Below the pieces are notes generated by a model. The model was not told the DNA's origin and ran no database searches. It worked only from the letters and a program-made list of their open reading frames with translations. This document shows positions 1 through 64,000 of a stretch of DNA of 64,000 bases, piece after piece. The position numbers and the translations under genes are program-made. Each line of letters starts with the position of its first letter. Within the stretch, counting starts at the first letter, position 1. Source of the stretch: Anaeromusa acidaminophila DSM 3853. Its GTDB lineage: Bacteria > Bacillota > Negativicutes > Anaeromusales > Anaeromusaceae. Location of the stretch: the NCBI RefSeq assembly GCF_000374545.1, contig NZ_KB894589.1, positions 71,221 through 135,220 of the forward strand, read 5' to 3'.

Positions 1-197
1 CAGCGGGGCAACGAGAATATGTCGGACATTTAGCACGAGCCGCTGCTGCTGTCGGAGTGGATGCTTTGTTTTTAGAAGTGCATGACAATCCGGAAGAGGC
101 GTTATGCGACGGACCGAACATGGTGTATCTGGATCAATTGGAAGAACTGCTTCGCGATATCCAGGCCATCGATAGCATTGCCAGAAAACATAAATAA
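1..197 (+). CDS. kdsA: KdsA, 3-deoxy-8-phosphooctulonate synthase (C-terminal part)
   Basis: This is the last 64 codons of a gene that begins before the window; the reading frame starts at base 3 and ends with TAA at 195-197. The visible end carries the motif [17 protein letters not shown], which matches the C-terminal metal and substrate region of KdsA (usual form HPxPxxALCDGPN). KdsA condenses arabinose 5-phosphate with phosphoenolpyruvate to Kdo 8-phosphate in the cytoplasm, the first committed step of Kdo synthesis for LPS. It lies 28 nt before kdsC, which takes its product. The related DAHP synthases have a different C-terminus, so confidence is high although only a fragment is seen. Confidence 0.9.
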
Positions 198-225
198 AAT
201 TCGCGCCAAGGAGTGGTATAATAAT

Positions 226-798
226 ATGGATATACCAATCAAGCAGACGGATGATGTAAAAGCCCGCGCTTCCAAGGTGCGTTTGGTAGTTTTTGATGTG
301 GATGGCGTGCTGACGAGCGGTAAAATTGCCATTGGCAAAGACGGCGAAGTGATGAAAGAATTTTTTGTGCAAGATGGTTTAGGCATTGCGTTGACGCAAC
401 GAGCTGGCATCAAAACGGCTATCATTACAGGGCGAGAAAGTGAAATGGTTCGTCTACGCAGCGCGGAACTGAAAATTTGCGACGTGTATCAGGGAACACT
501 AGACAAACAGACGGCTTTAAGGGAATTAATGGATAAGTACGGTCTGGGAGCAGAAGAAGTTGCTTATGTGGGCGATGATTTGAACGATCTACCTGCTTTA
601 CTACAGGTGGGTTTTGCTTGTGGCGTAGCAAATTCAGCAATGGAAGTAGTGCAATACTGTCACTATGTGTCGGCCTATAGAGGCGGTTGTGGCGGTGTAC
701 GCGACATACTGGAGTTTATCCTGCGTAGCCAAAACCTTTGGGATGGAATCGTTCAATCCTATATAGATGGCAGCGGCCAGCAGCATACTCGTCAATGA
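226..798 (+). CDS. kdsC: KdsC, Kdo 8-phosphate phosphatase (HAD family)
   Basis: A 190-residue HAD-superfamily phosphatase of the usual KdsC length. The nucleophile motif DVDGV is at about residues 24-28, the conserved TGR at 69-71 and the metal-binding GDDLND at 116-121. It removes the phosphate from Kdo 8-phosphate, the step after KdsA. An upstream in-frame ATG at 82 would add 48 residues that overlap kdsA out of frame and look nothing like the family. The ATG at 226 has an AAGGAG at 208-213 and gives the family length, so 226 is chosen. No arabinose-5-phosphate isomerase (kdsD) lies between kdsA and kdsC. Part of the Kdo/LPS operon. Confidence 0.93.
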   Translation: MDIPIKQTDDVKARASKVRLVVFDVDGVLTSGKIAIGKDGEVMKEFFVQDGLGIALTQRAGIKTAIITGRESEMVRLRSAELKICDVYQGTLDKQTALRELMDKYGLGAEEVAYVGDDLNDLPALLQVGFACGVANSAMEVVQYCHYVSAYRGGCGGVRDILEFILRSQNLWDGIVQSYIDGSGQQHTRQ

Positions 799-865
799 TG
801 AAAGAGTGTTACTTTATTAACAGAAGCAAAGGTTATATAGATTGCTGTGAAAGGAGGGCATGGCC

Positions 866-1762
866 ATGAGCAATGAATGGCAATATCATTTTTTAAAAGC
901 GCTGAGTCGGTTGGTTTGTTTACTACCGTATGCATGCGTTGTCAGGCTAGGGAGAGCCTTAGGCTTTTTGTATTGGTACATTGCCCCCAAACAGCGACGC
1001 CGAGGCATTCGGCAAATGAAAGAACGTCTTGGTTTATCCCAAGATGAAGCGGTAGCGGTAATGAGACGACTCTGCGGCAATCTAGGACAGACGTTTTTGG
1101 AAATTATGTTTACCCCAAAGTTGGATGCGCAACGAATTATTCAACTTGTAGAAATTGAAAACCGACAATATTTAGAAGAGGCCGTAGCCAGGGGGAATGG
1201 AGTGGTCTTTTTAACCGCTCATATCGGTAATTGGGAATGGTTAGGGGCCGCCTTGTCTATGACTGGTTTTCCGATGACGAGCGTAATTAAACGCCAACCG
1301 AATGATCAGCATACCCGGTTGCTCAATGAATATCGCGAGCGGGTAGGGATTGAGATTTTTGCTCGGGGAACAGCGGAGCTGGTCGGCGCGGCTAAAGCAA
1401 TGAAAAAAGGGAAAATCTTAGGATTTTTGGCGGATCAAGATGCCGGCGTGGATGGTATTTTCCTGGAGTTTTTTGGAAAACCGGCTTCGACGCCGCTGGG
1501 GCCGGCAGTTTTCGCGCGCAAATTTAAAGCGCCTGTGATGCCTGTCTTTATCGTGCATAAACCGGATTATAGCGGTCACCGGGTGCTGATATATCCTCCG
1601 TTAGAATACGAAAACTCGGGAGACGAGAAAGAGAATTTGCGGCAGTTGACTTTAAAAATGACGCAACTGTTGGAAGAAGTCATACGAGAACATCCGGATG
1701 AATGGATATGGTTCCAAAAACGATGGAATACTAGGATGGATGGGAGCTGTGAAGAAGCATGA
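866..1762 (+). CDS. Lipid A acyltransferase, LpxL/HtrB family
   Basis: A 298-residue member of the lysophospholipid/lipid A acyltransferase family. A hydrophobic N-terminal membrane segment is followed by the catalytic HX4E motif HIGNWE at about residues 119-124. The protein would add a secondary acyl chain to Kdo-lipid A at the inner face of the inner membrane. Two ATGs compete: 860 lies only 2 nt after the AAGGAGG at 851-857, whereas 866 has an 8-nt spacer and is preferred. The stop overlaps the lptC start (ATGA at 1759-1762), so translation is probably coupled to LPS export. Which acyl chain or position it uses cannot be read from the sequence, so LpxL versus LpxM is left open. Confidence 0.9.
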   Translation: MSNEWQYHFLKALSRLVCLLPYACVVRLGRALGFLYWYIAPKQRRRGIRQMKERLGLSQDEAVAVMRRLCGNLGQTFLEIMFTPKLDAQRIIQLVEIENRQYLEEAVARGNGVVFLTAHIGNWEWLGAALSMTGFPMTSVIKRQPNDQHTRLLNEYRERVGIEIFARGTAELVGAAKAMKKGKILGFLADQDAGVDGIFLEFFGKPASTPLGPAVFARKFKAPVMPVFIVHKPDYSGHRVLIYPPLEYENSGDEKENLRQLTLKMTQLLEEVIREHPDEWIWFQKRWNTRMDGSCEEA

Positions 1763-2298
1763 AAAAAGGCCGCTGGCTGTTATTGAGTTTGATGGCTTCG
1801 ATCGTGCTTTTTGGCGCATATTATTTGTGGCGTGAAGAGTTTCCGGACCCGCCGAAGCAAGTGGTGCAAACAGAGGAAGAGCCAATTTTCATGGAAGGAA
1901 ACACCATTTCGGAAAGCAAGGACGGCAAGGTAGTTTGGGAAGTTACGGCGCAGACCATGCGGGGCAGTAAAAATAGCCAGGAGATTACCCTGCAAAACGT
2001 TCGTGGCGTTTTTTACAGGCCGCAAGGGGGAACCGTGATTTTGACAGCACCGGTGGGAGTGTATGTTCCTAAAGAGCAAACCCTACGTTTTACAGGAGAT
2101 GTCAAAGCGGTATCCAGTGATGGCGACACCTTTGTAGCAAAAGAAATGGGCTGGCTTGCGAAAGAAGAGCGTATTTACGGGCAAGGACAAGCGCAGCTTA
2201 ACCGCAAGGAATCACAAGTCAGCGGCGATCGTATTGAAAGTGACTGTGATTTCCAAAAATCAAGGGTTATTGGCAACGCTCGCTATATAAAGCAATAA
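1759..2298 (+). CDS. lptC: LptC, LPS export bitopic protein
   Basis: A 179-residue protein with one N-terminal membrane segment (about residues 5-22) and a periplasmic beta-jellyroll domain (DUF1239 type) containing the phrases EGNTISESKDGKVVWE and LTAPVGVY. LptC sits in the inner membrane, receives LPS from the LptB2FG transporter and hands it to LptA. Length is close to the usual 180-190 residues. It starts on the ATGA overlap with the acyltransferase and is followed 32 nt later by lptA, the usual gene order. Sequence similarity in this family is weak, so context carries much of the weight. Confidence 0.88.
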   Translation: MKKGRWLLLSLMASIVLFGAYYLWREEFPDPPKQVVQTEEEPIFMEGNTISESKDGKVVWEVTAQTMRGSKNSQEITLQNVRGVFYRPQGGTVILTAPVGVYVPKEQTLRFTGDVKAVSSDGDTFVAKEMGWLAKEERIYGQGQAQLNRKESQVSGDRIESDCDFQKSRVIGNARYIKQ

Positions 2299-2330
2299 AG
2301 GGTAAAGCGATTTAAAGGAGGAACTGACCT

Positions 2331-3122
2331 ATGAATTTATGGAGAAGCAAAAAAACGGCGCTTGCCTTGGCGTTAGCGGTGTTTTGCAGCAGTTCGCTTT
2401 TAGCGCTGGCGGCGCCGGGAGAAAAGACCGAAGTAACAGCCGATACCTTTGATTACGATTCGGCGACAGGCATGGTAGTAGCCCAGGGCGGCGTAAAAGT
2501 TGTACGCGGCCAGCAAACCATGACTGGGCAGACCATTGAATACAATAGCAAGACACAGGACGCTCATGTCAGCGGCGGCAATGGCGTACAGGTAACGGGG
2601 CCGGATTTGAATATGACGGCGGTAGAATTATGGGCGGTTGGCGGCAAGCAGCTCATTGCCCAAGGAAATGTTGTTGCTGTGAAAGGTGATAAACGCCTGA
2701 GTGGTCCTCGTGTGGAGTATTTTCAGGATAGCGAAGTTGCTATTACGCCCCAAGGAGGGACTATTGTTATGCCTGACGGCAATATGACAGCCGATCACAT
2801 TCAGGCATTTTTAAAAGAGGATCGGGCGATAGGTACAGGTAATGTGCACATTGTCAGCGAGGTACGCAAGCTTGATGCTACGTCGGATCTAGCTACCTAT
2901 TATGGGGAAAAGAGCGGGCAAGCACGCAGCAAGATCATCATGACCGGCAACGCCAGAGCGGTACAGGATGGCAATGTATTGGTCGGTAATACGCTGAACC
3001 TGTACTTGGACGACAAGGCCATGGAAGGAACCGGACGCGCTCGTCTAGTCATTACTAACCCGAATCCCAATACTGGCGCTCCGCAAACCAAACAGGCGGA
3101 ATCGACTGATACAAATGAGTGA
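2331..3122 (+). CDS. lptA: LptA-like periplasmic LPS-bridge protein (OstA domain)
   Basis: A 263-residue exported protein. A signal peptide (positively charged start, then an alanine/leucine-rich core, cleavage expected near residues 27-28 after LALAA) is followed by OstA/LptA-type beta repeats such as VTADTFDYDSATGMVVAQGG and MTGQTIEYNSKTQDAHVSGG. LptA monomers form the periplasmic bridge that carries LPS from LptC to LptD. At 263 residues it is longer than E. coli LptA (185), so it may hold additional jellyroll strands; this is common in diderm Firmicutes. A good Shine-Dalgarno (AAGGAGG) precedes the ATG. The acidic, Asn/Pro-rich tail looks unstructured. Confidence 0.88.
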   Translation: MNLWRSKKTALALALAVFCSSSLLALAAPGEKTEVTADTFDYDSATGMVVAQGGVKVVRGQQTMTGQTIEYNSKTQDAHVSGGNGVQVTGPDLNMTAVELWAVGGKQLIAQGNVVAVKGDKRLSGPRVEYFQDSEVAITPQGGTIVMPDGNMTADHIQAFLKEDRAIGTGNVHIVSEVRKLDATSDLATYYGEKSGQARSKIIMTGNARAVQDGNVLVGNTLNLYLDDKAMEGTGRARLVITNPNPNTGAPQTKQAESTDTNE

Positions 3123-3130
3123 CGTGAGAA

Positions 3131-3289
3131 TCTGTTGAAGAAGAGAACTGGAGCCGCGTGAGGACCCGAATGAGAAATTGTTAATTTGTATTTTTGTCTG
3201 CCGTACCCCCAGATTTTCAGATTCTCCTGTTCAATCAATAACAGTAACCCTCGTACGTACCCTCCGGTCACTCTGATTCTCTTGTTCAC
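3131..3289. repeat. Intergenic inverted repeat, family A, copy 1
   Basis: Fills the gap between lptA and lptB. The left arm near 3131-3152 (GTTGAAGAAGAGAACTGGAG-like) is complemented imperfectly by the right arm at 3271-3288 (CTCTGATTCTCTTGTTCA). A second partial right arm (GATTCTCCTGTTCAATC) occurs at about 3219-3235, so this copy appears rearranged. Inner GAGG and CCCTC blocks also face each other. The right arm ends 41 nt before the lptB start. Confidence 0.7.
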
Positions 3290-3328
3290 TCCTATTTAAT
3301 TCTTATCCATTGAAAGAGAGGCTTCTGC

Positions 3329-4048
3329 ATGTATATCCAAGCCAATAAATTGGTAAAAAGCTATAAAGGACGCGCGGTAGTGGACGGCGTCAGCATTCGG
3401 GTAGACCAGGGATCGATAGTGGGATTACTGGGACCTAATGGCGCTGGTAAGACCACTACGTTTTATATGATTGTTGGCTTGGAAAAACCGGATCAAGGCA
3501 GCGTTGTAATTGACGGCGAAGATGTAGCGAAATTGCCTATGCATATACGATCCAGTTATGGATTGGGCTATTTGCCCCAGGAGGCCTCCATTTTTCGCAA
3601 GCTTTCAGTAGAAGACAATTTGATGGCTATTTTGGAAGTTACGCCTCTTAGTATAACGGAACGAAAAGCAAAACTGGAAAGTTTGCTGAAAGAGTTTCAT
3701 GTGGAGCATGTACGGGATCGCTTGGGGTCGCAACTTTCTGGCGGTGAACGACGCCGGGTGGAGATTGCTAGGGCCTTAGCGACAGAGCCTAAATTTATTC
3801 TTCTAGATGAGCCTTTTGCTGGTGTTGATCCTATCGCCGTAGCTGACATCCAGGAAATTATTAGCTATCTTAAAGAGCGTGGCATTGGAATTTTAATTAC
3901 TGATCACAATGTGAGGGAAACACTTAGCATTGTCGATCGGGCGTATATTTTGAATAATGGCCGAATTTTAATTGACGGTGATCGGGAAACCATCGCCAAT
4001 AGCGATATTGCCCGCAAATTTTATTTGGGCGAAAATTTCAGTTTGTAA
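3329..4048 (+). CDS. lptB: LptB, LPS export ABC ATPase
   Basis: A 239-residue ABC ATPase of typical LptB length. Walker [10 protein letters not shown] is at about 35-43, Q-loop at [13 protein letters not shown], signature LSGGERRR at about 136-143, Walker [13 protein letters not shown] at about 158-169, and the switch histidine in ITDHNVRET. The sequence [17 protein letters not shown] and the [14 protein letters not shown] region are typical of LptB rather than other ABC ATPases. It is the cytoplasmic motor of the LPS extraction complex, pairing with the permease 96 nt downstream. Its own gap upstream holds an inverted repeat, so it may be expressed partly apart from lptCA. Confidence 0.96.
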
Positions 4049-4144
4049 CAATTCCCTTCATGTTCATAATCATATTTCTAAGAGCCGAACCTTGCATGCG
4101 TTACCCATTCAACAACGGCTCACGAATGAGGAGAGATTGTCTGG

Positions 4145-5233
4145 ATGCGCATTTTAGATAAATATATTTTAAAGGAATTATTAGGCCCATTTGTATTCGG
4201 GGTTTGCTCGTTTTCCAGTATTTTTATCGGTACAAGCACGCTGTTTCGCATTGCTCAATATGTAACTAAATATGGAGCTAGCTTGTCGAGTGTAATAAAG
4301 CTATTTATTTACAGTTTGCCTAGTATTATTGTTTTAACGTTCCCCATGTCAATGTTGTTGGCAGCATTGCTGGCTTTTGGGCGTTTGTCAGCATCCAGCG
4401 AATTGACAGCGATGAAATCTGGAGGTATTAGCTTTGCCAGATTGGCAGCGCCTGTTTTTATTGTGGCTTTTTTTGTCAGCGTCTTTGCGGTAGCGTTTAA
4501 TGAAAAAGTGGTACCGGCAGCTAATGAGGCGTATCGGTATACTGTGCAGAACGAAATTGAAAAGAATACGAAACCTAAGGCGCAAGAACATGTTATCATT
4601 AAAGATATCGAACAGGGAAAAATTTCCCGCTTAACCTATGCGCGCAAATTTGATGAAGAAACGAGCAGTATGAATGCGGTTACGGTGCAGGAATTTGAAA
4701 ATGATCAAGTGGTACGCATTCAAAATGCAGACAAGGCGGTCTGGAATGGAGGCCGCTGGGAAATGGAACATGGCGTTATTCATGATTTGACTCCCGATGG
4801 AGGCTTAAACCGGACCATTCGCTTTGATAAACAAATTTTACCAATCGAAAAGGATCCTAAAGATATTTCGCGAGAGCAAAAAGAACCGGCAGAAATGACT
4901 ATTCGTGAATTGAAATTGCATATTGACGCTTTGAAGAGAGAATATGTGAAGACAGGGACCTATGAAGTAGAGTTGCATCAACGCTTTACAATTCCGCTGG
5001 CCTCCTTTGTCTTTGCTTTAATTGGTACGCCATTGGGGCTGGCGCCGCATCGGTCCAGTTCCTCCATCGGTTTGGGTATCAGTATTGTTGTTATTTTCAT
5101 CTACTATACGATCATGACGATTACGACTGCGCTGGGACAAGGTGGAGCTATTCCGGCCATGCTAGCGGCGTGGATTCCTAATCTCGTCGGCATCATTGCC
5201 GGCGCTTGGCTCATCTGGCGTAAATCCAGGTAA
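4145..5233 (+). CDS. LptF/LptG family LPS export permease
   Basis: A 362-residue YjgP/YjgQ-family permease. Three hydrophobic segments in the first 120 residues, a periplasmic jellyroll domain (about 130-270) and three more membrane segments at the C-terminus give the LptF/LptG layout. The start MRILDKYILKELLGPF is characteristic. It forms the membrane part of the LptB2FG exporter that pulls LPS from the inner membrane. Only one such gene is present here, whereas proteobacteria have adjacent lptF and lptG; whether a partner lies elsewhere or it works as a homodimer cannot be told from this window, so no F or G symbol is given. An ATG directly after GAGAGATTGTCTGG is used; the Shine-Dalgarno (GAGGAGAG) is about 7 nt upstream. 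Confidence 0.93.
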   Translation: MRILDKYILKELLGPFVFGVCSFSSIFIGTSTLFRIAQYVTKYGASLSSVIKLFIYSLPSIIVLTFPMSMLLAALLAFGRLSASSELTAMKSGGISFARLAAPVFIVAFFVSVFAVAFNEKVVPAANEAYRYTVQNEIEKNTKPKAQEHVIIKDIEQGKISRLTYARKFDEETSSMNAVTVQEFENDQVVRIQNADKAVWNGGRWEMEHGVIHDLTPDGGLNRTIRFDKQILPIEKDPKDISREQKEPAEMTIRELKLHIDALKREYVKTGTYEVELHQRFTIPLASFVFALIGTPLGLAPHRSSSSIGLGISIVVIFIYYTIMTITTALGQGGAIPAMLAAWIPNLVGIIAGAWLIWRKSR

Positions 5234-5243
5234 ATACCAACAG

Positions 5244-5541
5244 GATTGAACAAGAGAACCGGCGACGTCGCTGGACGCGCCTGACGGTACGTGATGTACC
5301 TAATGCCGGATGCGCCAGGGATGGCGCATAGCATCCGGTCTCCTCTTCAAAAGCCATGGAAGGCATGGCAACCGACATCCATTGCGGGTACGCAGGAGAA
5401 GGACAAAAGACAAGGTCTGTTTAACAGGAGTAGAGTGAGTAAAGTGAGGGCTACGGGAGAAGTTTTATTATTTTTGTTTTGAAATAATAATCGATACCCT
5501 CATTAGTACCCTCTGATTACTCCCTTTACTCCTGTTCATTA
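5244..5541. repeat. Composite intergenic repeat region (families A and A')
   Basis: The 337-nt gap between the LPS permease and the DUF3084 gene holds no convincing gene and is made of repeats. A family A left arm GATTGAACAAGAGAACCGG lies at 5244-5262 just after the stop codon. A REP-like double hairpin (5283-5343) follows. Then a family A' inverted repeat runs from 5423 (AACAGGAGTAGAGTGAG) to 5538 (ACTCCCTTTACTCCTGTT), with GAGGG and CCCTC blocks inside. It looks like one repeat inserted into another. Confidence 0.7.
5283..5343. repeat. REP-like double-hairpin element, copy 1
   Basis: A 61-nt element with two stems: GGTAC-GTGAT-GTACC, and CCGGATGC/GCATCCGG enclosing GCGCC-AGGGAT-GGCGC. A second copy lies at 22735-22793 in the opposite orientation. 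The flanks and outer stem are nearly identical, while the inner stem differs by paired, compensating changes (GCGCC/GGCGC here, ATGCC/GGCAT there). Confidence 0.75.
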
Positions 5542-5570
5542 TTAAATTTTCTAAGGAAGGGGCTCGCCTT

Positions 5571-6779
5571 ATGGACGGTATTATTTTGATTTTAGTGCTG
5601 ATTTTGATGGGCGGAGCCATTGCTTTTATCGGAGATCGCCTAGGGTCGAAGGTTGGCAAGAAGAAGCTTACTTTGTTCGGGTTACGCCCTAAGCATACTT
5701 CAACAGTAGTGACAATTGTTACGGGGATTTTGATTGTTACCGCTACCTTTGGCATCTTGACGGCTGCGTCGCAGGACGTGCGTACGGCTCTTTTCGGAAT
5801 GGAAAAACTGAAAGCGCAAATGGCGGAGCTACAGAATGAGGCGAAGGCCAGTCAGGAAGCATCCGATAAGGCAAAAGCAAGTTTGGCGGAAAAAAATGCA
5901 GAGTTTATTGCGATTAGCGATCAGGTAAACAAAATGAACCAACGTTTGACGGAGGTTCGACAAGAACTGCAGCAGGCGGTGGCCGAAAAAGATCGGGCAA
6001 TGGAAGCACTGGCTACTTCTCGAGGGGAAGTGAATCGCCTGCAAGGACAGCAGCGAGAGCTGGAAGAGAAAATTATAACTCTGAACCGAAATAAAGAGCA
6101 GTTAGAAAACGATTTGAAGGAGCTGCAGGAATTTGCCGCTAAATTACAAACTGGTATTCGCGTAGTTCGTGAAGGGGCCATTGTCTTTCAAGCGGGAGAG
6201 GTACTGGCTTCACGTTCGGTCGACCCTCGCGAATCGGAAGAACAGTTGCGTCAAGAAATGGAGATGTTTTTGCGTGAAACCAATGCGCAGCTTCTGCAAA
6301 GATTAAATGTTGATAAAGACTTGGGGTTACTGGTGATAAGTCAGCGTGAGTTTGATACGACGATTGATGAAATACGGAAAGCTGACTCACCTCGTATTTT
6401 GCGTGTAGTGGCGGCAGGCAATACCGTTTACGGCGAGCCTGTTTTTGGGGCATTGCAATTGTATCAGAACCAGCTGATCTTCGCGAAAGGTACGACGCTT
6501 TTGCAAGAAGAAATGCAGGCGATCGCAGAAGACTCCGGGGCCAATGAAGGGGCTATTATTTTCTTTTTAAAACAAGTTAATGCTCTTTCCGTGCGCCAAG
6601 GAGTATTGCCAGACCCGATTTCCGGTATGGTAGGGTCAATGCCGGCGAATCATCTGTACGAAACCGCGGCTAAAATGAGCCGCCTTGGCGGCCGCGTGGA
6701 GCTTTCTGCGGTTACGGTAGAAGATGTGCATACCGCAGGCCCTGTGCGCATTGAACTTCGTGTCCGGGCGATAAAATGA
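5571..6779 (+). CDS. DUF3084 membrane-anchored coiled-coil protein
   Basis: A 402-residue protein whose first 65 residues hold two membrane segments separated by a short basic loop (GSKVGKKKLTLFGLRPKHTS). A long coiled coil rich in Glu, Gln and Lys follows at about residues 75-200, then a C-terminal globular domain. This layout and the opening match the DUF3084 family, found in cyanobacteria and diderm Firmicutes. Its function is not established. Its place directly after the LPS exporter genes suggests a role at the envelope, but that is inference. The ATG has a strong AAGGAAGGGG upstream. The C-terminal half faces the cytoplasm if both N-terminal segments cross the membrane and the N-terminus is inside. 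Confidence 0.85.
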   Translation: MDGIILILVLILMGGAIAFIGDRLGSKVGKKKLTLFGLRPKHTSTVVTIVTGILIVTATFGILTAASQDVRTALFGMEKLKAQMAELQNEAKASQEASDKAKASLAEKNAEFIAISDQVNKMNQRLTEVRQELQQAVAEKDRAMEALATSRGEVNRLQGQQRELEEKIITLNRNKEQLENDLKELQEFAAKLQTGIRVVREGAIVFQAGEVLASRSVDPRESEEQLRQEMEMFLRETNAQLLQRLNVDKDLGLLVISQREFDTTIDEIRKADSPRILRVVAAGNTVYGEPVFGALQLYQNQLIFAKGTTLLQEEMQAIAEDSGANEGAIIFFLKQVNALSVRQGVLPDPISGMVGSMPANHLYETAAKMSRLGGRVELSAVTVEDVHTAGPVRIELRVRAIK

Positions 6780-6793
6780 AATGAGAACGTGGA

Positions 6794-6906
6794 TTGAACA
6801 AGAGAACCGGAGAATCTGAGGGAACCGATGAGGGCTACGTGAGTGTATTTTTAAAAAAATCGAACCCTCATTTATTCCCTTCGGTCACTCCGGTTCTCTT
6901 GTTCGT
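6794..6906. repeat. Intergenic inverted repeat, family A, copy with perfect arms
   Basis: The clearest member of the family. GAACAAGAGAACCGGAG at 6796-6812 is matched by its perfect 17-nt reverse complement at 6888-6904. Inside lie GAGGG blocks on the left and CCCTC and CCCTT blocks on the right, then an A/T-rich centre with TTTTTAAAAAAA. It spans almost all of the gap, starting 16 nt after the DUF3084 stop and ending 32 nt before the next start. No U-tract follows the right arm, so it is not a standard intrinsic terminator. Confidence 0.85.
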
Positions 6907-6935
6907 TTTTCGGTTTCTTTTATGGAGGAGTAACG

Positions 6936-7358
6936 ATGATTGTAGCAGTGGATCCGGGGCGGGAGAAATGCGGTGTAGCTGTAGTGGCTTTCGACGGCGC
7001 TATCGAGAAGCGGCTTGTTGTGCCGACCACGGTCTTACAAGAAGAGATATTCTCAATTTTAGCAACAGGAAAGATTCGAGTCCTCCTTTGCGGCGATGGT
7101 ACCGGTTCAGCAGCACAAGCCGCTGTGATGCGAAAATTGGCAGCGCAGCATAAGGTGCAATTTCTCATCATCGATGAAAAGCATACTACAGAGCAAGCGC
7201 GCAAATTGTACTGGCAGCAGCAGCCTCCTAGAGGTTGGCGACGGCTATTTCCAACTTCTATGCAGACTCCGCCTGTGCCGGTAGACGACTACGTAGCCGT
7301 CCTCCTAGCATGGAAGTATTTAAATGAAGAGAGGACGTCACACAGAGTAACAGAGTAA
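6936..7358 (+). CDS. YqgF/RuvC-like RNase H-fold nuclease
   Basis: A 140-residue RNase H-fold protein. The first strand MIVAVDPGREKCGVAV supplies an acidic residue (DPG). LLCGDGTGS follows, the motif IDEKHTTEQAR at about 86-96 matches the DExxTTxxA of YqgF, and a final acidic pair is in PVDDYVAVLLAW. YqgF proteins process pre-16S rRNA or resolve Holliday junctions; this divergent form is one found in Negativicutes and its substrate is not known. The Shine-Dalgarno ATGGAGGAG precedes the start. The last residues SHRVTE and the stop codon are encoded by a copy of an intergenic repeat (CACACAGAGTAACAGAGTAA), so the natural C-terminus may once have been different. Confidence 0.8.
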   Translation: MIVAVDPGREKCGVAVVAFDGAIEKRLVVPTTVLQEEIFSILATGKIRVLLCGDGTGSAAQAAVMRKLAAQHKVQFLIIDEKHTTEQARKLYWQQQPPRGWRRLFPTSMQTPPVPVDDYVAVLLAWKYLNEERTSHRVTE

Positions 7359-7567
7359 ATCAGAGAGTATAAGAGATTGTTCCCCTGCATTCGCAATGAT
7401 ACCGACCAGCTAGCTCATCTTGTCGTTTCGAAAAACATAGCGACATGGCAATTTTTTCATTATGCTCTTGCAAGTGAAACCGATGATATTTCTTTGGGTT
7501 TTTCCATTAAACTGTTTGAAACTATTTCTCTCTGGACTTTCTCTGTTACCTCAATTCCTCTGTGTAA
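7339..7567. repeat. Intergenic repeat family C, copy 1
   Basis: CACACAGAGTAACAGAGTAA at 7339-7358 faces an imperfect reverse complement at about 7540-7567 (TCTCTGTTAC and CCTCTGTGTAA). The 180 nt between them show no convincing gene. Related single or paired copies lie at 10570-10606, 12183-12342 and 22803-22862. The left arm overlaps the end of the preceding gene. Confidence 0.6.
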
Positions 7568-7589
7568 ATTGTAGTTTAATCTCTCGTTC

Positions 7590-7618
7590 TTTACTTTTGT
7601 TTTTCATTATGGTATACT
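7590..7618 (+). promoter_or_regulatory. Sigma-A-type promoter of the SLH porin
   Basis: TTTACT at 7590-7595, a 17-nt spacer and TATACT at 7613-7618. The start of transcription is expected near 7625, giving a leader of about 230 nt before the porin ATG. The spacer and flanks closely resemble the promoter of the next porin at 9148-9176. Confidence 0.7.
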
Positions 7619-7647
7619 ACATCTAGTTCTTGGACCGCCTGGTCAAA

Positions 7648-7679
7648 GACTGAAAAATATTTGAAGAAATTTTTCAGTC
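7648..7679 (+). promoter_or_regulatory. Leader hairpin of the porin mRNA
   Basis: A perfect 11-bp stem, GACTGAAAAAT at 7648-7658 with ATTTTTCAGTC at 7669-7679 and a 10-nt loop. It sits about 25 nt after the predicted transcription start and is not followed by a U-tract. A 5' stabilising hairpin or a regulatory leader is more likely than a terminator. Confidence 0.6.
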
Positions 7680-7856
7680 CTGCAGGAGTTTTGAATCCGA
7701 GAGCGAATTAATTATGGCGTGATCGGATGAATACATATTTACTTGGAAGTGGAAAAAGCTGCTGAGGAAACGTGGATACTCATAAGCTATTTTCTCCGAC
7801 TGAGGTTTATGTATTTGTCTGTGCGCAAATACAAAATTCTTAGGAGGAATGAACAC

Positions 7857-9098
7857 ATGAAAAAACGTCTTGTAACTGCTCTCGCTCTTATGTTCGGCCT
7901 CGGCGTCGGCGCTACCGCCTTCGCAGCTGCCAATCCTTTCGTCGATGTTCCGGCGAAACACTGGGCCTATGATGCTGTAAACAAACTGGCTAAAGCCGGT
8001 ATTGTTGACGGCTATGGCGACGGCACCTTCCGTGGCGACCGTACCATGACCCGTTATGAAATGGCTCAGATCGTTGCTAAAGCTATGGCTCGCAGCGACA
8101 AAGCTGATGCTGAAACCAAAGCTACTATCGACAAGCTGGCTACTGAGTTCAGCGCTGAAATCGAAAACCTCGGCGTTCGCGTTGCTAAGTTGGAAAAGAA
8201 ATCTGACAACCTGCGTTTTGACGGTAACTTGCGTACCCGTATTATTAGCAATAGCATGGATCATGGTGTTCAGAGCACCACTGATCGTGAAATTCGCTAT
8301 CGTTTAGGTGCTCATGCAGAAGTGAATGACACCTGGAAAGTGCATGCGTTGTTTGAAGGCAACTTGAATGACAACAACTATGGTGCTGATGACAACAACC
8401 TGAAAGTGGACGAAATGTACGCTGAAGGCGCTTTGGGAGCTACGACGCTGTCCGTTGGTAAATTCATTCAAAAAGAAACCGGCGATTTGATTCTTGATGA
8501 AGTTTCCATCAAGGGTGCTCGTTTGGGCTTTGGTAATCAGTTGAAAGCGCAAGTTTTCTATGGTACGATGAACGCAAATCCTGCGACTAGTGATGATACC
8601 ACAAATGCATATGGTACTTCTTTGAACTGGGCTGCAGCTAAAAACTTCAGCATGTTTGGTTCGTATACCCATTTGAAAGACCGCAATGATGCTAATAGTC
8701 TTTGGAATGGTGAAAACTCTGGAAACGCTTGGGATGCTGGTTTCAACTACAAATTCAATAATGATTGGCAATTTACTGGTGTGTATGGAGCTACTTCTGC
8801 AAACGAGCAGAACAAAGCATTTAAAGCTGAGTTCCAGTACAAAGCTATTGATCTTAATAAAGTTGGTACCTGGCAGGCTGCTGCTGGCTACTGGAAACAT
8901 GAAGCTAACAGCCTTGTTGATACTGGCGCATGGGTTCCTTCCATTGCTGGCCAAGGTGCTAAAGGCTGGTATGTTGACGGTGCTTATGTACCGGCGAAAA
9001 ACATCAAACTTCGCGGTATCTATGGTCAGTTCAAAACTACCACCGGTGATGATGTTAAAGACAAATTTACCCGTGTTCAAGCTGAATTCTTCTTCTAA
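7857..9098 (+). CDS. SLH-domain outer-membrane porin (OmpM type)
   Basis: A 413-residue exported protein. The signal peptide ends near residues 23-24 (ATAFA-A). An SLH domain follows at about 25-75 (NPFVDVPAKHWAYDAVNKLA, DGYGDGTFRG, TRYEMAQIVAKAM), then a short coiled coil (about 80-118), then a beta-barrel rich in alternating aromatic strands that ends in EFFF with a terminal phenylalanine, as outer-membrane barrels do. In Negativicutes such proteins tether the outer membrane by binding polyamine-decorated peptidoglycan through the SLH domain while acting as pores. The ATG at 7857 has TTAGGAGGAAT upstream; an upstream in-frame ATG at 7743 is rejected because it would bury the signal peptide. 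Codon use is strongly biased, suggesting high expression. Confidence 0.95.
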   Translation: MKKRLVTALALMFGLGVGATAFAAANPFVDVPAKHWAYDAVNKLAKAGIVDGYGDGTFRGDRTMTRYEMAQIVAKAMARSDKADAETKATIDKLATEFSAEIENLGVRVAKLEKKSDNLRFDGNLRTRIISNSMDHGVQSTTDREIRYRLGAHAEVNDTWKVHALFEGNLNDNNYGADDNNLKVDEMYAEGALGATTLSVGKFIQKETGDLILDEVSIKGARLGFGNQLKAQVFYGTMNANPATSDDTTNAYGTSLNWAAAKNFSMFGSYTHLKDRNDANSLWNGENSGNAWDAGFNYKFNNDWQFTGVYGATSANEQNKAFKAEFQYKAIDLNKVGTWQAAAGYWKHEANSLVDTGAWVPSIAGQGAKGWYVDGAYVPAKNIKLRGIYGQFKTTTGDDVKDKFTRVQAEFFF

Positions 9099-9114
9099 AC
9101 CGAAGAAAAACGGC

Positions 9115-9148
9115 AAAGAAGCCCTGCAATTGCAGGGCTTCTTTTTAT
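9115..9148 (+). terminator. Intrinsic terminator after the SLH porin
   Basis: A perfect 15-bp inverted repeat (AAAGAAGCCCTGCAA at 9115-9129 and its complement at 9130-9144), with a GC-rich core, running into a T-rich tail. Confidence 0.92.
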
Positions 9149-9176
9149 TTACTTTTTTTTATGATTATGGTAAGAT
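9148..9176 (+). promoter_or_regulatory. Promoter of the second porin
   Basis: TTTACT at 9148-9153, a 17-nt spacer and TAAGAT at 9171-9176. It begins inside the T-tail of the preceding terminator. The spacer ends with GATTATGG, close to CATTATGG in the first porin promoter. The leader is about 125 nt and contains a small TCTGTC/GACAGA hairpin at 9187-9202. Confidence 0.6.
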
Positions 9177-9308
9177 ATCACTTGTGTCTGTCAAAAGACA
9201 GAAATACCGTGCTGAACTACGGACAAGGAAACAGGGGCACTTGTTTGGAAATAAAGCAGGAAAACTGTAAAGGCAGGCTTGATTATTACATAACAAGGAG
9301 AGAGACGA

Positions 9309-10256
9309 ATGAAAGAGAAACTTTTAATGGCGGTTATCGCCGCTATGATCGCTATGCCGGCTACGGCGGCCTTGGCGGCCCCGGTGCAATTGGACGGAGA
9401 AATCGAAATGCAGTATAGCCAGGATAATGCAACGAAACAAGATGGTGGTCGTTTTACACTAAAATTGAATGCAAAAACCAATGTGGCGAAAAACTTGGAT
9501 ATGTATGGCCGGTTTGCAGCGCAAGGCATTACCCAAGAAAATTTTCGTAATGATTTCCGCAATACTGGTGCTGGTGCGTATTCGCAAGATACCAAGTCTA
9601 TGATGGAAATCGATCAATTTGGTTTCTTGTATGAAAATGCAGGTGTAAACTATAAGTTGGGCCGTCAAGGCGGTACCATTGGTGGGACAGCCCTTCTTTA
9701 CAGTACTGAAGGCTATGTAGGACGCGATATGATGGCAGATGGTATTATCATTAAGGGGAAATCTGGTGTAACTGATCTGTCGGTAACTGCATTGAAAGAA
9801 GTATATAAGGATAGCAATAAAGCCTATGCAGTTTCGGCTTCTTACAAGCCGGCTAAAGATTGGATTTTAGGAGCGACATTGGCTCGTTACGACGAAGTGC
9901 AGCGCGATCGTAACTATTGGGCTGTTAACACTGGCTATGAGACTGGAAAAGCTAATTTTACGGCGGAATACGCAAAATCTAATTCTAGTGATGCAAACAA
10001 GGCCTATGATTTAGGCGTGAGCTATGCTTTTGACAAAAAACTGTCTGCTTTTGCAGTGTACTATCGTGTAGAAAACAATGCCGATATGGGAGGATGGACT
10101 GATTTCGACCCGAATAACAAAGGGTTTTACTACGGACTTAACTACAAACCGGATTCTAAAACCGCATTTAAGCTCTTCTATAAAGATATCGAGAGCATCA
10201 CTAACAGCTCTGAAAAATCAAAACAATTCCGCGGTACTGTTTCTTACTTATTTTAA
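9309..10256 (+). CDS. Outer-membrane beta-barrel porin without SLH domain
   Basis: A 315-residue protein with a clear signal peptide (cleavage near residues 22-24, AALAA) and a barrel-like body of alternating hydrophobic strands: LDGEIEMQYSQ, GRFTLKLNAKT, VNYKLGRQGG. It ends in RGTVSYLF, so the last residue is the phenylalanine typical of barrels. The phrase KLGRQ resembles the constriction-zone strand of general porins. No SLH domain is present, so it would not hold the membrane to the wall. It is a separate transcription unit with its own promoter and terminator. The substrate is unknown. Confidence 0.85.
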   Translation: MKEKLLMAVIAAMIAMPATAALAAPVQLDGEIEMQYSQDNATKQDGGRFTLKLNAKTNVAKNLDMYGRFAAQGITQENFRNDFRNTGAGAYSQDTKSMMEIDQFGFLYENAGVNYKLGRQGGTIGGTALLYSTEGYVGRDMMADGIIIKGKSGVTDLSVTALKEVYKDSNKAYAVSASYKPAKDWILGATLARYDEVQRDRNYWAVNTGYETGKANFTAEYAKSNSSDANKAYDLGVSYAFDKKLSAFAVYYRVENNADMGGWTDFDPNNKGFYYGLNYKPDSKTAFKLFYKDIESITNSSEKSKQFRGTVSYLF

Positions 10257-10276
10257 GTGGACATCCGTCTTCTTCA

Positions 10277-10305
10277 AGGCCCTGCGATCGCAGGGCCTCT
10301 TTTCT
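10277..10305 (+). terminator. Intrinsic terminator after the second porin
   Basis: A perfect 22-nt palindrome AGGCCCTGCGATCGCAGGGCCT at 10277-10298 followed by CTTTTCTTTT. Confidence 0.9.
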
Positions 10306-10331
10306 TTTGAGAGAAGCCAGAAGGGAATGGA

Positions 10332-10606
10332 GATTGAACAAAAGTCGCGATGAGAACTGGAGGGGACGTAAGAATGGTATAATATTTGATATCATACGCG
10401 TTTTCGAGCTTTTCGTGCTTTTCGCGGTTAAATAGTATCTTTGGAAAACGTTGACAATAAACCGGGAACCACACGAAAGACGCGAAATGGTTTTATAATC
10501 AGGCTCATATTCAATATCTTCGTACTTCCACTTTAGTAACTCTATTTCTGTAAATAATAACCGTATCCTCTGGCTTTTCTCTGTTACTCTGATCCTCTGT
10601 GTTCCG
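10332..10606. repeat. Mixed intergenic repeats (families A, B and C)
   Basis: The 457-nt gap before the next gene holds no convincing gene. A family A left arm variant (GATTGAACAAAAGTCGCGAT) starts at 10332. A family B inverted repeat lies at about 10398-10487: TTCGTGCTTTTCGCGGTT at 10412-10429 faces AACCGGGAACCACACGAAAG at 10460-10479. A family C half (CTGTTACTCTGATCCTCTGT) lies at about 10580-10600. No right arm of family A is seen. Confidence 0.6.
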
Positions 10607-10713
10607 TTTTTTTGTACTTCTTGACAGTTTTGTGAACAAGCAGGAATGCCATCGCTTTTGTCGAACCTATATTCCTATACAAAAGGTGCATGCAAGGAAA
10701 AGGAGGAACGATT

Positions 10714-11151
10714 ATGGCAACAAAAAGAAAATTAATGGCGGCAGTTTTAGCTGGAGCGCTGGCAACGGGAATTGCTATGCCAGCAACACAGGCATTTAGT
10801 TTAGGCGATGTGTTGAAAGTAGGCGGAATTGGTTTTTTGGTAGACCGCTTTGCAGGGCCGCTGAATAGCTTCATTAATACCTTGACATTTAAGAATAAGG
10901 CAGGGAATGATTATGCCACCAAAGTGGTGCCCGTGCTTACCTTTGGCAGCGGCGGCTATGTGGGGGCTGTCCAGGTAACCGGCTCTCAGGAGTTAGTAGA
11001 TCGGACACAGGCGGTGTTGCAGTTAGAGAGCGATTTCAATGGCGGGCAATTTCGCGTGAAGGCGCTTGTGCCGATTTCTAGCAAAAATCCGGTCAACTTT
11101 AGCCGTGTGCAAGGTGTGGGTGTTTCGGCAACCATTGACGTACGTATTTAG
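10714..11151 (+). CDS. Secreted protein of unknown function
   Basis: A 145-residue protein with a signal peptide (MATKRKLMAAVLAGALATG, cleavage near TQA-F at about residue 27). The mature part of about 118 residues has glycine-rich turns and beta-strand patterning (VLTFGSGGYVGAVQV, FRVKALVPIS). I do not recognise the family. The start at 10714 follows AAAAGGAGGAACGATT; an in-frame ATG at 10690 lies upstream of that Shine-Dalgarno and is rejected. It is followed 13 nt later by another secreted unknown, so the two probably form an operon between porins and lptD. A periplasmic or outer-membrane-associated place is likely; nothing more can be said. Confidence 0.75.
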   Translation: MATKRKLMAAVLAGALATGIAMPATQAFSLGDVLKVGGIGFLVDRFAGPLNSFINTLTFKNKAGNDYATKVVPVLTFGSGGYVGAVQVTGSQELVDRTQAVLQLESDFNGGQFRVKALVPISSKNPVNFSRVQGVGVSATIDVRI

Positions 11152-11164
11152 GAGGTACATAAGG

Positions 11165-12094
11165 ATGAAGCGATTAATTATATTAGCAACGGTTATGCTG
11201 ACTCTGATTTTAAGCAGCACATTAGCGTGTGCGCAAGAAACTACGGTAGTAGACAAATTGAATGCAATGGATCGGACTCTTTATGGCAGCGAACAAACAG
11301 GGGCGCTCTTGGAACGGGTGCAAAAAGTGGAAAATGATGTGACTGGTCAAATAAGCAAAGAAGCGATCATTCCACGCGTGGATTCGTTGTACGAAACAGT
11401 GTTTCATTCGACAGAAAATGCGCCGTCGCTACTCTTGAAAGTGAATGCCGTAGAGTGGGCATTGCAGCATCAGGTAAATGGAACGGTACCAGTAAAAAGC
11501 CGTATTGAAGGCTTAGAACGTACCGTAACAGGGAATTCTACGCCGGGAGCGTTTCAAGACCGGGTAACTAAGCTTTTAAGCTTGGCTTATGCCGATGGAA
11601 AGGCGCAAACGGCGCCATTGATTCTTCCGAAAGATTCTCTCATTAAAATCAGCTTTTTAACAGCGCTGGACAGTAAAACCGCTCGAGTGGGGGATGTAGT
11701 AGAATTCCAGGCAGCCGATGATGTTTTGGTAAATGGCATACTAGCAGTTGCTAAGGGAGGTCGCGGCATAGGCAAGGTGAGCAAAGTCGAGCGTGCCAGC
11801 AATTTTGGACGCGACGGTAAAATTGAAATCAATTTTGAAGATCTTGAGACCATTGATGAACTGAAATTACCTGTTTTTTTAGGAGAAAAAGCCAAGGAAG
11901 AAACTAAATCCTATGCTAAAGCAGCTGGGGCAACTGTAGCCGGCATGATTATCTTAGGGCCGGTTGGTGTGATCGGCGGCGCCTTTGTCCATGGCGATGA
12001 ATTGAAAATCCCTGTTGGCGCGCAAATGTTTGTACAGACTAAAGCGGAAATATCCCTGGTGGGCGTTGTGCCTCCGGGAACTGTAACACAATAA
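11165..12094 (+). CDS. Secreted repeat protein of unknown function
   Basis: A 309-residue exported protein. The signal peptide ends near residue 23 (LACA-Q). Three degenerate repeats of about 40 residues follow, each with a pattern like L-x-T-x-x-G-(S/N)-x-x-x-G-x-x-x-x-R-V-x-K: TLYGSEQTGALLERVQKVE, then VFHSTENAPSLLLKVNAVE, then TVTGNSTPGAFQDRVTKLL. The C-terminal half (about 130-309) looks beta-rich and contains a glycine-rich hydrophobic stretch AGATVAGMIILGPVGVIGGA that could be a membrane-inserting or oligomerising segment. The start has AGGAGGTACATAAGG upstream. Paired with the unknown secreted gene before it. The family was not recognised; a role in outer-membrane attachment or assembly is only a guess from position. 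Confidence 0.75.
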   Translation: MKRLIILATVMLTLILSSTLACAQETTVVDKLNAMDRTLYGSEQTGALLERVQKVENDVTGQISKEAIIPRVDSLYETVFHSTENAPSLLLKVNAVEWALQHQVNGTVPVKSRIEGLERTVTGNSTPGAFQDRVTKLLSLAYADGKAQTAPLILPKDSLIKISFLTALDSKTARVGDVVEFQAADDVLVNGILAVAKGGRGIGKVSKVERASNFGRDGKIEINFEDLETIDELKLPVFLGEKAKEETKSYAKAAGATVAGMIILGPVGVIGGAFVHGDELKIPVGAQMFVQTKAEISLVGVVPPGTVTQ

Positions 12095-12104
12095 TACAGT
12101 GATC

Positions 12105-12146
12105 AATAAGCACAAAGCCGGCTCCTGCCGCTTTGTGCTTATTTTC
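12105..12146 (+). terminator. Intrinsic terminator after the two secreted unknowns
   Basis: AATAAGCACAAAGC at 12105-12118 pairs perfectly with GCTTTGTGCTTATT at 12130-12143 and runs into TTTTC. Confidence 0.88.
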
Positions 12147-12182
12147 TTGATATAAGAGAACGACGTACATGAGTATAGGTTT

Positions 12183-12342
12183 CACACAGAGTATCAGAGC
12201 AAGGTCAAAGAAAGGCCCGAGAAAAAAGTTAGGAGATTGCGGCAATGGCGTTCGCATTTAAGGTAATCACTAATCACTAATCACAATACTTATCTCTCTG
12301 GCGTTTCCTCTGGTCTTCTGTTACTCTGAGTATCGTTCTCTT
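12183..12342. repeat. Intergenic repeat family C, copy before lptD
   Basis: CACACAGAGTATCAGAGCAAGG at about 12183-12204 faces TTCTGTTACTCTGAGTAT at about 12316-12333. The middle is A/T-rich, includes a short direct repeat (AATCACTAATCACTAATCAC near 12265) and shows no gene. Confidence 0.55.
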
Positions 12343-12352
12343 CGCCTTTTTC

Positions 12353-12381
12353 TTTACAGTCTCAAGCCTTGCGTGTACAAT
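12353..12381 (+). promoter_or_regulatory. Promoter of lptD
   Basis: TTTACA at 12353-12358, a 17-nt spacer and TACAAT at 12376-12381, about 35 nt before the lptD start. With the terminator at 12105-12146 this makes lptD the first gene of a new transcription unit. Confidence 0.65.
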
Positions 12382-12415
12382 AAAGGATAGAATATTTTGA
12401 GCAGGAGAATACATA

Positions 12416-13810
12416 ATGAATACATCCTATAAATGGCTGGCTGTAGCGTTGTCTTGCATGCTTGGCATGGCTGTGTGCGCGGAAACCGGTGAAGCAGCTA
12501 AAAAGAAAAAAGAAGAAGCGCCCAAAGAGCAGCTGCCTGTAGTTGTTGAAGGGGACGAAATTTACTTTCAGGATACCAGCGGCGACCTGTATGTAAAAGG
12601 TAATGCGTTTGTGGAGCAGGGACTGGGGAAAATTGCAGCAGAATTTATTCGAGGCAATGCTAGGCAGGAAACTGTCTTTGTGGATGAAGAAGCAACATTA
12701 TTACAGCCTGACACTCGGGTTGTAGGTGACCATGTCGCTTATAACTATGGGAAAAAGACAGGCAACATGGAACATATAAATGGAAAAATAGGAAATGAAT
12801 ATGTGATTGGCGGACGAATGGAAGTCTTTCCAGATCACTACGTCATTTATGATGCTACGATGACTCGCTGTAATGCTCATGTGCCGGATTATCGTCTTAC
12901 AGCTAGTAAAATTATTATTTGGCCGAATCAGCAAATGATTTCCTATGATAATAAAGTATGGTTAAAAAATACTGTGATTTACTCGGTGGACAGGAATAAA
13001 AGATCTTTACGGCCAGAAGATCAAGATCAAAGTGAAATGCCGAAAGTAGGTATTAATTCCAATTCGGGATTTTATATTGAACACACCTTGCGATATCCTA
13101 TTGATGAAAGGATAACTATAGGAATGCCGTTTAAGGCAGCAACGCATACGAAAGATAACCGTTTTGCCAGCTACTTGCAATATCAAGGGAATGGCTATAG
13201 TGCAGCAATAAATTATGGTGAATATGAAGACGGGGACGACAATTCTGTATGGAAACAGCCTGAATTTTCTTGGGGGACTAATGCTAAGAAAATAGGAACA
13301 AGCAATATTAGCTATACTTTATATGGCACATCAGGGATGTGGAAGGATAAGGAAAAGCGAAGTTGGCATCAAGTTTATGGGGTATATTTTAGTCATAGTC
13401 CTATTAAATTGAGTCAAGATAATACATTACAGTTGCACTTGGGAACTGGTTATGAACAAGTTCTCGAGAGCTATAATCATTCACGAGCAAATGTGATTCG
13501 TGAAGATATCGGAATAACAAAAAATTGGAGAAAAGCCAATGCATGGTTGTCGTGGCATAATCGTGAAAACCAAAGTGATTTGTTCTCTTATGATAGTGAT
13601 AATATGAATAGGGAAATTGACTATGGGTTTCATGTTCAAGTTGGCAAAAAAGACGCTCTCGAATGGAATGAGCGTTGGGATGCTGTCAATAGTCGCGTGT
13701 ATGACCGGGATATTAGCTGGATTCATAATTTGCATTGCTGGGAACTGCGAGTAATGTACAGAGCGGAACGTCATCAATTGAAATTTACGCTAGCCACTGC
13801 TCATTTTTAG
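12416..13810 (+). CDS. lptD: LptD-like outer-membrane LPS assembly protein (short form)
   Basis: A 464-residue exported protein. After a signal peptide and a lysine-rich spacer (AAKKKKEEAPKEQ), an OstA/LptD jellyroll domain occupies about residues 40-150 (VVVEGDEIYFQDTSGDLYVK, VVGDHVAYNYGKKTG). The region TRCNAHVPDYRLTASKIIIW matches the LptD turn between jellyroll and barrel, and the near-terminal HNLHCWELRVMYR matches the last LptD strands. LptD inserts LPS into the outer leaflet. It is much shorter than E. coli LptD (784 residues), implying a smaller barrel, and lies about 7 kb from lptCAB-F/G. Two cysteines (the one in TRCNAH and the one in LHCWE) are retained. It ends LATAHF with a terminal phenylalanine. 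The Shine-Dalgarno is AGGAG. Confidence 0.85.
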   Translation: MNTSYKWLAVALSCMLGMAVCAETGEAAKKKKEEAPKEQLPVVVEGDEIYFQDTSGDLYVKGNAFVEQGLGKIAAEFIRGNARQETVFVDEEATLLQPDTRVVGDHVAYNYGKKTGNMEHINGKIGNEYVIGGRMEVFPDHYVIYDATMTRCNAHVPDYRLTASKIIIWPNQQMISYDNKVWLKNTVIYSVDRNKRSLRPEDQDQSEMPKVGINSNSGFYIEHTLRYPIDERITIGMPFKAATHTKDNRFASYLQYQGNGYSAAINYGEYEDGDDNSVWKQPEFSWGTNAKKIGTSNISYTLYGTSGMWKDKEKRSWHQVYGVYFSHSPIKLSQDNTLQLHLGTGYEQVLESYNHSRANVIREDIGITKNWRKANAWLSWHNRENQSDLFSYDSDNMNREIDYGFHVQVGKKDALEWNERWDAVNSRVYDRDISWIHNLHCWELRVMYRAERHQLKFTLATAHF

Positions 13811-13824
13811 AGAGGCCTAACGTT

Positions 13825-14835
13825 ATGATAGAAAGATTAATTGAGAAACTGCAAGGCAAGAAGATGCTGCTTTTAGGCGACATGGTAGCCGATGTCTATG
13901 TAAAAGGGTATATTTCGCGTGTTTCTAGGGAAGCGCCGGTATTGGTACTGGAACATCGAGGTGAAACGATTGTGCCGGGAGGCGCAGCTAATGCTGTGCA
14001 TAATGCGACGGCTCTGGGCGGTATTGTTCACGCGGTTGGCGTATGCGGCGAGGATAATACGGGAGAAAAACTAAAAGAGCTGTTGCAAAGTAAAGGAGTT
14101 ATTGTTGATGGCCTTTTTCAGGATGCCAAGCGTCCTACAATAACTAAAACGCGAATTTTAGCTGGTGGCCAGGCAACAGTGCGACAGCAGGTGGTGCGGA
14201 TTGATCAGGAATCAAAAGAAGCGCTTTCGAAAGAAACGGAAGAATCCTTGCTTCGCTATATAGAAAAAGTATTGCCTACTGTGGATGTAGCGGTGATTAG
14301 TGACTATGGCAGCCATACTGTTTCACCAAAGCTGAGGCAAAGGATGATTTTGTTGTGCCGCAACCAAGGCATACCGTGCATGGTGGATTCTCGTTATGAT
14401 ATTCAGCAATTTACGGGCGTGGAACTGATCAAACAGAATGAAGCGGAAGCGGCAGCAGCATTGGGGCTGGAGAGCTTGGATGAAATTGGCGCGACGAAAG
14501 CGGCGGAACAGATTGTGGAGATGATTCAAGCGGATGGGATTCTCTTGACCCAGGGCGGCGACGGTATGACACTGTATGTGCGCGGACAAGGTGCTAGGCA
14601 TATTGCGGTGAGCAATCACAGCGAGGTTTATGACGTGACCGGTGCCGGCGATACGGCAGTTGTAACGATGATGCTGGCCTTGGCAGCCGGAGCGGATCAT
14701 TATAGCGCAGCAAAGCTGGCTAATTATGCAGCAGGAGTTGTTGTGCGTAAGCATGGCACAGCGACGTTGACAGCATCAGAGCTGCTAGAAGCGGTACAGC
14801 AAGGAGAAAGCAAAAAAGAGGAGGAAAGGAAATAA
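13825..14835 (+). CDS. PfkB-family heptose-7-phosphate kinase homologue (divergent)
   Basis: A 336-residue ribokinase-fold sugar kinase related to the kinase half of HldE. It has the N-terminal PGGAANAVHNATALGG motif and the ATP/catalytic motif DVTGAGDTAVV near residues 271-281. It would phosphorylate D-glycero-D-manno-heptose 7-phosphate at C1 for ADP-heptose synthesis. Its opening (GDMVADVYVKGYISRVSREA) departs from the canonical GDVMLDRY form found in the second kinase at 23447, so the two may differ in substrate. The start at 13825 lies 14 nt after lptD; a longer version starting inside lptD has no ribosome site. Next to hldC, so ADP-heptose synthesis is the likeliest role. The C-terminus is lysine/glutamate-rich. 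Confidence 0.8.
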   Translation: MIERLIEKLQGKKMLLLGDMVADVYVKGYISRVSREAPVLVLEHRGETIVPGGAANAVHNATALGGIVHAVGVCGEDNTGEKLKELLQSKGVIVDGLFQDAKRPTITKTRILAGGQATVRQQVVRIDQESKEALSKETEESLLRYIEKVLPTVDVAVISDYGSHTVSPKLRQRMILLCRNQGIPCMVDSRYDIQQFTGVELIKQNEAEAAAALGLESLDEIGATKAAEQIVEMIQADGILLTQGGDGMTLYVRGQGARHIAVSNHSEVYDVTGAGDTAVVTMMLALAAGADHYSAAKLANYAAGVVVRKHGTATLTASELLEAVQQGESKKEEERK

Positions 14836-14884
14836 GCAAGGTGAGCGGAGGGAGTGTATGCTTCCTCTGTTTTGCTTATTTTTT
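14831..14884 (+). terminator. Terminator or attenuator between the heptose kinase and hldC
   Basis: AATAAGCAA at 14831-14839 pairs with TTGCTTATT at 14872-14880 and runs into TTTTTT. An inner stem GAGGGAG/CTTCCTC (14848-14854 and 14861-14867, one G-U pair) stacks inside. The loop holds an ATG at 14858 whose Shine-Dalgarno is buried in the stem. Confidence 0.7.
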
Positions 14885-14905
14885 AGCGATAAAATGGAGA
14901 AAGTA

Positions 14906-15379
14906 ATGAAGCGAGAAGAAATGGCTCAGGAAGTGGAGCGTTTGCAGGCCGAAGGACAGCGCGTAGTATTTACCAACGGTTGTTTTGACATTCTTCATGC
15001 AGGGCATGTGCGCTATCTGAATGCGGCAAAGGCAGCAGGAGATGTGCTGGTGCTGGGGCTGAACAGCGACGCCTCGGTGCGGCGACTTAAAGGTGAAGAC
15101 AGACCTATCAACGAGGAAGAGGACCGCGCGGAAGTGTTGGCCGGCTTGGCGGCTGTCGATTATGTGGTTATATTTGACGAACCTACGGCAGGGCCGTTGG
15201 TGGAACTTCTCAAGCCGGACGTATATGTAAAAGGCGGGGATTATACGGTTGAGCGCCTGCCCGAAGCCCGCATTGTGGCTTCCTATGGCGGCGAAACTGT
15301 ACTCATTCCCGAAGTTCCCGGCCGATCATCGACCAATATGATTAAAAAGATACGTGAGACCGGAAAAGCGTTATTATGA
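14906..15379 (+). CDS. hldC: HldC/RfaE2, heptose 1-phosphate adenylyltransferase
   Basis: A 157-residue nucleotidyltransferase with the cytidylyltransferase-fold motif FTNGCFDILHAGHVRYL (HxGH ATP-binding motif) and the second motif PGRSSTNMI. It makes ADP-D-glycero-D-manno-heptose from the 1-phosphate; here it is a separate protein rather than the C-terminal half of a fused HldE. Starts at 14858 and 14894 are possible. The ATG at 14906 is preferred because it gives family length, has GGAGA at 14896-14900 and lies outside the terminator-like stem. It overlaps the next gene by ATGA. Because the hairpin upstream could stop transcription, the level of hldC may be set by read-through. Confidence 0.9.
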   Translation: MKREEMAQEVERLQAEGQRVVFTNGCFDILHAGHVRYLNAAKAAGDVLVLGLNSDASVRRLKGEDRPINEEEDRAEVLAGLAAVDYVVIFDEPTAGPLVELLKPDVYVKGGDYTVERLPEARIVASYGGETVLIPEVPGRSSTNMIKKIRETGKALL

Positions 15380-16389
15380 ATATTTTAATTGTAAAGCTCA
15401 GTGCTATTGGCGATATCGTGCATGCGCTGCCCGTAGCGAAGGACTTGAAAGAATGCTTTCCTGGCTGTCGCATAACTTGGGTCGCCGAAGCAGCAGGCGC
15501 TTCGATTTTAAAGAACCATCCATATATTGACGAAGTGCTGCTCTTTGACAAGCCCCGCTTTAAGTCACTTGGCGGTTTGATCAAGCATGCGCCTAGCTTT
15601 GTTGCGGAACTGAAAAAACGACGCTTTGAACTGGCGCTGGATCTGCAGGGGCTCATGAAAAGCGCCTTGATTGCCTGGCTGAGCGGTGCCCCGAAGCGGC
15701 TGGTATACGAAAATGCCCGCGAGGGAAGTCACTTGTTAGGGGAGAAAGTAATCGGACCGAATCATGGCGGGCATGTAGTTGAGTTATACCGGGATGTGGT
15801 GCGCCATTTGGGATGTCAGTTGGGCTCGGCAGATTTCGGCCTCGGAGAGGCAGTAACCAGTGAAGCGGATAGAACTGCGGCTATTTTACGCCATGCCGGA
15901 GTGGGTGAGAGTGTTCCGTATGCCGTGCTGGCATTGGGGGCTAATTGGCCGAATAAGATCTGGCCGCCGCGTTATTTTGCAGCGCTGGCAGATAAATTAA
16001 GCGGCCAAGGGATTGTGTCGGTGACGATTGGCGCGGCTGGAGACCGTAAGTTGTATGAAGAAATGGCGGCATTTACAGAAGTGCCGCCGGTAGACTTGAC
16101 AGGTAAAACGAACCTCCAGCAATTAGCTGCTGTAATCAAAGGGGCAGTTGCTTTTATAGGCGGCGATACCGGCCCTATGCATATGGCGGCGGCGCTGGGT
16201 GTAAAAACCATCTGCCTAATGGGGCCTACCGATGCGAATCGCAACGGCCCCTATGGACAGCCACAGCATGCGCTGGAAGTTGTGCGCGACTGCGCCGGCT
16301 GCTGGAAACGGGCCTGCCCTAAAGGTCTGGACTGCCTGGACGTACTTACGCCGGAGCAAGTCTGGGAGAGAATAAACAAACAGGAGTAA
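15376..16389 (+). CDS. GT9 heptosyltransferase, WaaC-like
   Basis: A 337-residue GT9 (GT-B fold) transferase. It opens with MNILIVKLSAIGDIVHALP, typical of LPS heptosyltransferase I, and has the sugar-nucleotide motif FIGGDTGPMHMAAALG near residues 257-272. A cluster of cysteines, CAGCWKRACPKGLDC, lies near the C-terminus. It would add the first heptose to Kdo2-lipid A from ADP-heptose on the cytoplasmic side. It starts on the ATGA overlap with hldC. Its last codons (AACAAACAGGAGTAA) coincide with the left arm of an intergenic repeat, so the terminal residues NKQE are repeat-derived. WaaC assignment rests on the N-terminus and gene order. Confidence 0.87.
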   Translation: MNILIVKLSAIGDIVHALPVAKDLKECFPGCRITWVAEAAGASILKNHPYIDEVLLFDKPRFKSLGGLIKHAPSFVAELKKRRFELALDLQGLMKSALIAWLSGAPKRLVYENAREGSHLLGEKVIGPNHGGHVVELYRDVVRHLGCQLGSADFGLGEAVTSEADRTAAILRHAGVGESVPYAVLALGANWPNKIWPPRYFAALADKLSGQGIVSVTIGAAGDRKLYEEMAAFTEVPPVDLTGKTNLQQLAAVIKGAVAFIGGDTGPMHMAAALGVKTICLMGPTDANRNGPYGQPQHALEVVRDCAGCWKRACPKGLDCLDVLTPEQVWERINKQE

Positions 16390-16483
16390 AGGGAGTAGAG
16401 GGAGTAAAGTGAGGGCACGGATGAATAATGGGATTAAATATGAAAAATTATCGAACCCTCCCTTTACTCCCTCTACTCCTGTT
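16379..16483. repeat. Intergenic inverted repeat, family A'
   Basis: AACAGGAGTA followed by GAGGGAGTAAAGTGAGGG (16379-16415) faces CCCTCCCTTTACTCCCTCTACTCCTGTT (16456-16483). The arms are near-perfect complements except for a 9-nt duplication (AAGGGAGTA) in the left arm. The left arm begins inside the preceding coding sequence and includes its stop codon. Confidence 0.8.
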
Positions 16484-16570
16484 AATAGAGTCTTTTGCAT
16501 AACTAGTATTTTTAAAAAACAACGCGACATAATACGCCGAAAGATGCTCCGCCAGGTAAACAACATAACG

Positions 16571-17602
16571 ATGAAACGAATTTTGATTATTAATTTGGCT
16601 TTTATTGGCGATGTGCTTTTATCGACGCCTGTTGCCAGGGCGTTGCGCCAGGCCTATCCTCAGGCGCGCATTGACATGATGACTGTGCCTGTGGCTGCGC
16701 CGCTGGCGCAGCGCAATCCCTATGTCAATGAAGTTCTTGTATACGATAAAAAAGGACAGCATAAGAAATGGAAAGCGGTATGGCAATTGTTGCGGCAGGT
16801 ACGGTCGCGGCACTATGACCTTGCTGTTTGTACCAATTTTGCGCTTCGAGGGGCGATGCTGGCCTTTTTCTGCGGTATACCCCGACGTATAGGCTATGCG
16901 GCGCAGCATGGGGAGTGGTTCCTGACAGAGGCTGTTTCGCCGGTGCGGCCTCCTTTGCGCCATGAGGCGGAAAACTATCTAGACGTGCTGAAACCATTGG
17001 GCTTGGAGGCAACCGATTTTTCTTTGGAACTTGCTTTGCAGGCGGAAGACTGTCTTTCGGCTGCCAAGGAAAAAGAAAAGGTTGAAAAACCGATTGTGGT
17101 CCTATGCCCGGCTGGGAGCTACCGCCGCAAGAGCTGGACTACTGATGGCTATGCGGAGTTGATTCGCAAATTATCCCCGCAGGTGTCCTGGTACTTGATT
17201 GGCGGCAAAGCTGAAGCGCCATATTTGCAGCGAATCGCAGCAAAGGCGGCAGTGCCTATTACGGTTTGGAGCGGGACGCATACACTGCCGGAGGTCGCTG
17301 GGCTCATGCAGCAGGCAGCCTTAGTTATCAGCGTTGATACGGCGGCATTGCATATGGCTCAAGCCGTCCATACGCCGGTTTTGGGCTTGTTTGGTCCTAC
17401 GGATCCACGCATATGGGGCCCCCGCGGCGTTAAAGATCGTGTTTTATGGTTGCAAAACTGTCAGCCGTGCTGGGGGCGGGGCGAATGTGCCGATCAGCAT
17501 TGCCTGCGCGATTTGCCGGCGGCAACCGTCATTCAAACTGCCAGAGAAATGCTGGCAGAGAAAAGCTGGATGGGTATGGGGATTGAACAAGAGTCGCGAT
17601 GA
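16571..17602 (+). CDS. GT9 heptosyltransferase, WaaF-like
   Basis: A 343-residue GT9 transferase opening MKRILIINLAFIGDVLLSTP, the form typical of heptosyltransferase II. Motifs include VLCPAGSYRRKSW, VISVDTAALHMAQAV and LFGPTDPRIWGP, and a cysteine cluster CQPCWGRGECADQHC at the end. It would add the second heptose or a further core heptose. The start at 16571 is chosen because the opening motif begins there; upstream in-frame sequence is the intergenic repeat. The Shine-Dalgarno is weak. The final codons GIEQESR and the stop lie in the left arm of the next repeat (GATTGAACAAGAG at 17581). Confidence 0.85.
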   Translation: MKRILIINLAFIGDVLLSTPVARALRQAYPQARIDMMTVPVAAPLAQRNPYVNEVLVYDKKGQHKKWKAVWQLLRQVRSRHYDLAVCTNFALRGAMLAFFCGIPRRIGYAAQHGEWFLTEAVSPVRPPLRHEAENYLDVLKPLGLEATDFSLELALQAEDCLSAAKEKEKVEKPIVVLCPAGSYRRKSWTTDGYAELIRKLSPQVSWYLIGGKAEAPYLQRIAAKAAVPITVWSGTHTLPEVAGLMQQAALVISVDTAALHMAQAVHTPVLGLFGPTDPRIWGPRGVKDRVLWLQNCQPCWGRGECADQHCLRDLPAATVIQTAREMLAEKSWMGMGIEQESR

Positions 17603-17838
17603 GAATCGGAGGGTGCGAATGAGGGGACGGTTTATCATTTTCGTGCTTTTCGCGTTTTTCGCGGTTGGATAATAAATTGGAAGAACGTTGCTAACGAACC
17701 GCGAACCACACGAAAGACGCGAAAGAGTTTTTATAAATTGACTCTCCTTCGAGTCCTCCATCTACTCCCTCTACTCCTGTTCAAAAATTCGTAGCCCTCA
17801 TTCGTACCCTCTCGTGACTCCGATTCTCTTGTTCAATC
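17581..17838. repeat. Composite intergenic repeat (families A and B)
   Basis: A family A left arm (GATTGAACAAGAG at 17581-17593, then GAATCGGAGGG) and right arm (CTCCGATTCTCTTGTTCAAT, about 17817-17836) enclose a family B inverted repeat at 17638-17724 (TTCGTGCTTTTCGCG facing CACACGAAAGACGCGAAA) and a lone A' right arm (TCTACTCCCTCTACTCCTGT, 17761-17780). It looks like a nest of insertions. The right arm ends 35 nt before the next start. Confidence 0.75.
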
Positions 17839-17871
17839 CATATTTTCATTACTTAGAAATGGGGTTCGTAT

Positions 17872-18627
17872 ATGCAGCCGCGTTTAGCGATATTGATTCT
17901 GACGTACAACGAAGAAAAAAATATAGGCTCTTGCATGGACAGCGCCGCTTTTGCCGACGAAATCGTCGTCGTAGATTCCGGCAGCGCCGATCAGACAACG
18001 GCCATTGCGGCAGAAAAAGGCGGCAACGTAGTTGTCCATCCTATGACGGAAGGCTTTGCGGGGCAGCGAAATTTTGCTTTGACCCAAACGCAAGCCGAGT
18101 GGGTGCTCTTTTTGGATGCGGACGAGCGGCTGGCACCGGAAGTGGCGGCAGAAGTACGGCGCATTATGGAGCGGGGCGATGCTTTCGCCTATGAGATTTT
18201 GCGCAAGAATATCGTCTTCGGCCAGCCTGTTTTTCACGGAGGACATGCGCCGGATTGGTCGCTGCGCTTTTATCCCCGAGCGGCCATTCGCTGGGAAGGA
18301 ATTGTACATGAAGCGGCAAAAGTGACGTTGCCTGTCAAACGGCTGCAAGCATGCATGTTTCACCATACATACCAGGAATGGGAACGGTATTTCTTTAAAT
18401 TCAACCAGTATACGACGTTGCTGGCGAAAAAAATGCGGGATGAAGGCAAAAAAGTGAGCTTTTTCGATTTGTTATTGCGGCCGCTTGCCGGATTTTTTAA
18501 ATTTTACATATTGAAAGCCGGTTGGCGGGACGGCCGCATGGGGTTGGTGCTGGCGTTGCTGCATTTTTTCTATACCATGACCAAATATTTGAAAGTATAT
18601 TATAACGCCCCAGAAGAAAGGAAGTAG
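17872..18627 (+). CDS. GT2 glycosyltransferase, WaaE-like
   Basis: A 251-residue GT-A transferase. It opens with RLAILILTYNEEKNIGSCMD, has the VVVDSGSAD loop, and the metal-binding DADER at about residues 83-87. Length and the C-terminal hydrophobic stretch match the WaaE/KdtX LPS-core glucosyltransferase group, which transfers glucose to heptose I. The protein is cytoplasmic or peripheral on the inner membrane. It begins 35 nt after an intergenic repeat and is followed 4 nt later by another transferase, so 17872-21777 is probably one operon. The sugar cannot be read from sequence. Confidence 0.85.
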   Translation: MQPRLAILILTYNEEKNIGSCMDSAAFADEIVVVDSGSADQTTAIAAEKGGNVVVHPMTEGFAGQRNFALTQTQAEWVLFLDADERLAPEVAAEVRRIMERGDAFAYEILRKNIVFGQPVFHGGHAPDWSLRFYPRAAIRWEGIVHEAAKVTLPVKRLQACMFHHTYQEWERYFFKFNQYTTLLAKKMRDEGKKVSFFDLLLRPLAGFFKFYILKAGWRDGRMGLVLALLHFFYTMTKYLKVYYNAPEERK

Positions 18628-18631
18628 GACG

Positions 18632-19789
18632 ATGAAGTTTGCCATTATGGAATCGGTCATGAGCCCGGGCGGACATGAGATCGATTATGACCGCATTCTA
18701 GTGGAAGAGCTGCAGGCGTTAGGGCATGAAGTTGTTTTTTATGTGCCTGAGGGACATGCGTTTTGTCATGAATACGGTGTGCCGGTGCATACTCTTTCCG
18801 GTGCAGGCGTTAGCTATGGTTCGCTCCGGGGAATTCGCAAATGGGCCTTGGCCGTAAAGCGGGAATGGCGGCGGCGCGGCTGGTATCATCAATTGCTGGA
18901 AGCCGCTAAACGGCGTGAGTTTGACGCGGTCATTTTTCCTTCGGCGACTTATCGCTATCTGCGCGGGTTGCGTAAAAGCCGCTTGCTGCAAAGTCCTGTG
19001 CCCCTACTGTTTTTGATTCACGGTCTTACGCCGGACGAGGCAGGGAGACTGCAGGAGCAGGCGCGACAGGTAGCAGCATATCCCGAGGTGCGTATTGGGG
19101 TGCAGACCTTTGCTCCGGAGGATTTTGCCGGTAAAGGAGAAAGCAATATTTCGTACTTTCCGCCGCCTTCGTATTTGCCCCGCGATATCCAGCCAAAACC
19201 ATTGCGCTTAGCGCCGGCAGAGCTGAAGCTGGGTTTTTTTGGTCAGTACCGCCGCGAAAAAAAGCTGGATGAATTTTTGGAACTGTACTTGTCATGCAAA
19301 TTCTCCCGGCCGGTGAGTTTGTTGGTGCAGGGAGCGACCGCCAATGACGCCGATGCGGCCGATTTTGAACGCCTGATTGCGCAATACAAGGGTCAACCTG
19401 GTTTGGAATTTTTGCATCGGCCGCTGATCGGCAAGGACTGGCAGGCAGCCCTTGACAGTGTGGATGTGTTGATGATGCCTTATGGGGCAGCGAGGTATCG
19501 TTATCATACCTCGGCGATGCTCTCCAATGCGATCGGTCATCGCCGGACTGTGATTATTTCCGATATCGTCAATCCGGAAGTGTTGCGGCAATTTCCTATG
19601 GGTGAAGTCTTTCCAAACGGAAATTGGAAAGTGCTGCGTCAGGTTTTGGAGAGCTTTGTAAATGAATATGAAAGCAAAGCAGCCGGCTATGAGGCAGCCT
19701 TGGACGAGGCTTATGCCTGGTATGCGCCGCGCCGTTTGGCGGCAGCGATTGTAGAAATGGCGCAGAAAGGGGCGGCCGGGCGTGCCTAA
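18632..19789 (+). CDS. Glycosyltransferase-like protein (GT-B type)
   Basis: A 385-residue protein whose C-terminal half resembles a GT4-type nucleotide-sugar domain: LGFFGQYRREKKLDEFLELY, then VSLLVQGAT, then VDVLMMPYGAARYRYHTSAM near residues 275-294. The N-terminal half has no signal peptide and contains a HEIDYDRILVEELQALGHEV segment fitting the usual first Rossmann domain. It lies between a WaaE-like GT2 and a GT9 transferase, so LPS-core glycosylation is likely. The match to GT4 is loose; donor and acceptor are unknown. It overlaps the next gene by 8 nt. Confidence 0.75.
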   Translation: MKFAIMESVMSPGGHEIDYDRILVEELQALGHEVVFYVPEGHAFCHEYGVPVHTLSGAGVSYGSLRGIRKWALAVKREWRRRGWYHQLLEAAKRREFDAVIFPSATYRYLRGLRKSRLLQSPVPLLFLIHGLTPDEAGRLQEQARQVAAYPEVRIGVQTFAPEDFAGKGESNISYFPPPSYLPRDIQPKPLRLAPAELKLGFFGQYRREKKLDEFLELYLSCKFSRPVSLLVQGATANDADAADFERLIAQYKGQPGLEFLHRPLIGKDWQAALDSVDVLMMPYGAARYRYHTSAMLSNAIGHRRTVIISDIVNPEVLRQFPMGEVFPNGNWKVLRQVLESFVNEYESKAAGYEAALDEAYAWYAPRRLAAAIVEMAQKGAAGRA

Positions 19790-20867
19790 CTCAATTTTAG
19801 TCATCAATTTAATGCATATCGGCGATCTTCTGCTGGTCACGCCGATTCTGCGTACGCTGCGTACGCAGTTTCCGCAGGCCCATATTGCGCTGCTGGCGGA
19901 TAAGAAGCTGCAAGATTTAGTGAAAAACAATCAAAATATCAACGAGCTGATTACGATCGATAAAAAGGGGCAAGATGACGGCCTTCTTCCGTACTTGCGT
20001 TTTGCCTGGAAGCTGCGGCAGCGCCGCTTTGACTGGGTGATCAATCTGCATCAAAATGAGCGGGCATCATTTCTCGCTGCTTTCAGCGGCGCTAAAACGA
20101 TTGTTGGTTATGCTACGGCGGTGCTGCGGCATTGCTTTACTAAGTATATGCTCAACCGCAAGGCGGAAAAGCATCAGATTGAGTCTCATTTTGACGTGCT
20201 GCGCGAGCTTTTAGGCATTGTGGAACGCGACGACAAGGGTCTGGAAATTTGGCTGGACGAAGGCGCTAAAGAAGCAGCGGCCTCTGTTTGGAAGCGGGAA
20301 GTGCATCACGAGCGCCCGGTAGTGGGGCTGAATATCGGTGCCAGCTGGCCGACAAAACGCTGGCGGCATGAGTACTTTGCCAAGCTGGCGGATCAGCTCA
20401 CTGAGCGAGGTTACGGGGTTGCTTTTTTCGGCGGTCCTATGGATGTGGAGCTTGTGCAGGAAACCATCGCCTTGATGCGGCATGGAAAGGAAGATGGGGT
20501 AAGCGTATTTACCGGCAAGCTGTCCCTGATGCAGCTTGCGGCGATGCTGCCCTTTTGTCGTGTGCTGGTAACCAATGACTCAGGGCCCATGCATGTGGCC
20601 GTTGCTATGGGGGTGCCGCTGGTGACCATGTTTGGAGCGTCCCCGGTTCCCGGCTTTTATCCTTACAGCAACACCAGTGTATTGATTCAAAGCAGTGAAC
20701 CTTGTCATCCCTGCGGCAGTCATCATTGTGAGCATCATTCCTGCATGTGGAAGATCTCCGTGGAGCAGGTAGAAAAAGAAACTTTGCGGCTGCTGGAGGC
20801 GTCTTCGGAAGAACTCGCATTCGACAGGGAAAAACTTGGACCGCATGAATGCCGAATTATACGGTAG
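19782..20867 (+). CDS. GT9 heptosyltransferase-family protein
   Basis: A 361-residue GT9 transferase, the third in the window. It uses a GTG start that overlaps the upstream gene by 8 nt and opens PNSILVINLMHIGDLLLVTP. Motifs are LNIGASWPTKRW and VTNDSGPMHVAVAMG, with a C-terminal cysteine/histidine cluster CHPCGSHHCEHHSC. It probably adds a heptose or another sugar to the LPS core. It ends 10 nt before the lipid-kinase gene. The upstream reading frame has no better start. Acceptor position is not known. Confidence 0.85.
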   Translation: MPNSILVINLMHIGDLLLVTPILRTLRTQFPQAHIALLADKKLQDLVKNNQNINELITIDKKGQDDGLLPYLRFAWKLRQRRFDWVINLHQNERASFLAAFSGAKTIVGYATAVLRHCFTKYMLNRKAEKHQIESHFDVLRELLGIVERDDKGLEIWLDEGAKEAAASVWKREVHHERPVVGLNIGASWPTKRWRHEYFAKLADQLTERGYGVAFFGGPMDVELVQETIALMRHGKEDGVSVFTGKLSLMQLAAMLPFCRVLVTNDSGPMHVAVAMGVPLVTMFGASPVPGFYPYSNTSVLIQSSEPCHPCGSHHCEHHSCMWKISVEQVEKETLRLLEASSEELAFDREKLGPHECRIIR

Positions 20868-20877
20868 GAGGCCGACG

Positions 20878-21777
20878 ATGTTCCGCGAAATTTGGGTGAT
20901 TTACAACGAACAAGCCGGTTGGCATAAACGCAAAAAAGTGGAGGCGGTCATTGCCGCGCTGGAAAAAAAGAAAACCTTATTGCGCCTTTGCCGCACTACT
21001 TATGCCGGCCATGCGGAGCGATGGGCGGCGGAAGCTTGCCGTCAAGGCGTGGAGCTGCTGGTGGTAGCGGGCGGGGATGGTACGTTGAACGAAGCCGTAA
21101 ATGGTCTCTATAAAGAGCCGTCCGGTACGTGGCCTTTGCTGGCGGTATACCCGTCCGGGACCATTAACCTGATTGCCGAAGAATTGGCAGTACCCAAAGA
21201 GGCGCAGGAATTTGTCGGGATGCTTTGGCAGCGCCAGACGGTATTGGTTTGGCCAGGCATTGTTAATGAACGCTATTTTCTAGCCAATGTCGGTGCCGGC
21301 TTTGATGGCTGGGTGGTTCATCGCGTCCCCAAAGGATTGAAACGGTGGATTTCCAAATGGGCCTATGCCTGGCAGCTTTTGCTGCTCCTCTTAAGGGCAG
21401 TATGGCGGCGCTCTTATCAGGTTACTGTCGATGGAGCCTGTATTGCGGATGATGCCAGCGCTGTGGTCGTTGCCAAAGGACGCTACTATGCGGGGGTTCA
21501 CCACGTTGCCTATGAGGCTCGGCTGGACAGTAGGAAACTCTATATATGCGTCTTTCAAAAACGAAGCATCAAAACGATTTTTGAGTATATCTGCTGGCTG
21601 GCCCAAGATCGTCTGCCCCAGCATCCCGACGTATTAATTTGCGCTGCGGAGCGAGAGGTAATCATTCAGGGTGGCGGCAAAGGCGACCGACAAATGGACG
21701 GAGATGCCTTTGCGGATGAAGCATTGCATGTAACAATGGCGGACCAGTCCGTTCGGCTCATCGGCGGTGCTTTATGA
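20878..21777 (+). CDS. Diacylglycerol/lipid kinase family protein (YegS/DgkB-like)
   Basis: A 299-residue lipid kinase. The nucleotide-binding motif GGDGTLNEAVNG lies at about residues 74-85, followed by YPSGTINLIAEEL and later the ANVGAGFDGWVV segment, all typical of the DAGK catalytic family. It phosphorylates diacylglycerol or a related lipid (sphingoid and other lipids are used by some members). The ATG at 20878 has GTAGGAGG upstream; an upstream in-frame ATG at 20836 is rejected. A zinc phospholipase C-like gene follows 171 nt later, so the two might recycle lipid head groups. C-terminal residues form the usual second beta-rich domain. Confidence 0.9.
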   Translation: MFREIWVIYNEQAGWHKRKKVEAVIAALEKKKTLLRLCRTTYAGHAERWAAEACRQGVELLVVAGGDGTLNEAVNGLYKEPSGTWPLLAVYPSGTINLIAEELAVPKEAQEFVGMLWQRQTVLVWPGIVNERYFLANVGAGFDGWVVHRVPKGLKRWISKWAYAWQLLLLLLRAVWRRSYQVTVDGACIADDASAVVVAKGRYYAGVHHVAYEARLDSRKLYICVFQKRSIKTIFEYICWLAQDRLPQHPDVLICAAEREVIIQGGGKGDRQMDGDAFADEALHVTMADQSVRLIGGAL

Positions 21778-21808
21778 AGCGAAGCGGCTATGATATAATC
21801 AAGGAAAT

Positions 21809-21916
21809 CTGTTCAAATCTTCGTTTCTCCCTCAGTCATGCCCTCCGGTTCTCCGATTCTCCTGTTCAATTCCTGTTCTCGTGCGTACCCTCACTCTACT
21901 CCCTTTACTCCTGTTC
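21809..21916. repeat. Intergenic repeat, right-arm-only copies
   Basis: The gap between the lipid kinase and the phospholipase holds three right-arm-like units and no left arm: CTGTTCAAATCTTC at 21809, CTCCGATTCTCCTGTTCAAT at about 21851-21870 and CTACTCCCTTTACTCCTGTT at 21896-21915. It appears to be a decayed or partly deleted family A/A' copy. The last unit ends 33 nt before the next start. Confidence 0.6.
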
Positions 21917-21948
21917 CTAATTCCGTATCTCTCTAAGGGGGCTTTTTA

Positions 21949-22668
21949 ATGCAACGAATTTTCGCCTGGGCCCGGTGGCCTATTTGGGCGCTGGCGCGGC
22001 TGCTGCTGCTGACGGCTAGCCCGTTCCAACTGCTGGTGGATCGCGGGCCGGTAACGCATCAGCTGATGATTGCCGAAGGCCTGCGGCGCATGGGCAAGAC
22101 GCTTAACGCTTCTTTGCTGATTGCTACGGAAAAGGAATTGCTCGCAGGCGTTGCCTGGGCGGATAAGGGTTGGAAAAATATCACTCATTATTACCATCCA
22201 CACAAGAAGAAGGGGCTTTTAATGTTCCCTTCCGCTTTTTTGTATTATAAAGAGTATCTGACAAAGGCCAAACGCCTGGCACAGCGCGGCAAGTGGGGCA
22301 AAGCGGCTTTTTATTTGGGGGCGGCGGCTCATCTGCTGCAGGATATGTGCGTACCGCACCATGCAACCGGCAACGTATTTTTCGGTCACCGGGAATTTGA
22401 AACTTGGGCTGCCCCCAAGGCGGCCAAATTAGTGAGGCAAGCGACAGAAATTCGCTTGCCTGCAGATGAGGAAGAGCTTTTTCAGCGGGTTGTGGAAGAA
22501 TCTGCTGCCTTGTTTGAGTTGGTTAAAGACGAAACTGAAGCAGGCTATACACAGGCGGCCACATTGTTGCTTCCTCTGGCTGCCGAAGCAACAGGCAAGC
22601 TCTTTGTTGCTTTTGCCGCGAGTTTGCAAACTTCTGAAGCCAACCAGCCTCTGCGCCTGGCTAAGTAA
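21949..22668 (+). CDS. Zinc-dependent phospholipase C family protein
   Basis: A 239-residue protein with the zinc-ligand layout of bacterial phospholipase C (PF00882 type): an early THQLMIAEG, ADKGWKNITHYYHP near residues 69-82, HLLQDMCVPHH near 127-137 (HxxxDxxxxH), and GHREFETW near 145-152 (HxxxE). A hydrophobic N-terminus (residues 5-25) could be a signal anchor or uncleaved signal. Phospholipases C release diacylglycerol from membrane lipids. The C-terminal C2-like domain of clostridial alpha-toxin is missing, so this is the catalytic core only. Its neighbour is a diacylglycerol kinase homologue. Enzyme activity is inferred from the ligand pattern. Confidence 0.82.
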   Translation: MQRIFAWARWPIWALARLLLLTASPFQLLVDRGPVTHQLMIAEGLRRMGKTLNASLLIATEKELLAGVAWADKGWKNITHYYHPHKKKGLLMFPSAFLYYKEYLTKAKRLAQRGKWGKAAFYLGAAAHLLQDMCVPHHATGNVFFGHREFETWAAPKAAKLVRQATEIRLPADEEELFQRVVEESAALFELVKDETEAGYTQAATLLLPLAAEATGKLFVAFAASLQTSEANQPLRLAK

Positions 22669-22734
22669 AATAGAGAAATGGTTCACTCGATCGCTGTTTT
22701 TGCTTTCTATTATTCTCAGGCCTTTCCTTTTAGC

Positions 22735-22793
22735 GGAGACCGGATGCTATGCCACTCTTGGCATCGCCGGCATTAGGTACATCATGTACCGTC
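22735..22793. repeat. REP-like double-hairpin element, copy 2
   Basis: A 59-nt inverse-orientation copy of the element at 5283-5343. It has an outer CCGGATGC/GCCGG stem, an inner ATGCC-ACTCTT-GGCAT stem and the GGTAC-ATCAT-GTACC hairpin. Family C repeat remnants follow at 22803-22862. Confidence 0.75.
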
Positions 22794-22802
22794 AAGCACT
22801 TT

Positions 22803-22862
22803 ACTTTCCGCCGTAGTTACTCTGAATTCCGTCCTTTCTCTGTGTTCTGTAATCCTCGTGTT
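22803..22862. repeat. Family C repeat remnant before gmhA
   Basis: Right-arm-like units (GTTACTCTGAATTCCG, then CTTTCTCTGTGTTCTGTAAT) lie just upstream of gmhA. No matching left arm is seen. Confidence 0.45.
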
Positions 22863-22887
22863 ATGTACTCTTTAAGGAGGTCGTTAT

Positions 22888-23460
22888 ATGACATTACATG
22901 AAGCCATTCAAGAGCATCTGCAAATCATTCAGCAGCTCGAAGAAGTCTGTGGAGATGAAATCCGTCAGGCGGTCGATTTATGCAGTGATGCGCTGGGGGG
23001 AGGCAACAAAATTTTTCTCTGCGGCAATGGGGGATCAGCGGCTGATTGCCAACATTTAGCAGCAGAGCTGGTAGTGCGATTTACTCGAGAGCGTCAAGGT
23101 TTGCCGGCCATTGCCTTGACCACAGATACATCGATTCTGACTGCCTGTGGCAATGATTACGGGTATGACCGCGTTTTTTCTAGACAAGTGGAAGCCTTGG
23201 GAAGAATGGGAGATGTGCTGTTGGCATTTAGCACCTCTGGTAATAGTGTTAATGTGCTTGAAGCAGTTCGGCGGGCCCAGGAAGAAGGCATGTTTACGGT
23301 TGGTTTTACCGGAAGAAAGGGTGGGAAAATGGCAGATTTGTGTGAATTATGCATAAGCGTGCCATCAGACGTTACCGCTCGTATTCAAGAAGGCCATATC
23401 CTATTAGGGCATTGGCTATGTGATGAACTGGAACGGAGATGCGGAAATGTTTCGGCATAA
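22888..23460 (+). CDS. gmhA: GmhA, sedoheptulose 7-phosphate isomerase
   Basis: A 190-residue SIS-domain protein. It has FLCGNGGSAADCQHLAAELV at about residues 46-65, ALTTDTSILTACGNDYGYD at about 80-98 and the AFSTSGNSVNVL loop, all diagnostic of GmhA. It converts sedoheptulose 7-phosphate to D-glycero-D-manno-heptose 7-phosphate, the first step of ADP-heptose synthesis. The start has TTTAAGGAGG upstream. The gene overlaps the following kinase by 14 nt, so the first two pathway steps are translationally coupled. The pathway phosphatase GmhB is not in the window. Confidence 0.95.
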   Translation: MTLHEAIQEHLQIIQQLEEVCGDEIRQAVDLCSDALGGGNKIFLCGNGGSAADCQHLAAELVVRFTRERQGLPAIALTTDTSILTACGNDYGYDRVFSRQVEALGRMGDVLLAFSTSGNSVNVLEAVRRAQEEGMFTVGFTGRKGGKMADLCELCISVPSDVTARIQEGHILLGHWLCDELERRCGNVSA

Positions 23461-24442
23461 AAAGAAAGTCCGCGATTTTGTGGCGCAGCAGACAAGGAAG
23501 GCTTCGGTATTAGTAGTGGGCGATGTCATGTTGGATCGTTATTATTTTGGAGAAGTGAAACGTATATCCCCCGAAGCGCCGGTTCCGGTTACGAGAGTGA
23601 CCCGAAAAAAGGAAACCTTGGGCGGGGCGGCCAATGTGGCTCATAATCTGGCGCGTCTTGGGTGTCCTACACTGCTTGTTGGAGCGGTCGGCGATGACGA
23701 GAATCGGCGTTGTTTAGAGAAGATGCTGGATGAATTGGGCGTGGACTGCAACGGTTTATTTGTTACGCCTGGACCGACAACCGCCAAGTTGCGCATCATC
23801 GGCGGTCATCAGCAAATGCTGCGCTTGGATTTTGAAGAAACAGCTCCCTGGCCGCCAGAAACGGAAAATCGTGTCTTGGCATATGTCACTGCTAAAGTAG
23901 TGCAGCAGCAATGCAAAGCCATTATCGTGTCCGACTATGCCAAAGGAGTTTGCACACAAGGACTGTGTCAGGCGCTAATGAAGTTGCAAGAGCAATACGG
24001 TGTACCGGTTATTGTCGATCCTAAAGGAACGGATTGGGAACGTTACCAGGGAGCCTTTGCGGTAACCCCTAACCTTAAAGAGCTGGGTGAAGCGTTAGGA
24101 AACTCCATAACGAATGAAAACGAATCCGTGAGGCAGGCAGCGACGAGGCTGCGGCGGCGTTTTCGTCTGCAGTCTCTCTTGGCGACGCGCTCGGAAAAAG
24201 GATTGAGTTTTCTGGCGTCTCGTAAGGAAGTGCATATTCCTACCTTGGCGCAGGAGGTTTTTGACGTGTCCGGCGCTGGTGATACGGTTATAGCCGTTTT
24301 TGCTGCGGGTATCGCCGGCGGCTTGGAAGCGCCGGACTCTGCTAGACTGGCAAATGTAGCGGCGGGCTTTGTCGTGGGCAAACTTGGGACTTATGCCATA
24401 AGTCGGGAGGAATTACTCGCCACATTAGACAATAAATGTTAA
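23447..24442 (+). CDS. hldA: HldA/RfaE1, heptose 7-phosphate kinase
   Basis: A 331-residue PfkB-family kinase with the canonical HldE-kinase opening VLVVGDVMLDRYYFGEVKRI, then SPEAPVPV, LGGAANVAHNLARLG, and the catalytic DVSGAGDTVIAVFAAG near residues 272-287. It phosphorylates heptose 7-phosphate at C1. The ATG at 23447 has GGAG at 23435-23438; a longer version starting at 23420 is rejected as it lies deep in gmhA without family similarity. It ends before a 30-bp palindrome. It is the closer match to known heptose kinases of the two homologues in this window, and being coupled to gmhA supports that role. Confidence 0.9.
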   Translation: MFRHKKKVRDFVAQQTRKASVLVVGDVMLDRYYFGEVKRISPEAPVPVTRVTRKKETLGGAANVAHNLARLGCPTLLVGAVGDDENRRCLEKMLDELGVDCNGLFVTPGPTTAKLRIIGGHQQMLRLDFEETAPWPPETENRVLAYVTAKVVQQQCKAIIVSDYAKGVCTQGLCQALMKLQEQYGVPVIVDPKGTDWERYQGAFAVTPNLKELGEALGNSITNENESVRQAATRLRRRFRLQSLLATRSEKGLSFLASRKEVHIPTLAQEVFDVSGAGDTVIAVFAAGIAGGLEAPDSARLANVAAGFVVGKLGTYAISREELLATLDNKC

Positions 24443-24445
24443 AAT

Positions 24446-24480
24446 AATGGATAGCTATTATAATAGCTATCCATTTGTTG
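24446..24480 (+). terminator. Palindromic terminator-like hairpin after hldA
   Basis: A perfect 30-nt palindrome (AATGGATAGCTATTA at 24446-24460 and its complement at 24461-24475) begins 4 nt after the hldA stop and is followed by TGTTGTTG. The tail is U-rich but interrupted, so termination may be partial. Confidence 0.65.
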
Positions 24481-24495
24481 TTGAAAAAGCACAGG

Positions 24496-24610
24496 TTTGA
24501 ACAGGAGAAAAAGAGTCGCGTGAGGGCGCGCAGGAGGGCTAAGCTTGCGGTTTTAATCATAAATCTCACACCTCTTACGAACCCTTGGATTCTCCGATTC
24601 TTTTGTTCAA
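24496..24610. repeat. Intergenic inverted repeat, family A, last copy
   Basis: TTTGAACAGGAGAA at 24496-24509 faces TTCTCCGATTCTTTTGTTCAA at 24590-24610, with GAGGG-type blocks inside. The right arm ends 29 nt before hldD. No further copies were found up to the window end. Confidence 0.7.
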
Positions 24611-24638
24611 TACCCCATGATTTTCAGGAGGTAGTTTC

Positions 24639-25601
24639 ATGATTATCGTAACTGGTGGTGCTGGGTTTATCGGCAGTAATCTGGTCAAAGGCCTGAACGA
24701 ACAAGGCATTGAAGATATTTTGGTTGTGGACAATCTGGGCAGCAGCCTAAAATTTCGCAACCTCAATGGCTTAAAATTCAAAGACTATCTGCATAAAGAA
24801 GACTTTTTAACTCGTCTGGAAACCGGCCGGTTTCATGGACAGGCCATTGAAGCCATTTTCCATAACGGCGCTTGTTCTAATACCATGGAGCTGGACGGTA
24901 ACTATATGATGGCCAACAACTATGAATACAGCAAAATTATGCTGCATCATGCGTTGGAGCATCGCATTCCCTTTATTTATGCCTCATCCGCTTCTGTGTA
25001 TGGGGATGGTGCGCAGGGGTTCCGTGAAGACCCTGGCTGCGAGGAAGCTCTTAACGTCTATGCTTATTCCAAGCTGCAGTTTGACCGCTATGTACGGCAG
25101 GTACTGCCGGCTGCAAGCAGCCAAGTAGTTGGTTTGCGCTATTTTAATGTGTTTGGGCCGCAGGAAAACCATAAGGGACGCATGGCTTCAGTTGCTTTCC
25201 ATTTTCATAATCAACTGCTGAAAAACGGTGTGATTAAGTTGTTTGAAGGTACAGACGGCTATGCTAATGGTGAACAGCGGCGTGATTTTATCTATGTCAA
25301 AGACGTAGTGCGGGTGAACCTTCATTTTTGGAAAAATCCTCGAATTTCAGGCGTTTTTAACTGTGGTACTGGTATGGCGCACAGTTTCAATGATGTGGCG
25401 CTCGCATTGATTGCTCACTATGGAAAAGGGAACATCGAATATGTTTCTTTTCCAGAGGCATTGAAAGGTAAGTATCAAAGCTTCACCGAGAGCGACGCTT
25501 CTCAGTTGCGGCAGGCTGGGTTTACGGCGGCCTTTGCGCAGTTGGAGGAAGCTGTGGCCGATTACGCTGGCATTCTTGATACGCAAGGCGGCTATGTCTA
25601 A
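24639..25601 (+). CDS. hldD: HldD, ADP-glyceromanno-heptose 6-epimerase
   Basis: A 320-residue short-chain dehydrogenase/reductase. It opens MIIVTGGAGFIGSNLVKGLN (NADP-binding GxxGxxG), has the catalytic YAYSKLQFD (YxxxK, about 141-145) and the family phrase HNGACSNTMELDGNYMMANN. This is a near-perfect fit to HldD, which turns ADP-D-glycero-D-manno-heptose into the L-glycero form used by heptosyltransferases. Length is as usual. The stop overlaps the start of the following GT9 gene by one base. The Shine-Dalgarno is CAGGAGG. Confidence 0.96.
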   Translation: MIIVTGGAGFIGSNLVKGLNEQGIEDILVVDNLGSSLKFRNLNGLKFKDYLHKEDFLTRLETGRFHGQAIEAIFHNGACSNTMELDGNYMMANNYEYSKIMLHHALEHRIPFIYASSASVYGDGAQGFREDPGCEEALNVYAYSKLQFDRYVRQVLPAASSQVVGLRYFNVFGPQENHKGRMASVAFHFHNQLLKNGVIKLFEGTDGYANGEQRRDFIYVKDVVRVNLHFWKNPRISGVFNCGTGMAHSFNDVALALIAHYGKGNIEYVSFPEALKGKYQSFTESDASQLRQAGFTAAFAQLEEAVADYAGILDTQGGYV

Positions 25602-26665
25602 TGGAAAAAAAAACAGCTCAAAAAGTATTGGTTCACTCTTTGGTCAACCTAGGAGATGTTGTGTTGGCCACCAGCGCGATCGCTTTGTTAAAACAGCACT
25701 TTCCACAGATGCGCATTTCCATGCTGGTTAAGCCTTCGGTGGCCGAAGTGTTGCAAGGGCATCCGCTGTTGGAAGAGGTTATTCCGTTAGTGTATCAGCC
25801 CAAAGAGCGCTCCTGGCGCCAAATGCTGCGCTTTGTCAAAGAACTGCAAAGCAGGAAGTTTGATCTTAGCATTTCTCTGGACCGTAAGCTGCGTCCGTCT
25901 ATTTTGACGCTGCTGGCAGGCATTCCGGTGCGGATAGGTCCAGACCGGCTTTTTGACAACAAGCCAAGCCAGATGCGAAGATTGTGGTCACATGCGGTGC
26001 ATACGTCCGATGACTTTCTCAACACGCATCAATCAGAGTTATTTCAGGATGTCATCCGAGGCGCTTTTAAGGTGCAGGGCAGTGCTAAGCCGGTTATAGG
26101 AGCTATTACTAGTAAGCATAGGGAAAAAGCAAGAGCCTTACTTGATTCATTGCCGCAAGGGAATAAGCGAGTCGCCCTTTGCGTAAAAGGGACCTATTAT
26201 TTAAAAAATTGGCCGCAAGATTATTTTGTGGACTTGATTGACCTCTTGGCTTCGCAGGGGGGAATCAGCTGTCTGCTGGTTGGTGCGCCGGAGGACAAAG
26301 AATACGCGCAACAGATTGCTGACGCCTCGCAGGCGCCGGTTTTGAATTTGTGCGGTGAAACGAGCCTGTTGGAGTTTGCGGCACTTTGCAGGCAAATTGA
26401 TCTTTTGATTACCATTGATACCGGAGGCATGCATATTGCTGCTACGACCGGAGTGCCGATTATTGGTATTTTTCGGTGCGTGTCGGCTAAGCGCTGGGCT
26501 CCTTTGTGTAAAAAAAAGTATGTAATAGAACATAATTTACTGGAGTGTCCAAGCGTTAGTACGCCAGAGCAGTGTCCGATGAAATACTGTGTTGAAAAAA
26601 TTGGCATAGAAGAGGTTTTTAAAGCTGCATCGGAAGTGTTGGGATGTAGAGAGGCTAGACGATGA
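25601..26665 (+). CDS. GT9 heptosyltransferase-family protein (fourth copy)
   Basis: A 354-residue GT9 transferase opening KVLVHSLVNLGDVVLATSAI, with LCVKGTYYLKNWP and ITIDTGGMHIAATTGVPIIG motifs. Unlike the other three GT9 proteins its cysteine cluster is altered (CPSVSTPEQCPMKYC). It begins on the last base of the hldD stop and overlaps the next gene by ATGA. It probably adds an L,D-heptose to the core or to the first outer unit. It marks the transition from the repeat-bearing core region to the AT-richer island. Confidence 0.85.
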   Translation: MEKKTAQKVLVHSLVNLGDVVLATSAIALLKQHFPQMRISMLVKPSVAEVLQGHPLLEEVIPLVYQPKERSWRQMLRFVKELQSRKFDLSISLDRKLRPSILTLLAGIPVRIGPDRLFDNKPSQMRRLWSHAVHTSDDFLNTHQSELFQDVIRGAFKVQGSAKPVIGAITSKHREKARALLDSLPQGNKRVALCVKGTYYLKNWPQDYFVDLIDLLASQGGISCLLVGAPEDKEYAQQIADASQAPVLNLCGETSLLEFAALCRQIDLLITIDTGGMHIAATTGVPIIGIFRCVSAKRWAPLCKKKYVIEHNLLECPSVSTPEQCPMKYCVEKIGIEEVFKAASEVLGCREARR

Positions 26666-27804
26666 AAATCTTAGAGATATTGCCTATGGCCGGCTGGGCG
26701 GGAACTGCTCAATATATGGAAAATCTTATTAAAGGCATGCAGGAACGGGGGCATTGTGTTCATTTATTGACGCGAGATTTGCCTGTTACGAAAAGATTTG
26801 ACTCATTGTGTCTAGTGCATCATTGGCCTTTAAAAAAAGATGCGTTATCCTATCGGCATATTTTTAAATTGCATCAGCTAATCATTGATAATAAATATGA
26901 TATTGTGCATATTCATGGAGGGAAGGATGCATGGGTTGCGATTCTTAGCCGCTTTTTGTGGCGAGGAAATTATATTGTTTGCAGTACTCGGCATGACTTG
27001 AACCGAAAAATTCACAAGGATTGTTTTCATAAATGGTTTTATACTCAGTTGGATGCGTCTGTTTGCATTTCTCGCACCGTGCAGATGGATTTCTTACAAA
27101 AAAATCCATTTGTTGACGAAAAAAAGAGTCCCTTGGTATATAATGGAATAGATGTTTCAGAAGCCTACTTCGCAGAGGAAACGAGAGCGACAATTCGTAA
27201 AGAGTTAAATCTTGAAAACGATGAATTTGCAATTGGCGTTTTTTCGCGAATTTGCTATCAAAAAGGCATTCATTTGGCGGTGGAGGCCATTTCTATTTTG
27301 CGCAAAAACATGAAATCATGTGCACATTTGTATATATTTGGTGATGTTGTTGAAGAAAAGTATTTTGAAGAGATCGCAAAAAAAATCGAAAAGGAACAAC
27401 TGCACGAGTATGTTCACGTTATGGGATTTGCCAAAGATGTATCGGACAAAATGATGGGGATGGATATTGTACTAGTTCCCAATGTTGAAAGAGAGTCCTT
27501 TGGCTTGACTGTTTGTGAGGCAATGAACTTGAAAAGGCCGGTTATTGTCACCGATTTGGGGGGGCCAGCAGAAATTGTTGTTGAAGCCTGCGGGCTGGTT
27601 GTTCAACCGAAGGCGCAGGATATTGCGGACGGATTGCAACAAATCGTAAACATGAAATCATCAGAGCGAGAGTGTATGGGTAGCCATGCACGTGAACGTG
27701 TTCTGAATTTATATACCAAAGAACATATGGCGGGCAAGATGGAAGAACTTTTTATGAGCTTGATAAAGAGGAGAAAGAATGAAGACAATTGTTTGGGGAT
27801 TTGA
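26662..27804 (+). CDS. GT4 glycosyltransferase
   Basis: A 380-residue GT-B transferase. The N-terminal acceptor domain has MKILEILPMAGWAGTAQYME and IVHIHGGKDAWVA. The C-terminal donor domain has GVFSRICYQKGIHLAVEAIS and the EX7E-type segment ESFGLTVCEAMNLKRPVIVT near residues 276-295. It transfers a sugar from an activated nucleotide donor to the growing glycan in the cytoplasm. It starts within the preceding gene (ATGA) and overlaps the next by 26 nt. Specificity cannot be assigned. Confidence 0.88.
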   Translation: MKILEILPMAGWAGTAQYMENLIKGMQERGHCVHLLTRDLPVTKRFDSLCLVHHWPLKKDALSYRHIFKLHQLIIDNKYDIVHIHGGKDAWVAILSRFLWRGNYIVCSTRHDLNRKIHKDCFHKWFYTQLDASVCISRTVQMDFLQKNPFVDEKKSPLVYNGIDVSEAYFAEETRATIRKELNLENDEFAIGVFSRICYQKGIHLAVEAISILRKNMKSCAHLYIFGDVVEEKYFEEIAKKIEKEQLHEYVHVMGFAKDVSDKMMGMDIVLVPNVERESFGLTVCEAMNLKRPVIVTDLGGPAEIVVEACGLVVQPKAQDIADGLQQIVNMKSSERECMGSHARERVLNLYTKEHMAGKMEELFMSLIKRRKNEDNCLGI

Positions 27805-29146
27805 TAATTTTCTTAGTTGTGATGCTATAAAAAAATTGCAGAACGAGGGAAGTATTGACGTTTGTGAGTGGTTTGGAACGCCAGAAGGACCATACGCGAC
27901 AAAACAGACCCTTGATTGGATGGATTTATTTCGCAGGCCGGAAGAATTTTCTTTTAAAAATTATAATGCAGAAATGGCTTCATACATACAGAAGCATATG
28001 GACGTTATTCTAGATCTGTTTTCTCGAAATTTTTTATTTCGTCACAGTCCGTATTATGAGTGTGTAAATGCGGCGCATTTTCTCTTGGCTTATTTCTATA
28101 CCTTGGTTCAAAAAAATAAGATTGAATTAATTCTTATGGATGATATTCCTCATGGACCCGGCAATTATTTGCTTTATTTAGTAGCCAAAAAGCTCCAGGT
28201 GAAAGTTTTAATATTGCGGCAAACGCAGTTTGCTAATCGCTTTTTTTACCTGACAGATATTAATGATTTTGGTATTTTTTCTACCCTTCCTGAGTACCAT
28301 GAGCAAGTAGGGAATGAAAAAATAGAAAACAAATTCGAGAAAAACTGGTTTTATTATGGGGTGGGGTGGGAAAAAAAGTATAGGCCTAAACAGTCCCTGC
28401 AGAAAAAGTTAAATAGACGAATTTTGAAAATGAAACAGTCTTGGGCGAAATATGAAGATTTACAGGAATTTCTATATCTGAGGTGTTCTCAGAATGGGAT
28501 AGAGCGGCAGCGAAAGAGGGCGTATTTAAAAAGTCGTGAGCGTTTCTTTAATCAAGAAATAGATAATAACTGTAAATATGTGTATTTTCCTTTACATCTT
28601 CAACCGGAGATGACTACATCCATGCTTAGCAATGGGTATTCGAACCAATTATTAGCGTTAGAACATCTCGCTGAGTTTATTCCTGAAGAGTGGAAAATAT
28701 ATGTAAAAGAGTATCCGGGGCAGAACTATTTTATGCGTGATAAGTATTTTTTTCGACGCCTGGCTTTAAACCCTAAAGCCGTATTGTTGAAGGGGGACAT
28801 AAATACGTATGATTTAATTCGTAAGTCACAATTTGTTGCTACTTTAGTAGGAACCGTAGGATGGGAGGCAATTAGCGGCGGGAAAAATGTTTTGACTTTT
28901 GGGCATGCTTGGTATAGAAAGCTTCCGGGGGTTTTTGAATATGACAATGGCGCTAATCTTCGAGAGATGCAAACATACAGCATAAAACATAGCGAGCTAG
29001 AAAATAAGTTAAATAAGCTATTTATGAAAACCGGAGACGCCATGGTTGCGCCGGAGTATCTACCGTTAGTAGGAGAAGACTTTAGTGTTGAAGAGAATAA
29101 TGAAAACATTTATCGCTTTTTGAGCTGGGCATTGACTATACTATAA
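27779..29146 (+). CDS. Capsule-polysaccharide-synthesis-like protein (KpsC/KpsS type region)
   Basis: A 455-residue cytoplasmic protein. The C-terminal half carries YVYFPLHLQPEMTTSMLSNG near residue 268, then YVKEYPGQ and ATLVGTVGWEAISGGKNVLT, which match the Capsule_synth (KpsC/KpsS, Kdo-transferase-type) family. The N-terminal half is unlike any family I recognise. In capsule loci such proteins add Kdo linkers; here, among O-antigen genes, it may transfer Kdo or another acidic sugar, which is inference. AGAGGAGAAAG precedes the ATG, and the first 26 nt overlap the upstream GT4 gene. The protein is rich in aromatic and lysine residues. Confidence 0.65.
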   Translation: MKTIVWGFDNFLSCDAIKKLQNEGSIDVCEWFGTPEGPYATKQTLDWMDLFRRPEEFSFKNYNAEMASYIQKHMDVILDLFSRNFLFRHSPYYECVNAAHFLLAYFYTLVQKNKIELILMDDIPHGPGNYLLYLVAKKLQVKVLILRQTQFANRFFYLTDINDFGIFSTLPEYHEQVGNEKIENKFEKNWFYYGVGWEKKYRPKQSLQKKLNRRILKMKQSWAKYEDLQEFLYLRCSQNGIERQRKRAYLKSRERFFNQEIDNNCKYVYFPLHLQPEMTTSMLSNGYSNQLLALEHLAEFIPEEWKIYVKEYPGQNYFMRDKYFFRRLALNPKAVLLKGDINTYDLIRKSQFVATLVGTVGWEAISGGKNVLTFGHAWYRKLPGVFEYDNGANLREMQTYSIKHSELENKLNKLFMKTGDAMVAPEYLPLVGEDFSVEENNENIYRFLSWALTIL

Positions 29147-29186
29147 GCTGGTATTAAGAAAACCATTGGCCTTTGGAGTGGCTTAC

Positions 29187-30413
29187 ATGACGGTGAAACT
29201 CTTAAGTGAGGTGCAGATTATTCGTATGATGCTTAAAATGAAAAACTGGGCATTTTATAGTTTGGCTTTTTTTGCGGCGGTGTCTTCCATTTCTATCGCA
29301 GGTATTAATATTGCGCTGGGACTTACCTTTGTTTTTGTTTTAATGATGCTGTATCGAGGGGAACTTTCAAGTGCATTAATTAATAGACCAATCATTAAAG
29401 GGGCGGGGTTATTTATTATTACCGCATTGCTTTCTGCGGCTTTTTCTCAGCAACCTATAGCTGCGATTGATCGAGCAGGGGCGTATTTTGTAAGGATGGC
29501 TCCGTTTTTTTTCGTTGCATTAATTGCTACGAGCCAGCGAGATCTTTATGGATTGCTGGGTTTAGCTGGAATTTCTCTTTGTGTTGCCGAACTCGGCATT
29601 ATTTGGCAAAAGGTTAATGGAGCTAGTCCCGATGGATTTTTTTCAAATGCAATGATGATGGCAGGGATTTTTTCTCAATGGATTCCACTTTTGACGATCC
29701 TAGCAATAAAAGCCTGGGGACGAGAGGAGAAAAACAAAGTTTTCTGCTGGGCTGCGTTGCTTGGGCTTTTTTTGGGGTTAGCGGCACTTGTGTTTAATCG
29801 TACGCGGGGAGCCTGGATTGCTGTTGCTGTCTCCGTTGGCTTGATAGTAATGACTAATTTTAAGGAAAATAAAAAAAATGTTCTAATTGGGTGCATCGCT
29901 GGTTCCGTTTTATTAATTATAGTAAATCAGTATTATGATATAATAAATAGATTGATGACGATTTTTATGTTGGATTACCAGTCTAACTCAGAGAGGCTCT
30001 TGTTGTGGAAAAGTGCATGGCAGATGTTTTTGGATTATCCTCTGACAGGTGTGGGAGCCGAAAACTTCGCTTTTCAATATCTTACTACCTATATATCGCC
30101 TTTAGCTAAAGAACGGCTGGGACATGCGCATAGTAATTTCTTTCAAATCCTGGCAGAGCAGGGGATGCTGGGAATTTTGGCGTTTATTTACATGTTTTGG
30201 GTGATACTTAAAGAAGCCTGGAAAGGTGTTGCTCGAAAAAGTATTTGGGGAGAGATGCTGTTTTATTTGACCATTGGTTTGCTTATACAAGGCATGACGG
30301 AGTATAATTTTGGAAATGCCGTAGTGATTCGTATGTATTGGTTTTTGGTTGGAATTTCGACGGTAGGGATGTATTTGGAACTAAAAGCAGAGAAGGCTCT
30401 ACAAGAAGAATGA
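29187..30413 (+). CDS. O-antigen ligase/polymerase family membrane protein (Wzy_C)
   Basis: A 408-residue polytopic protein with about 10-12 hydrophobic segments and the Wzy_C core: NRTRGAWIAVAVSVG near residues 199-213, then a large periplasmic loop with GVGAENFAFQY and RLGHAHSNFFQILAEQGMLG, where the histidine-containing HAHSNF is the conserved ligase/polymerase motif. It could be WaaL, joining O-antigen to core, or a Wzy polymerase; the two cannot be separated by sequence here. A TTG at 29166 is possible, but the ATG at 29187 has GGAG about 9 nt upstream. No other ligase or polymerase is seen in the window. Confidence 0.85.
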   Translation: MTVKLLSEVQIIRMMLKMKNWAFYSLAFFAAVSSISIAGINIALGLTFVFVLMMLYRGELSSALINRPIIKGAGLFIITALLSAAFSQQPIAAIDRAGAYFVRMAPFFFVALIATSQRDLYGLLGLAGISLCVAELGIIWQKVNGASPDGFFSNAMMMAGIFSQWIPLLTILAIKAWGREEKNKVFCWAALLGLFLGLAALVFNRTRGAWIAVAVSVGLIVMTNFKENKKNVLIGCIAGSVLLIIVNQYYDIINRLMTIFMLDYQSNSERLLLWKSAWQMFLDYPLTGVGAENFAFQYLTTYISPLAKERLGHAHSNFFQILAEQGMLGILAFIYMFWVILKEAWKGVARKSIWGEMLFYLTIGLLIQGMTEYNFGNAVVIRMYWFLVGISTVGMYLELKAEKALQEE

Positions 30414-30414
30414 A

Positions 30415-32292
30415 ATGAATAGATATAGTTTTCTTTTAAAAAGAGCGCTAGGGGGGCTATCGTTGAAACGGACTTTATTGATGATATTGTTAATAGTCTG
30501 CGATGCAGCTATTGTTGCTGCTACGCCCTGGCTTGGATTTTCGTTACGATTTGAGGATGGCCTGATTCCTATGGTGTTTTCAAGAAATTATGAACTCGTA
30601 GTGGGAGCGGTTGTTGGAATCAACATTGTCTGCTGCTACTTTCTTGGTTTGTATCGAATTCTTTGGCAGTATGCCAGCATTCATGAGTTGATTGTAATTG
30701 TGTGTGCGGTAAGCATAGGAAGTCTTTTGAGCGTGGCTTATTCTTTTTTTGCGGATTGCACACTCCCTCGAAGCGTCTATATCATTAGCTGGATTTTGAA
30801 CATTGGGGGAATTGGGGTTAGCCGTTTATTCCTACGGGTCTATTATTATTTTAGGATTAGAGCGCAGCGCAAGAAAGCAGAGACATCAGTATTGATTATT
30901 GGAGCGGGTGACGCTGGGGCTGTTATCGCACGAGAATTAAAAGGCCAGGTAACTGAGGCAAAGAGATTGGTAGGCTTTCTTGATGATTCGGATTTTAAGA
31001 AGAAACAAAGTTTATTTGGCGTTCCGGTTCTAGGAGGCACGAAAGATTTGCTTCAAGTTGTTGTAGCAAATGAAATTGATGAAATTATCATTGCCATGCC
31101 TTCAGTCGGTGGTAAAAAAATTCGTGAAATTTCACAAAAATGCAAAGAGACAAATTGCCGGGTGCGAATTGTGCCTGGGATTTACGAACTAATTGATGGG
31201 CAGGTTTCGCTAAAGCAAGTGCGGGATTTGAATTTAGAAGATTTGTTGCGCAGAGAACCCGTGGAGTTAGAACAGACCGAAATTTCCGGGTATTTAACAG
31301 ATAAGCGTGTTTTGGTTACAGGTGCAGGCGGCTCTATTGGCTCGGAACTGTGTCGCCAAATTATGGTGTTTCAGCCCCGAGAGCTGATCTTATTGGGACG
31401 AGGGGAGAACAGCATATATGAAACGCATTTAGCGTTAAAAGCAGACTTTCCAGATGGTGTATTCCGTACGGTTATTGCTGATGTGCGGGATGAGGGTCGA
31501 ATGAACGAAGTCTTTTCTCAGATTCACCCTCAAGTTATTTTTCATGCGGCGGCGCACAAGCATGTGCCTTTGATGGAACTGCAGCCCAATGAAGCGATTC
31601 GTAATAATATCTTCGGAACATATTCCGTGGCTCGAACTGCTATGAAATACAATGTAGAACGGTTTATTTTGATTTCGACGGATAAAGCAGTCAATCCAAC
31701 CAGCGTAATGGGGGCGACAAAGCGCGTTGCAGAATTGATTATTTGTTACTTCAATGGCCTGGCAGACAATACAACCTATGCGGCAGTTCGGTTTGGCAAT
31801 GTTTTAGGAAGCAGAGGAAGCGTTGTTCCGTTGTTCCAACGGCAGATTAAGCAAGGCGGACCTTTGACAATTACCCACCCGGATATGAGTCGGTATTTTA
31901 TGACTATTCCGGAAGCAGCTCAACTTGTGTTGCAGGCTGGCTCACAGTCGACAGGGGGCGAAGTATTTGTTTTAGATATGGGAGAACCTGTTAATATTTT
32001 GGATATGGCAAAGGATTTAATCGAGCTATCTGGCTTGAAACCATACGAGGACATTTCCATTGAATTTTGTGGACTCAGGCCAGGAGAAAAAATGTTTGAA
32101 GAATTATTGACTGCAGAAGAAGGAACAAAGGCAACGTGTCACGCCAAGGTGTTTATTGCCAATATTCGCTCTATTGAGGGTGAAATATTGAAAGATGCTC
32201 TGAAGAAATTAAGCGTGTGCAACTCATTGAAGGAGGTATTTGAAATTTTGCATGAACTAGTACCAGCGTATAAATGCCATGTAAAAACTTAA
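30415..32292 (+). CDS. Membrane-bound nucleoside-sugar 4,6-dehydratase (WbpM/CapD/PglF type)
   Basis: A 625-residue protein. Four membrane segments lie in the first 150 residues, a Rossmann domain (IIGAGDAGAVIARELKGQ) at about 158-180, and a C-terminal dehydratase domain from about 290 with the motif VTGAGGSIGSELCRQI. The active site follows the SMK pattern of long-form 4,6-dehydratases (STDKAVNPTSVMGATKR, with Met-Gly-Ala-Thr-Lys in place of YxxxK). It would convert UDP-GlcNAc (or a like sugar) to the 4-keto-6-deoxy form for bacillosamine-, QuiNAc- or FucNAc-type sugars. Its length equals WbpM. It starts 1 nt after the ligase gene. No dedicated aminotransferase follows directly, so the end product is not clear. 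Confidence 0.9.
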   Translation: MNRYSFLLKRALGGLSLKRTLLMILLIVCDAAIVAATPWLGFSLRFEDGLIPMVFSRNYELVVGAVVGINIVCCYFLGLYRILWQYASIHELIVIVCAVSIGSLLSVAYSFFADCTLPRSVYIISWILNIGGIGVSRLFLRVYYYFRIRAQRKKAETSVLIIGAGDAGAVIARELKGQVTEAKRLVGFLDDSDFKKKQSLFGVPVLGGTKDLLQVVVANEIDEIIIAMPSVGGKKIREISQKCKETNCRVRIVPGIYELIDGQVSLKQVRDLNLEDLLRREPVELEQTEISGYLTDKRVLVTGAGGSIGSELCRQIMVFQPRELILLGRGENSIYETHLALKADFPDGVFRTVIADVRDEGRMNEVFSQIHPQVIFHAAAHKHVPLMELQPNEAIRNNIFGTYSVARTAMKYNVERFILISTDKAVNPTSVMGATKRVAELIICYFNGLADNTTYAAVRFGNVLGSRGSVVPLFQRQIKQGGPLTITHPDMSRYFMTIPEAAQLVLQAGSQSTGGEVFVLDMGEPVNILDMAKDLIELSGLKPYEDISIEFCGLRPGEKMFEELLTAEEGTKATCHAKVFIANIRSIEGEILKDALKKLSVCNSLKEVFEILHELVPAYKCHVKT

Positions 32293-33408
<1,116 letters not shown>

Positions 33409-33420
33409 GGAGCGTAATTT

Positions 33421-34365
33421 ATGAACAGTGATTCCAAGATATACGTGGCTGGCCATAATGGCCTAGTGGGTTCTGCATTAGTACGCCAATTAAAATCGCA
33501 AGGGTATCAAAATATAGTAACTGTTACAAGAAAAGAAGTTGGTTTGACTGAGCAAAATGCGGTGAAACAATTTTTTGAGCAGGAAAAGCCGGAGTATGTA
33601 TTTTTGGCAGCGGCTAAAGTAGGCGGTATTTGGGCAAACTCTACAAGACCTGCTGAGTTTATTTATGAGAATCTCATGATTGAAAGCAACATTATTCACC
33701 AAGCATGGAAAACGGGAGTGAAAAAATTACTTTTTCTAGGAAGCTCATGTATCTATCCTAAGCTGGCTGAGCAGCCAATAAAAGAGGAAGCCCTTCTGAC
33801 AGGACCGCTGGAGCCTACAAACGATGCATATGCAATCGCTAAGATTGCCGGCATAAAAATGTGCCAAGCCTATAATGCGCAATATGGGACAGCGTTTATT
33901 TCCGTAATGCCGACAAACCTGTATGGACCATTTGATAACTTTGACTTGGAAAACTCACATGTATTGCCGGCGTTAATCAGAAAGTTCCATGATGCCAAAA
34001 GAGACGGGGCTCAGCAGGTCGTGGTATGGGGAACCGGAACACCGATACGCGAATTTTTGTATGTAGATGATTTGGCTGAAGCCTGTGTCTTTTTAATGAA
34101 AAACTACCAAGAGAGTAAAATTGTTAATATTGGAACCGGAATAGGAACGAGCATTCGTGAGTTGGCCAACCTGGTGGCTACGGCTGTGGGGTATAATGGG
34201 GAAATTGTATTTGACACCTCTAAACCGGATGGGACGCCTGTGAAAGTAAATGATACAAACTATATTCATAGTCTTGGGTGGAAAGCTTCTATTTCGCTTG
34301 AAGATGGTTTGCAACAAACGTATAGATGGTATCAAGAGTATTACGAAAGAGGCGAGACGTTGTGA
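33421..34365 (+). CDS. fcl: GDP-L-fucose synthase
   Basis: A 314-residue SDR with [16 protein letters not shown] at the N-terminus, [10 protein letters not shown] near residues 104-113 and the catalytic YAIAKIAG (YxxxK, about 138-142). It carries out the 3,5-epimerisation and 4-reduction that turn GDP-4-keto-6-deoxymannose into GDP-L-fucose. It follows gmd by 12 nt and overlaps the following cytidylyltransferase start (GTGA). The [11 protein letters not shown] segment is also typical of WcaG/Fcl. Confidence 0.95.
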
Positions 34366-35138
34366 AGGTAGTCATCTTAGCAGGTGGTTTTGGGACACGT
34401 ATTAGTGAAGAGTCGCATTTAAAGCCGAAACCAATGATTGAGATCGGTGGCAGGCCTATTTTGTGGCATATAATGAAAATTTATTCTCATTTTGGGTTTA
34501 ATGAATTTATTATTTGCTTGGGGTATAAGGGGTATTACATTAAAGAGTATTTTGCACATTATTTTTTGCATGAATCAGATATAACCTTTGATTTTCGCGA
34601 AGGAAATCAGCAAGTTATACATAATCAAACCGCAGAACCGTGGATGGTCACATTGGTGAATACAGGCATGGAAACAATGACGGGCGGGAGAGTAAAACGC
34701 ATTCAGAAGTATGTCGGCAATGAAACCTTTATGCTTACGTATGGTGATGGAGTCAGTGACATTGATTTACATAAATTATATGAATCCCATAAGCTGCATG
34801 GAAAAATAGGTACGGTGACCTCCATTCAACCAGCGGGACGATACGGATCATTGCAGATTGACGAGCAAAATCAAGTTGTGGGATTTCGTGAAAAACCGTT
34901 AGGGGATTGTGGTTATATCAGCGGGGGCTTTTTTGTCTTTGAGCCGGAGATCTTTGATTACATTGATGGAGACGAGACTTTTTTAGAAAAAGAACCATTG
35001 GAGAAATTAGCTAATAACAATCAGTTGCAAGCATATAAACATAGCGGATTTTGGCAGTCAATGGACACGATGCGTGATAAAACCTTGTTAGAAAACTTTT
35101 GGAAATCAGGCGAGGCTCCTTGGAAATTGTGGGGTTAG
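34362..35138 (+). CDS. rfbF: Glucose-1-phosphate cytidylyltransferase
   Basis: A 258-residue nucleotidyltransferase. It opens [20 protein letters not shown] (GGxGTR with RISEES typical of RfbF), then [20 protein letters not shown]. Later it has [10 protein letters not shown], and [12 protein letters not shown] close to the end. It makes CDP-glucose from CTP and glucose 1-phosphate. A GTG overlapping the fcl stop (34362) is chosen because the family starts at this residue; a longer version from 34326 lies inside fcl. The next gene uses CDP-glucose. Confidence 0.95.
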
Positions 35139-35149
35139 AAGGAGAATTT

Positions 35150-36235
35150 ATGGATGAAATGAATTTCTGGAGGGGAAAACGCGTTCTTATAACCGGTCAT
35201 ACTGGATTTAAAGGTGCATGGCTTTCTTTATGGTTGTCTTCCTTGGGGGCTAATGTTGCAGGATATTCGCTTCGCCCCCCAACATCGCCTAGCTTATTTC
35301 AAGAATGCAAGACCTATGAATTGATGGAGTCTTTCATCGGGGATATTTGCGATTTAGAAAGATTGAAAGCTGTTATTTTCGAAATAAAGCCGGAAGTGGT
35401 GTTTCACTTGGCGGCACAGCCTATGGTTTTGGAAGGCTACCGAGATCCTGTGAACACATATAGCACTAATATTATGGGGACTATAAACTTACTTGAGAGT
35501 ATAAGAGCAAGCGAGTCTGTTAAAGCAGTAGTTAATATTACCACAGACAAGTGTTACGAGAACAAAGAGTGGTTGTGGGGATACCGGGAAAATGAATCAC
35601 TTGGCGGAAGAGACCCGTATTCCAATAGCAAGGCTTGCTCTGAATTAATAACTGCCGCTTATCGGGAGTCCTACTTTTCCTCAATGAATGATGATTATCC
35701 TCGAATTGCAACAGCTCGAGCAGGTAATGTAATTGGCGGAGGAGATTGGGGAAAAGACCGGCTTATTCCTGATTTCATTAGAGCGATTATGGCGAAGGAA
35801 AAATTGAAGATTCGATATCCGGACGCGGTGCGTCCCTGGCAACATGTGTTAGAGCCGCTGCGAGGATATTTATTATTAGCTAATCGCTTGTACAATAAGG
35901 AGGATAGTGCAATTGGTGCGTGGAACTTTGGTCCGTCTTACCACGGGGAATGGTCTGTAAGAAAAGTTATAAATCAAATTAAGCATTTATGGGGGGCGGA
36001 CGCAGAGTGGGAACGTACCGGCACGCAATTATTTCATGAAGCTAATTATTTGAGGCTGGATTCAACCAAGGCAAAAGTGAACCTTGGTTGGGAAGCGGTT
36101 TTGTCAATGGAAGAGACAGTGATGATGACGGTGGAGTGGTATAAAATGTATTATAATAAAGAGAAAAGAGATGTGCGGGCAGCTACGTTGGCGCAGATTG
36201 AACAATACCTTACGAAAATAGGACAAGTGGGATGA
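35150..36235 (+). CDS. rfbG: CDP-glucose 4,6-dehydratase
   Basis: A 361-residue SDR. It has RVLITGHTGFKGAWLSLWL (family GxxGxxG), YSLRPPTSPSLF, HLAAQPMV, the TTDKCYENKEW segment and YSNSKACSEL (YxxxK). All are typical of RfbG. It makes CDP-4-keto-6-deoxyglucose, the branch point for dideoxy and C-branched CDP-sugars. Start chosen at 35150, after AAGGAGAATTT; the in-frame ATG at 35099 overlaps rfbF. No rfbH (E1 dehydratase for 3,6-dideoxy sugars) follows, but a C-methyltransferase does. Confidence 0.95.
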   Translation: MDEMNFWRGKRVLITGHTGFKGAWLSLWLSSLGANVAGYSLRPPTSPSLFQECKTYELMESFIGDICDLERLKAVIFEIKPEVVFHLAAQPMVLEGYRDPVNTYSTNIMGTINLLESIRASESVKAVVNITTDKCYENKEWLWGYRENESLGGRDPYSNSKACSELITAAYRESYFSSMNDDYPRIATARAGNVIGGGDWGKDRLIPDFIRAIMAKEKLKIRYPDAVRPWQHVLEPLRGYLLLANRLYNKEDSAIGAWNFGPSYHGEWSVRKVINQIKHLWGADAEWERTGTQLFHEANYLRLDSTKAKVNLGWEAVLSMEETVMMTVEWYKMYYNKEKRDVRAATLAQIEQYLTKIGQVG

Positions 36236-37473
36236 GGAATATGAAAGAGAAAAAATGCCGTTTTTGTGGGAGTAAATTGCAACAGACTTTTGTTGACTTA
36301 GGGATGTCTCCATTGTCTAATGCATATATTAAACAAGAAGAACTGGTAAATGGAGAAACCTTTTATCCATTAAAAACCTATGTATGTAGTGAGTGCTTTT
36401 TAGTGCAACTCGAAGAATTTGCAAGCCCGGAAGCTATTTTTAGCGATTATGCTTACTTCAGTTCTTATTCGGAATCGTGGTTGGCCCATGCCAAAGAGTA
36501 CACGCAAATGATGCAAAGAAGATTCTCGTTAAAACGGGAAAGTCAAATTGTCGAGATTGCAAGCAATGACGGGTACTTACTCCAGTACTTTAAGAATGAT
36601 GGATTTTCGGTATTGGGAATTGAACCAGCCCAGAATGTTGCTAAAGAGGCAATTGCCAAGGGGATTGATTCCCATGTTGGCTTTTTTGGACGTGCATTAG
36701 CCAGGAAGCTAAAAGCAAAAGGCAAACAGGCAGATGTACTTTTAGGCAACAACGTATTAGCGCATGTACCAGACATTAATGATTTTGTCGCCGGAATGGA
36801 AATTTTACTTGCGGACGATGGGGTTATTACCATGGAGTTTCCTCATTTGCTGCAACTGATAAAGCAGCGGCAGTTTGACACGATTTATCACGAGCATTTT
36901 TCGTATTTATCCTTTTATACGGTAGAAAAAGTATTTGCAGCGCATGGATTGAAAATATTCGATGTAGAAGAACTGCAGACCCATGGCGGATCACTAAGAA
37001 TTTTTGCGACCAAGAAAAATTCTCTGAGTCATGAAATAAATGCGCGTGTAAGTCTGATGAAAGTTCAAGAGCAGAAAGCCGGCATTGATTTGCTGGGAAC
37101 ATATAAAAATTTTGGTGAGGAAGTTTGTGCATCAAAGCGAGAATTGTTGCACCTGCTGATTTCTTTAAAGAGTCAAGGCAAATGTATTGTAGGATATGGG
37201 GCGCCTGCCAAGGGAAATACGTTGTTAAACTATTGCGGAGTGAGAACTGACTTTTTGGAGTATACCGTAGATCGAAATCCGTACAAGCAAGGACGGTTTT
37301 TGCCAGGAACAAGAATTCCTGTTTTTTCACCGGATAAAATCAAAGCAACAAAACCGGACTATGTACTGATTCTCCCCTGGAATTTAAAAGAGGAAATCGT
37401 TAAACAGATGGAAGGGATTCGCTCTTGGGGTGGAAAATTCATCGTACCAATTCCGCATGTTGAGGTGATCTGA
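36232..37473 (+). CDS. SAM-dependent sugar C-methyltransferase (zinc-finger type)
   Basis: A 413-residue three-domain methyltransferase. The N-terminal zinc-binding part has CRFCGSK and TYVCSECFLVQLEEF. The SAM domain has VEIASNDGYLLQYFKNDGFS at about residues 104-123. The C-terminal part has the IVGYGAPAKGNTLLNYCG motif. This is the architecture of NDP-4-keto-hexose C-3 methyltransferases (TylC3-like, Methyltransf_13/Methyltransf_14). Beside rfbFG it most likely methylates C-3 of CDP-4-keto-6-deoxyglucose, giving a branched sugar. The start overlaps the rfbG stop (ATGA); the ATG at 36241 is an alternative. A second protein of the same build lies at 38921. Confidence 0.87.
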   Translation: MRNMKEKKCRFCGSKLQQTFVDLGMSPLSNAYIKQEELVNGETFYPLKTYVCSECFLVQLEEFASPEAIFSDYAYFSSYSESWLAHAKEYTQMMQRRFSLKRESQIVEIASNDGYLLQYFKNDGFSVLGIEPAQNVAKEAIAKGIDSHVGFFGRALARKLKAKGKQADVLLGNNVLAHVPDINDFVAGMEILLADDGVITMEFPHLLQLIKQRQFDTIYHEHFSYLSFYTVEKVFAAHGLKIFDVEELQTHGGSLRIFATKKNSLSHEINARVSLMKVQEQKAGIDLLGTYKNFGEEVCASKRELLHLLISLKSQGKCIVGYGAPAKGNTLLNYCGVRTDFLEYTVDRNPYKQGRFLPGTRIPVFSPDKIKATKPDYVLILPWNLKEEIVKQMEGIRSWGGKFIVPIPHVEVI

Positions 37474-37997
37474 TGCGCATAACGGAAACCAGCATACCTG
37501 GAGCATTTATTGTAGAGCCGGAGCCTATCGCAGATGAACGAGGCTTTTTTGCAAGAACCTGGTGTGCGAAGGAGTTCGAAGAAAAAGGTCTGTGTTCAAG
37601 GTTTGTTCAAAACAGTATCTCTTTTAATGCGAAACGTGGAACGCTGAGGGGCATGCATTTTCAAAAAGCTCCTTATGAAGAGATAAAGTTGGTTTCGTGT
37701 ACTACAGGAGCCATTTATGATGTGATTTTGGACGTGAGAGATAGTTCTCCTGCTTTTGGCAAATGGGAAGCAGTTGAGTTGACTAGCTCTAATCGGAAAA
37801 TGCTGTACATTCCGGCTGGAGTGGCGCATGGCTTTCAAACCTTAGAAAATGAGACGATGGTTTTCTACCAGATAAGCGAATTTTATCATCCAGAAGCAGC
37901 ACAAACGATATACTGGAACGATGAGGGAGTTTCTATTTCATGGCCGTTGAAACCAATTGTTATTTCGAAAAAAGATAAGGAATGCTATCAGAAATAG
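37473..37997 (+). CDS. RmlC-like NDP-4-keto-sugar epimerase
   Basis: A 174-residue cupin-fold protein of the dTDP-4-dehydrorhamnose 3,5-epimerase family: GAFIVEPEPIADERGFFART, LRGMHFQKAPYEE, then YIPAGVAHGFQTLEN. The catalytic His in RGMHFQ and the Tyr of the family (in FYQISEFYHPE) are present. In a CDP-sugar cluster with a C-methyltransferase it probably epimerises the keto sugar at C-5 or C-3/5 before reduction. No rmlA, rmlB or rmlD is seen in the window, so true dTDP-rhamnose synthesis here is unlikely. It overlaps the upstream stop by 1 nt. Confidence 0.88.
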   Translation: MRITETSIPGAFIVEPEPIADERGFFARTWCAKEFEEKGLCSRFVQNSISFNAKRGTLRGMHFQKAPYEEIKLVSCTTGAIYDVILDVRDSSPAFGKWEAVELTSSNRKMLYIPAGVAHGFQTLENETMVFYQISEFYHPEAAQTIYWNDEGVSISWPLKPIVISKKDKECYQK

Positions 37998-38016
37998 TGA
38001 AAGGTGTGTTTTGTTT

Positions 38017-38937
38017 TTGAGAGAACGTGTAATCGTAACTGGAGGCACAGGATTTATTGGGAAGTATATTTTAGATAAATTGTCTTCTCAAGATAAAGAA
38101 ATACATGTGTTTTCTCGGAAAAAATATCAAACACCGGAAAGTAGTTCATATCAGTCAGTTGTGTGGCATAATATAGACTTATTATCTATGGATAAAGTTG
38201 TGGAGGAATTGAAAGACTTGCGTGCGGCCTATTTATTACATGGCGCATGGGATGTTGCTGGTTCACAGTATTGGGAATCAAGTAATAATTTAGAATGGTT
38301 AAGTGCGAGTATTGGCTTATTAAAAAACTTTGTGGAGTTTGGAGGAAAACGTGTTGTAGGTATAGGTACTTGCGCCGAATATTTATGGGATAATTCGATA
38401 TTAATAGAGGGGCTATCACCATGTATTCCGGACACTCTATATGGATATTGTAAACTAACATATTCAAATTTGTTGCATTATTATTGCAATAAATTCGGTG
38501 TTAGCGCTGCATGGGGACGGTTATTTTATGTATATGGTCCTAATGAGGGGGGAAATAAGCTTATTACTAGTACGATAGAGAAACTTTGCAAAGAAGGCAA
38601 AGTAGCCTGCAGACAACCAAAGCGTGAGGTTGATTATATATATGTTAAGGACGCTGCAGAAGCACTTGCAAGGTTACTTTTTAGTTCAGTTGAAGGAAAT
38701 ATAAATATCGGATCAGGTAAACCAGTGAAAATTCAAAATATCATTGAGATGGTAATAAACAAGTTAAATATAGAGGAATACGAGTGTGATTTTTTTAGTG
38801 AAATTGTAAATTATAAAAATGTTGTTGCCGATATAACACGGCTAAATAGTGAATTGGGGTTTGGGTTAAATTATTCTTTAGAGCAAGGCATTGATGAAAT
38901 GATTGCGTGGTGGAAAGCTAATGAAATTAGTAAATGA
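38017..38937 (+). CDS. NAD-dependent epimerase/dehydratase (putative 4-keto reductase)
   Basis: A 306-residue SDR with VIVTGGTGFIGKYILDKLSS at the N-terminus and YGYCKLTYSNLL (YxxxK) near residues 145-156. Beside the C-methyltransferase and epimerase it is the natural candidate for the 4-keto reductase that completes the branched CDP-sugar; this is inferred from context. No ATG fits: TTG at 38017 or 38011 are the best starts, with AAAGGTG at 38000-38006. It overlaps the next gene by 17 nt. AT-rich codon use is more marked than in rfbFG. Confidence 0.8.
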   Translation: MRERVIVTGGTGFIGKYILDKLSSQDKEIHVFSRKKYQTPESSSYQSVVWHNIDLLSMDKVVEELKDLRAAYLLHGAWDVAGSQYWESSNNLEWLSASIGLLKNFVEFGGKRVVGIGTCAEYLWDNSILIEGLSPCIPDTLYGYCKLTYSNLLHYYCNKFGVSAAWGRLFYVYGPNEGGNKLITSTIEKLCKEGKVACRQPKREVDYIYVKDAAEALARLLFSSVEGNINIGSGKPVKIQNIIEMVINKLNIEEYECDFFSEIVNYKNVVADITRLNSELGFGLNYSLEQGIDEMIAWWKANEISK

Positions 38938-40132
38938 AATATGTCCTAGTTGCTGTGGAAGAGATCTGTATAATATTGTTTCGATGTCCAATGTTCCGAT
39001 ATACCAAAACGTACCATTTAAGACGCGGGAGGAAGCAAGGTGTGTGGACCGTGGGGATTTAGAAATATGTTTATGTATGCAATGCAATTTTATATTTAAC
39101 GCGAGTTATGAGACTGAACGTTTAAGATACAACACTAGTTACGAGAATTCTCAAAATTATTCGCCGGAATTTGTTTCACATATTATGGGACTGGCTGAAG
39201 ATGTCTCTGAGAGAGTTACTGGTGATGAAAGAATTTTGGAGATCGGCTGCGGACAAGGTGCATTCTTAAAAGCGTTAAGCAAAGAAATTAGTAATCCAAA
39301 TGTTAGATTTTTTGGCTTTGATCCTGCCCATAAAAACGTAGCGGAAGAGAAAACAGGCTATAATAGAATTGTTTTTATTTCGGAATATTACAGCGAAATG
39401 AACTCTCGAGAGTATCCTGTAGATATAATAATTTGCAGGCATGTTATTGAACATATCGAAGACCCTGTTTCTTTTTTGGAAAATGTAAAGAGAACATGCG
39501 AGATAGGGAAAAGCGTTCGACTTTTTTTTGAAACTCCAGCTGTTGAATGGATTCTTAGAAATCAAGTTATTACAGATTTTTTTTATGAGCATTGTTCTTA
39601 TTTTTCTAAACAAACGTTAAAGGAATTGTTTTTGAAACAAGGATTTGAAGTTTTAAAAATCTGTGAAGTATTTGAAGGACAGTATTTGTGGCTTGAGGCA
39701 GTATATTTTAGGGAAGATAAATTTGAGTCGATCCAAACATTCGAACTCAAAGAAACAGGGCTTTTTGAGTTAGCTAAGCAATATAAAATGAACCAAGACA
39801 AGTTGCTTGGACAATGGAAAGAAAAACTTTCGTTTTGGAAATCAAAGGAGAAGAAGGTTGCAATATGGGGAGCTGGAGCGAAAGGGGTTACTTTTGTAAA
39901 TTTATTAGATCCCAATATGGAGTATATAGAGGCTGTTATTGATATTAATCCTAAAAAGCAGAGCAGTTTTATTTCGGGAACAGGGCATATTATTGTTAGC
40001 TTACAAGATGCTTTAGCGATGGGGGTAAATGAAATTATATTAATGAATCCTAACTATCATTCTGAAATAGAAGAAATGATACAAATCGACGATTGCAGGA
40101 ATAAGTGTAATATTAATTTGTGGGATTTGTAA
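38921..40132 (+). CDS. Second zinc-finger SAM methyltransferase (C-methyltransferase-like)
   Basis: A 403-residue protein with the same three-part layout as the one at 36232. Zinc-type cysteines are in ICPSCCGRD and LCMQCNFIF, the SAM motif is ILEIGCGQGAFLKALS at about residues 101-116, and CRHVIEHIEDPVSFL follows. The C-terminal part has VAIWGAGAKGVTFVNLLDPN. It is clearly diverged from the first copy, so it may act on another sugar or position, or may be a hypothetical member of the methyltransferase-14 group acting without C-methylation. It starts inside the upstream gene. It ends 8 nt before an IS3 remnant. Confidence 0.75.
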   Translation: MKLVNEICPSCCGRDLYNIVSMSNVPIYQNVPFKTREEARCVDRGDLEICLCMQCNFIFNASYETERLRYNTSYENSQNYSPEFVSHIMGLAEDVSERVTGDERILEIGCGQGAFLKALSKEISNPNVRFFGFDPAHKNVAEEKTGYNRIVFISEYYSEMNSREYPVDIIICRHVIEHIEDPVSFLENVKRTCEIGKSVRLFFETPAVEWILRNQVITDFFYEHCSYFSKQTLKELFLKQGFEVLKICEVFEGQYLWLEAVYFREDKFESIQTFELKETGLFELAKQYKMNQDKLLGQWKEKLSFWKSKEKKVAIWGAGAKGVTFVNLLDPNMEYIEAVIDINPKKQSSFISGTGHIIVSLQDALAMGVNEIILMNPNYHSEIEEMIQIDDCRNKCNINLWDL

Positions 40133-40139
40133 AGGCGTA

Positions 40140-40440
40140 GTGGACCGTATTGGATTACGCGGACACATTAAACGGCTGATTTCTCCGAATCTCATACATT
40201 AACGGAGAAATGCCTCCTAATGCGCTATGTCGTCTGCGTGTATTATAGTAATCCATCCAACTCCCAATACTTATAACCGCTTGGCTAATCGACGAAAAAG
40301 ATCGTTTCTTGATGTGTTTTGCATTGAGCAACCGGAAAAAGGATTCCATCGGTGCATTATCGTAGGGATTTCCTCTCCGGCTCATGCTGCCAACAATTTG
40401 GTGTTCCCTAAGCAGAGCCTTATATTGGGAATTTAGAGTA
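40140..40440 (-). pseudogene. IS3-family transposase C-terminal remnant
   Basis: Minus-strand sequence encodes the end of an IS3-type orfB: SMSRRGNPYDNAPMESFFRL, then YYNTRRRHSALGGISPLMYE. The two parts hold the last Asp-region context and the DDE glutamate (ME-SFF). Only about 95 codons remain; everything upstream of about 40440 is absent. The terminal sequence at 40150-40168 (GGATTACGCGGACACATTA) is repeated at 42866-42884 at the edge of a second copy. The remnant sits 8 nt after a methyltransferase and about 30 nt before wzx. Confidence 0.85.
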
Positions 40441-40472
40441 AGGATTAGGAGTAAATATCTTGGGAGTGTATT

Positions 40473-41984
40473 GTGAATAAAATTCATAAGAATATTAGGT
40501 CAAATCTTGTTGGAAGTGTCTGGTCTGCAGTAATGGGAATGGCCTTTATTCCTTTATATATAAAGTATTTGGGGATAGAAGCATATGGCTTGATAGGAAT
40601 TTTTGCATTACTGCAGGCTTGGGCTGTATTATTGGATATGGGGCTTTCACAAACATTGAATCGTGAAATGGCTCGGTTTTGTGGAGGTCGTTATAGTGTT
40701 TGCGATATAAGAAACCTATTATGCTCGATCGAACGAGTTTATATGGTTATTGCTGTATGTCTTGCAGCAATTGTAGTTGCTTTATCCGAGTGGCTTTCTG
40801 TCAATTGGTTGCACGTAGATTCATTGCCGATTAGTACAGTAAGTCAAGCTCTTTCACTTTCTGGTGTATTGCTTGCTGTTCGATGGTTAGGAGGGTTATA
40901 TCGCAGCGGAATATTGGGACTGCAAAAACAAGTGATCTACAATTACTATGTTTTGTTTTTTTCAACAGTAAAAGGAGCTGGCGTTTTAGGAGTACTAATT
41001 TGGATTTCTCCTACTATAGAAGCTTTTTTTGTTTTTCAAAGTGTTGTTAGCATCATTGAAGCATGGGCTTTAAGAGCCGTTTTATATCGTAGTTTGCCGC
41101 CGAATGATACTACAGACAAATTTAGCTGGATGTCGTTGCGATCAGTTGCTTCTTTTGCGGGTGGTGTAATAGGAATAACATTTTCGGCAATGTTGTTGGC
41201 GCAGACGGATAAAGTGTTGCTTTCAAAATGGTTATCGTTGACCGAGTTTGGATACTATACATTAGCCGGCATTAGCGCTGGCGGGATACATTACATTCTT
41301 ACACCTGTTGCTGCCGCTGTTTCGCCACGTATTGCAGAAGCTGTTGCTCGTGGAGAATATGAAGAAGTAAAGAAAACCTATCATATGTACACACAGTTAT
41401 TAGTCTTTATTATTCTTCCTGTTGTTATGGTGTTAGTTTTTTTTAGTGATCATTTCTTGCTTGTTTGGACGCAAAATACAGAAATAGCAAATGCGGTTGC
41501 TCCAATACTGTCTATTCTTGCACTTGGCAACTTGTTTAATGGATTAATGTATATACCTTATTTGACACAATTGGCCTATGGGTGGACATCGTTTACACTC
41601 ATTGTAAATTTAGTAGCAGTGTGCTTTTTGGTGCCTGCGATTTATTTTTTTGCACTTTGGAAAGGGGCACTAGGTGCTGCTGGAGCATGGCTAATTCTGA
41701 ATCTTTTCTATGTTTTTTGTACCTTGCCAATAATGCATAGAAAACTATTGTCAGGAGAATTGGCTTCATGGTATTGGAAGGATGTATTGCCGGCGCTTCT
41801 GTGTATGTTCGCTCTAGGCGGACTGGGAAGATTTTTATTGCCGAACCCTATGTTAGAGACATGGGAGGTTAGTATAGCTATAATAGTTATTATGGGGGGG
41901 AGCTCACTGGCACTTGGTGGGGCTGTATTGCCAGAAGCAAGAGATGTGATGAAAAAGTTACTAATAATTCGAAAGAAGGAGTGA
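40473..41984 (+). CDS. Wzx-type lipid-linked oligosaccharide flippase
   Basis: A 503-residue polytopic protein of the MATE-like polysaccharide-transporter family (PST), with roughly 12-14 hydrophobic segments. It opens KNIRSNLVGSVWSAVMGMAF and PLYIKYLGIEAYGLIGIF, a pattern shared by O-antigen flippases. It would move undecaprenyl-linked repeat units across the inner membrane to the ligase/polymerase. The GTG start has GGGAG 7 nt upstream. It is bracketed by two same-orientation IS3 remnants (40140-40440 and about 42850-43985), together with the GT2 gene that follows. No wzz is seen. Confidence 0.87.
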   Translation: MNKIHKNIRSNLVGSVWSAVMGMAFIPLYIKYLGIEAYGLIGIFALLQAWAVLLDMGLSQTLNREMARFCGGRYSVCDIRNLLCSIERVYMVIAVCLAAIVVALSEWLSVNWLHVDSLPISTVSQALSLSGVLLAVRWLGGLYRSGILGLQKQVIYNYYVLFFSTVKGAGVLGVLIWISPTIEAFFVFQSVVSIIEAWALRAVLYRSLPPNDTTDKFSWMSLRSVASFAGGVIGITFSAMLLAQTDKVLLSKWLSLTEFGYYTLAGISAGGIHYILTPVAAAVSPRIAEAVARGEYEEVKKTYHMYTQLLVFIILPVVMVLVFFSDHFLLVWTQNTEIANAVAPILSILALGNLFNGLMYIPYLTQLAYGWTSFTLIVNLVAVCFLVPAIYFFALWKGALGAAGAWLILNLFYVFCTLPIMHRKLLSGELASWYWKDVLPALLCMFALGGLGRFLLPNPMLETWEVSIAIIVIMGGSSLALGGAVLPEARDVMKKLLIIRKKE

Positions 41985-41991
41985 TTTGAAG

Positions 41992-42804
41992 ATGGAAATA
42001 GATGTGCATAAGAATCCGCCGCTTGTTAGTATTGGAGTTCCAACTTTTAATCGGCCAGAAAGATTAGAAAGAGCATTGATTTCATTACTTCAGCAAACAT
42101 ACAAGAATATTGAAATTATTATTTCTGACAATAATTCTTCCGATGAACGAGTGTTGGATGTGATAAAAAAATACTCGAGTGAAGATTCGCGAATACAGTA
42201 TTATAGGCAAAATATAAATATAGGAGCTTATGCCAATTTTCAATTTGTATTAAAAAAGGCAACTGGGAAATATTTTATGTGGACCGCTGATGATGACGAT
42301 AGGACTTTAGATTGTGTGGAATATTATTTGTCGCGAATTGAAAACAAAGGAGTGTTTTTTTCTAGTTATGCGGTTAAAGAGCTGAATACATTCAACGAAG
42401 AAGTGATTGATGTTCCTGTGTTTACGGGTGGGGACATTGCGATGGATATTTCTACCTTTTTAAGAGAGCTGTGCCCGTCGATGATATATGGATTGTTTTT
42501 GACCGAGGCAGCTCGAAAAGCTATGAATAAATTGAGTTTTGATTGGGGTGATTGTGCATTTGTGTTGCAAGTGATTGCAGAATATGGAGCTAAAACGGAG
42601 CGATCTTCTCCAAAGTATTTTGCAGGTGTGCAAGGGACATATAAGATTAAGCCGATGAATGGGCGTTTTCTCAACCCCATTCCATACTTTTTTTCAGTAT
42701 TTCCTATTGCAATGAAGGGCGGAATTATAGCACTCTTATACCATCTTCGATTCTTAAGATCTGGTATAATGCTGAATCTTAGATTCTGGAGACAGAATGA
42801 ATGA
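41992..42804 (+). CDS. GT2 glycosyltransferase
   Basis: A 270-residue GT-A transferase opening VSIGVPTFNRPERLERALIS, with IIISDNNSSDERV and the metal-binding segment FMWTADDDDRTLD near residues 96-108. It adds a sugar to the O-unit on the cytoplasmic side; the sugar is unknown. An AAGGAG precedes the ATG; a TTG at 41986 is an alternative. It ends about 45 nt before the second IS3 remnant, so with wzx it forms an IS-flanked pair. Confidence 0.85.
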   Translation: MEIDVHKNPPLVSIGVPTFNRPERLERALISLLQQTYKNIEIIISDNNSSDERVLDVIKKYSSEDSRIQYYRQNINIGAYANFQFVLKKATGKYFMWTADDDDRTLDCVEYYLSRIENKGVFFSSYAVKELNTFNEEVIDVPVFTGGDIAMDISTFLRELCPSMIYGLFLTEAARKAMNKLSFDWGDCAFVLQVIAEYGAKTERSSPKYFAGVQGTYKIKPMNGRFLNPIPYFFSVFPIAMKGGIIALLYHLRFLRSGIMLNLRFWRQNE

Positions 42805-42849
42805 ATCAAGAAGATAATGTAAAAAGAGAGTAAATTGGAAAGAGAAGCT

Positions 42850-43985
42850 CGTTGGAACGTATTGGATTACGCGGACACATTATAAGTGGCTGATTTCTCC
42901 GAATCCCATACTTTATCGGAGCAATGCCTCCTATCGTGCTATGTCGTCTGCGTGTATTATATACAACTCCCAATAATCATGGCCGTTTGGTTGATCTACG
43001 AAAAAGAGCGTTTTTTGACGTGCGCTCTTTTGAGCAATCGGAAAAGGATTCCATATATTCGTTGGATGTATATTGGCGATCCTGAACAGAATAGTGAATT
43101 AAGTCTTGGGCCAATTTGTCCTTCATCAGCGATATTTTAATCTTCTGGCAGGCCAAACTGGACGTAGGGTGTTGTAGTCAAACCATCTGTTTTTTTGCTA
43201 CGCTAAGTCCAATACGGCTGCCACATGCGACCATTTACCACTTGCTTTGACATATCAACCATACCTTATTAACTCTTGTAACGTCAAAGGTTTGATTCAG
43301 CAAATTAAGGAAGGTTTTTGAAGTAGTAGTAGCTGCTTTGGGTTTTTGCGGTTTGAATTTGCTTTTTATCTGTGCTCTAATCCCGTTTTTAGGTGTAATC
43401 CGCTGAACCTTGCTGCGCTCATATGGAGATGTTTCTTTCTTTCTTTCTTTCTTTCTTTCCGGAGTTCTTCATACACTTTTTGAACCCCATGGTTCCCATC
43501 GTTTTCACGCTCAATTTTACGAATAGTCGTCACCAGCACAGTATCATTGGCATGCGGTTGGGGGCAGTCAGCTTTTACCCAGGTAGAATAACCGCTTATT
43601 GAAACTCCTTGAGCGCGGCGTACTTCCAGCACAGCAAATTTAAAACGCATATCATATATAATACCGACTGTTCTTTACGAAGTACACCGCTGCCTGCCTT
43701 AAAATAGCGATCTCATATTCCAATTCGTGGATGCGGCGATTGGCCTTTCTCAACTCGTCTTCATCCTGCTTCAGAATTTCTGAACCCGGAAGGGCTTGCT
43801 CTGGATCGGTATTATATATTCAAATCCATTTGCAAATTGAATTTGAATGGATACCTATCTCGTTAGCTTAACTTTCACAGCTCCGGCTTCTATTCAGGTA
43901 TAACTTTACAAGGTCTTTATTTATTCTGTATCAAATTTTTTGCGTTTCATTGGACACCTCCTAGGACATCTCCTAGCTAGTATTT
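42850..43985 (-). pseudogene. Degenerate IS3-family element
   Basis: On the minus strand the pieces read in order. Near 43940 is a start MKRKKFDTE of an orfA, broken at once by a stop. At about 43366-43650 is the first part of orfB (MRFKFAVLEVRRAQGVSISG, RKIERENDGNHGVQKVYEEL). Around 43280-43370 is a KRKFKPQKPKAATTT stretch, and at 42880-43060 a corrupted C-terminus related to the 40140-40440 remnant. Stops and frameshifts separate them. A TTTC x7 tetranucleotide run lies inside orfB. It fills most of the 1.3-kb gap between the GT2 gene and the next; no intact gene is present. Confidence 0.8.
43432..43459. repeat. TTTC x7 tetranucleotide repeat
   Basis: Seven perfect TTTC units (28 nt), read as GAAA on the minus strand, where they encode a KERKKERKK run inside the decayed IS3 orfB. 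It is the only simple sequence repeat of this kind noticed in the window. Confidence 0.9.
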
Positions 43986-44119
43986 TACTAGCCATTCTTC
44001 CAGTCCGCAAAAAGAAATGCGATTTAAAATGGTGAAAAGGGAGTTAATAATAGAGGAAAAGAAATTTTGTTGACTTGATAAAATTACTAGTATTGATGAT
44101 GAAAGAGGGGCTGTAAATA

Positions 44120-44947
44120 ATGAACAAGGAACATTTGTCTAAGTATAGTTTTAATACCTACTCACAATTCGGAGAGGACGGAATTATAAATAAAATATTT
44201 GAAATAATAGGGGCTAAGAATAAAGTTTGTGTCGAATTTGGAGCATGGGACGGTTTTCATTTATCAAATACTGCTAATTTGTGGACAAATGAATGGCAGG
44301 GTATTTTAATCGAAGCTGATCGTAAAAAATATCATCAGCTTGTTGAAAACACAAAAAAATATGGTTGTACATGCATTAATGCTTTTGTAGGGTGTGATAA
44401 AAATGATTCGATTGAGTCGATTTTACGAAATAGTAATATTAATTTAGAAAAAATAGACCTATTGTCGATTGACATAGATTCAAACGACTATTATGTATTA
44501 GCTAGCCTTGATAAGATGCGCCCAGCTGTAATTGTATGTGAATATAATCCAACTATTCCGGCAGAGATTGACTTATATCCAGAAAAGGAAAATAATATGG
44601 GGTGTTCTGCATCGGCATTAGTGAGAATTGCAGAGGAAAAAGGATATCGGTTAGTTTCAATGACAGATACTAATTGTTTCTTTGTTGCCGAAGAAGATTT
44701 TGTGAAATTCGAAGATTATGAAACGGAAATAGAGACATTAAAAACTACAAAATATTTGACTTATATTGTGACGTCTTATTCAGGGGATTATATTGCAATG
44801 TCAAAAAGCCAATTGCCATACGGGATTGCAAAAAAGTATTCAGGGAAAGTATATGGAAATTTTGTTGATGTAAGCGAACATATTCCTGAAAACAACATAA
44901 TTTTGCGTATAGCGAAGAAATTTCGTGCACGGTATCTGGGAAAATAA
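44120..44947 (+). CDS. FkbM-like methyltransferase-domain protein
   Basis: A 275-residue protein. The opening SQFGEDGIINKIFEIIGAKN and VEFGAWDGFHLSNTANLWTN (about residues 39-58) match the glycine-poor SAM-binding start of FkbM-type methyltransferases; LLSIDIDSNDYYVLASLDKM follows at about 115-134. These proteins O-methylate sugars or peptides. Here it may decorate the glycan. AGAGGGGCTG precedes the ATG. The gene is AT-rich and isolated, between an IS3 remnant and an IS256 remnant, so it is probably a recent arrival. Function is inferred from fold only. Confidence 0.75.
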   Translation: MNKEHLSKYSFNTYSQFGEDGIINKIFEIIGAKNKVCVEFGAWDGFHLSNTANLWTNEWQGILIEADRKKYHQLVENTKKYGCTCINAFVGCDKNDSIESILRNSNINLEKIDLLSIDIDSNDYYVLASLDKMRPAVIVCEYNPTIPAEIDLYPEKENNMGCSASALVRIAEEKGYRLVSMTDTNCFFVAEEDFVKFEDYETEIETLKTTKYLTYIVTSYSGDYIAMSKSQLPYGIAKKYSGKVYGNFVDVSEHIPENNIILRIAKKFRARYLGK

Positions 44948-45207
44948 CTATAGTAGTATATTTGTTTATATTATAAGTGGGCTTTTCTTTGTGGATTGTA
45001 AAATGAAGTCTGATAGGCGGACTTCATAAAAAGTATAGCTCATGTGCATCTTTCTTGTAGAATAGAGGATATCACTATAACATTCGAGTGCATGCGGAGT
45101 TCAGAAGCCATTCTCTTGCAATATCGATTTTCGGTTTGATATAACTACTTCATAATGTCTTTATTTGCCCTTTATATCAAATCAGGATGTTTTGAGGTCT
45201 TCTTACA
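44948..45207. other. AT-rich gap without a recognisable gene
   Basis: About 260 nt. A small inverted repeat ATGAAGTC/GACTTCAT (45003-45028) is present without a clear U-tract. Nothing else was recognised before the IS256 remnant. Confidence 0.4.
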
Positions 45208-45979
45208 TTGTTAATTCTTTTGGAGGCATTTCGGCAGCGTAAGCTGGAAAACACATATCCAGTTCTTTGGGTCGATGCTCTTTACGAGCGGATCCGCGAT
45301 AATCGCGCAGTTAAAAACAGGGCTGTCTTGGTAGAAACAGGCATCAATAAAGAAGGCAAGCGTGACATTTTAGCTGGCGAACCGATGTATGAAGAGTCAA
45401 CTGCTAATTACACTAAACTATTTGAAACCCTCAAAGAACGTGGCATAAAGAAGGTTTGTCTGAGTGGTATCCGACGCTCATAAGGGATTGGTCAAAGCGG
45501 CTCGCGAGTCCTTTGTCGGCTGCTCCTGGCAACGATGCAAGGTTCATTTTATGCGTAATATTTTAGGGTGTGTTTCCAGTAGAGATAAGAAATACTTTGC
45601 AGAAAAGCTAAAACAGATTTGGCTCCAACCGGACTATGACAGCGCTACAAAATATGTAGATTGGCTCATGAACGAGTATGAAAGCAAATATCCGCAAGCC
45701 ATTGCCACTTTGGAAGAAGGGTTAGAAGAAACCCTTCAATTCTTCAATTTCCGGCAAAATGACGCTCGCAAAATTGCATCCACCAATCTTCTGGAACGGA
45801 TAAACAGGGAAATACGCCGTCGCACTAAAGTTGTAGGCATTTTCCCAAGTATGGATTCCTACATTCGCCTAGTGACCAGCTATCTTATCGAATATAGCGA
45901 GGACTGGTCTAGTGGGCGTTCTTATATAAATCCTATGCTTATCAACGAAATTCAACAACAGTTGAGTAAAAGCGCTTAG
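45208..45979 (+). pseudogene. IS256-family transposase remnant, frameshifted
   Basis: Two frames together encode the C-terminal part of an IS256-type transposase. The first (45208-45483) has YPVLWVDALYERIRDNRAVK with the first catalytic Asp. The second (45464-45979) continues with VSDAHKGLVKAARESF (second Asp) and LLERINREIRRRTKVVGIFP (Glu). A frameshift lies near 45464-45480, where VCLSG and VSDAHKGL meet. The N-terminal DNA-binding half is missing. It cannot make an active enzyme as it stands. A sequencing error at the frameshift cannot be excluded, but the N-terminal loss is real. Confidence 0.88.
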
Positions 45980-46511
45980 CTATTTCGAAGTGCGATGGTT
46001 TTTGAGAACATTCCTTGACACTATCTTGCGCGAAAAGTGTAATAATATCGCAATATATTGCGTTGAAGAAGTGTATCTATATAAAAATTATAGAAAATAG
46101 CCAAATTCCGGTTTCGGAAAAAATAAAAGAATTTTCTATTCCAATTGCGAATTGGGGGATATTTTCGTGGGTTCAACAATCTTGAGATCGGTAGGCTTTA
46201 AGTTGGATTGCTTCCAATGCAGATGTTAAAATATATGCAGTTGTATTTCAACAATGAAATCAAAGAGAGGTAAGAAAAGTAAAAATCATCACATCACTTT
46301 TTGGTGTAGGTCTAGATTTTATCGTTGGATATTTTGGAGGAATAAAGGGTGCTATTGGAGTCGGAATTTGTATAGCAATGTGGTTGATGGTTATATATAT
46401 ATTAGAGTGAAAAATAAAGAAGATAGTAACAAGGGACGAATAGCGGAAATATAAATAAAATTGAAACAGAGGGAAATTTTTTGTTAATCTTATCTGAAGG
46501 AGCTGGCATTG
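45980..46511. other. AT-rich gap with possible remnants of a lost gene
   Basis: A 532-nt gap. Two short open stretches look protein-like. One ends at 46183-46185 and reads EFSIPIANWGIFSWVQQ. The other, about 46270-46410, reads VGLDFIVGYFGGIKGAIGVG followed by a hydrophobic end, like the tail of a membrane protein. Neither has a good start or ribosome site. They may be the debris of a glycan gene cut by the neighbouring IS256 insertion. Confidence 0.35.
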
Positions 46512-47324
46512 ATGGTTAAGTTGGAAAAGTGGGTTTTGGACATATTGGCAGATCCTATTTTGAAGAAGCATGCTAACAGCGAAATCTTCAAAAATGCAAA
46601 TGGGATTCTTGATGCCAGAGTGTTTTTTAAAAATTCGTTAGGGTTTTCCCAATGGGATTGTGGACAAGATGGGTATGAAAACATTGAGAGAAATGAACGG
46701 GATTATAACTATTTCATTAGTGAAATTAATCATGATCGTCCGACATACGAGCACTTTCATTTAAGCGGAACTATCTTGGACGTTGGCGGGGGAGTTGGAA
46801 CGGTCAGGCAATTTTTAAGTGATGATACTAAATTTATATCAATAGATCCTAGTATGTCGTGTTTAGATGAAGTAACTTCCAACAAAAGAAAAGCGTATAC
46901 TTGTTTAGAAAGACCGTTGAATTTTATATGTGGCATGGCGGAATTTCTTCCATTCACTAATGAACAATTTGATTGGGTTCATATGCGATCTGTAATTGAT
47001 CACTTCCATGTCCCGGATATGGCGATGTTAGAAGCATATAGAGTGCTAAAAGATGATGGTAATATTTTAGTCGGACTTACTGTAAAAGGTGGGCGTACTG
47101 GAAAGGTGACCTTTAAAGAAGTTGCTAAAGACGTAATTAAAATGGGACTAAATTGTATTGGCATTGATAAGTATAAGGATCATCATATCTGGCATCCTAC
47201 TTTTTTAGAACTGGTGAAGCTAATTGAAGATAATGGATTTATCGTTCAAGATGTCTATTGGCAGCCTAACTGGAATGAGCAGGTTTGCTACATATGGGGG
47301 AAGAAGGATAAATTCTGGAAGTGA
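46512..47324 (+). CDS. Class I SAM-dependent methyltransferase
   Basis: A 270-residue methyltransferase (Methyltransf_11 type). The SAM motif ILDVGGGVGTVRQFLSDDTK is at about residues 86-105; motif II region FLPFTNEQFDWVHMRSVIDH and motif III AYRVLKDDGNILVGLT follow. It probably O-methylates a sugar of the surface glycan, perhaps at a chain end. The ATG has AAGGAG about 11 nt upstream. It follows the IS256 remnant and leads a run of closely spaced genes that reaches the fucosyltransferase. Substrate unknown. Confidence 0.8.
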   Translation: MVKLEKWVLDILADPILKKHANSEIFKNANGILDARVFFKNSLGFSQWDCGQDGYENIERNERDYNYFISEINHDRPTYEHFHLSGTILDVGGGVGTVRQFLSDDTKFISIDPSMSCLDEVTSNKRKAYTCLERPLNFICGMAEFLPFTNEQFDWVHMRSVIDHFHVPDMAMLEAYRVLKDDGNILVGLTVKGGRTGKVTFKEVAKDVIKMGLNCIGIDKYKDHHIWHPTFLELVKLIEDNGFIVQDVYWQPNWNEQVCYIWGKKDKFWK

Positions 47325-47341
47325 GATAGGAGCTGTAAACA

Positions 47342-48019
47342 GTGTTAAATATACTATATCGAGCTTGCCGAAAAGCAAAGGCTTTTTTAAAGCCATCGAT
47401 ACAAGATAAAGCATTATACGAATGGAACTTAATCGATGGTGACAATTCTTTGCGTTTAGACTACGATCTGGAGCCTAATTCAGTAGTGTTTGATGTAGGC
47501 GGGTATAAAGGGCAATGGGCCTCTGATATTTATTCTCGGTATAATTGTCGAATCTTGATTTTTGAGCCAGTAGGAGAGTTTGCTGAAAATATTCGCAAGC
47601 GATTTGTGCGGAATGATAAAATTGAAGTATTTGAGGTGGCGCTTGGTGGGCGTTCTCGTAAAGAACATATTCAATTGAGCCAAGATGGTTCTTCCATTTA
47701 TCGCAAAGGTAATAAGTATCAGGTTATTGAAGTGGTAGATATAGCTGAGTTTTTGTTAGAACATAAAATTGAAAAAATTAATTTAATGAAGATAAATATT
47801 GAAGGCGGCGAATATGAGGTTTTATCTCGATTAATTGAGACAGGGTTTATTTCGAAAATAGAAAATATCCAAGTTCAGTTTCATGAAGTTTCGCCTTCTT
47901 CCGATAAAGACATGGAAACTATTCAGAAGGAACTTTCTAAGACACATGTGCCGCAGTATCAATACAAGTATATATGGGAAGGTTGGACTTGGCGTTTTAG
48001 AGAAGATAGCGAGGGGTAG
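47342..48019 (+). CDS. FkbM family methyltransferase
   Basis: A 225-residue FkbM-domain protein: VVFDVGGYKGQWASDIYSRY at about residues 48-67, IFEPVGEFAENIRKRF, then INLMKINIEGGEYEVLSRLI, the conserved IDxEGxE-like motif. It starts with GTG, with AGGAG 10 nt upstream. It follows the preceding methyltransferase by 17 nt and ends 1 nt before the GT11 gene, so the three are coexpressed. It is likely to methylate a sugar in the repeat unit, possibly fucose since the fucosyltransferase is next; that link is a guess. Confidence 0.83.
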   Translation: MLNILYRACRKAKAFLKPSIQDKALYEWNLIDGDNSLRLDYDLEPNSVVFDVGGYKGQWASDIYSRYNCRILIFEPVGEFAENIRKRFVRNDKIEVFEVALGGRSRKEHIQLSQDGSSIYRKGNKYQVIEVVDIAEFLLEHKIEKINLMKINIEGGEYEVLSRLIETGFISKIENIQVQFHEVSPSSDKDMETIQKELSKTHVPQYQYKYIWEGWTWRFREDSEG

Positions 48020-48020
48020 A

Positions 48021-48881
48021 ATGTTCTGTGTTAGAATTTATGGCGGGTTAGGCAACCAAATGTTTCAGTATGCTTTGGGGAGAGCAATGGCTAAGCATTA
48101 TTCTGAAACGGCGGCATTTGATTTATCATGGTACGAACAGAAAATTAAGCCTGGCTTTGAGGCTAGTGTTTGCCAATACAATATCGAGCTGTCAAGAAAA
48201 GACCGCCCTAAAGCATGGTATGAGCCGATTTTAAAGCGCATCTCGAGGCATACGGATAAGCTGGAAATGTGGTTCGGTTTATTTTTTGAAAAAAAATATC
48301 ACTATGACAGCACTGTTTTTGAACGCGGCTTGTGCAAGAAAAATATTACGTTGGACGGGTATTGGCAAAGCTATAAGTACTTCAGTGCCATAGAGGATGA
48401 TCTACGGCGTGAACTAACCATTCCTAAAGAACGCGAAGAGCTCATTGCAATAAGCCGCAGCCTTCCTGAGAATAGTGTCAGTATTCATGTGCGACGCGGA
48501 GACTATGTTTCTAATCCCAAAGCCAATGCTATGCATGGGACTTGCTCTTGGGAATACTATCAAGCCGCTATTGAAAAGATGACAGGATTAGTAAAGGAAC
48601 CACAGTATGTAGTCTTTTCGGACGATATTACATGGACGAAGGAAAACTTGCCATTGCCGAATGCAATGTACATTGGACGTGAATTGGGATTATTTGACTA
48701 TGAAGAACTAATTCTAATGAGCCGTTGCAAGCATAATATTATGGCTAATAGCACCTTTAGCTGGTGGGGAGCTTGGTTAAACAGCAATCCTAATAAAGTG
48801 GTAATTGCACCTCGAAAATGGTTCCGACATAAGAAAATAAAAGTGAATGATTTATTTCCTTCCTCATGGGTTGTACTATAG
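48021..48881 (+). CDS. Alpha-1,2-fucosyltransferase family protein (GT11)
   Basis: A 286-residue GT11 transferase. It opens VRIYGGLGNQMFQYALGRAM, has the donor-binding HVRRGDY at about residues 156-162 and NSTFSWWGAWLNSN near 241-254, the three hallmark regions of the family. It transfers L-fucose from GDP-fucose, made by gmd and fcl at 32.3-34.4 kb, most often in alpha-1,2 linkage. Start at 48021, one nucleotide after the FkbM stop, with GAGGGG upstream; the longer in-frame version starting at 47883 overlaps the upstream gene and is rejected. Confidence 0.93.
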   Translation: MFCVRIYGGLGNQMFQYALGRAMAKHYSETAAFDLSWYEQKIKPGFEASVCQYNIELSRKDRPKAWYEPILKRISRHTDKLEMWFGLFFEKKYHYDSTVFERGLCKKNITLDGYWQSYKYFSAIEDDLRRELTIPKEREELIAISRSLPENSVSIHVRRGDYVSNPKANAMHGTCSWEYYQAAIEKMTGLVKEPQYVVFSDDITWTKENLPLPNAMYIGRELGLFDYEELILMSRCKHNIMANSTFSWWGAWLNSNPNKVVIAPRKWFRHKKIKVNDLFPSSWVVL

Positions 48882-48899
48882 TTCTAGCAGGGGGCTATT

Positions 48900-49925
48900 A
48901 TGAATGTCTCTATTGTTATGCCTGTATATAATGCGGAGAAGTATGTGGGAGACGCAATACGGAGCATACTACAGCAATCGTATACTGATTTTGAATTTAT
49001 TATCATTGATGATGCTTCCACTGACGCTAGCGTTGATGTTATAAACTCTTTCAATGACAAACGCATTAAATTGTATCAAAATGAGATAAACCGCGGCATT
49101 GTGTTCTCCCTTAATCGCGGGATAGCCTTGGCTCAAGGGAGCTACATTGCGCGCATGGATGCCGATGATATTTCTTGTCGCCGCCGGCTGGAAATGCAAG
49201 TTGCATATATGGAAAAGAATATGGAGATTGGGGTTTTAGGATCGCAGGCTTTTTTGTTTTTGAATTCAATGTTGTATCTAGGGCGGACTAGTTCATTGCC
49301 GTTTATGCACGGAGAGATTGTGGCGCGACAGCTGTTTGAATCGGCATTGATTCATCCCAGCGTTCTGATGCGAAGCAAGGTTTTTCGGGAACATGGCTTC
49401 GCTTATGAAGACCAATATGAGGCTTGCGAAGATTATGGCCTTTGGAACAAGTTGTCTCTTGTGACTAAATTGGAGAACTTACCTTTTTGCTTATTGCGGT
49501 ATCGAATAGCAGCACAAAGCATAACCGCTAAAGCCAATCGTAAGCTGGAAAAACGGCAAAAGGTATTAAAACAAGTGTATAAAGAAGCGTTGAGTGCTTT
49601 TAAGATAGAGCCTTCTGCTAGAGAACTTGAAATTCATGCTGAGATTTCATTGCTTCAAAACATGGAAACCATGAGGTTTTCGTTAAAGGAAAAAGAGGCG
49701 TGGTTGTCTTTTTTGAGTCACGCAGCAGAAATGGAACCGTTTGGTCAAGAGATTCAAAAAGAATGTGCAGTTCAGTACTTTAAATGCTGCGTGAAGCAAG
49801 GGAATTATTTTGATTATTATCAGAATCGATTTTTTTATTTAGTGGCTCCTTTTTCACGATGCCTGTTTTGGCGAATGAAAGGGCTGGCGGTAATAAAAAA
49901 TAGGTGTAAGCGTTTTTTTCGCTAG
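48900..49925 (+). CDS. GT2 glycosyltransferase
   Basis: A 341-residue GT-A transferase with VSIVMPVYNAEKYVGDAIRS at the N-terminus, FIIIDDASTDASV, and the metal motif IARMDADDIS near residues 82-91. A C-terminal region of about 100 residues beyond the catalytic domain is alpha-helical with no clear membrane segment. It builds part of the O-unit. GCAGGGGGC precedes the ATG. Donor unknown. Confidence 0.87.
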   Translation: MNVSIVMPVYNAEKYVGDAIRSILQQSYTDFEFIIIDDASTDASVDVINSFNDKRIKLYQNEINRGIVFSLNRGIALAQGSYIARMDADDISCRRRLEMQVAYMEKNMEIGVLGSQAFLFLNSMLYLGRTSSLPFMHGEIVARQLFESALIHPSVLMRSKVFREHGFAYEDQYEACEDYGLWNKLSLVTKLENLPFCLLRYRIAAQSITAKANRKLEKRQKVLKQVYKEALSAFKIEPSARELEIHAEISLLQNMETMRFSLKEKEAWLSFLSHAAEMEPFGQEIQKECAVQYFKCCVKQGNYFDYYQNRFFYLVAPFSRCLFWRMKGLAVIKNRCKRFFR

Positions 49926-49946
49926 TATGTTTTTGAGGAGATTTCC

Positions 49947-51110
49947 GTGAAGAAGCTAAAAGTATTGCAGGTTTGTGCCGTTGACTTTACTGTAAAGAAT
50001 ATCTTATTGCCGTGGATAAATAAATGTGAACAAGAAGGGGCTAAGGTTGAGGTTGTTTGTTCAGACGGTCCAGACGTAACCGAGCTTCGAGAGAAAGGAT
50101 ATAGGATTAGGACTATTGAAATTGTCCGCCATATTGCACCGCTGAAACATTTGCTTGCCATACTAAATTTGTGGCGGTATATGAAAAATGAAAAGTTTGA
50201 TGTTGTGCATGTGCATACTCCTATAGCGAGTGTTCTTGGCAGGATTGCAGCACGCTTAGCCGGAGTGCCGCTGATTATTTATACTGCACACGGATTTTAT
50301 TTTCATGAAAATATGGTGCCGTGGAAAAGAAACATGGTAATTGCCCTCGAAAAATTGATGGGGCAATGGTGTACTGATGTGGTCGTTACAGTCAGCTTGG
50401 AAGATTATCAAGCTGCAATGAAAGAAAATATTATTTCAGCTTCTAACTTATATCATGTGAATAATGGTATTAGTTTAAGCCGTTTTGATACTGTCAATGC
50501 AATTAGTGATAAGTGGAAGATTCGCCAGGAGTTGGGCATTGAGATGGACGCTCAAGTGATAGGTTTTGTTGGCCGTATTGTTCGGGAGAAGGGTGTGCTT
50601 GATCTTTTAGAAGCGTTTAAGGTAGTTGCTGCAGAGCAGACTGAGACGGTTCTGCTGATTGTAGGTGACAACCGAGCGAAAGATCGTGATGCGAAAATTC
50701 AAGAGGATATTGACGGGTGGTTAATGAACAATAGAAATTTGCGTGAGCAGGTTATATTTGCAGGGCATCGCACGGATGTGGAGAAAGTATTGAATTGTAT
50801 GGATGTATTCACGCTGCCTTCTTATCGGGAAGGATTACCCTTGTCAATTCTAGAGGCGATGGCGATGTGTAAGCCGGTGGTGGCAACTGATATTCGGGGC
50901 TGTCGGGAAGAGGTGCTTGATGGAGAGACCGGATTTCTCGTTCCCGTTGGTTGTCCTGGTGAGTTGGGGAAAGCGTTAAGCGTTATCCTTGGTGATGACG
51001 AAAAAAGAAAAAAGATGGGCGAGAAAGCTCGGAAAAGAATAGAAGAGGAATTTAATGATAAAAAAACATTGCCCCAAATGTGGGAAATTCTTTTGAGGCA
51101 TTTGCGGTGA
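49947..51110 (+). CDS. GT4 glycosyltransferase
   Basis: A 387-residue GT-B transferase. The acceptor domain includes VVHVHTPIASVLGRIAARLA and YTAHGFYFHENM. The donor domain has IGFVGRIVREKGVLDLLEAF and the EX7E segment REGLPLSILEAMAMCKPVVA near residues 293-312. Resemblance is to the PelF/CapM-like group that works early in O-unit synthesis. It uses a GTG with TGAGGAG upstream. The next gene is the initiating phosphoglycosyltransferase, so this may add the second sugar; that order is inference. Confidence 0.88.
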   Translation: MKKLKVLQVCAVDFTVKNILLPWINKCEQEGAKVEVVCSDGPDVTELREKGYRIRTIEIVRHIAPLKHLLAILNLWRYMKNEKFDVVHVHTPIASVLGRIAARLAGVPLIIYTAHGFYFHENMVPWKRNMVIALEKLMGQWCTDVVVTVSLEDYQAAMKENIISASNLYHVNNGISLSRFDTVNAISDKWKIRQELGIEMDAQVIGFVGRIVREKGVLDLLEAFKVVAAEQTETVLLIVGDNRAKDRDAKIQEDIDGWLMNNRNLREQVIFAGHRTDVEKVLNCMDVFTLPSYREGLPLSILEAMAMCKPVVATDIRGCREEVLDGETGFLVPVGCPGELGKALSVILGDDEKRKKMGEKARKRIEEEFNDKKTLPQMWEILLRHLR

Positions 51111-51148
51111 ACAATTTTGTGAGGTAAAGTGTAAGGGGGAGACTTTTG

Positions 51149-51703
51149 GTGCTTTCACGGGGATTTGATATAGTTATGTCTTTGGGGGCATTGTGCTTTT
51201 TTAGTCCGCTTTTTTTTATTGTAATGGTTCTTATTCGTCTGGAGTCTGCTGGGCCTATCTTCTTTTGTCAAAGACGAATTGGTATTAATGATCAAGAGTT
51301 CACGATGTATAAGTTTCGAACGATGCAAGTGGGAACTCCGAATGTTGCGACGGAAAAATTGACTGACAGTCAGTCTTATATAACGGCAGTTGGATACTAT
51401 CTTAGAAAGTACAGTATTGATGAATTGCCTCAGTTGCTTAATATTATCAAGGGCGATATGGCGATAGTAGGACCTAGGCCCGCATTATATAATCAGTATG
51501 ATTTGCGTGAAAAGAGAAACCGCTTGCGAGTTGCTTCCATTCGTCCTGGACTTACTGGCTGGGCGCAGATCAATGGTCGCGACGATATTTCGCTAGAAGA
51601 AAAAGTTGAATTGGATGCATATTACCTGGACAATAGATCCTTCTTATTTGATCTGAGAATTATTGCAGGGACGATTGGCAGTGTGGTAAAAGGTACAGGA
51701 TAA
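51149..51703 (+). CDS. Initiating phosphoglycosyltransferase (small monotopic, PglC-like)
   Basis: A 184-residue bacterial sugar transferase. One N-terminal re-entrant hydrophobic segment is followed by GPIFFCQRRIG, FTMYKFRTMQ, the catalytic Asp-Glu dyad in SIDELPQLLNIIKGDMAIVG (about residues 88-107) and PGLTGWAQINGRD. It lacks the extra membrane domain of WcaJ, so it is the minimal monotopic form. It moves a sugar phosphate from a nucleotide sugar to undecaprenyl phosphate and so starts the lipid-linked glycan. Start is GTG at 51149 with AAGGGGGAG upstream; TTG at 51146 is possible. Confidence 0.92.
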   Translation: MLSRGFDIVMSLGALCFFSPLFFIVMVLIRLESAGPIFFCQRRIGINDQEFTMYKFRTMQVGTPNVATEKLTDSQSYITAVGYYLRKYSIDELPQLLNIIKGDMAIVGPRPALYNQYDLREKRNRLRVASIRPGLTGWAQINGRDDISLEEKVELDAYYLDNRSFLFDLRIIAGTIGSVVKGTG

Positions 51704-51743
51704 CGTTTTTGAAATAAATTTTTTGATAGAAAGGAGTAGCTTT

Positions 51744-52748
51744 ATGAGAGGGAAAAAAGTATTAGTAACCGGCGCGGATGGTTTTATTGGCTCACATTTG
51801 ACAGAAGAATTGGTTCGTCAAGGAGCTCACGTCAGGGCGTTCGTTATGTACAATTCTTTCAATTCTTGGGGGTGGCTGGAAGAGGCGCCGGCAGAAGTGA
51901 AAAAAGAGCTGGATGTTTTTGCAGGTGATATACGAGATCCGCATGGCGTCAAAACGGCGATGCAGGGGTGTGACGTGGTGCTGCACTTAGCGTCGTTGAT
52001 TGCCATTCCTTATTCCTACCATTCGCCGGATACTTATGTGGATACAAATATAAAAGGGACATTAAATGTGGTACAGGCTGCTCGGGAATTAAAGGTGGAA
52101 AAGATTGTTCATACGTCAACCAGCGAGGTATATGGAACGGCCCGTTTTGTGCCGATAACAGAAGAACATCCATTACAGGGGCAGTCTCCATACTCGGCAA
52201 GCAAGATTGGCGCGGATCAGATTGCCATGTCTTTTTACAATTCTTTCAATACGCCGGTGGCTATCATCCGGCCCTTTAATACGTATGGTCCGCGTCAGTC
52301 AGCTCGGGCGGTTATTCCGACGGTTATTACGCAAATTGCTGCAGGCAAACAACGCATTCGCCTAGGCGCCTTAGCGCCGACAAGAGATTTTAACTATGTT
52401 AAAGACACTGTGGCCGGATTTATTGCAGTCGCCAAGTCACCAGCAGCAGTTGGCGAAGTTATTAATATTGGCAGCAATTATGAAATTTCGATTGGTGATA
52501 CGGTGAAGTTGATTGCAGAAACGATGGGGCGGGAAATCGAAATAGAAACGGAGGAAATTCGTTTGCGCCCGGAAAAAAGTGAAGTGGAGCGGCTCTGGGC
52601 GGATAACCAAAAGGCGAAAAGGTTGTTGGACTGGGAACCTAGTTATGGAGGTAAGGATGGTTTTGCTAGAGGCCTTACTGAAACGATTGCTTGGTTTTCT
52701 AACCAGCAGAACCTGCTGCGCTACAAGACGGAAGTGTATAATATATGA
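51744..52748 (+). CDS. legB: LegB-type NDP-GlcNAc 4,6-dehydratase
   Basis: A 334-residue SDR. It has VLVTGADGFIGSHLTEELVR, FVMYNSFNSWGWLEEAP, HTSTSEVYGTARFVPITEEH and YSASKIGADQIAMSFYNSFN, all closely typical of LegB/PseB-like dehydratases of legionaminic acid clusters. It makes the 4-keto-6-deoxy derivative of NDP-GlcNAc. In Campylobacter the substrate is GDP-GlcNAc; the guanylyltransferase-like gene at 56899 suggests the same here. The ATG at 51744 has AAAGGAG upstream. It overlaps legC by ATGA. Confidence 0.93.
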   Translation: MRGKKVLVTGADGFIGSHLTEELVRQGAHVRAFVMYNSFNSWGWLEEAPAEVKKELDVFAGDIRDPHGVKTAMQGCDVVLHLASLIAIPYSYHSPDTYVDTNIKGTLNVVQAARELKVEKIVHTSTSEVYGTARFVPITEEHPLQGQSPYSASKIGADQIAMSFYNSFNTPVAIIRPFNTYGPRQSARAVIPTVITQIAAGKQRIRLGALAPTRDFNYVKDTVAGFIAVAKSPAAVGEVINIGSNYEISIGDTVKLIAETMGREIEIETEEIRLRPEKSEVERLWADNQKAKRLLDWEPSYGGKDGFARGLTETIAWFSNQQNLLRYKTEVYNI

Positions 52749-53923
52749 AAAAAGGACAAGTTGATATTTCTCAGTTATTGGGCGTGTTGAAAAGTATTTT
52801 GCCGAAAGAGAAAGGCTTTATTCCTCTTCATGAGCCAAACTTTGCAGGAGCGGAATGGTCTTATGTCAAAGAATGTTTAGACACGGGCTGGGTTTCTTCG
52901 GTTGGCAAGTTCGTTGACTTATTTGAAGAGAAACTAGCTGAATATACTGGTGTTAAGCGCGCGGTAGCGGTAGTAAATGGCACGGCTGCGCTGCATATTT
53001 CGCTTTTAGCGGCTGGTGTGGAGCAAAATGAGGAAGTTCTGATGCCAGCGTTGACCTTTATTGCGACGGCAAACGCGGTGAGCTATTGTGGAGCTGTTCC
53101 CCATTTTGTAGATAGTGAGTATAACACCCTGGGCGTAGATGCAAAAAAGTTACGCGACTATTTGCAAAAGATAGCTCTACTAAAAAACGATGTCTGCTAT
53201 AATCGACAAAGTGGTCGGCGTATTCGGGCGGTTGTGCCAATGCACACATTTGGACACCCAGTGGATTTAGATGAGCTTTTGGCGGTTTGCGAAGAGTTCA
53301 AGTTGGTTTTGGTGGAGGACGCTGCGGAGTCGCTGGGGTCTTTTTACAAGGGGAAACATACAGGGAATTGGGGCCTGGTTTCAGCAGTGAGTTTCAATGG
53401 CAACAAAATCGCTACTACCGGCGGCGGGGGGGCGGTATTGACCAATGATGAAGAGTTAGGTGAAAAAATCAAGCATTGGACAACCCAGGCCAAGGTGCCG
53501 CACCGCTGGGAATTTCAGCATGATGCAATCGGCTATAATTATCGTTTACCCAATATAAATGCAGCGTTAGGCTGTGCTCAATTGGAGCAGCTTCCAGCTT
53601 TTGTAGAGGCAAAACGCAAGCTGGCGGATACATACCGTCAAGCTTTTGCAGGGGTTGAGGGGATTTCTTTTTTTGTAGAACCAAGTTTTGCCCAAAGCAA
53701 TTACTGGTTGAATGCAATTTTATTGGATGCTGATCTGGCGGCGGAGCGCGATACCGTCTTAGCTGCTCTTAATGACGCTGGCATAATGGGAAGGCCTGTT
53801 TGGAATCTGATGTATACGCTGCCTATGTTTCGGACATGTCCGCGCATGACATGCGAGGTAGCTGATGATATTTCGAAGCGTCTAATAAATATTCCGAGCA
53901 GTGCCAATTTACACCATGAGTGA
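52745..53923 (+). CDS. legC: LegC, NDP-4-amino-sugar aminotransferase
   Basis: A 392-residue fold-type I PLP aminotransferase of the DegT/DnrJ/EryC1 family. It opens FIPLHEPNFAGAEWSYVKEC with GWVSSVGKFVDLFE, typical of LegC. The PLP-binding lysine lies in AVSFNGNKIATTGGGGAVLT (NGNK, about residue 220), with VEDAAESLGSFYKGKHTG before it. It aminates C-4 of the LegB product using glutamate. It overlaps legB and is followed by legG. Length is as expected. Confidence 0.94.
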   Translation: MKKGQVDISQLLGVLKSILPKEKGFIPLHEPNFAGAEWSYVKECLDTGWVSSVGKFVDLFEEKLAEYTGVKRAVAVVNGTAALHISLLAAGVEQNEEVLMPALTFIATANAVSYCGAVPHFVDSEYNTLGVDAKKLRDYLQKIALLKNDVCYNRQSGRRIRAVVPMHTFGHPVDLDELLAVCEEFKLVLVEDAAESLGSFYKGKHTGNWGLVSAVSFNGNKIATTGGGGAVLTNDEELGEKIKHWTTQAKVPHRWEFQHDAIGYNYRLPNINAALGCAQLEQLPAFVEAKRKLADTYRQAFAGVEGISFFVEPSFAQSNYWLNAILLDADLAAERDTVLAALNDAGIMGRPVWNLMYTLPMFRTCPRMTCEVADDISKRLINIPSSANLHHE

Positions 53924-53927
53924 GAAC

Positions 53928-55145
53928 ATGAAAAAGATCTGTGTTGTGACAGGGACGAGAGCTGAATATGGACTGCTTCTTCCGTTATTGCGCGGCATTC
54001 AACAAGATAGGAACTTTGTATTGCAGCTGCTAGTTACAGGGGCACATTTGTCGCCTGCTTTTGGGTTAACGTATCGGCAGATTGAAAATGACGGATTTCT
54101 TATTGATGCAAAGATTGATATGCTTCTATCGAGTGATAGTGCAGTCGGTATCGCAAAGTCGGTAGGCGTGGGTATTTTAGGGATGGCAGAGGCAATGGCG
54201 CGATTACAGCCGGATATTGTCCTGCTATTAGGAGATCGTTATGAAATTCTTGCAGCTGCGCAAGCGGCAATGCTATTAGGCGTGCCTATTGGACATATTC
54301 ATGGCGGAGAGCGAACGGAAGGAGCTTTTGATGAGAGCATTCGGCATGCGATTACCAAAATGTCGCACTTGCATTTTACAGCAACTGAAGAGTACCGTAA
54401 TCGCGTTATTCAAATGGGGGAACAACCAGCCAACGTGTTCAATGTAGGCGCTCTTGGAATCGAAAGCATTCGGCAATTGCAATTGCTTTCCAAAGCGAAT
54501 TTAGAACAAGAACTTGGATTTTCTTTTCGAAAGATAAATTTTCTAATTACGCTTCATCCAGAAACATTGTTGGCCGAGCAAGAGAATATGAGAATGGTAG
54601 AGGCTTTGTTGCAAGCAATGGACGAGTATCCTGAAGCTGGATTGATTTTTACCGGAGCTAATGCAGATGTTTGCGGGCAGAAGATTAATCAACGGTTGCA
54701 ACAATATGTACGTGCTCAAGGAAAAAGAGCTTGTTTTCAGATGTCGCTGGGGCAATTACGGTATTTTAGCGCTTTGCGGCAGTCTGACTTGGTAATTGGA
54801 AATTCGTCTAGCGGTGTTATTGAAGCGCCTTTTTTCAAAAAGCCAACAATTAATATTGGCAATCGTCAAAAAGGGAGGGTACGCGCGCTGTCTGTTTTGG
54901 ATTGTCAACGATCCGCGGAAGATATCAAAAATGCTATTTTGCAAGCGATGGACCAGGGATTTTTGCGCAAAATCAATCAAGAAGATATTTCGCTTTTTGG
55001 TGATGGCAGAAGTACGGATAAAATCCTTGCAGTGCTAAAAACATCGATAGTGAGTGAAAAGTTATTGCGAAAAACATTTTTCGACATGCCAGTGTTAAAT
55101 GACGTGCTAAGGGCGGCGGAAAATGTAGGAGAGGTTGCATTGTGA
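53928..55145 (+). CDS. legG: LegG/NeuC, hydrolysing NDP-sugar 2-epimerase
   Basis: A 405-residue UDP-GlcNAc 2-epimerase-family protein of the hydrolysing kind. It has ICVVTGTRAEYGLLLPLLRG, VLLLGDRYEILAAAQAAMLL, IGHIHGGERTEGAFDESIRH and NSSSGVIEAPFFKKPTINIG. It releases the NDP group and inverts C-2, giving the 2,4-diacetamido-2,4,6-trideoxymannose needed by LegI. The ATG at 53928 gives the usual N-terminus; ATG 53916 and GTG 53901 overlap legC and are less likely. It ends in a GTGA overlap with legI. Confidence 0.92.
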   Translation: MKKICVVTGTRAEYGLLLPLLRGIQQDRNFVLQLLVTGAHLSPAFGLTYRQIENDGFLIDAKIDMLLSSDSAVGIAKSVGVGILGMAEAMARLQPDIVLLLGDRYEILAAAQAAMLLGVPIGHIHGGERTEGAFDESIRHAITKMSHLHFTATEEYRNRVIQMGEQPANVFNVGALGIESIRQLQLLSKANLEQELGFSFRKINFLITLHPETLLAEQENMRMVEALLQAMDEYPEAGLIFTGANADVCGQKINQRLQQYVRAQGKRACFQMSLGQLRYFSALRQSDLVIGNSSSGVIEAPFFKKPTINIGNRQKGRVRALSVLDCQRSAEDIKNAILQAMDQGFLRKINQEDISLFGDGRSTDKILAVLKTSIVSEKLLRKTFFDMPVLNDVLRAAENVGEVAL

Positions 55146-56227
55146 CGCAAAAAAGAGAGACCTATATCATAGCCGAAGCAGGGGTAAATCATAATGGGTG
55201 TTTGCAAACTGCTATGAAAATGGTGGCTGCAGCTGCAGATGCGGGAGCGAATGCGATTAAATTTCAAGCGTTTAAATCCGACAAGCTGGTTACGCGCTAT
55301 GCTCCGAAAGCTGCCTATCAGCAGGAAAACACAAGAGAAAATAGTGGTCAATATGAAATGCTGCAAAAACTTGAGCTGAGATCCAGCGATTTTTTGCAGC
55401 TTAAAAACTATTGTGTGGAAAAGGGAATCGAATTTTTAGCAACACCTTTTGATGAAGATAGTTTGAATTTTCTGGTGGATTCTTGCGGACTTAAAATCAT
55501 AAAAATATCCTCAGGCGACCTTACGAATGCTCCTTTCTTATTGCAAGCGGCCAAGACGGGACTGCCAATTATTTTATCGACAGGAATGGCTACTGTTGGC
55601 GAAATCGAAAAAGCGCTTGCAGTACTTGCGTATGGATATAGTTTGGGCATAGGGGCTGAAAAGTTTACCTGGGATGATGCTTATAATGCATACATTTCTG
55701 AGGATGGGCAACAGCTATTGCATCAGAGAGTGACTCTGCTTCATTGTACGACGGAATATCCGGCGCCAATGGAAGAGGTTAACTTGTTGGCCATGCAGGC
55801 AATGAAAAGCACTTTTGGATTGCCGGTAGGCTACTCGGATCATACGGAAGGGTTGGCTGTCTCAATTGGGGCGGTGGCTCTTGGAGCATGCATGCTTGAA
55901 AAGCATTTTACACTAGATAAACAAATGGCAGGTCCTGACCACAAGGCTTCGCTTGAACCGGCGGAGCTAAAGCAGTTAACACAAGAAATGCGAAATATGG
56001 AGTCGGCTTTAGGTAATGGTATTAAAGCGCCAGGACTTCACGAGCGAAAAAATCGATTGGCAGCCAGAAAAAGTCTGGTTGCTGGGCGGAAAATTTGTGA
56101 GGGTGAGATCTTTACCAAAGAGAACCTGACCATAAAACGGCCGGGAAATGGCGTGTCTCCTGAGCGGTATTGGGATTACCTTGGGACAAGAGCTTTAAAG
56201 GATTATACTGAGGATGAACTCGTATGA
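55142..56227 (+). CDS. legI: LegI/NeuB, nonulosonic acid synthase
   Basis: A 361-residue sialic-acid-synthase family enzyme. A TIM-barrel domain opens IIAEAGVNHNGCLQTAMKMV, then has AIKFQAFKSDKLVT and VGYSDHTEGLAVSIGAVALG. A C-terminal antifreeze-like SAF domain starts near residue 295 (ERKNRLAARKSLVAGRKICE). It condenses phosphoenolpyruvate with the mannose-type sugar to make the nine-carbon acid. Neighbours point to legionaminic acid or a stereoisomer rather than Neu5Ac or pseudaminic acid. Start is GTG, overlapping legG. Confidence 0.93.
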   Translation: MTQKRETYIIAEAGVNHNGCLQTAMKMVAAAADAGANAIKFQAFKSDKLVTRYAPKAAYQQENTRENSGQYEMLQKLELRSSDFLQLKNYCVEKGIEFLATPFDEDSLNFLVDSCGLKIIKISSGDLTNAPFLLQAAKTGLPIILSTGMATVGEIEKALAVLAYGYSLGIGAEKFTWDDAYNAYISEDGQQLLHQRVTLLHCTTEYPAPMEEVNLLAMQAMKSTFGLPVGYSDHTEGLAVSIGAVALGACMLEKHFTLDKQMAGPDHKASLEPAELKQLTQEMRNMESALGNGIKAPGLHERKNRLAARKSLVAGRKICEGEIFTKENLTIKRPGNGVSPERYWDYLGTRALKDYTEDELV

Positions 56228-56880
56228 AGCAATTTGAAAAACCAGTTATTCTTTTAGGTGCTGGTGGACATGCAAAGGTGTTGGCAGATTTATTGCTTTC
56301 ACAAGGCAAACAGATTATTGGAGTTACCGATGTTGACAAGAACCTATATGGTAAGAACGCATTTTTCGATATTCCGGTATTAGGTCCGGACGAAACAGTG
56401 TTGCAATATAATCCTGATTCGGTAGGCCTTGTAAATGCACTAGGCTCGATTCGAGCAACTAATACAAGAGAAAAGTTGTTTCAATGTTTTTATTCACAAG
56501 GATATTTATTTCCGAATTTGATTCATCCTACAGCATTTATGGGAAAAGATGTTCAGTTAGGTAGTGGAGTTCAGCTTATGGCTGGGGCATATTTGCAGAC
56601 TGGCGTTAAAATCGCCGACAATGTTATTGTGAATACAGGAGCTCTGGTGGAGCATGACTGTGTGCTTGCAGCCCATGCGCATATTGCGTCAAGGGCGGTG
56701 TTGGCTGGCGGGGTTTTCGTTGGGGAACGATCTCATGTCGGTGCGGGAGCGGTTGTGATTCAAGGGGTGAATATTGGCAGGGATTGTACCATTGCTGCAG
56801 GGGCGGCGATCGTGAAAAATGTAGTAGATGCCTCGGTTGTCGCAGGTGTGCCTGGACGAGTGTTGCAATGCAATGAATAA
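56224..56880 (+). CDS. legH: LegH/NeuD-type sugar O/N-acyltransferase
   Basis: A 218-residue protein with an N-terminal PglD-like nucleotide-sugar-binding fold (VILLGAGGHAKVLADLLLSQ) and a left-handed beta-helix C-terminus built of hexapeptide repeats (about residues 95-210). The histidines in EHDCVLAAHAHIASRAVLAG are the usual catalytic region. In legionaminic pathways LegH acetylates the C-4 amino group made by LegC. It overlaps legI by ATGA. NeuD-like O-acetylation is the alternative reading, but no other 4-N-acetyltransferase is present. Confidence 0.87.
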   Translation: MKQFEKPVILLGAGGHAKVLADLLLSQGKQIIGVTDVDKNLYGKNAFFDIPVLGPDETVLQYNPDSVGLVNALGSIRATNTREKLFQCFYSQGYLFPNLIHPTAFMGKDVQLGSGVQLMAGAYLQTGVKIADNVIVNTGALVEHDCVLAAHAHIASRAVLAGGVFVGERSHVGAGAVVIQGVNIGRDCTIAAGAAIVKNVVDASVVAGVPGRVLQCNE

Positions 56881-56898
56881 AGATGCGAGGGGAGTCAA

Positions 56899-57948
56899 AT
56901 GAAACATTGGCAAAGCGTCAAGCTACATCCGCAGGTAACGGTATTAGAGGCAATGCAGATAATTGATGCAAGTGCTCTGCAGATCGGACTTGTGGTTGAC
57001 GAAAATGATCGGCTTTTAGGGACCGTAACCGATGGAGATGTCCGGCGGGCCATTTTGAAAGGAAGCGATTTAAGTAATCCCGTAGAAAAGGTAATGAATT
57101 CTAAGCCTGTCACGATTAGAATCGGTGAGGGGCGTGAACGTGTTTTGCGGATTATGCGCGAACGGATGCTGCGGCAACTGCCAGTTCTGGACGAAGAGTA
57201 TCGTGTTATAGGCTTAGAACGGCTTGATGAGCTATTAAGTGTGCCATTGCATGATAATTGGGTTGTTTTGATGGCTGGCGGTTTAGGCAGTCGGCTGGGC
57301 GAATTGACGAAGGATTGTCCAAAGCCATTAATTCCTGTGGGAGGGAAGCCTTTATTAGAGACGATCATTGAAAACTTTAAAGAATATGGATTCCAAAAAT
57401 TTTTTCTTTCTGTGAATTACAAGGCAGAAATGATTCAAGAGTATTTCAACACAGGGAAATCATTAGGTGTACAGGTTGAGTATTTGCAAGAAACTAAACG
57501 TCTAGGAACGGCGGGCGCTATCAGTCTGTTGCCGGAAAAGCCGGTTAAGCCTATCATCGTGATGAATGGTGATTTACTGACAAAAGTAAATTTTCAACAA
57601 TTGCTAGATTTTCATTTGCAGCAAAAAGCAATTGCGACGATGTGCGTACGTGAATATACATTTCAAGTTCCATATGGGGTTGTGCGGATGGAAAATGAAC
57701 AGTTGCAAGCAATTGACGAAAAACCAGTTCAGAAATTTTTTGTAAATGCGGGAATTTATGTCTTGGAACCTGATGCAGTAGAGTTAATTCCCCAAGAAAT
57801 TTTTTTTGATATGACAAATTTATTTGATATATTACTGCACAATAAGCAGACAGTGAGTATCTTTCCTGTTAGAGAATATTGGCTTGATATTGGTCAGCGT
57901 GCGGATTTAGAGCGTGCCAATGGAGAGTTTTGGGACGTTTTTGGTTGA
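56899..57948 (+). CDS. ptmE: CBS-domain sugar-1-phosphate nucleotidyltransferase (PtmE-like)
   Basis: A 349-residue fusion. Two CBS motifs fill about residues 1-118 (QIGLVVDENDRLLGTVTDGD and LRQLPVLDEEYRVIGLERLD). A nucleotidyltransferase domain then starts WVVLMAGGLGSRLGELTKDC and continues PKPLIPVGGKPLLETIIENF, with VMNGDLLTKVNF and YWLDIGQRADLERAN. This architecture matches PtmE, the GDP-forming GlcN-1-phosphate guanylyltransferase of Campylobacter legionaminic acid synthesis. The CBS pair may sense a nucleotide. A nucleotide other than GTP cannot be excluded. AGGGGAGTCAA precedes the ATG. Confidence 0.88.
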   Translation: MKHWQSVKLHPQVTVLEAMQIIDASALQIGLVVDENDRLLGTVTDGDVRRAILKGSDLSNPVEKVMNSKPVTIRIGEGRERVLRIMRERMLRQLPVLDEEYRVIGLERLDELLSVPLHDNWVVLMAGGLGSRLGELTKDCPKPLIPVGGKPLLETIIENFKEYGFQKFFLSVNYKAEMIQEYFNTGKSLGVQVEYLQETKRLGTAGAISLLPEKPVKPIIVMNGDLLTKVNFQQLLDFHLQQKAIATMCVREYTFQVPYGVVRMENEQLQAIDEKPVQKFFVNAGIYVLEPDAVELIPQEIFFDMTNLFDILLHNKQTVSIFPVREYWLDIGQRADLERANGEFWDVFG

Positions 57949-58022
57949 TTTTGCTAGGGGCAGAGGATGCTTTGGAAATAGTACAAACTAAAATGGTTCC
58001 GAAATGTTAGGAGCTGAAGAAC

Positions 58023-59003
58023 TTGAAAAAAGTTGTAGTAATTGGCCTAGGGTCAATGGGGAATCGTCGAATTCGTTTAATGCGAAAAATCAATAACGAT
58101 CTTCAAATTATTGGCGTAGATAATAATCCGGAGCGACGGAAAAGTTGTGAGACACAATGGCAGATTCCTACCTATTGCAGTTTGAAAGAATTGTTGCAAA
58201 CGGAAACGGTTGAAGCTGCATTTGTGTGTACTGCGCCGCTTTCGCATAACTATATTATTAACGAATGTTTACAAGCTGGCCTGCATGTATTTACGGAGCT
58301 CAATTTGGTTGAGGACGGATATAAGGAAAACATTGAACAGGCAAAGCAGAAAAAACTAGTATTATTTTTGTCTTCTACTTTCTTATATAGAGAAGAAATT
58401 AAATATATTAAGGAAGCAACTCAAGAAGTTTCTTGTAAACTAAACTATACGTATCATGTGGGGCAATACCTGCCAGATTGGCATCCGTGGGAAAATTATA
58501 AAGGCTTTTTTGTTAGTGATAAGCGTTCAAGTGGATGTAGGGAGATATTTGCGATTGAACTGCCTTGGTTGACAGATACCTTTGGTGAGATAGTAGATAT
58601 GACGGTTGTAAAAGATAAAATATCATCTCTGGATGTTAACTATAATGATAATTACCTTGTGCTAGTGCAACATGCTACTGGGCATAAGGGGGTTTTGGCG
58701 GTAGATATTGTTTCCAGAAAAGCCGTGCGGAATTTGGAGGTTTTTGGAGAACTATTCTATCTTCGATGGGATGGTTCGCCTACGGGGCTGTTTAGATATA
58801 ATTTTGATGAAAAGATGGATGAAAACAAAGTTGTATACCATGCTGTTGAGCAGTTGGCTGATTATAGCAGTTTTGTCGTAGAGAATGCCTATGCCAATGA
58901 AATTTTGAATTTTTTTGAGGTTGTAGCAAAAGGAGGCACAATGAAGTATACTTTTGAAAAAGATAGGGATATCCTTAAGCTAATCGATAGAATTGAGGTG
59001 TAG
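58023..59003 (+). CDS. Gfo/Idh/MocA-family oxidoreductase A
   Basis: A 326-residue NAD(P)-dependent oxidoreductase. The Rossmann start is KVVVIGLGSMGNRRIRLMRK, then FVCTAPLSHNYIINECLQAG and ELNLVED, where the family normally has EKP; the lysine of that motif is missing. YHVGQYLPDWHPWENYKGFF is shared in form with the next gene (SSYLPEWRPGEDYRR), so the two are related. No assigned step of legionaminic synthesis uses such an enzyme, so it may modify the nonulosonate. TTG start with TAGGAG upstream. Confidence 0.8.
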   Translation: MKKVVVIGLGSMGNRRIRLMRKINNDLQIIGVDNNPERRKSCETQWQIPTYCSLKELLQTETVEAAFVCTAPLSHNYIINECLQAGLHVFTELNLVEDGYKENIEQAKQKKLVLFLSSTFLYREEIKYIKEATQEVSCKLNYTYHVGQYLPDWHPWENYKGFFVSDKRSSGCREIFAIELPWLTDTFGEIVDMTVVKDKISSLDVNYNDNYLVLVQHATGHKGVLAVDIVSRKAVRNLEVFGELFYLRWDGSPTGLFRYNFDEKMDENKVVYHAVEQLADYSSFVVENAYANEILNFFEVVAKGGTMKYTFEKDRDILKLIDRIEV

Positions 59004-59005
59004 TT

Positions 59006-59956
59006 TTGGGACGGGAATTCTATAAGATTGCTATGGTTGGATTAGGATCTATAGGAAGAAGACATCTAAAAAATATGGTTTCTATTTTAGATAACCGCAA
59101 TCTGTCCTATTCTGTTGACTTAATTCGAAGCGGCAAAGGGGCGGCCTTAGAGGCAACGGTTTCCGAGCTAGTTCATAAAGTATACTTTGAAAGTGAAGCT
59201 GTCCCAGATGATTATGATGTGGTTTTTGTTACGAATCCAACACATCTTCATTATGAAACAGTTAAACGTTTTCTAAGAAAAACAAGGCATATGTTTATTG
59301 AGAAACCCGTATTTGACAGTGCAAATTTAGATTTAGATGTGCTTCCCTTCAGAGATGATGGCGTGTATTATGTAGCATGTCCTTTGCGTTATACAAAAGT
59401 GATTCAGTACTTGAAAAACGAAGTGAATCTGGAGCAAGTGTATTGTGCGAGAAGTATTTGCTCAAGTTATCTGCCGGAGTGGCGTCCGGGGGAGGATTAT
59501 AGAAGAACTTACAGTGCTCACCGAAGTCAAGGCGGTGGGGTTTCTATTGATTTAATTCATGAATGGGATTATTTATGCTATTTATTTGGCAGTCCTGTTG
59601 AAGTGTTAAACCTTAAAGGAAAGGTATCTGATTTGCAAATAGACAGTGAAGATCTTTCACTTTATGTAGCTAGATATGAGCGCATGATGGCGGAAGTGCA
59701 TCTTGACTATTTTGGACGTCAGCCGATTAGGGAAGTGCAGCTCTTTATGAAAGAAGATACTCTTATTGGGGATTTGATTTCAGGGGAAGTGCGATTGTTA
59801 AAAAGTGGCAGGACTATCTCACTAAGGGAAGACAGAAATGCGTTTCAACTCAAAGAATTGGAACATTTTTTTAATATAGTTGAAGGCAAAGCAGAGAATG
59901 ACAATGATCTGCTGAGGGCAGTTGAAGTATTGAAAATATCCAAGGGAGAGTTGTAA
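59006..59956 (+). CDS. Gfo/Idh/MocA-family oxidoreductase B
   Basis: A 316-residue oxidoreductase: IAMVGLGSIGRRHLKNMVSI, VFVTNPTHLHYETVKRFL, and MFIEKPVFDSANLD with the complete EKP motif at about residues 95-97. SIDLIHEWDYLCYLFG carries the conserved histidine region. It follows the first oxidoreductase by 2 nt and precedes legF by 4 nt, so the pair is fixed within the nonulosonate operon. Because the partner lacks the EKP lysine, this one may hold the activity of a heteromeric pair; that is an inference. TTG start with GAGGTG upstream. Confidence 0.82.
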   Translation: MGREFYKIAMVGLGSIGRRHLKNMVSILDNRNLSYSVDLIRSGKGAALEATVSELVHKVYFESEAVPDDYDVVFVTNPTHLHYETVKRFLRKTRHMFIEKPVFDSANLDLDVLPFRDDGVYYVACPLRYTKVIQYLKNEVNLEQVYCARSICSSYLPEWRPGEDYRRTYSAHRSQGGGVSIDLIHEWDYLCYLFGSPVEVLNLKGKVSDLQIDSEDLSLYVARYERMMAEVHLDYFGRQPIREVQLFMKEDTLIGDLISGEVRLLKSGRTISLREDRNAFQLKELEHFFNIVEGKAENDNDLLRAVEVLKISKGEL

Positions 59957-59960
59957 TCTT

Positions 59961-60737
59961 ATGAACGTACTGTTTACAATATGCGGACGAGCTGGCTCAA
60001 AAGGAGTGAAGAATAAGAATATAAAGAGCTTTTTAGGATACCCTTTGGTTTTTTATACTGTTTCGGCTATAGACCTATTTGTGAAAAAAAATCCGGATAT
60101 TTATTTTGATATAGCGTTGAACACTGATAGTGTTGACTTGATCCAACTGGTTGAAAAGCTTACGCTTAAGCTTGCGGTTGATGTAATACATAGAGCGCCG
60201 CTGCTGGCTGCCGATGACACGCCTAAAACTGCTGTTATTAACAATTGTTTAAGCCTCATGCGGCAACGTAAACAAGTTGGCTATGATATGGTAGTTGATC
60301 TTGATATTACTTCGCCTCTTAGGACCGTTGAGGACATCAAAAATTTAGTGGATAAAAAGGCATCTGCACGGGTAGACGTCGTTTTTTCTGTTACCGGAGC
60401 GAGGCGCAATCCTTATTTTAATATGGTTAAAAAAACGGCTGGCGGTTATGAACGTGTTATTAGCTCTAATTTTAATACACGGCAAGAGGCTCCTGTATTG
60501 TATGATATGAACGCATCATTATATGCCTATTCACCATCATTTCTTGAAAGCGAAAAAACAATTTTTGCAGGAAAATGCGATGTAATAAAAATGTTTGATA
60601 CGGCAGTGTTAGATATTGACCATGAAAATGATTTTGAGTTGATGCAAGTTATAGCAAGATATTTATTTGAAAAATATCCTGCTTTTCGCGAAATATATGA
60701 CCATGTAGCACACATTATGAAGACAGGGAAGCAATAA
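59961..60737 (+). CDS. legF: CMP-nonulosonic acid synthetase (LegF/NeuA/PtmB type)
   Basis: A 258-residue acylneuraminate cytidylyltransferase. It has ICGRAGSKGVKNKNIKSFLG (family opens RxGSKGxxxKN), then LDITSPLRTVEDI and later FDTAVLDIDHENDFELM. It activates the nonulosonic acid with CTP, the final step before transfer. It is the last gene of the legB-legF set and of the glycan island. The Shine-Dalgarno is AGGGAGAG. No terminator was found right after it, and a promoter-like sequence follows at 60791. Confidence 0.9.
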   Translation: MNVLFTICGRAGSKGVKNKNIKSFLGYPLVFYTVSAIDLFVKKNPDIYFDIALNTDSVDLIQLVEKLTLKLAVDVIHRAPLLAADDTPKTAVINNCLSLMRQRKQVGYDMVVDLDITSPLRTVEDIKNLVDKKASARVDVVFSVTGARRNPYFNMVKKTAGGYERVISSNFNTRQEAPVLYDMNASLYAYSPSFLESEKTIFAGKCDVIKMFDTAVLDIDHENDFELMQVIARYLFEKYPAFREIYDHVAHIMKTGKQ

Positions 60738-60790
60738 ACTTAATCATGTGTTGTAAAGAAATAATAGTAAGGAAAGGCGTAATCCTTTTC

Positions 60791-60820
60791 TTGACAGTTC
60801 CTTTTTAGATGGTGCAAAAT
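60791..60820 (+). promoter_or_regulatory. Possible promoter of the type I secretion genes
   Basis: A perfect TTGACA at 60791-60796, then an 18-nt spacer to CAAAAT at 60815-60820 (4 of 6 matches to TATAAT). The weak -10 makes this a modest call. Confidence 0.4.
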
Positions 60821-60881
60821 AGTAAAATAAGTATAAAATCACATGGTTTTAAGTAGTCGTGGATGATTTTAGGAGGGATAT

Positions 60882-60909
60882 AACAAGCCGGGGCAAGCTC
60901 CGGCTTGTT
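60882..60909 (+). promoter_or_regulatory. Leader hairpin before the secretion ABC gene
   Basis: AACAAGCCGG at 60882-60891 pairs perfectly with CCGGCTTGTT at 60900-60909, a 10-bp stem with an 8-nt loop. It is followed by GTATTTATTG, a poor U-tract, and lies 30 nt before the start codon. It could be a partial terminator or attenuator in the leader. Confidence 0.5.
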
Positions 60910-60938
60910 GTATTTATTGCAAGCAAAGGCTGGTGCAT

Positions 60939-63071
60939 ATGAAAGAAACAGACCAACCTGTATTGAATGAATTGTGGCAAAGCGTATGTGTTGTCGCGCA
61001 GTGCTTCAAGGTAGAGCTAGCGCCATACGTCGGGAAAATGGAAGCCCTTAAGGCGGAAGAAAATGAAGAGGAGTTTATCGGGAAGTTTTCCAAAATTGCG
61101 GGTATTGCCTTTCGGAGAATAGAGAGGGAGTATACCTTTGAATCGCTGCAGTCCCCCTGCTTGCTGAAGCAGAGGAATGGTTCGTACATAACGGTATTAC
61201 AGAAGAATGATGAAAAATTTCTGGTGTGGAATTCGCAGCAGGTCGAGGCGCTGCAGCAATTAAGCCGTGAGGAGCTGCTGGACAGCTGGAGCGGTGAAGG
61301 CTGGTTTTTGGAGAAGCAGTTCCGCCTCTCCCAGTGGTTGCGTTCTTTGCGCCTGCGCTGGATCTGGCAAGTGCTGCAACGGTTCCGCAAGTATTTTTAT
61401 GAAATGCTGGTCGCCTCCTTTTTTCTGCAATTGGTAGCCCTGGTGGTGCCGTTATTCACCCAGGTAATTATCGACAAGGTCATTATTCATAAAGGCATGA
61501 TAACGCTGAACGTGTTGATTGTTCTGGCAGCGGTGCTTGCGGGGTTTCAGTTCGGGATGCAGTATCTGCGGACGTATTTGCTGGCGCATACGACAAACCG
61601 GATTGACGTGATTTTGGGCAGCTGGCTGGTACGGCACCTGCTTTCCCTGCCACTGGCGTACCATCGCTCAAAGCGAATTGGAGATACGCTGCTGCGCATT
61701 TCTTCGCTGAGTTCAATCAGGGAATTTTTGAGCAGTGTTGCGCCCTTTTTAGGAATTGACTTTCTTTTTGGCTTTGTGTTCCTTTTTGTCATGTGGCAGT
61801 ATAGCTCGACCCTTACGCTGCTTGTTTTAGCGGCTGCTCCTATTTATATTGCGCAGCATTATTTGCTGACTCCGGTTTATCGAAAGAAAACAGAGGCCAT
61901 GTGGGGGATCAGCACAGAGAGCAATGCCTATTTGGTGGAAATGATCAACGGCATTCAGACCGCCAAAGCGATGGCGATTGAACCACAATTTATGAAACGC
62001 TGGGAACAGATGACTGCCAAAATGGCCAAAGCGTCCTGTGAAAACAGCGTGGTTGCCGTAGCTTCTTCGAGCCTGGGCAATCTTGTGCAGTATTGCGCGT
62101 CCTTTGTGCTGCTCTGGGTTGGCGGTAAAATGGTAATTGCCAATGAACTTACGGTCGGACAGCTTATTGCCATGCAAATGATTTCTAAGCAGATGTACGG
62201 GCCGCTGTTCCGCCTGATCGGGATTTGGCCGACTATGCAGCAGACTTTTATGGCGGCGGAGCGTTTGGCGGATCTGACGCGGCAGGCGCCGGAGCCTCGA
62301 ACGGGTCAAGGCGTCAAGGAGGAACGCTTCTCCGGCGATATTGTGCTGAAGGATGTGGTGTTTCGTTATCAGCCGCAGCTTCCGCCGGTGCTGCAAGGGG
62401 TTTCCCTGCAGATCAAAGAAGGAAGCTGCATCGGTCTGGTCGGGCGTTCCGGTTCAGGGAAAAGCACCATTGCCAAGCTGCTGCAACGCATGTACCTGCC
62501 GGAAGCGGGAAGTATCCAGATGGGGCCCATGGAAGTTGAGGCATGGGAGCCTTTGGCGCTGCGGCGCCAAATCGGCGTAGTGCTGCAGGAAAATTACTTG
62601 TTTCAAGGAAGCATTCGAGACAATATTGCTTTGAGCAGACCAGGGGCTTCGATGGATGAAGTGGTAAGGGCCGCTCAAATCGCGGGGGCCCATTCGTTCA
62701 TCTTGTCTTTGGCGGACGGCTATGATACCAGAGTCGGCGAGCGGGGCGGGCAGTTGTCGGGCGGACAGCGCCAGCGGATTGCCATTGCGCGTTCTCTTTT
62801 AAACAACCCTAAGGTACTTATTTTTGACGAAGCGACGAGCGCTCTTGATTATCCGTCAGAGCAGGCCATTATGAAGAATCTGGATTACATTGTCCAGGGG
62901 CGGACCGTGATTATGATTGCGCATCGTTTGCATACGCTGCAGAAGTGTGACTGTATTTACGTGATGGATCAAGGAAAAATCATTGAAAGCGGAACAGCAG
63001 AAGAATTGATGCAGAACAATGGTTTGTATGCGCATCTGTATCGCCTGCAGTACGAAGGGTGGCAGAAATGA
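60939..63071 (+). CDS. Type I secretion ABC transporter (HlyB/LapB-like)
   Basis: A 710-residue inner-membrane half transporter. The first 130 residues form a C39-like domain without the catalytic cysteine motif, as in HlyB. A six-helix ABC membrane domain lies at about 150-430, and the ATPase domain has Walker A GRSGSGKST (about 501-509), signature LSGGQRQR (about 606-613) and Walker B VLIFDEATSALD (about 625-636). It would export an unfolded protein through an HlyD/TolC-type conduit. ATG at 60939 follows AAGG at 9-nt spacing; GTG 60933 is an alternative. It overlaps the HlyD gene by ATGA. No substrate (RTX) gene or TolC is seen in the window. Codon use returns to the GC-richer style of the core region. 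Confidence 0.92.
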   Translation: MKETDQPVLNELWQSVCVVAQCFKVELAPYVGKMEALKAEENEEEFIGKFSKIAGIAFRRIEREYTFESLQSPCLLKQRNGSYITVLQKNDEKFLVWNSQQVEALQQLSREELLDSWSGEGWFLEKQFRLSQWLRSLRLRWIWQVLQRFRKYFYEMLVASFFLQLVALVVPLFTQVIIDKVIIHKGMITLNVLIVLAAVLAGFQFGMQYLRTYLLAHTTNRIDVILGSWLVRHLLSLPLAYHRSKRIGDTLLRISSLSSIREFLSSVAPFLGIDFLFGFVFLFVMWQYSSTLTLLVLAAAPIYIAQHYLLTPVYRKKTEAMWGISTESNAYLVEMINGIQTAKAMAIEPQFMKRWEQMTAKMAKASCENSVVAVASSSLGNLVQYCASFVLLWVGGKMVIANELTVGQLIAMQMISKQMYGPLFRLIGIWPTMQQTFMAAERLADLTRQAPEPRTGQGVKEERFSGDIVLKDVVFRYQPQLPPVLQGVSLQIKEGSCIGLVGRSGSGKSTIAKLLQRMYLPEAGSIQMGPMEVEAWEPLALRRQIGVVLQENYLFQGSIRDNIALSRPGASMDEVVRAAQIAGAHSFILSLADGYDTRVGERGGQLSGGQRQRIAIARSLLNNPKVLIFDEATSALDYPSEQAIMKNLDYIVQGRTVIMIAHRLHTLQKCDCIYVMDQGKIIESGTAEELMQNNGLYAHLYRLQYEGWQK

Positions 63072-64000
63072 AGAATATGTGGCGAAAGTTGTGGGAAAGA
63101 ACGGAAAATAGATTCTGGAAGCAAACAGAGCGTGAGTTTTTGCCATCAGCGCTGGAATTGTCGGAAACGCCGCCCTCTCCCTGGAGACGGGGGCTTTTGT
63201 GGGCGAGTGTACTCTTTTTAATTCTGGTGCTGGTTTGGTCCATCGCGGGAAGCGTGGATGAGGTTGCCGTTGCGCCGGGTAAAATTATTCCGGCAGGACA
63301 GGTGAAAGTAGTACAGGCCGAAGATAAGGGGATTGTCAAGGCGATTCATGTCAAAGATGGTATGCGGGTTACCCAGGGGCAGGTGCTGGTGGAGTTAGAC
63401 CCCACTGTGTCTGGGGCGGATCTCGCCAGAATCCGCCATGATACGGCCTACTATGCGCTGCAGCTGGAGCGCCTGCGTGCCGAAGCGAGCGGCCAGCCGT
63501 TTATGCCGCCTGCTTCTAGTGAACTGGATCAGCGCGATATCGATGTGCAAATGCAGCTTTATTCAAGCCGGGTCAACAATTATCAATCAAAACTAGCAGC
63601 TGGCAAAGCAGCTGTGATTCAGGCGGAGGCGGGCATTACTTCCGCCCGGGCGAATTTGCAGAAATCGAGCAGTCTTTATGAAATTGCCGCCGAAAAAGAA
63701 CAGCGCATTCAAAAACTGGTAGAGGAAAATGCGGTCGCGCTGTTTGTGCTGCTGGATCATAGATCAAAACGGATTGAGCTTGAAAATGACATGAAAATCC
63801 AAGAGGCGGAGGTCCGGCGGCAGCAGGCCGTGCTGGCCCAAAGCGAAGAGTCGCTTTCTGCGTTGACGCTGCAGTGGAATGCGGACGTGCAAAGTCAGTT
63901 TTTGGAAACCAAAAAGCAATGGGTTGAGTACGCGGAAGAACTCAAGAAGGCGTCAGAAAAAGAGCGCTTGTCCAAGGTGGTTTCGCCGGTGGACGGCAGG
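63068..64000 (+). CDS. HlyD-family type I secretion adaptor (N-terminal part)
   Basis: The first 311 codons of a membrane-fusion protein; the gene runs past the window. A short cytoplasmic start is followed by a membrane segment (about residues 42-61, LLWASVLFLILVLVWSIAG). A biotinyl/lipoyl-like domain follows (VQAEDKGIVKAIHVKDGMRV near residues 83-102), then a long alpha-helical hairpin from about 150 onward rich in Glu, Gln, Ala and Lys. This links the ABC transporter to an outer-membrane channel across the periplasm. It starts on the ATGA overlap with the ABC gene. Frame is open to the last base. Confidence 0.92.
   Translation, partial: MKNMWRKLWERTENRFWKQTEREFLPSALELSETPPSPWRRGLLWASVLFLILVLVWSIAGSVDEVAVAPGKIIPAGQVKVVQAEDKGIVKAIHVKDGMRVTQGQVLVELDPTVSGADLARIRHDTAYYALQLERLRAEASGQPFMPPASSELDQRDIDVQMQLYSSRVNNYQSKLAAGKAAVIQAEAGITSARANLQKSSSLYEIAAEKEQRIQKLVEENAVALFVLLDHRSKRIELENDMKIQEAEVRRQQAVLAQSEESLSALTLQWNADVQSQFLETKKQWVEYAEELKKASEKERLSKVVSPVDGR

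Follow-up and report, generated by a model that had tools for sequence, protein, structure and literature searches.

A secreted protein of diderm Firmicutes with a predicted VirB10/TrbI-type C-terminal domain, encoded between porin and lptD genes

The P1-P2 locus

The window, namely the whole stretch of 64,000 nucleotides analysed here, comes from Anaeromusa acidaminophila DSM 3853 (contig NZ_KB894589.1, positions 71,221 to 135,220), and positions below are counted from its first letter. Five genes on its forward strand encode, in this order, OmpM, a Porin_4-type porin, P1, P2 and a short LptD. The ompM gene (7857-9098, likely start MKKRLVTALA) encodes a porin with a Pfam SLH match and an NCBIfam por_somb match below the cut-off, and the next porin (9309-10256) has a Pfam Porin_4 match. 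A terminator of this porin gene with a 9-bp GC-rich stem followed by a T-run (10277-10298, forward strand) parts it from P1 (10714-11151) and P2 (11165-12094), which encode secreted proteins of 145 and 309 amino acids, respectively. The gap of 13 bp between the stop codon of P1 and the start codon of P2 bears a Shine-Dalgarno-like AGGAGG and so is compatible with an operon. The unit ends at a terminator on the same strand (12105-12150) in which TTTTCTT comes after a hairpin spanning about 12105-12143. This hairpin, missed by the general scan that listed 10277-10298, has a folding energy of -26.7 kcal/mol and a z-score of -7.3, and none of 200 shuffled sequences is equally stable. Inspection places the signal peptide of P1 at MATKRK...ATQA/FS and that of P2 at MKRLII...ACA/QE (about residues 1-23, 11165-11233), the latter with a hydrophobic core in the hydropathy profile, and detects no convincing lipobox in either protein. 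The short lptD gene (12416-13810) encodes 464 amino acids; its product has no Pfam match of its own above the cut-off and aligns with Vpar_0647 and with LptD_N/DUF3769 proteins. BamA is encoded 29 kb from P2 on the same contig. Promoter-like sites occur at chance level, with 7 seen against 5.4 expected, and a repeated intergenic element suspected across two non-coding stretches was not confirmed by comparison. The ORF positions, the 13-bp spacing and the stable hairpin bear out the earlier note, which had described two open reading frames with signal peptides in one operon with a strong 3' terminator, and OmpM with its SLH domain, the Porin_4 porin and LptD likewise bear out the outer-membrane gene block that it named as their setting.

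Homology and identical gene order make P1, P2 and the short lptD the orthologues of Vpar_0645, Vpar_0646 and Vpar_0647 of Veillonella parvula DSM 2008; in genome G095, base 780878 is the first of the match to P1, and locus L130, with its three genes, extends exactly over CP001820.1:780878-784136, the interval in print. In the passages of Poppleton et al. (2017; PMC5491611) that concern these genes, Vpar_0645 and Vpar_0646 are detected in outer-membrane and surface fractions and lie beside lptD, and Vpar_0646 is conserved with lptD in Negativicutes; these passages give no domain and no clear homologue, and suggest a role in the Lpt system or as LptE. The pair, regarded as unknown in the earlier note, is therefore already in the literature, and the same fractions agree with its view of the two proteins as outer-membrane candidates. 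A full-text search for the locus tags Vpar_0645, Vpar_0646 and Vpar_0647 returned PMC5491611 alone, and a literature search, with preprints outside its scope, retrieved nothing linking VirB10 or TrbI to envelope genes of Negativicutes. New here, and different from that published account, are the VirB10-type fold of P2, its presence far beyond Negativicutes and its retention in genomes lacking LpxC.

P1 itself gave nothing above chance in Pfam, NCBIfam and PDB sequence searches, and its AlphaFold2 (AF2) model, built from 17 sequences, has a pLDDT of 50 and is unusable. A resemblance to the SYLF/YSC84 lipid-binding family was considered and dropped since there was no match at all. P1 is found in 156 of the 250 class genomes (55 of 91 genera), as against 235 for P2, and often lies at other genome sites, so that the two genes do not form a fixed unit. 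Outside the class, it accompanies P2 in 6 of 71 P2-positive genomes; it is absent from the 63 genomes without Omp85 that were examined (out of 297 such genomes in the phylum sample) and from 17 genomes with Omp85 but without P2, save for one marginal match of 38 positions in G422 (E 0.008). In one genome outside the class (L195:6857-7309 and upstream), an OmpM gene and a gene for a protein that we take from its sequence to be patatin-like adjoin P1; its neighbours in the other genomes outside the class look unrelated to the envelope. P1 may be an optional secreted accessory of the same envelope as P2.

Architecture of P2 and its likeness to VirB10/TrbI

Neither P2 nor P1 has a Pfam or NCBIfam match above the cut-off, and a match of P2 to Pfam IML1_N below the cut-off (E 0.0065) was judged to be due to chance. 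The AF2 model of P2, built from 40 sequences, has a pLDDT of 85.7 and a pTM of 0.80, and is composed of six helices (residues 28-141), a beta domain (149-238), a helix (241-253), a hairpin (256-276) and closing strands (287-301). The helices at residues 28-40, 48-60, 68-80, 89-101, 110-122 and 130-141 coincide with six repeats of about 20 residues each, which start at residues 27, 47, 67, 88, 109 and 129 and together occupy residues 27-145 (11243-11599). The pairwise score of these repeats is 181, compared with -85 ± 25 in 60 shuffles (maximum -22). The first part of the beta domain is encoded by 11609-11878 (residues 149-238), the helix and the Gly-rich hydrophobic hairpin by 11882-11995 (residues 240-277) and the last two strands, which close the beta domain, by 12023-12067 (residues 287-301). 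The hairpin is modelled with low confidence (pLDDT 40-54 over residues 256-276) and is the best conserved part of the protein, with a conservation of 0.82 compared with 0.53 to 0.73 elsewhere; the beta domain has 0.61 and the repeats, with 0.53, are the least conserved part. Thus, repeats and a Gly-rich hydrophobic stretch (residues 251-277) are present as first noticed from the sequence, and six repeats of about 20 residues take the place of the three of about 40 then counted.

Profile searches and structure prediction, set beforehand as the test, led to a VirB10-type fold for the C-terminal domain of P2 and, for P1, to the unusable model described above. In a Foldseek search of the P2 model against the PDB, ranks 1-22 are all outer-membrane domains of the VirB10 family, the best with an E-value of 7e-6 (CagY), and rank 23 is an unrelated chain with an E-value of 0.08. 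The 22 entries comprise CagY, VirB10 of Xanthomonas citri, ComB10, TraF, TrwE, the Dot/Icm dome and F-plasmid TraB or F-plasmid-type core complexes. The TM-scores of the 19 matches with E-values under 0.001 are 0.25-0.28 by query and 0.32-0.42 by target, which are low partly because the comparison spans the C-terminal half only. VIA-align gives Z-scores of 9.6 to 5.5 for the VirB10 family and 3.2 for the next entry; in effect it covered residues 150-301 of the model, with no informative match for the helical repeats.

An independent profile comparison was made with genuine VirB10 proteins of the class, that is, with seven TrbI-positive genes lying beside VirB9 in those class genomes that have VirB9 (8 of 100); the eighth VirB9 locus was excluded since it has no TrbI-positive ORF directly after VirB9. 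With hhalign, an alignment of 27 P2 proteins matches these seven with a probability of 85.5% and an E-value of 5.7e-6 over P2 residues 145-239, a narrower P2 alignment of 40 rows matches them with 46.6% and 2e-4, and P1, compared as a control, yields 1.3%. Among the P2 relatives, TrbI is the Pfam family matched most often, always below the cut-off, being found in 5 of 40 relatives (best E-value 7e-4, tied with DUF456) and, in the set of 27, in 6 (best 1e-4). P2 itself is not listed for TrbI (PF03743, curated cut-off 35 bits) at E-values up to 1, and VirB10 did not come up when the PDB was searched directly by sequence with P2 or with profiles of it. The sole PDB sequence match of P2 below 1e-3, 8e1e_A (6e-5), consists of three weak scattered pieces and was set aside.

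The C-terminal domain of P2 therefore resembles that of VirB10, TrbI, CagY, ComB10 and DotG (PF03743) in its modelled fold, in a strand order with an insertion before the last strands and in profile-profile similarity. VirB10/TrbI proteins, which form ring-shaped oligomers, begin with a cytoplasmic tail, an inner-membrane helix and a periplasmic linker; P2, in contrast, lacks all three and has a cleavable signal peptide and six helical repeats. The insertion that in VirB10 forms the antenna, a hairpin crossing the outer membrane, is also shorter in P2: between flanking landmarks it measures 52-59 residues in the 27 P2 proteins compared with 71-92 in the seven VirB10 proteins, and since this shorter hairpin is of low confidence in the model, it need not span the membrane fully. 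Because the score of P2 falls under the Pfam cut-off, its N-terminal architecture differs and no type IV secretion system (T4SS) genes lie nearby, whereas VirB10 genes accompany those for VirB9, VirB7 and the T4SS ATPases, P2 is not placed in the VirB10/TrbI family. By the model and the profiles, however, its C-terminal domain has a VirB10/TrbI-type fold and may work like the VirB10 domain. The original impression of a protein of no recognised family thus stands as far as Pfam and NCBIfam families are concerned, but not with respect to the fold relatives found by Foldseek, VIA-align and hhalign.

The domain is also encountered by itself. A hypothetical protein of about 203 residues encoded on plasmid pSRL2 of Sphingobium indicum (L199:3902-4513) is 31% identical to P2 residues 153-298 (E 7e-9), suggesting that the VirB10-like domain occurs alone in Proteobacteria too. 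Extra paralogues at G043:C1:1912031-1912450, G583:C159, G491:C145 and G468:C6 match only the VirB10-like half of P2.

Distribution and gene context of P2

In the class, 235 of 250 genomes contain P2, and these cover 86 of 91 genera. In a phylum sample of 398 genomes, P2 is found in 85, Omp85/BamA in 101 and both in 84, giving a Fisher p of 1e-67 for their co-occurrence, a value for genomes that are not independent and uncorrected for kinship. All 31 P2-positive families include at least one Omp85-positive member. The only P2-positive genome without Omp85 (G603) is a draft in 320 contigs, and other members of its family have Omp85. Conversely, 17 of the 101 Omp85-positive genomes, belonging to families f55, f116, f125, f138 and f143 or being single members of other families, have no P2 even with a broader and deeper profile, indicating that P2 is not indispensable for an outer membrane. 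Across the phylum, P2 thus goes together with an outer membrane and is probably a core part of the envelope; the link to diderm Firmicutes, first proposed from one locus, holds phylum-wide.

Among the 39 named Negativicutes loci, 36 have more than 500 bp downstream of P2, and in 32 of these 36 lptD starts within about 310 bp 3' of P2 (the exceptions are L065, L085, L086 and L089). Outside the class, where 20 loci were read, one per family, P2 mostly lies in a block of the order LptB-LptFG-DUF3084-RuvX-OmpM-porin-P2, and 10 of the 20 loci have lptD as the next gene. In the examined loci with another gene at this place, it encodes a Wza-like SLBB exporter (L132, L141, L149) or MetK (L137, L139, L142, L143). 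The Wza-like exporters directly after P2 (L132:2671-5280, L141:5111-8806 and L149:10743-15518) have 10, 13 and 16 SLBB repeats, respectively, far above the number in Wza. OmpM shares the gene block with P2 in most loci read; P2 differs from it in having neither an SLH domain nor a long porin barrel. Antunes et al. (2016; PMC5007114), in the parts of that article concerned with the envelope locus, describe this locus and report no LptD or LptE in it, and the three unknown genes that they highlight there are others.

Outside the class, 67 of the 71 known P2-positive genomes were examined for LpxC, and 16 of the 67 are LpxC-negative. Fifteen of these fall in families f70, f89, f95 and f105, in which no examined member has LpxC; the sixteenth, G403, is a draft in 450 contigs, and other members of its family have LpxC. 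Families f70, f89, f95 and f105 (with genomes G310, G325, G284 and G361) have Omp85 and, in the loci read, parts of the envelope block, and are probably diderms without canonical LPS. In the loci read from the 16 LpxC-negative genomes, no short LptD adjoins P2. A simple claim that P2 occurs without LptD was nevertheless weakened because all 16 match the LptD profile elsewhere, mostly through a long LptD-like frame of 727-1140 amino acids away from P2 (G468 has only a piece of 295 amino acids). Many genomes outside the class (such as G250, G297, G388, G417 and G519) encode two LptD-like proteins, a short one beside P2 and a long one of about 730-1140 amino acids, the latter often near BamA; it is chiefly this long form that LpxC-negative genomes retain. 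In G396, the LpxC match (G396:C1:2530119-2530926) falls into two pieces that overlap, one of which contains a stop codon, and the gene is apparently broken.

Possible roles of P2 at the outer membrane

The proximity of lptD, both in Negativicutes and in half of the loci outside the class, would suit a partner of LptD such as LptE, and Poppleton et al. (2017) proposed such a role; P2, with or without P1, would then be a functional equivalent of LptE or another LptD partner in LPS export. LptE (PF04390) is found in none of 100 class genomes, in a search whose positive controls worked, and so a replacement for LptE is wanted. LptE is a lipoprotein that plugs the LptD barrel; inspection shows no convincing lipobox in P1 or P2. 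The distribution of P2, however, does not follow the obligate association with LptD and LPS expected of LptE. P2 is kept in LpxC-negative families, where the gene after it, in the one locus read from each, encodes a Wza-like protein or MetK, and it is absent from G493 and G422, members of two families, in which LptD is retained; locus L190 has OmpM, one further ORF and LptD without P2. Moreover, neither P2 nor P1 profiles show similarity to any LptE chain in the PDB. All of the LpxC-negative genomes still match the LptD profile, mostly in the long frame, so that P2 may yet be linked to that LptD-like protein. The retention of P2 without LpxC and of LptD without P2 weakens a role as LptE equivalent, which we consider unlikely.

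It has also to be considered that P2 links outer membrane and cell wall as a tether, with the hairpin as membrane anchor and the helical repeats binding peptidoglycan or its secondary polymer, as the earlier note implied in suggesting an attachment factor. The six-helix region would be suited to reach into the periplasm, and P2 shares its block with the SLH tether OmpM in most loci; but Pfam and NCBIfam searches with P2, and Pfam searches with its relatives, reveal no known peptidoglycan-binding domain, the repeat region is the least conserved part of P2, and the neighbouring OmpM already serves as an outer-membrane tether according to a published account (PMC10628300). Nothing was found in favour of attachment to peptidoglycan, and a tether is quite improbable. 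A soluble periplasmic chaperone or assembly factor, whose likeness to VirB10 would reflect only a common beta fold, is given a similarly low probability: middling VIA-align Z-scores can arise from a merely common arrangement, and the hairpin is modelled with low confidence, but the first 22 Foldseek ranks belong exclusively to the VirB10 family and are followed by a sharp drop, hhalign independently agrees with it, the hydrophobic hairpin of about 25 residues is the most conserved part of P2, and the V. parvula orthologue is described in outer-membrane and surface fractions in the relevant passages of PMC5491611. Finally, the VirB10-type fold could mark P2 as part of a conjugative or effector T4SS, either as a subunit or as what is left of one. 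This is very improbable and already largely refuted, since P2 starts with a signal peptide and has no inner-membrane anchor, it is near-universal in the class compared with VirB9 in 8 of 100 class genomes, VirB9 is absent from the genome of the window (G000), and the T4SS loci of the class carry separate TrbI-positive VirB10 genes beside VirB9. Consistently, no secretion-system genes are found among the neighbours of P2 in the window, and 72,556 plasmid records contain one P2 match, the hypothetical protein of Sphingobium, which covers the C-terminal domain only.

The reading that we prefer, at about an even chance of being right, is that P2 belongs to the core of the outer membrane in diderm Firmicutes, as a subunit of a scaffold or channel, and that it has a VirB10/TrbI-type C-terminal domain and is independent of any T4SS. 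The signal peptide seen in the sequence suggests that P2 is exported by Sec. Its C-terminal domain, for which the fold has been computed, would then fold into a beta barrel of VirB10 type along the inner face of the outer membrane, and we infer that the conserved Gly-rich hairpin, at the position of the VirB10 antenna but about 20-40 residues shorter, may insert into the outer membrane from the periplasm. P2 subunits might assemble into a homo-oligomeric ring that acts, amid the porins and outer-membrane export proteins of the neighbouring genes, as a scaffold or channel, and the six short helices would face the periplasm, where they are likely to contact a partner. By extension, though only tentatively, diderm Firmicutes may have a VirB10-type outer-membrane ring complex unrelated to DNA or effector secretion, namely a channel or scaffold of general use that came with the ancestral envelope block, and the VirB10 of T4SSs and P2 may share an ancestral outer-membrane domain.

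How the outer membrane was gained or lost in Firmicutes is an open question, and the machinery of this membrane in these bacteria has mostly been guessed from E. coli. In the sampled phylum, P2 marks genomes with an outer membrane almost as well as BamA does, and it also offers a marker for diderm lineages without LpxC. Although known from the outer membrane of a cultured species, P2 previously had neither a domain nor a function assigned to it and its gene had no name; the VirB10-type fold provides a specific and testable idea, that of a ring or scaffold in the outer membrane that works without any secretion system.
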